Under the pieces are notes generated by a model that was not told the DNA's origin, ran no database searches, and worked only from the letters and a program-made list of their open reading frames with translations. Made by a program: the position numbers and the translations under genes. DNA of 11,407 nt. It comes from an uncultured Micrococcales bacterium. Lineage in GTDB: Bacteria > Actinomycetota > Actinomycetes > Actinomycetales > Microbacteriaceae. Shown here one piece after another: positions 1-11,407 of this stretch (the first letter of the stretch is position 1; every line of letters begins with the position of its first letter). The stretch spans positions 1 through 11,407 of the forward strand of contig CAIPNT010000173.1 in assembly GCA_903866485.1 (NCBI GenBank). Direction: 5' to 3'.

Positions 1-145
1 CCAGAATGCCCTCAGTTACTCGAAATACGCCACCGAGCGCGGCCACATCTTGACCAAAAACTAAAACCTTGTCATTTTCGGCCATGGCCTTGCGAAGACC
101 CGCGTTGATTGCCTTGACAATCGTCATTTCAACGGTGTTCGACAT
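1..145 (-). CDS. pdhB: 2-oxoacid dehydrogenase E1 component, beta subunit (5' part only)
   Basis: Only the first 48 codons are in the window; the gene runs off the left edge. The translation begins MSNTVEMTIVKAINAGL and continues through KVLVFGQDVAALGGVF, the standard N-terminal block of E1-beta subunits of pyruvate or branched-chain 2-oxoacid dehydrogenases. In this family the beta subunit pairs with E1-alpha in an alpha2beta2 heterotetramer, contributes part of the thiamine-pyrophosphate site, and passes the acyl group to the lipoyl E2. The ATG at 145 shares its A with the TAA stop of the upstream E1-alpha gene (TAATG), so translation is probably coupled and the two are made at equal levels. 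An E2 gene is expected further left but cannot be seen. The substrate (pyruvate or branched-chain oxoacids) cannot be settled from this fragment, so the symbol is provisional. Confidence 0.9.
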   Translation of the reverse strand, partial: MSNTVEMTIVKAINAGLRKAMAENDKVLVFGQDVAALGGVFRVTEGIL

Positions 146-1287
146 TATTCGGCACCTCCGGTCGGGGTGTTGGCCTCAAACGAAGCCTCATAGCCCTTTA
201 GCCAGGCAAACTGCTCGTCAATCAACGGGTGGCTTTCGCTGTAAACATGCTTAAACATGTTTTCAATCGGCGGCTCGGTTAGAGCAAAGGTCTGGGCACG
301 AATTTCGCCGGCCATAATCTCGTTCTCTTCGATGCACTTCTCGAAGAATGAATCACCGATGCCTTGACGGCGCAAGAACTTTTCGAGACGCACAATCGGG
401 TCGCGAGCGGTCCAGTAATCGACCTCTTCTTGGGTGCGGTATTTGGTCGGATCATCCGAAGTGGTGTGAGCGCCAACGCGATACGTGAGGGCTTCAATCA
501 TGAAGGGTCCTGCACCGCTTCTGGCATCATCCATGTGCTTTTTGGTCACTGCGTATGAGGCCAAGACGTCGTTGCCGTCTATGCGAATGCCCGGAACACC
601 AAAGCCGGCACCGCGCTGGTAGAGCGGAACCGTGGTCTGGGTCTCAACCGAAGATGAAATAGCCCACTGGTTGTTTTGGCAGAAAAACACCAGTGGAGCC
701 TTGTTGATGGCTGCAAACAGGAATGACTCAGATATTTCACCCTCGGCCGTGGCGCCATCACCGAAATAGGTGATAACTGCCTCGTCACGTTCGGCGAATC
801 CGGTGCCAACCTTGCCGTCGAACTGAACGCCCATTGCATAGCCTGTGGCATGAATAACCTGGGTGCCAAGCACGATGGCATACAGGTGAAAGCGCGTCTC
901 GTCAGGGTTCCAACCACCGTGGTTTACACCGCGCAACATCTTGAGCACGGCCATCAGGTCGATGTCGTGCGTGATGGCTACGCCATGTTCGCGATAGCTA
1001 GGAAAAATGTGGTCATTCTTGCCAACGGCGTGACCCGAACCGACTTGGGCAGCCTCTTGGCCAACGGCCGGAACCCAGAGTCCGAGTTGGCCTTGGCGCT
1101 GCAGCGCGGTTGCCTCGACGTCAAAACGTCGCATGCGGGTCATGTGGCGATAGAACTTGAGAAAGTCTTCTTCTTTGAGGTCGGCAATTAGTTTGCCGTA
1201 TTCCGCGTATTCTGCGGGCACGCTGTATTCACCCTCTGGCGACAAAAATTGCACCATCGGAACGCGTGAAGCATCTTGAGTACTCAT
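145..1287 (-). CDS. pdhA: 2-oxoacid dehydrogenase E1 component, alpha subunit (TPP-dependent)
   Basis: 380 residues, the usual length for E1-alpha. The thiamine-pyrophosphate binding motif is clear: GDGATAEGE begins at residue 176 and ends near QNNQWAIS (about 204-211), with the metal-binding Asp and Asn. The N-terminal part carries the family block GLWVPAVGQEAAQVG (about 69-83), and the C-terminal part has the GAHTTSDDPTKYR active-site loop. The enzyme decarboxylates a 2-oxoacid and transfers the acyl group to lipoyl-E2; it is cytosolic. It is the first gene of an operon with the E1-beta gene (1-base overlap). The ATG at 1287 lacks a Shine-Dalgarno but has TAAATT seven bases upstream, consistent with a leaderless transcript. 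Whether the complex uses pyruvate or branched-chain oxoacids cannot be told from the motifs, so bkdA is the alternative name. Confidence 0.93.
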   Translation of the reverse strand: MSTQDASRVPMVQFLSPEGEYSVPAEYAEYGKLIADLKEEDFLKFYRHMTRMRRFDVEATALQRQGQLGLWVPAVGQEAAQVGSGHAVGKNDHIFPSYREHGVAITHDIDLMAVLKMLRGVNHGGWNPDETRFHLYAIVLGTQVIHATGYAMGVQFDGKVGTGFAERDEAVITYFGDGATAEGEISESFLFAAINKAPLVFFCQNNQWAISSSVETQTTVPLYQRGAGFGVPGIRIDGNDVLASYAVTKKHMDDARSGAGPFMIEALTYRVGAHTTSDDPTKYRTQEEVDYWTARDPIVRLEKFLRRQGIGDSFFEKCIEENEIMAGEIRAQTFALTEPPIENMFKHVYSESHPLIDEQFAWLKGYEASFEANTPTGGAE

Positions 1288-1300
1288 CTAGTCCAATTTA
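1288..1300 (-). promoter_or_regulatory. Probable leaderless promoter of the E1-alpha gene
   Basis: On the minus strand TAAATT (1300-1295) fits the TANNNT -10 pattern and lies seven bases before the ATG at 1287. Transcription would therefore start at or next to the start codon. No AGGAGG-like sequence precedes the ATG, which supports this. The -35 region is poor. Confidence 0.45.
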
Positions 1301-1312
1301 CCCGCAAGGTGG

Positions 1313-1324
1313 CACAATCTACAC
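1313..1324 (+). promoter_or_regulatory. Possible leaderless promoter of the YvlD-like gene
   Basis: CACAAT (1313-1318) matches four of six -10 consensus positions, and six bases separate it from the ATG at 1325, with no Shine-Dalgarno. The whole divergent gap to the E1-alpha gene is only 37 nt, so both promoters must be packed back to back. Confidence 0.35.
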
Positions 1325-1750
1325 ATGATTCGTTTTCTAATCGGAACCGTTATTAACGCAGTGGGTCTTTGGTTGACCACAACTTTGATCTCTGCAATCC
1401 ACCTTGCCCCCTATGGTGGTGCGGGTTTTTGGACCATTGCACTGTCATATTTGCTTGTCGGGGCAATCTTTGGATTGGTTAACTCGATCGTTGCACCGAT
1501 CATCAAGGTGCTGGCGTTTCCGCTCTACATCATCACTTTTGGATTGATTTCATTCGTGATCAACGGCGCGATTTTGCTTTTTGTCGCCTGGCTCAGCCAG
1601 CTGATCGGCAGCCCCATCTTTTCGATTGACGGTTTTGGCCACGAGGGTCTCACCGTTGCATCACTCGGATGGGCCATGCTGGGTGCGATTGTCATGAGCG
1701 TGTTCAGCTTTTTGGCTCGATCGGTGTTCAAGCTTTTTCGCATTCTCTAG
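1325..1750 (+). CDS. Phage-holin-4-2 / YvlD family integral membrane protein
   Basis: 141 residues, almost entirely hydrophobic, with about four membrane segments near residues 4-24, 36-57, 62-90 and 110-133. The central block GLVNSIVAPIIKVLAFPLYI followed by TFGLISFVING is characteristic of PF04020 (holin 4_2 superfamily, B. subtilis YvlD), and the length is typical. Despite the family name these are chromosomal proteins, not phage lysis genes; in Bacillus the relative belongs to an envelope-stress operon, but no biochemical function is established. The gene stands alone, divergent from the E1-alpha gene and convergent with the hydrolase unit, whose stop is only one base away. No phage genes are nearby. 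Confidence 0.85.
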   Translation: MIRFLIGTVINAVGLWLTTTLISAIHLAPYGGAGFWTIALSYLLVGAIFGLVNSIVAPIIKVLAFPLYIITFGLISFVINGAILLFVAWLSQLIGSPIFSIDGFGHEGLTVASLGWAMLGAIVMSVFSFLARSVFKLFRIL

Positions 1751-1751
1751 C

Positions 1752-2822
1752 TCAATCTCTGGTTAGTTTGAACCACTGGCCGGCACCAGGGCCATCTCCG
1801 GCGAAGCCCGAAATTTCATTTTTAAATTTCACCATCGAGTGATTATTAGGTGTTTCGGCCGCCCTATCGAGCTCTGCCGAGGTTTGCAGATAGCCGCGCA
1901 TCTCGTGCTGCGCTATCGGGTTTGCCGAGTCGAGCCGGTCGGTCACCGTAACCCAGTTGGTGGTCAGCGGGTTTGGCCGCAAATCAATTTCAGGCACCAA
2001 GTCGGCTTCGTGCTCTAACGAAAGCGTCTCGGCCTTGAGCCGGTTAGCCACTTGACCCAGTGGCGCGCCAAAGGTCAGCACCCGACTGTTGGCATAGCCC
2101 GTGGCCAGGTTTGCCGCCACAATGCCACCTTGCGAGTGGCCAACAAATAGAACATCCGATGTTGCACTGATGCCGGCTTGCTTCATGGCCAGCGCGACCC
2201 CTCGCTCGCTACCGGCGAAGCCGGTTTTTGAAATTGCGCTGAAATCGGAGGTGAGATCAAATGGGTTTTTGCCGGTGAATGGGCTCCAGTCTTGGGTTCC
2301 CGGGATGTAGACCACAAATCGGCTACCAAATTTTTCGATGCGAATCCAGCCGTCGGCCACTTGACCGGTTTCGGCGAGCCTTAACCCCAGTTCGTGAATG
2401 CTGTTCGGCGGGGCGATGCCAATAATTTCGGCTTGCAGTTGAGCGGTGACCTTGGTTTCGGTTAGAGCGCCAACGATCGAACCTAAACCGGCGAAGCCGG
2501 TCGCGATTTTTTGAATATCTAGCGCAGGTTGTTCACGCAGCTCTGCCGAAATATGCAATTCACCGACAAAGTATGAGTCAGCCGCGGCAATGCAGGCCTG
2601 TCGCACCAAGCGCAACCGGTCAATAATTGGCGGCAACTCGAGGCTCAGGCGCAATCTGCGCTCGGGGTCATCTAAGAAGTTTTGTAGTTCGATTTGTTCG
2701 CAAAGCCATCGATCGGTGGCATCAAGCTCGCCAACCACCCGGTCAATTTCGGCACGACTGGCAACTATCAGGGCGTCGCCGCCATAGCTGGCCAGACTCT
2801 CGGGGTGTTCTAGGCCAAGCAT
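1752..2822 (-). CDS. Alpha/beta hydrolase (lipase-like) with helical N-terminal region
   Basis: 356 residues from the ATG at 2822. A longer reading from 2909 is open, but its first 29 residues (rich in Gly and Arg) look like non-coding frame and overlap the WXG-like gene, so the start at 2822, overlapping that gene's stop by 13 nt, is preferred. Residues 1-135 are mostly helical and resemble nothing specific. The C-terminal half is an alpha/beta hydrolase: strand-like FVVYIPGT (169-176), nucleophile elbow GHSQGG with Ser230, LTFGAP (249-254), a candidate acidic residue in HEADLVPEID (271-280) and a candidate catalytic His306 before RGY. It probably hydrolyses an ester or amide; the substrate is unknown. 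There is no N-terminal signal peptide. Pairing with a WXG-like partner suggests an exported or envelope-associated role, which is inference. Confidence 0.8.
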   Translation of the reverse strand: MLGLEHPESLASYGGDALIVASRAEIDRVVGELDATDRWLCEQIELQNFLDDPERRLRLSLELPPIIDRLRLVRQACIAAADSYFVGELHISAELREQPALDIQKIATGFAGLGSIVGALTETKVTAQLQAEIIGIAPPNSIHELGLRLAETGQVADGWIRIEKFGSRFVVYIPGTQDWSPFTGKNPFDLTSDFSAISKTGFAGSERGVALAMKQAGISATSDVLFVGHSQGGIVAANLATGYANSRVLTFGAPLGQVANRLKAETLSLEHEADLVPEIDLRPNPLTTNWVTVTDRLDSANPIAQHEMRGYLQTSAELDRAAETPNNHSMVKFKNEISGFAGDGPGAGQWFKLTRD

Positions 2823-2980
2823 TCGTTGAGTCTCATTTGCAAGGCTTGAATTTGGGCAACCACCGCCTCGATGGCCTCGGCGCAGGCTGCCGAGGCCCCG
2901 CCCGACCAATGCATAGGGTTTGGAATTGCCAGCCTGAGTCGGGTGGTTGCACTGGTTAGAGCAAAGTCAATGTGGTTCAC
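2810..2980 (-). CDS. Small WXG-like helical protein, translationally coupled to the hydrolase
   Basis: 56 residues from a GTG at 2980. The start is chosen because AGAAGG lies eight bases upstream, and because the residues before it look non-coding. The protein is helix (about 5-19, ALTSATTRLRLAI), turn with Trp-Ser-Gly at 25-27, then a second helix rich in Ala and Gln (about 29-53). This helix-WXG-helix layout resembles a half-size WXG100/ESX-like subunit; family members are usually near 100 residues, so membership is inferred from shape, not shown. Its stop lies 13 nt inside the hydrolase gene (overlap 2810-2822), arguing for coupled synthesis and perhaps a complex between the two. An alternative is that a frameshift split one longer protein; good start signals for the first gene and an ATG at the overlap favour two genes. 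Confidence 0.6.
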   Translation of the reverse strand: MNHIDFALTSATTRLRLAIPNPMHWSGGASAACAEAIEAVVAQIQALQMRLNECLA

Positions 2981-3048
2981 CAGGCCAGCCTTCTGCAATC
3001 GGCGGCTCGAAAACCCCGAAAGCCCACAATCTGTGCGCAACTTGGGGC

Positions 3049-3075
3049 AATATAGATGGGTGAGTAATCTTTCAA
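3049..3075 (-). promoter_or_regulatory. Candidate promoter of the WXG-like/hydrolase unit
   Basis: On the minus strand TATATT (3054-3049) is five of six to the -10 consensus. TTGAAA (3075-3070) lies upstream, but with a 15-nt spacer, shorter than optimal. It would lie inside the first codons of the divergent purB and give a leader of about 60 nt before the GTG at 2980. Confidence 0.35.
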
Positions 3076-4448
3076 TCCAGCCACTTTCCCCGCTCGACGG
3101 TCGCTATCGCGCCGCAGTTTCAGACCTAGGTTTTCACCTGTCAGAAGCGGGCCTAAACCGAGCCCGCATCGCAGTAGAAATCGAGTGGCTGATTCACCTT
3201 GCCAACCGCGACCTGCTGCAGACCTCGACCCCGGTGTCTGAGGCAGAAGCGGCACAGTTGCGAACCATTGTCACCAACTTCTCAGATGCCGACGTGGCCA
3301 CCCTCGCAAAAACCGAGGCAACCACCAAGCACGACGTTAAAGCCGTGGAGTATTTTATCCGTGGCAAATTGACCGAGCTTGGTCGCAACGACCTGCTTGA
3401 ACTGACCCACTTTGCGTGCACCAGCGAAGACATCAACAACCTCAGCTATGCAATCACCGTGCGCGACGCAGTAAAGCAGGTATGGCTGCCTCGAGTTGAG
3501 AAGTTGCTCACCAAGTTGCGCGAGCTTAGCGCCCAATATGCTGACGCGGCGATGCTTTCACACACTCACGGTCAGCCGGCAACCCCGTCAACCATGGGCA
3601 AAGAGCTTGCAGTGTTCATTCACCGCCTCGGTCGCCAGGTTAAGCGCATCGAGAATGCCGAATACCTGGGCAAGTTTTCGGGTGCCACCGGCACATTCTC
3701 GGCACATGTGGTTGCCGCCCCTTCGGTCGACTGGACCAAGGAGTCTGAAGACTTCGTAACTTCGCTGGGCCTGACCTGGAACCCGCTTACCACCCAGATT
3801 GAGTCGCACGACTGGCAGGCCGAACTTTATTCGGCGGTGGCTCTGTTCAACGGTATTCTGCACAACCTGTGCACCGACATCTGGTCTTACATTTCAATCG
3901 GTTACTTCAAGCAGATACCGGTGCCAGGTGCAACCGGGTCTTCGACCATGCCTCACAAGATCAACCCGATTCGTTTTGAAAACGCCGAGTCAAACCTCGA
4001 ACTTTCAAACGCAATCTTGGGCAGCCTGGCCTCAACGTTGATCACCTCGAGACTGCAGCGCGACCTTACTGACTCTTCGTCACAGCGCAACATTGGTCTT
4101 GGCTTCGGGCACTCGCTGCTGGCAATCGACAATGTCACTCGTGGACTAAACGAAATCGACCTCTCACGCGAGGTGCTGGCCATTGATCTGAGCGACAACT
4201 GGGAGATTTTGGGCGAGGCCATTCAAACCGTCATTCGTGCTGAGGTCGCTGCCGGTCGGTCGACGATCAGCGACCCTTATGCCCTGCTAAAAGAGTTGAC
4301 TCGTGGCAAGCGTCTAAGCGCTGACGACATGGTTGCCTTTGTGAACGGTCTCGAGATAGGCGATGACGCCAAGGCTCGTCTGCTTACCCTGCGCCCACAC
4401 ACCTACGTGGGTCTGGCAGAAGAGTTGGCCAAGCGGGTTCAGAACTAA
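3060..4448 (+). CDS. purB: Adenylosuccinate lyase
   Basis: 462 residues from a GTG at 3060. The open frame extends further upstream, but MSNLSIQPLSPLDGRY is the standard PurB N-terminus, so the shorter start is used. PurB cleaves SAICAR to AICAR plus fumarate, and adenylosuccinate to AMP plus fumarate, in de novo purine synthesis. Fumarase/aspartase-superfamily motifs are intact: TTKHDVKAVE (88-97), TSEDINN (121-127), SHTHGQPATPST (167-178) and the signature GSSTMPHKINP (293-303) holding the catalytic serine loop. The length matches the E. coli type. No clear Shine-Dalgarno is present; a weak -10-like CAATAT (3048-3053) sits six bases before the GTG, so a leaderless mRNA is possible. It is a single-gene unit ended by a strong terminator. 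Confidence 0.96.
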   Translation: MSNLSIQPLSPLDGRYRAAVSDLGFHLSEAGLNRARIAVEIEWLIHLANRDLLQTSTPVSEAEAAQLRTIVTNFSDADVATLAKTEATTKHDVKAVEYFIRGKLTELGRNDLLELTHFACTSEDINNLSYAITVRDAVKQVWLPRVEKLLTKLRELSAQYADAAMLSHTHGQPATPSTMGKELAVFIHRLGRQVKRIENAEYLGKFSGATGTFSAHVVAAPSVDWTKESEDFVTSLGLTWNPLTTQIESHDWQAELYSAVALFNGILHNLCTDIWSYISIGYFKQIPVPGATGSSTMPHKINPIRFENAESNLELSNAILGSLASTLITSRLQRDLTDSSSQRNIGLGFGHSLLAIDNVTRGLNEIDLSREVLAIDLSDNWEILGEAIQTVIRAEVAAGRSTISDPYALLKELTRGKRLSADDMVAFVNGLEIGDDAKARLLTLRPHTYVGLAEELAKRVQN

Positions 4449-4476
4449 TCTGTGTTCGGGCCAAAGCCCGTCAGCC

Positions 4477-4508
4477 AAAAAAGGGCACCCGCCAGGGTGC
4501 CCTTTTTT
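4477..4508. terminator. Strong bidirectional intrinsic terminator
   Basis: AAAAAAGGGCACCC (4477-4490) and GGGTGCCCTTTTTT (4495-4508) are perfectly complementary around a four-base loop GCCA. The A and T tracts make it work for purB on plus and for the dnaB-linked membrane genes on minus, whose last stop is at 4524. A smaller hairpin, CGGGC/GCCCG at 4457-4470, precedes it. Confidence 0.93.
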
Positions 4509-4523
4509 ATTGAAAGTTCGAGG

Positions 4524-4757
4524 TTATTTGAGGCGAGGCTTGCCTTCGTCGGCTGGCTCATCCTTGACGGCCAATGCCAGGGTCGCAATGGTGACCAAAA
4601 CCACGATGAAAGTTAGGCCCGACCAAATAGCAACGCGCTGTAGGTCGCGGCTATTGCCCCAGATAATGACGCCAACGAAGATCGCAGACACAAATGACAG
4701 GGTGATGAAGTTGCGAGCCGAGCGCGCTTCAACTGGTTTGCGAGTTTTTTTAGCCAT
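4524..4757 (-). CDS. Small two-helix membrane protein, function unknown
   Basis: 77 residues with a very basic N-terminus (MAKKTRKPVEARSAR), two membrane segments (about 17-34 and 44-64) joined by a short polar turn (GNSRDLQR), and a charged tail. Both ends are predicted inside the cell. I do not recognise a named family, although similar small proteins are common in Microbacteriaceae. It begins nine bases after the stop of the HdeD-like gene. There is no Shine-Dalgarno, but TAGGCT (4769-4764, minus) lies six bases before the ATG, so it may also have its own leaderless promoter. It ends shortly before the shared bidirectional terminator. Confidence 0.75.
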   Translation of the reverse strand: MAKKTRKPVEARSARNFITLSFVSAIFVGVIIWGNSRDLQRVAIWSGLTFIVVLVTIATLALAVKDEPADEGKPRLK

Positions 4758-4766
4758 GAATCTAGC

Positions 4767-5333
4767 CTACGCCTTCGTGGTTGAAGATTTTGCGGTCGGC
4801 GAAGTGGCCGAGATGCCGAGGTGCACGCCGCTTAGCAAAAGGTAAGCGCCAAAGAAGCCAACCTGCGAGACGATATCTAGGTTTGCCACCAAAAACAACA
4901 ACGCCAAAAGCAAGCCGAATGACGACGTGATCAGCAGGTCGCGACCGGTTGTGGTCTTGAAGCCGACTCTTCTGGCCTGGTACAGCTCAAATGCTCCCGA
5001 AATGATGGCCCATCCGGTGACCAGCATTTTGAAAGCCTCGGCAGCCGTTGAGTTTTGACCGGCCGAACCGATGGTTGACGGCACCATGAGTGCAAAGCCA
5101 CCGATAAGCAGCGCCACCACGGTGAGCGGAATGCTCTCGATTGCTGCCAAGCCCTTTTGAAAGATAATCGAGGCGCTGCCGCTAAGCAGCCCATAGGAGA
5201 GCCCGAAAATGCCCAGCGCTAAAAGGCCCGTGGTTGCCGAGTGCGATTGGCTGAAAGTTAGCAACAACCCGACGCCAAAGCTAGCGGCGGCGCGAGCCGC
5301 CAAGGGAATTCTCGGAGTCTGAGTGATCTGCAT
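4767..5333 (-). CDS. HdeD / DUF308-like six-helix membrane protein
   Basis: 188 residues with about six hydrophobic segments (near 13-28, 36-56, 67-87, 102-120, 132-151 and 156-175). The stretch GWAIISGAFELYQARR (107-122) in the middle is reminiscent of the repeated motif of HdeD/DUF308 proteins, which have six helices and similar length. In E. coli HdeD is an acid-resistance membrane protein; a comparable role here is not shown. The ATG at 5333 follows the dnaB stop by four bases with no Shine-Dalgarno, implying co-transcription and probably translational re-initiation. The family call is moderate; the membrane character is clear. Confidence 0.65.
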   Translation of the reverse strand: MQITQTPRIPLAARAAASFGVGLLLTFSQSHSATTGLLALGIFGLSYGLLSGSASIIFQKGLAAIESIPLTVVALLIGGFALMVPSTIGSAGQNSTAAEAFKMLVTGWAIISGAFELYQARRVGFKTTTGRDLLITSSFGLLLALLFLVANLDIVSQVGFFGAYLLLSGVHLGISATSPTAKSSTTKA

Positions 5334-5337
5334 CTAA

Positions 5338-6681
5338 CTACTGTTTCATATTCATGAAGCGAGAGTATTGACCCTGGAACCCAACGGTGACCGTGCCGGT
5401 TGGACCCGAGCGCTGCTTTGCCAGAATGATGTCTGCCTCGCCATTGCGCGGGTGGTCTTTTTCACCGATGCCTTCGCGGTGCAACAGGATGACGACGTCG
5501 GCGTCTTGCTCAAGCGAGCCCGATTCGCGAAGGTGCGAAATCTCGGGCTTTTTGTCTTTGGTTTGTTCGGCTTGACGGTTTAGCTGCGACAGCGCAATCA
5601 CCGGCACTTGCAACTCTTTTGCCAATAGTTTCAGCGCTCGAGAGAACTCGCTCACCTCTTGCTGGCGAGACTCCACCTTCTTGCCTGATGTCATCAACTG
5701 GATGTAGTCGATGACGATCATCTTTAGGCCAACGCGCTGTGCCAATCGACGGCACTTGGCTCGAATCTCAACCAGCGTGAGGTTTGGGCTGTCATCAATA
5801 AACAGGGGAGCGTCATTGATTTGACCGCGAACTTGGGCTAGGCGCGACCATTCGGCGTCGCCGATGGTGCCTTTTCGCATGCTCTGCAGATAAATGCCAG
5901 ACTCGGCCGAAAGCATTCGCATTGCGATTTCGGCACGACCCATTTCTAGTGAGAAGAAGATGGTTGGCTTATTGGCCTTTAGCGCCGCATGACGAGCAAA
6001 GTCGAGGGCGATGGTCGACTTTCCGACTGCCGGTCTAGCGGCCACGATGATCAGCTGGCCCGGGTGAAAGCCGTGGGTTAGCTCATCAAGCTCGATAAAG
6101 CCGGTTGGCACACCAACCATCTCGCCGCCGCGCTTTTGAGCCGACTCAATCTCGTTGATGGCGGCCTCGATCGAGACGCTCAAACCGACATAGTCTTCGG
6201 TGGTGTTGCCAACACCCACCGAATAAACCTCGGATTGGGCTTCGTTGACCAGGTCTTCTACGTCGCCTTCGTTGGCATAGCCAAGTTGAGCAATCTTGGT
6301 GCCAACCTCAACCAAACGGCGAAGAGTTGCCTTCTCTTGCACGATCTTGGCATAGTAGGCCGCGTTGGCAGCGGTAGGCACGATTGAGGTTAGGGTGTGC
6401 AGGTAATCTGCCGAACCAGCCTTGACCAGGTTGCCCTGCTTCATCAGCTCGTCGGTAACGGTGATCACGTCAATTGGCTCACCCTTGCCAAATAGTGTGG
6501 CAATGGCCTCAAAAATCAGCTCGTGCTTTGGCGCATAGAAGTCGCCACCTTTTACGTTTTCAAAGACTTCGGCGCAGGCCTCTTGCGACAGTAGCATGCC
6601 GCCGATGGCGCTCTGTTCGGCCAGCATGTCATTAGGCAGCATTCGCTCGCTCGGGCGGCTCGCCTGATCGATCATCGACAT
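5338..6681 (-). CDS. dnaB: Replicative DNA helicase DnaB
   Basis: 447 residues, full length for DnaB. The N-terminal domain (about 15-115) begins PNDMLAEQSAIGGMLL and mediates hexamer and primase contacts. A linker (about 120-185) leads to the RecA-like ATPase domain: Walker A ARPAVGKST (215-223), FFSLEMG (242-248), Walker B MIVIDYIQLM (321-330), SQLNRQAE (365-372), RESGSLEQDADVV (385-397) and the C-terminal KQRSGPTG with the arginine finger. The 5'-3' helicase unwinds DNA at the fork and recruits DnaG. No intein is present, unlike some actinobacterial DnaB. The ATG at 6681 has AGGAG six bases upstream. The gene is cut off from rplI by a terminator and preceded by a DnaA-box cluster, so its transcription may respond to DnaA. 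Two membrane genes follow, spaced four and nine bases apart. Confidence 0.97.
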   Translation of the reverse strand: MSMIDQASRPSERMLPNDMLAEQSAIGGMLLSQEACAEVFENVKGGDFYAPKHELIFEAIATLFGKGEPIDVITVTDELMKQGNLVKAGSADYLHTLTSIVPTAANAAYYAKIVQEKATLRRLVEVGTKIAQLGYANEGDVEDLVNEAQSEVYSVGVGNTTEDYVGLSVSIEAAINEIESAQKRGGEMVGVPTGFIELDELTHGFHPGQLIIVAARPAVGKSTIALDFARHAALKANKPTIFFSLEMGRAEIAMRMLSAESGIYLQSMRKGTIGDAEWSRLAQVRGQINDAPLFIDDSPNLTLVEIRAKCRRLAQRVGLKMIVIDYIQLMTSGKKVESRQQEVSEFSRALKLLAKELQVPVIALSQLNRQAEQTKDKKPEISHLRESGSLEQDADVVILLHREGIGEKDHPRNGEADIILAKQRSGPTGTVTVGFQGQYSRFMNMKQ

Positions 6682-6759
6682 AAAGACTCCTAAATTACGC
6701 GCTACCTATGAAGGTACCTGTCTATCAAACAGGTCGGACATCGAAGTTCCAAACCTGCC
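6682..6759. other. dnaB leader segment with alternating AGGT/ACCT inverted repeats
   Basis: No gene is seen here. Short complementary segments alternate: ACCT at 6704, AGGT at 6712, ACCT at 6716, AGGT at 6731 and ACCT at 6754. ACCTG/CAGGT (6716-6720 with 6730-6734) and CAGGT/ACCTG (6730-6734 with 6753-6757) are mutually exclusive pairings in the mRNA leader. The dnaB Shine-Dalgarno AGGAG is at 6688-6692. Regulatory meaning is speculative. Confidence 0.3.
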
Positions 6760-6961
6760 TGTGGATAACTTTGTGGACAACACGCCGGACACGCCCGAAA
6801 AACTGTTAGCAACTTGTGGATAAGCCTGTGTAGCAATTGTGGAATTATCGAGAAATACCTGTAACTACAGGGGTTCTAGCCTGTGGATAAGTATTAACAC
6901 TCAACCCTAAACCTTCACCTCAAGGTTGTGGATAACGCTGTGAAATGCGAGGTTTTCCACA
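6760..6961. promoter_or_regulatory. DnaA-box cluster upstream of dnaB
   Basis: Four perfect DnaA boxes (TTATCCACA on minus; TGTGGATAA on plus) lie at 6760-6768, 6815-6823, 6882-6890 and 6927-6935, all in the same orientation. One-mismatch boxes are TTGTCCACA at 6772-6780 (minus, the form usual in Streptomyces and mycobacteria) and TTTTCCACA at 6953-6961 (plus). A given 9-mer is expected far less than once per window by chance, so six in 200 bp is not accidental. The cluster may regulate dnaB, titrate DnaA, or belong to an origin. No strongly AT-rich unwinding element stands out, which weakens the origin reading. Confidence 0.9.
6844..6871 (-). promoter_or_regulatory. Candidate dnaB promoter -10 with adjacent palindromic operator
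   Basis: CCTGTA-AC-TACAGG (6858-6871) is a perfect 6-2-6 inverted repeat. Eight bases downstream on the minus strand is GATAAT (6849-6844), five of six to the -10 consensus. The palindrome covers where the spacer and part of the -35 would lie, and no good -35 is present, fitting an activator- or repressor-controlled promoter. The transcript would have about 155 nt of leader before dnaB. No known regulator is recognised. Confidence 0.4.
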
Positions 6962-6979
6962 GGTGTAAAACGCGGTTAA

Positions 6980-7009
6980 AGCAAAACGGGCCGCCCGAAG
7001 GCGACCCGT
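6980..7009 (-). terminator. Intrinsic terminator of the rpsF-ssb-rpsR-rplI operon
   Basis: On the minus strand ACGGGTCGCC, a TTCG tetraloop and GGCGGCCCGT form a 10-bp stem (arms 7009-7000 and 6995-6986, one U-G pair) followed by TTTTGCTTT. The UUCG loop adds stability. It lies about 31 nt past the rplI stop and separates the ribosomal operon from dnaB. Confidence 0.9.
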
Positions 7010-7021
7010 TTCACGTGAAAC
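7008..7021. promoter_or_regulatory. parS centromere-like site (ParB binding)
   Basis: GTTTCACGTGAAAC is a perfect 14-bp palindrome identical to the core of the bacterial consensus parS, TGTTTCACGTGAAACA; the two outermost bases differ (C and T here). In this system ParB dimers load at parS near the replication origin and, with ParA and SMC, segregate chromosome copies. The site sits between the rplI stop and its terminator and shares two bases with the terminator stem. It marks the region as origin-proximal. Confidence 0.92.
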
Positions 7022-7039
7022 TTTTGTAAAGCTCGAGCC

Positions 7040-7492
7040 TTACTTCTTGCCAACTACCTGAAGGGTGATGGTTGCCACTACGTCGCCGTGCAGACGAACG
7101 GTAGCTAGGTGCTCACCAGCAACCTTGATAGGTGCAACGAATGCAATCTTGCGCTTGTCTAGCTCGCCTAGGCCAGCGGCTGCAACTGCAGCTGCGACAT
7201 CAGCGGTCTTGACGGCACCGAATAGACGGCCGCCCTGGCCAGCCTTGACGATAAGTCGAACTGACTTAGCCTCAAGTGCAGCCTTTAGAGCGTGTGCGTC
7301 TTCAACGGTTGCTAGGGCACGAGCGTCGCGAGCAGCCTTGATTGACTCAATCTGCTTCTCGCCACCCTTGCTCCATAGAACAGCAAAGCCACGTGGCAAT
7401 AGGTAGTTACGAGCGAAGCCGTCCTTTACCTCAACAACGTCGCCTGCAGAGCCGAGGCCTGAAACCTCATTGGTCAGAATTAGCTTTGACAT
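7040..7492 (-). CDS. rplI: Large ribosomal subunit protein bL9
   Basis: 150 residues, normal bL9 length. The N-terminal RNA-binding domain starts [31 protein letters not shown] with the conserved Gly and [13 protein letters not shown] block; a long helix (about 45-75) connects to the C-terminal domain (about 78-147) containing [13 protein letters not shown]. bL9 binds domain V of 23S rRNA near L1 and helps maintain reading frame. AAGGAG lies upstream of the ATG. It is the last gene of the four-gene operon, 11 nt after rpsR, and is followed by parS and a strong terminator. Confidence 0.97.
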
Positions 7493-7503
7493 GTGATTTC
7501 TCC

Positions 7504-7767
7504 TTAGCGGCCAGCGCCTGCGTATGGCATTAGAGCCATTTCGCGAGCGTTCTTAACGGCACGTGCGATGAGGCGCTGTTCCTGAACAGAAACACCGGTG
7601 ATGCGACGGGCGCGGATCTTGCCGCGGTCCGAAACGAACTTGCGTAGGGTTGCGACATCCTTGTAGTCGATAACGCCAACCTTGATTGCCTTAGCCGGAA
7701 CGTCCTTGAGGTTCTTTCCGTTGCGCTTTGGCTTCTTGCTGTTGCGAGGATCGCTCTTTGCAGCCAT
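7504..7767 (-). CDS. rpsR: Small ribosomal subunit protein bS18, zinc-free form
   Basis: 87 residues. After a basic, probably disordered tail (1-30), the S18 core is unmistakable: [19 protein letters not shown], then [32 protein letters not shown]18 pairs with S6 on the 30S platform. The protein contains no cysteine, so it is the C-minus, zinc-independent form; many actinobacteria hold a second zinc-binding copy elsewhere. AGGAG sits seven bases before the ATG. The gene lies between ssb (33 nt) and rplI (11 nt) in the standard order. Confidence 0.97.
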
Positions 7768-7800
7768 GATTTCTCCTAAATATTTTCTAAAGTCGAGTGA

Positions 7801-8310
7801 TTAGAACGGGGTGTCGTCGCCGCCAGCAGCGGTTCCTGGGTTTGCCCATGCGTCATCGGCAGGCTTCGAAGAGCCCTTCGAGACTGCAGGAGCATCGCCC
7901 CACGGGTCGCCAGCAACTGCACCTGCGCCTGCGCCAGCCTCGCGAGCACGACGAGATACTGACGCGGTTGCATAACGCAACGACGGGCCGATCTCTTCGA
8001 TCTCGAGCTCTAGAGAGGCGCGAGCCTCTCCCTGAGCAGACTGGTAAGCAGAAGGTGCCTTTAGGCGACCGGTGACAACTACGCGTGAGCCCTTGGTGAG
8101 TGACTGAGCAACATTCTCAGCAACTTCACGCCAGGCGGTGCAGCGAACCCATACGGTTTCGCCATCTTCCCAAGCAGAGGTCTGACGGTTGAAGGTGCGC
8201 GGGGTTGAACCCACACGAACGCTCACAACAGCGACTCCACCCTGGGTGTAGCGCAGTTCAGGATCGTCGGCTAGATTGCCGACAATCGTGACGTTGACTT
8301 CCCCGGCCAT
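7801..8310 (-). CDS. ssb: Single-stranded DNA-binding protein SSB
   Basis: 169 residues. An OB fold (about 1-110) begins EVNVTIVGNLADDPELRYTQGG and includes the conserved VWVRCTAWREVAENVAQSLTKGSRV and GRL blocks; it forms tetramers coating single-stranded DNA. A Gly/Ala-rich linker (about 118-160) leads to the acidic tip ending DDTPF, the peptide that recruits replication and repair partners. It begins six bases after the rpsF stop without a good Shine-Dalgarno, so translation is probably coupled to rpsF. The rpsF-ssb-rpsR order is widely conserved. Confidence 0.97.
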   Translation of the reverse strand: MAGEVNVTIVGNLADDPELRYTQGGVAVVSVRVGSTPRTFNRQTSAWEDGETVWVRCTAWREVAENVAQSLTKGSRVVVTGRLKAPSAYQSAQGEARASLELEIEEIGPSLRYATASVSRRAREAGAGAGAVAGDPWGDAPAVSKGSSKPADDAWANPGTAAGGDDTPF

Positions 8311-8316
8311 AATTCT

Positions 8317-8727
8317 TTACTCGGCCTTCTTGGTCTTTGGAGCAGCCTTAGCTGCCGGTGCCTTCTTAGCCGGTGCCTTTTCGGCAGCAGCCTCATCGGC
8401 TGAAACCTCAGGAACCTCAACAGGCTTGATGTTTACGACGGCCTCGTCAGCGCGTAGCACCTTGGTGCGAAGTACGGCTTCTGAAAGCTTTAGCTGACGG
8501 TCAAGCTCAACAACTGCAGCCGAAGTAGCAGTCATGTTAACGACGGCGTAAACACCCTCGTTGTTCTTCTTGATTTCGTAAGCCAAGCGGCGACGGCCCC
8601 AGATGTCTACGTTATCTACAGTGCCTTCAGCATTGCGGATTACGTTTAGGAACTTGTCTAGGGATGGAGCAACGGTGCGTTCATCGATGGTTGGATCGAG
8701 AATTACCATGAGCTCATACTTATGCAT
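8317..8727 (-). CDS. rpsF: Small ribosomal subunit protein bS6 with Ala/Lys-rich tail
   Basis: 136 residues. The S6 fold occupies about 1-97: [18 protein letters not shown], then [23 protein letters not shown], then [19 protein letters not shown]6 binds S18 and the 16S rRNA central domain. The last 38 or so residues are an Ala/Lys/Pro/Glu-rich low-complexity tail ([19 protein letters not shown]), longer than the roughly 96-residue S6 of many actinobacteria. It is the first gene of the operon, with an excellent Shine-Dalgarno AAAGGAGGT at 8745-8737, nine bases before the ATG. The leader could hide that site (separate entry), as expected for S6:S18 feedback in other bacteria. Confidence 0.97.
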
Positions 8728-8736
8728 AACTAACCC

Positions 8737-8781
8737 ACCTCCTTTGGACTAGAGCGGCCACGGACTTTCCGTGACAGGAGG
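8737..8781 (-). promoter_or_regulatory. rpsF: rpsF leader: Shine-Dalgarno, anti-Shine-Dalgarno and hairpin
   Basis: In the mRNA sense CCTCCT (8781-8776) is exactly complementary to AGGAGG (8743-8738) of the rpsF ribosome binding site. Between them is a perfect hairpin CACGGA-AAG-TCCGTG (8773-8759). A fold pairing the first two would enclose the hairpin and hide the start site. In other phyla S6:S18 represses rpsF through a leader structure; this leader could serve the same purpose, but the published CCG-bulge motif is not clearly identified. Confidence 0.45.
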
Positions 8782-8797
8782 GTCTTGCATAGTTGAC

Positions 8798-8810
8798 TGC
8801 ACATTGTGCA
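8798..8810. repeat. Perfect palindrome upstream of rpsF
   Basis: TGCACA-T-TGTGCA, a perfect 6-1-6 inverted repeat, lies 71 bases before the rpsF start. It may be an operator or an RNA hairpin in the leader. A convincing -35/-10 pair for rpsF was not found, so its position relative to the promoter is unknown. Confidence 0.4.
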
Positions 8811-8827
8811 ATCGGTTTTGTTGCAGA

Positions 8828-8849
8828 TTGCGAGACAGGGCTCGCGCAA
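8828..8849 (-). terminator. Weak hairpin after pcnA
   Basis: On minus TTGCGCGAG and CTCGCAA pair with one bulged C around a six-base loop, eleven bases past the pcnA stop. There is no U tract, so it may be a weak or factor-dependent terminator, or simply a leader structure of rpsF. Confidence 0.3.
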
Positions 8850-8859
8850 CCTTTCCAGC

Positions 8860-10278
8860 CTACCTGCTTTGCCACCAGTGAAGCAAGCGCTTTGTGGCTT
8901 CTTCAGGGCCGAGCGGCCCTTCTTCGAGGCGCAGTTCCATCAAAAACTTGTATGCCTCTCCCACCTCGCGTGACGGCTTGAGGTCAAGCACCTGCATGAT
9001 CTCTTCACCAGTAAGGTCGGGCCGAAGCGCATTTAGCTCTTCTTCTTCCATGATTTTGACGATTCGCTGCTCCAAATCGTCATAGGCGTGGGCCAAGCGA
9101 TCGGCCTTGCGCTTGTTTCTTGTGGTCACATCGGCGCGGGTCAGGGCGTGCAAACGAAGCAACTGGTCACCAGCGTCTCGCACATAGCGGCGAATCGCCG
9201 AGTCGGTCCAGGCCTGGTCGCTATAGCCAAAGAAGCGCAGATGCAGCTCAATCAGACGGGACACCGCCTTGGTGCTGTCGTTGTCAAACTTAAGTGCCTT
9301 CATGCGCTTGCTAGCCAACTTGGCGCCGACCAAATCGTGGTGATAGAAAGACACCGCGCCACCTGGCTCTAACCGGCGCGTGGCTGGCTTGCCGCAGTCG
9401 TGCATCAGGGCCGCAAACCGCAGGATGAAGTCGGCCTCGAGACCGTAGTCCTTTTCATAATCGATGGCTTGCTCGACCACTGTCAGGGTGTGCTGGTAGA
9501 CATCCTTGTGGTGGTGGTGTTCGTCGGTCTCTAGCTTCAGCGCCGGCAACTCTGGCAGCACATGTCCTGCCAGCCCGCTGTCGACAAGGGCTTCAAGACC
9601 CTTTCTAGGATGACTTCCAAGCATCAGCTTTACCAGTTCGGCCTGAACGCGCTCGGCACTTATGATTTCGATGCGATCGGCCATTGCAGTCATGGCTTCA
9701 AAGGTTGCCGGTTCAATCTCAAAGCCCAGTTGCGAGGCAAACCGAGCACCGCGCATCATGCGCAACGGGTCATCGCTGAATGAATCTTCGGGCCTGCCAG
9801 GGGTGCGCAGCACGCCATCGAGCAGGTCTTTCAACCCCTGAAAGGGGTCGACAAAAATTTTTTCGGGCAGCCTAAGGGCCATCGAGTTAACGGTGAAATC
9901 CCGTCGAAACAGGTCTTCATTCAGGTCGGTGCCAAACGCCACCTCTGGTTTGCGACTGTCAATTTCATACTTATCAGCACGATATGTGGTGATTTCTACG
10001 GTGTCATCGCCAATGCGAGCGCCGATGGTGCCAAAGGCTCGGCCGATATCCCAGTGAGCGTCAACATGTGGCTTCAAAATTGCGAGGGTTTCGTCGGGGG
10101 TGGCCGATGTGGTGAAGTCAAGGTCCGGTGACTTTCTTCCCAAAAAGGCGTCGCGCACCGGGCCGCCAACCAGCGAGATCTCGTGACCTGCCTCGGTAAA
10201 AATGCGTCCGAGGGTAACAAAAAGCGGCGAATCGGTGATTCGCTCGAGGTTTGCTAGTGCTTCGGCCGTTGTCTGCAT
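8860..10278 (-). CDS. pcnA: CCA tRNA nucleotidyltransferase with HD domain
   Basis: 472 residues. The class II nucleotidyltransferase head has GGPVRDAFLG (38-47), catalytic DLDF (52-55), RRDFTVNSMA (125-134), the neck SDDPLRMMRGARFA (168-181) and ERVQAELVKL (209-218). An HD domain follows, with HHHHKDVYQHTL (254-265), LMHDCGKP (291-298) and FYHHDLVGAK (311-320). The enzyme adds or repairs the 3'-CCA of tRNAs; the HD domain may add phosphohydrolase activity. Actinobacterial genomes often label it PcnA (poly-A polymerase-like), but the context and motifs fit CCA addition. It is divergent from the NUDIX gene as in M. tuberculosis. The ATG at 10278 has no Shine-Dalgarno. Confidence 0.93.
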   Translation of the reverse strand: MQTTAEALANLERITDSPLFVTLGRIFTEAGHEISLVGGPVRDAFLGRKSPDLDFTTSATPDETLAILKPHVDAHWDIGRAFGTIGARIGDDTVEITTYRADKYEIDSRKPEVAFGTDLNEDLFRRDFTVNSMALRLPEKIFVDPFQGLKDLLDGVLRTPGRPEDSFSDDPLRMMRGARFASQLGFEIEPATFEAMTAMADRIEIISAERVQAELVKLMLGSHPRKGLEALVDSGLAGHVLPELPALKLETDEHHHHKDVYQHTLTVVEQAIDYEKDYGLEADFILRFAALMHDCGKPATRRLEPGGAVSFYHHDLVGAKLASKRMKALKFDNDSTKAVSRLIELHLRFFGYSDQAWTDSAIRRYVRDAGDQLLRLHALTRADVTTRNKRKADRLAHAYDDLEQRIVKIMEEEELNALRPDLTGEEIMQVLDLKPSREVGEAYKFLMELRLEEGPLGPEEATKRLLHWWQSR

Positions 10279-10314
10279 CGGTTCAATCGTGCCACAGTTG
10301 CTTGCTCTTTTTCA

Positions 10315-10350
10315 GTGACCTCTCAGGGTTGACGGTTTAGAGTTGCCTTT
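10315..10350 (+). promoter_or_regulatory. Candidate leaderless promoter of the NUDIX-murJ group
   Basis: TAGAGT (10338-10343) fits TANNNT and is preceded by GTGACC (10315-10320, four of six to the -35 consensus) with a 17-nt spacer. Seven bases then separate it from the ATG at 10351, so transcription would begin at the start codon. No Shine-Dalgarno is visible. Confidence 0.45.
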
Positions 10351-10815
10351 ATGAATGCCAAGCGACCTGCTCGCCACCTAACGAGGGTTGAAGAGACCTC
10401 ATCCGGTGGATTTGTGCTCGCCGCAGATGGCAGCCCAAGGGTTGCTTTGATCGGTCGGTTGAATCGTGCCGGGCGAATCGACTGGTGTGTGCCCAAGGGG
10501 CACCCCGAGGGCCAAGAGACTCTCGAGCAGGCGGCGGTGCGTGAAATCGCCGAGGAGACCGGTCTTGAAGCCGAGGTGTTGACCAGTTTGGGCGACATTT
10601 TTTATGAATTTTCGGCCGGTTCAAAGCTGATCGCCAAGACCGTGCACCACTTTTTGATGCGCCAGACCGGTGGTGGCCTCACCGTTGAAAATGACCCGCA
10701 GCATGAGGCGGTTGACGTTCAGTGGTTTGACATCGACACTCTTGACCAGACGCTGGCCCACGAAAACGAACGGATGATGGCCCGAGGCGTGCAGGAATGG
10801 CTGGCCCGTAAGTGA
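10351..10815 (+). CDS. NUDIX hydrolase (MutT4-like position)
   Basis: 154 residues. The NUDIX box is complete: Gly50, Glu56, then REIAEETGL at 64-72, matching GX5EX7REUXEEXGU. Family members cleave nucleoside diphosphates linked to another moiety; the actual substrate is unknown. Its place, divergent from pcnA and followed by a DUF6049-like gene and murJ, matches Rv3908 (mutT4) in M. tuberculosis, so it is the positional counterpart of that gene. The stop TGA overlaps the GTG start of the next gene (GTGA), implying coupled translation. Confidence 0.93.
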   Translation: MNAKRPARHLTRVEETSSGGFVLAADGSPRVALIGRLNRAGRIDWCVPKGHPEGQETLEQAAVREIAEETGLEAEVLTSLGDIFYEFSAGSKLIAKTVHHFLMRQTGGGLTVENDPQHEAVDVQWFDIDTLDQTLAHENERMMARGVQEWLARK

Positions 10816-11375
10816 TTGCAAAGGCCAAGGTTTTCGGTTTTATTTCGGCTGGGATGGCCTCAGCGGCGTTAGCCGCTTCGATTTTTTTGCCAAATGTCGC
10901 CTACGCCAGCTCATCTGGCCATGTGCCTAGCGCGCTTCCGACCGATATTCCAAGCGTCAAAATCCTCACCGGTTCTGATATCAACCTGGTGTCTAGTGAG
11001 TCGAAGGTTCCGGTTCGCATTCAAAACGACTTCGACTCAGACATACGGGTTCAGGTGCATATGCTGCCGAATAATGCGCGAGTAAGCGTGCCTCAGGCCG
11101 TTGAGGTTGTGGTTCCGGCCAATTCGGGCATTAACGCCCAGGTTCCGGTGAAGGCGATCGGCAACGGTGATGTTGCGCTCACCGTTTGGCTAACCAGTTT
11201 TTCGGGTGTTCGCCTCACCGCCGACTCGGTGTTGAAGATGAATGTTAACGCCGGCCTCGAACTGATGATGACGATCGTGTTTGGTGTTGGCGTCTTGCTT
11301 TTGGGCACCGTCGGTGTGCTTCGAACCCGAGCTAAGTTGCGCCGCAAGGCAAGAGCAGAGGCCATAGCTCAATGA
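10812..11375 (+). CDS. Short DUF6049-like secreted, membrane-anchored protein
   Basis: 187 residues from a GTG at 10812 overlapping the NUDIX stop. A signal peptide is clear: basic start, hydrophobic core (about 7-27) and a likely cut after AYA at residue 32. The middle (about 45-148) is beta-rich, with VPVRIQNDFDSDIRVQVHM and VVPANSGINAQVPVKA resembling an immunoglobulin-like fold, followed by one membrane helix (about 150-170) and a basic tail (LRTRAKLRRKAR). Location between NUDIX and murJ, plus this C-terminal layout, points to the DUF6049 family (Rv3909-like), whose members are commonly 600-800 residues; only the C-terminal portion seems retained. The stop overlaps the murJ start (ATGA). 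The function is unknown, probably linked to envelope assembly with MurJ. Confidence 0.75.
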   Translation: MIAKAKVFGFISAGMASAALAASIFLPNVAYASSSGHVPSALPTDIPSVKILTGSDINLVSSESKVPVRIQNDFDSDIRVQVHMLPNNARVSVPQAVEVVVPANSGINAQVPVKAIGNGDVALTVWLTSFSGVRLTADSVLKMNVNAGLELMMTIVFGVGVLLLGTVGVLRTRAKLRRKARAEAIAQ

Positions 11376-11407
11376 GCATCGCAAGATCGTCTATGTTGAT
11401 GGCAAGC
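11372..11407 (+). CDS. murJ: Lipid II flippase MurJ (first 12 codons)
   Basis: ATG at 11372 overlaps the preceding TGA by four bases. The 12 residues seen, MSIARSSMLMAS, match the usual start of MurJ/MviN proteins (...R(S/N)S..MAS before a G-rich first helix), and murJ is expected at this place after NUDIX and DUF6049. MurJ flips lipid II across the membrane for peptidoglycan synthesis. With so few residues, the call relies mainly on gene order. Confidence 0.7.
   Translation, partial: MSIARSSMLMAS

Follow-up and report, generated by a model that had tools for sequence, protein, structure and literature searches.

A phased array of DnaA boxes upstream of dnaB in an uncultured Micrococcales bacterium, conserved in its family and probably a DnaA-controlled helicase promoter

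Results and Discussion

The intergenic region in front of the replicative helicase gene dnaB in the window (the whole stretch of DNA analyzed here, 11,407 bp) carries an array of six DnaA boxes, which probably represents a DnaA-controlled dnaB promoter, at which DnaA would activate transcription rather than repress it. The boxes, their orientation, their spacing, their conservation in relatives and their linkage to dnaB are read directly from the DNA. From these we infer that DnaA binds the array in this organism and regulates dnaB, presumably in the positive sense. Control of dnaB by DnaA is the best reading of the data as a whole, as it explains the linkage of the boxes to dnaB, their orientation, the promoter geometry in most high-GC relatives and the results published for mycobacteria.

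DnaA-box array in the rplI-dnaB gap

The genes ssb, rpsR, rplI and dnaB follow one another in this order on the minus strand of the window; their names come from sequence recognition, and all four served as tblastn queries. The dnaB open reading frame (positions 5338-6681, minus strand), for which relatives were found, encodes a replicative helicase of 447 aa, and rplI (7040-7492, minus strand) encodes the 50S ribosomal protein L9. The 358-bp gap between them contains all six boxes, five lying in the direction of dnaB and one against it. The box proximal to dnaB, TTATCCACA (6760-6768, minus strand), and the next one, TTGTCCACA (6772-6780, minus strand), are the downstream and upstream halves of a double box, TTGTCCACA-AAG-TTATCCACA, with a 3-bp gap and 12 bp from start to start. 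Three more TTATCCACA boxes occupy positions 6815-6823, 6882-6890 and, as the distal one, 6927-6935 (all on the minus strand), and the box of the opposite orientation, TTTTCCACA, is situated at 6953-6961 of the plus strand. All six were located by motif scan, the TTATCCACA boxes being additionally evaluated with shuffles, and both halves of the double box as well as the distal box are invariant in a five-sequence alignment of close relatives. The preliminary description of this DNA had named four perfect TTATCCACA boxes together with TTGTCCACA and TTTTCCACA between rplI and dnaB, and all of these were found at 6760-6961; as to the orientation, the four perfect boxes do point the same way, and TTTTCCACA is opposed to the other five.

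The window has four perfect TTATCCACA boxes, whereas its 200 dinucleotide shuffles contained 0.01 on average and never four. With at most one mismatch to TTWTCCACA, seven matches were found in the whole window (shuffle mean 4.47; 33 of the 200 shuffles reach seven), six of them inside the 202 bp at 6760-6961. Since the one-mismatch total is not exceptional, the signal consists in the perfect boxes and their clustering. Chance or base composition as the source of the array was ruled out by the shuffles and by the reversed-motif controls given below. A small gene in the gap was also considered and rejected, as the open reading frames there comprise just 20-44 aa.

Conservation and spacing of the boxes

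Near-consensus boxes (TTNTCCACA and CTRTCCACA) were counted in the 600 bp upstream of dnaB, the reversed motif serving as a control. The family-level set (n = 169) comprised the window and the named loci (the window plus the best 80 of 179 loci, i.e., 81, minus L067 with too little upstream DNA, so that 80 were used), the 29 best loci of the family search, and 60 further family genomes, hand-picked, in most cases a single genome of few contigs per genus; this selection covered 89 of the 148 other family genomes that gave a match. The boxes, whose conservation in relatives the preliminary description had proposed to check, proved to be kept upstream of dnaB: at least two of them occur in 138 of the 169 loci (78/80 named, 22/29 family-best and 38/60 further; control 0/169, i.e., none in each set), and at least one in 166 (80/80, 28/29 and 58/60; control 10/169, i.e., 2, 4 and 4). 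Their orientation is strongly biased, with 473 boxes lying in the direction of dnaB (295, 67 and 111 in the same three sets) and 43 against it (26, 5 and 12). These figures come from samples that are not independent, many of the loci belonging to close relatives, with 167 of the 169 upstream sequences being distinct.

Outside the family, 53 loci of the class set (n = 65: 5 + 20 searched loci and 40 picked to span families) displayed at least one box and 27 displayed two or more (control 5 and 0), 68 boxes being oriented with dnaB and 21 against. In other classes of the phylum (n = 23, the 24 best-scoring loci minus one with too little DNA) the corresponding numbers were five and two (control 1 and 0). 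Given the presence of boxes across the class loci and their rarity in other classes, the site appears to be characteristic of the class and to reach its most elaborate form in this family. Loci without a near-consensus box in the 600 bp, which count against DnaA control of dnaB, number 3/169 at the family level (L116, L203 and L240), 12/65 in the class outside the family and 18/23 in other classes.

The distances between boxes of the same orientation cluster at 10-12, 21-23, 31-35, 43-46, 54-57 and 65-68 bp and onward. The 547 family distances of at most 140 bp are fitted best by a period of 11.15 bp (R 0.85, compared with 0.43 at 10.5), and 90% of them, non-independent owing to shared ancestry, fall within 0.15 period of multiples of about 11.15 bp, against 30% expected. 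Class loci beyond the family yielded just 19 distances, and these fit the 11-bp ladder weakly (47% vs 30%; best period 10.65). A partner box at -12 with at least 7/9 matches accompanies the proximal box in 61/81 loci of the rest of the family, in 35/39 of the Curtobacterium set and in 15/46 of the low-GC set, which includes the window; the last, low proportion of strong double-box partners is a point against DnaA control of dnaB.

Just upstream of the double box, at 6779-6787 of the window, there is an CGGCGTGTT block conserved in many family loci. In high-GC relatives this block is about 10 bp more distant, as if one whole helical turn had been gained or lost.

Linkage of the boxes to dnaB

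In 15 of the named loci, dnaB is not adjoined by rplI. Three of these, whose contigs stop within 580 bp, were set aside (they also have boxes); in the other 12, rplI is located 9.8 kb off in one locus and is absent from the 2.6-10 kb examined in eleven. All 12 possess at least two boxes within 360 bp of dnaB, so that the boxes as a by-product of rplI adjacency are unsupported. Similarly, in the class set 46 of 65 loci lack rplI in the approximately 1-1.5 kb examined upstream; a box is nevertheless present in 40 of them.

The dnaA-dnaB distance was compared with the box number in 51 of the 61 genomes with a dnaA position, the remaining ten having no fetched upstream locus. Of 48 distances computed, 39 amount to 15-24 kb (two of the three genomes without a computed distance lie at about 17 and 16 kb). 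The nine farther ones, 27.6, 29.2, 39.3, 40.7, 51.0, 53.2, 77.3, 453 and 565 kb, are accompanied by 2, 4, 4, 3, 2, 3, 0, 3 and 4 boxes, respectively. The 77-kb genome without boxes (G015) is 0.93 Mb in size, and two genomes with an ordinary distance (G007 and G016) have none either. The two extreme cases, G148 and G001, in which rplI still adjoins dnaB, belong to one genus (g2) and may reflect a single event, the other genomes falling in the range of 15-77 kb. With three and four boxes retained at 453 and 565 kb, oriC closeness as the source of the boxes is unsupported as well. By these sequence comparisons, the boxes go with dnaB rather than with rplI or oriC.

The same distances bear on the suggestion, made in the preliminary description, of a datA-like titration site, i.e., that the array soaks up DnaA soon after initiation, similarly to datA and oriC-proximal clusters, and that its position at dnaB is incidental. 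The prevalence of dnaA-dnaB distances of 15-24 kb means that the array is usually copied early; it contains up to seven perfect boxes (L043) and rivals the dnaA/oriC clusters in 4/6 single-contig genomes, and for E. coli both the enrichment of boxes near oriC and titration have been reported (PMC12371093). Most relatives do have dense high-affinity boxes near oriC; how far the window lies from oriC is hidden by its fragmented assembly. However, the array follows dnaB and not rplI or oriC, and the number of boxes does not drop with distance, eight of the nine genomes beyond 25 kb having at least two. Furthermore, a titrating site needs no fixed promoter offset, yet most high-GC relatives show one (see below). 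Titration as the primary role is therefore judged quite improbable; as a by-product it is conceivable, and titration may take place alongside dnaB control, but the array persists without closeness to oriC.

Promoter geometry and the sign of regulation

With offsets counted from the first base of the last (proximal) box, a TTG at +15 to +17 followed, after a 16-18-bp spacer, by TANNN[TA] was found in 58/81 loci of the rest of the family and in 37/39 of L069-L107, which are mostly Curtobacterium (shuffles 0.1 each). Thus, in most high-GC relatives the double box sits just upstream of the -35 element. In the low-GC set, the window included, the pair occurs at this offset in 0/47 loci, which counts against DnaA control of dnaB and led us to reject the high-GC geometry for the window's own set; the TTG alone is at its offset in 14/47 loci (shuffles 2.6), and TANNN[TA] occurs at +38 to +41 in 2/47 (shuffles 7.1) and at +44 in 20/47. 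The scan of positions 6600-7100 of the window revealed no canonical or consensus sigma-70 promoter. With neither a consensus promoter nor the high-GC geometry in the low-GC set, the promoter of the window is a candidate only: its putative -35 element is TTGGAA (6747-6752, minus strand), whose offset of +16 from the proximal box start matches the TTG of the high-GC promoter, and its putative -10 element lies at 6719-6729 of the same strand, where TTTGAT (+39, a 17-bp spacer from TTGGAA) overlaps TAGACA (+44).

The following mechanism may be envisaged. The double box with its 3-bp gap, adjoining the core promoter, would act as an anchor, from which the additional co-oriented boxes at multiples of about 11 bp would let DnaA, probably in the form of ATP-DnaA, extend upstream co-operatively. 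Small changes in active DnaA would thereby alter dnaB transcription strongly, and through this steep response the helicase supply would be matched to initiation. Activation is favored over repression by the position of the anchor, immediately upstream of the -35 element in most high-GC relatives.

The same promoter might also work with the opposite sign, DnaA repressing dnaB so that an excess of active DnaA halts helicase synthesis. The low-GC set has a -10-like TAGRGT some 17 bp past the distal box, a spacing that would put this box over a -35 element; in the window this motif is a conserved TAGGGT at 6904-6909 of the minus strand (T26 in 74%, A27 in 74% and G28 in 70% of 43 low-GC loci). DnaA is also known to repress dnaA in several bacteria, the binding of DnaA at its own promoter and autoregulation being documented (PMC8203912). 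Against this, the anchor is located upstream of the -35 element, not over the promoter, in most high-GC relatives, and an M. tuberculosis mutant with weaker DnaA binding is reported to make less dnaB, not more (PMC7738170). Considering these facts, we regard repression as unlikely.

Among the three roles proposed in the preliminary description, the dependence of helicase supply on DnaA is the one best supported: number, orientation and spacing of the boxes are kept, the boxes follow dnaB, and in most high-GC relatives a promoter abuts them, as predicted from sequence. A point against such control is that the array is bigger than a simple activator site requires. A more elaborate version, offered tentatively and with low confidence, is an orisome-like gauge, in which an ATP-DnaA oligomer would form on the box ladder as at oriC, the output being helicase transcription and not unwinding; the 11-bp lattice itself would be under selection, boxes being gained or lost in whole steps, and the device would couple replication start to helicase supply across much of the class, a ParB site having joined it in the clade of the window.

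A longer block that follows the distal box, GTTATCCACAACCTTNAGGT...TTTAGRGTT, which holds the -10-like TAGRGT, was observed at 6904-6935 of the window and at homologous places in many of the loci L028-L068 and L109-L113, being conserved in a large part of the low-GC set.

Origin of replication in the host genome

The source assembly is a draft of 1.08 Mb (192 contigs, completeness 67%) with 14 perfect boxes in all: four at dnaB, three on the dnaA/dnaN contig (C38) and seven single ones on seven other contigs, the neighbors of which were compared and a common theme was not found. On C38, dnaA is followed by open reading frames resembling dnaN, recF and gyrB, and the boxes are located upstream of dnaA and between dnaA and dnaN. 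The dnaA-dnaN region includes a 40-bp stretch with a GC content of 12.5%, whereas the minimum over 40 bp in the dnaB gap is 35%. A loose DnaA-trio-like pattern, NANx3 (after PMC8287927; the strand convention is not settled, and both readings were tried), is present beside a box at dnaA-dnaN and absent at dnaB, which is weak evidence given the shortness of the pattern. By its sequence, the host genome has an ordinary-looking oriC between dnaA and dnaN. The array at dnaB was examined for the same traits and is not beside dnaA/dnaN, is without an AT-rich unwinding stretch and is without trios by the loose pattern.

Another role proposed in the preliminary description was that of a relocated or second origin; a piece split off from oriC was considered along with it. 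The box density of the array is comparable to that of an oriC, and in one relative (G010) the minimum of the cumulative GC skew lies at -13.5 kb, closer to dnaB (-16.6 kb) than to dnaA, on a flat plateau. The GC skew is nevertheless no proof of the origin position, being flat in G010 and noisy in another relative (G092); only the purine skew agreed with dnaA-dnaN, its minima (+2.7 kb in G010 and +1.0 kb in G092) both falling there. Together with the oriC-like region with boxes and a low-GC stretch in the same genome and, as a weak indication, the position of the NANx3 pattern, this makes a second origin extremely improbable, and the proposal was abandoned in view of the ordinary-looking oriC and the array's lack of an AT-rich unwinding stretch.

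In six single-contig relatives, clusters of at least three perfect boxes (gaps of at most 300 bp) were confined to dnaA/oriC and dnaB, in contrast to the equal density at unrelated loci that the preliminary description had considered. The dnaB cluster is present in four of the six (G010, G013, G092 and G095); G059 and G030 have no three-box cluster and one perfect box each at dnaB. One additional box pair each elsewhere in the genome was noted in G095 and G059.

Comparison with published DnaA sites

Clusters of DnaA boxes in Streptomyces have reportedly been described by Smulczyk-Krawczyszyn and others. For M. tuberculosis, one of the five regions most enriched with purified DnaA is located upstream of dnaB; in M. 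smegmatis, ChIP-seq recovered the five homologous regions, DnaA being bound upstream of dnaB in vivo, and in M. tuberculosis the DnaA I282T variant shows less binding upstream of dnaB, dnaB being under-expressed (PMC7738170). The earlier statement that no such site is described at dnaB in this group may hold for the family, while DnaA binding at mycobacterial dnaB is published. The mycobacterial site resembles that of the window in the gene, in the phylum and in the link of DnaA to dnaB expression; the relevant section of that report (PMC7738170) does not say how many boxes there are, how they are phased or how they relate to the promoter, and the window has six boxes, five of them co-oriented on an 11-bp ladder. 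In Caulobacter crescentus, DnaA boxes are predicted upstream of dnaB, which belongs to the regulon responding to delayed dnaA transcription (PMC8203912); the predicted boxes are a likeness, but the phylum is distant and no such array is described in the corresponding part of that paper. In view of the mycobacterial and Caulobacter reports, DnaA control of dnaB is of an already known kind, and the additions made here are its breadth, phasing and promoter geometry. In the open-licence literature searched, no account was found of a phased array at dnaB, nor of its breadth.

In E. coli, DnaA in vivo prefers paired boxes 2-3 bp apart, comparable to the 3 bp in the proximal pair of the window; single pairs are described in the accessible text of that study (PMC11317965), and here there is a longer ladder. 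The E. coli datA and oriC-proximal enrichment (PMC12371093) is similar in that the array is box-rich and oriC-proximal in most genomes checked here; unlike datA, the dnaB array is linked to a gene and, for the majority of high-GC relatives, also to a promoter, and two genomes from a single genus retain it at a large distance from oriC.

If the preferred reading, a DnaA-controlled dnaB promoter, is true, a promoter read by DnaA would have been kept through much of the class and after a half-megabase move away from oriC, and the matching of helicase supply to initiation would become a testable rule beyond the usual model bacteria. The box lattice would offer natural variants for studying DnaA oligomers on double-stranded DNA away from oriC. 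Moreover, a box-rich region near oriC need not be an origin or a titration site, which matters for origin prediction from box clusters.

parS-like site and additional observations

Between rplI and the boxes, 46 bp from the array, an exact copy of the parS-like palindrome GTTTCACGTGAAAC is located at 7008-7021. It is one of four exact copies in the genome, the other three lying on one contig together with open reading frames resembling gidB, parA and parB. Its 14-bp core fits the Corynebacterium glutamicum consensus TGTTNCACGTGAAACA, the outermost bases being different, and a one-base variant in L030 fits the core of the same consensus (PMC7022226). By sequence it is a near-exact parS palindrome, and thereby a putative ParB site. 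Exact copies of GTTTCACGTGAAAC, 2-7 per genome, occur in each of the 15 single-contig relatives searched. At dnaB, among four close relatives, it is exact in L029 and L031 and has one change in L028 and L030. An ancient association of the parS-like site with the boxes found no support, since among 97 loci with rplI upstream it is exact only in the window (identical to L108), L029 and L031; the wider parS pattern used for these 97 gaps overlooked one-base variants, for instance the one in L030. The copy at 7008-7021 overlaps a GC-rich stem resembling an rplI terminator, noticed by eye and not reported by the promoter/terminator scan.

Two more observations concern dnaB in other lineages. In genus g89 of family f5, which has large genomes, all ten loci (L156, L157, L253, L257-L259, L262, L264, L267 and L268) carry TTSTCCACA at about -345 to -370 together with an opposed TTATCCACA 35 bp nearer to dnaB. 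Finally, many actinobacterial dnaB frames (about 650-1550 aa) gave two-piece matches with a break at approximately residues 190-228, as inteins would give.
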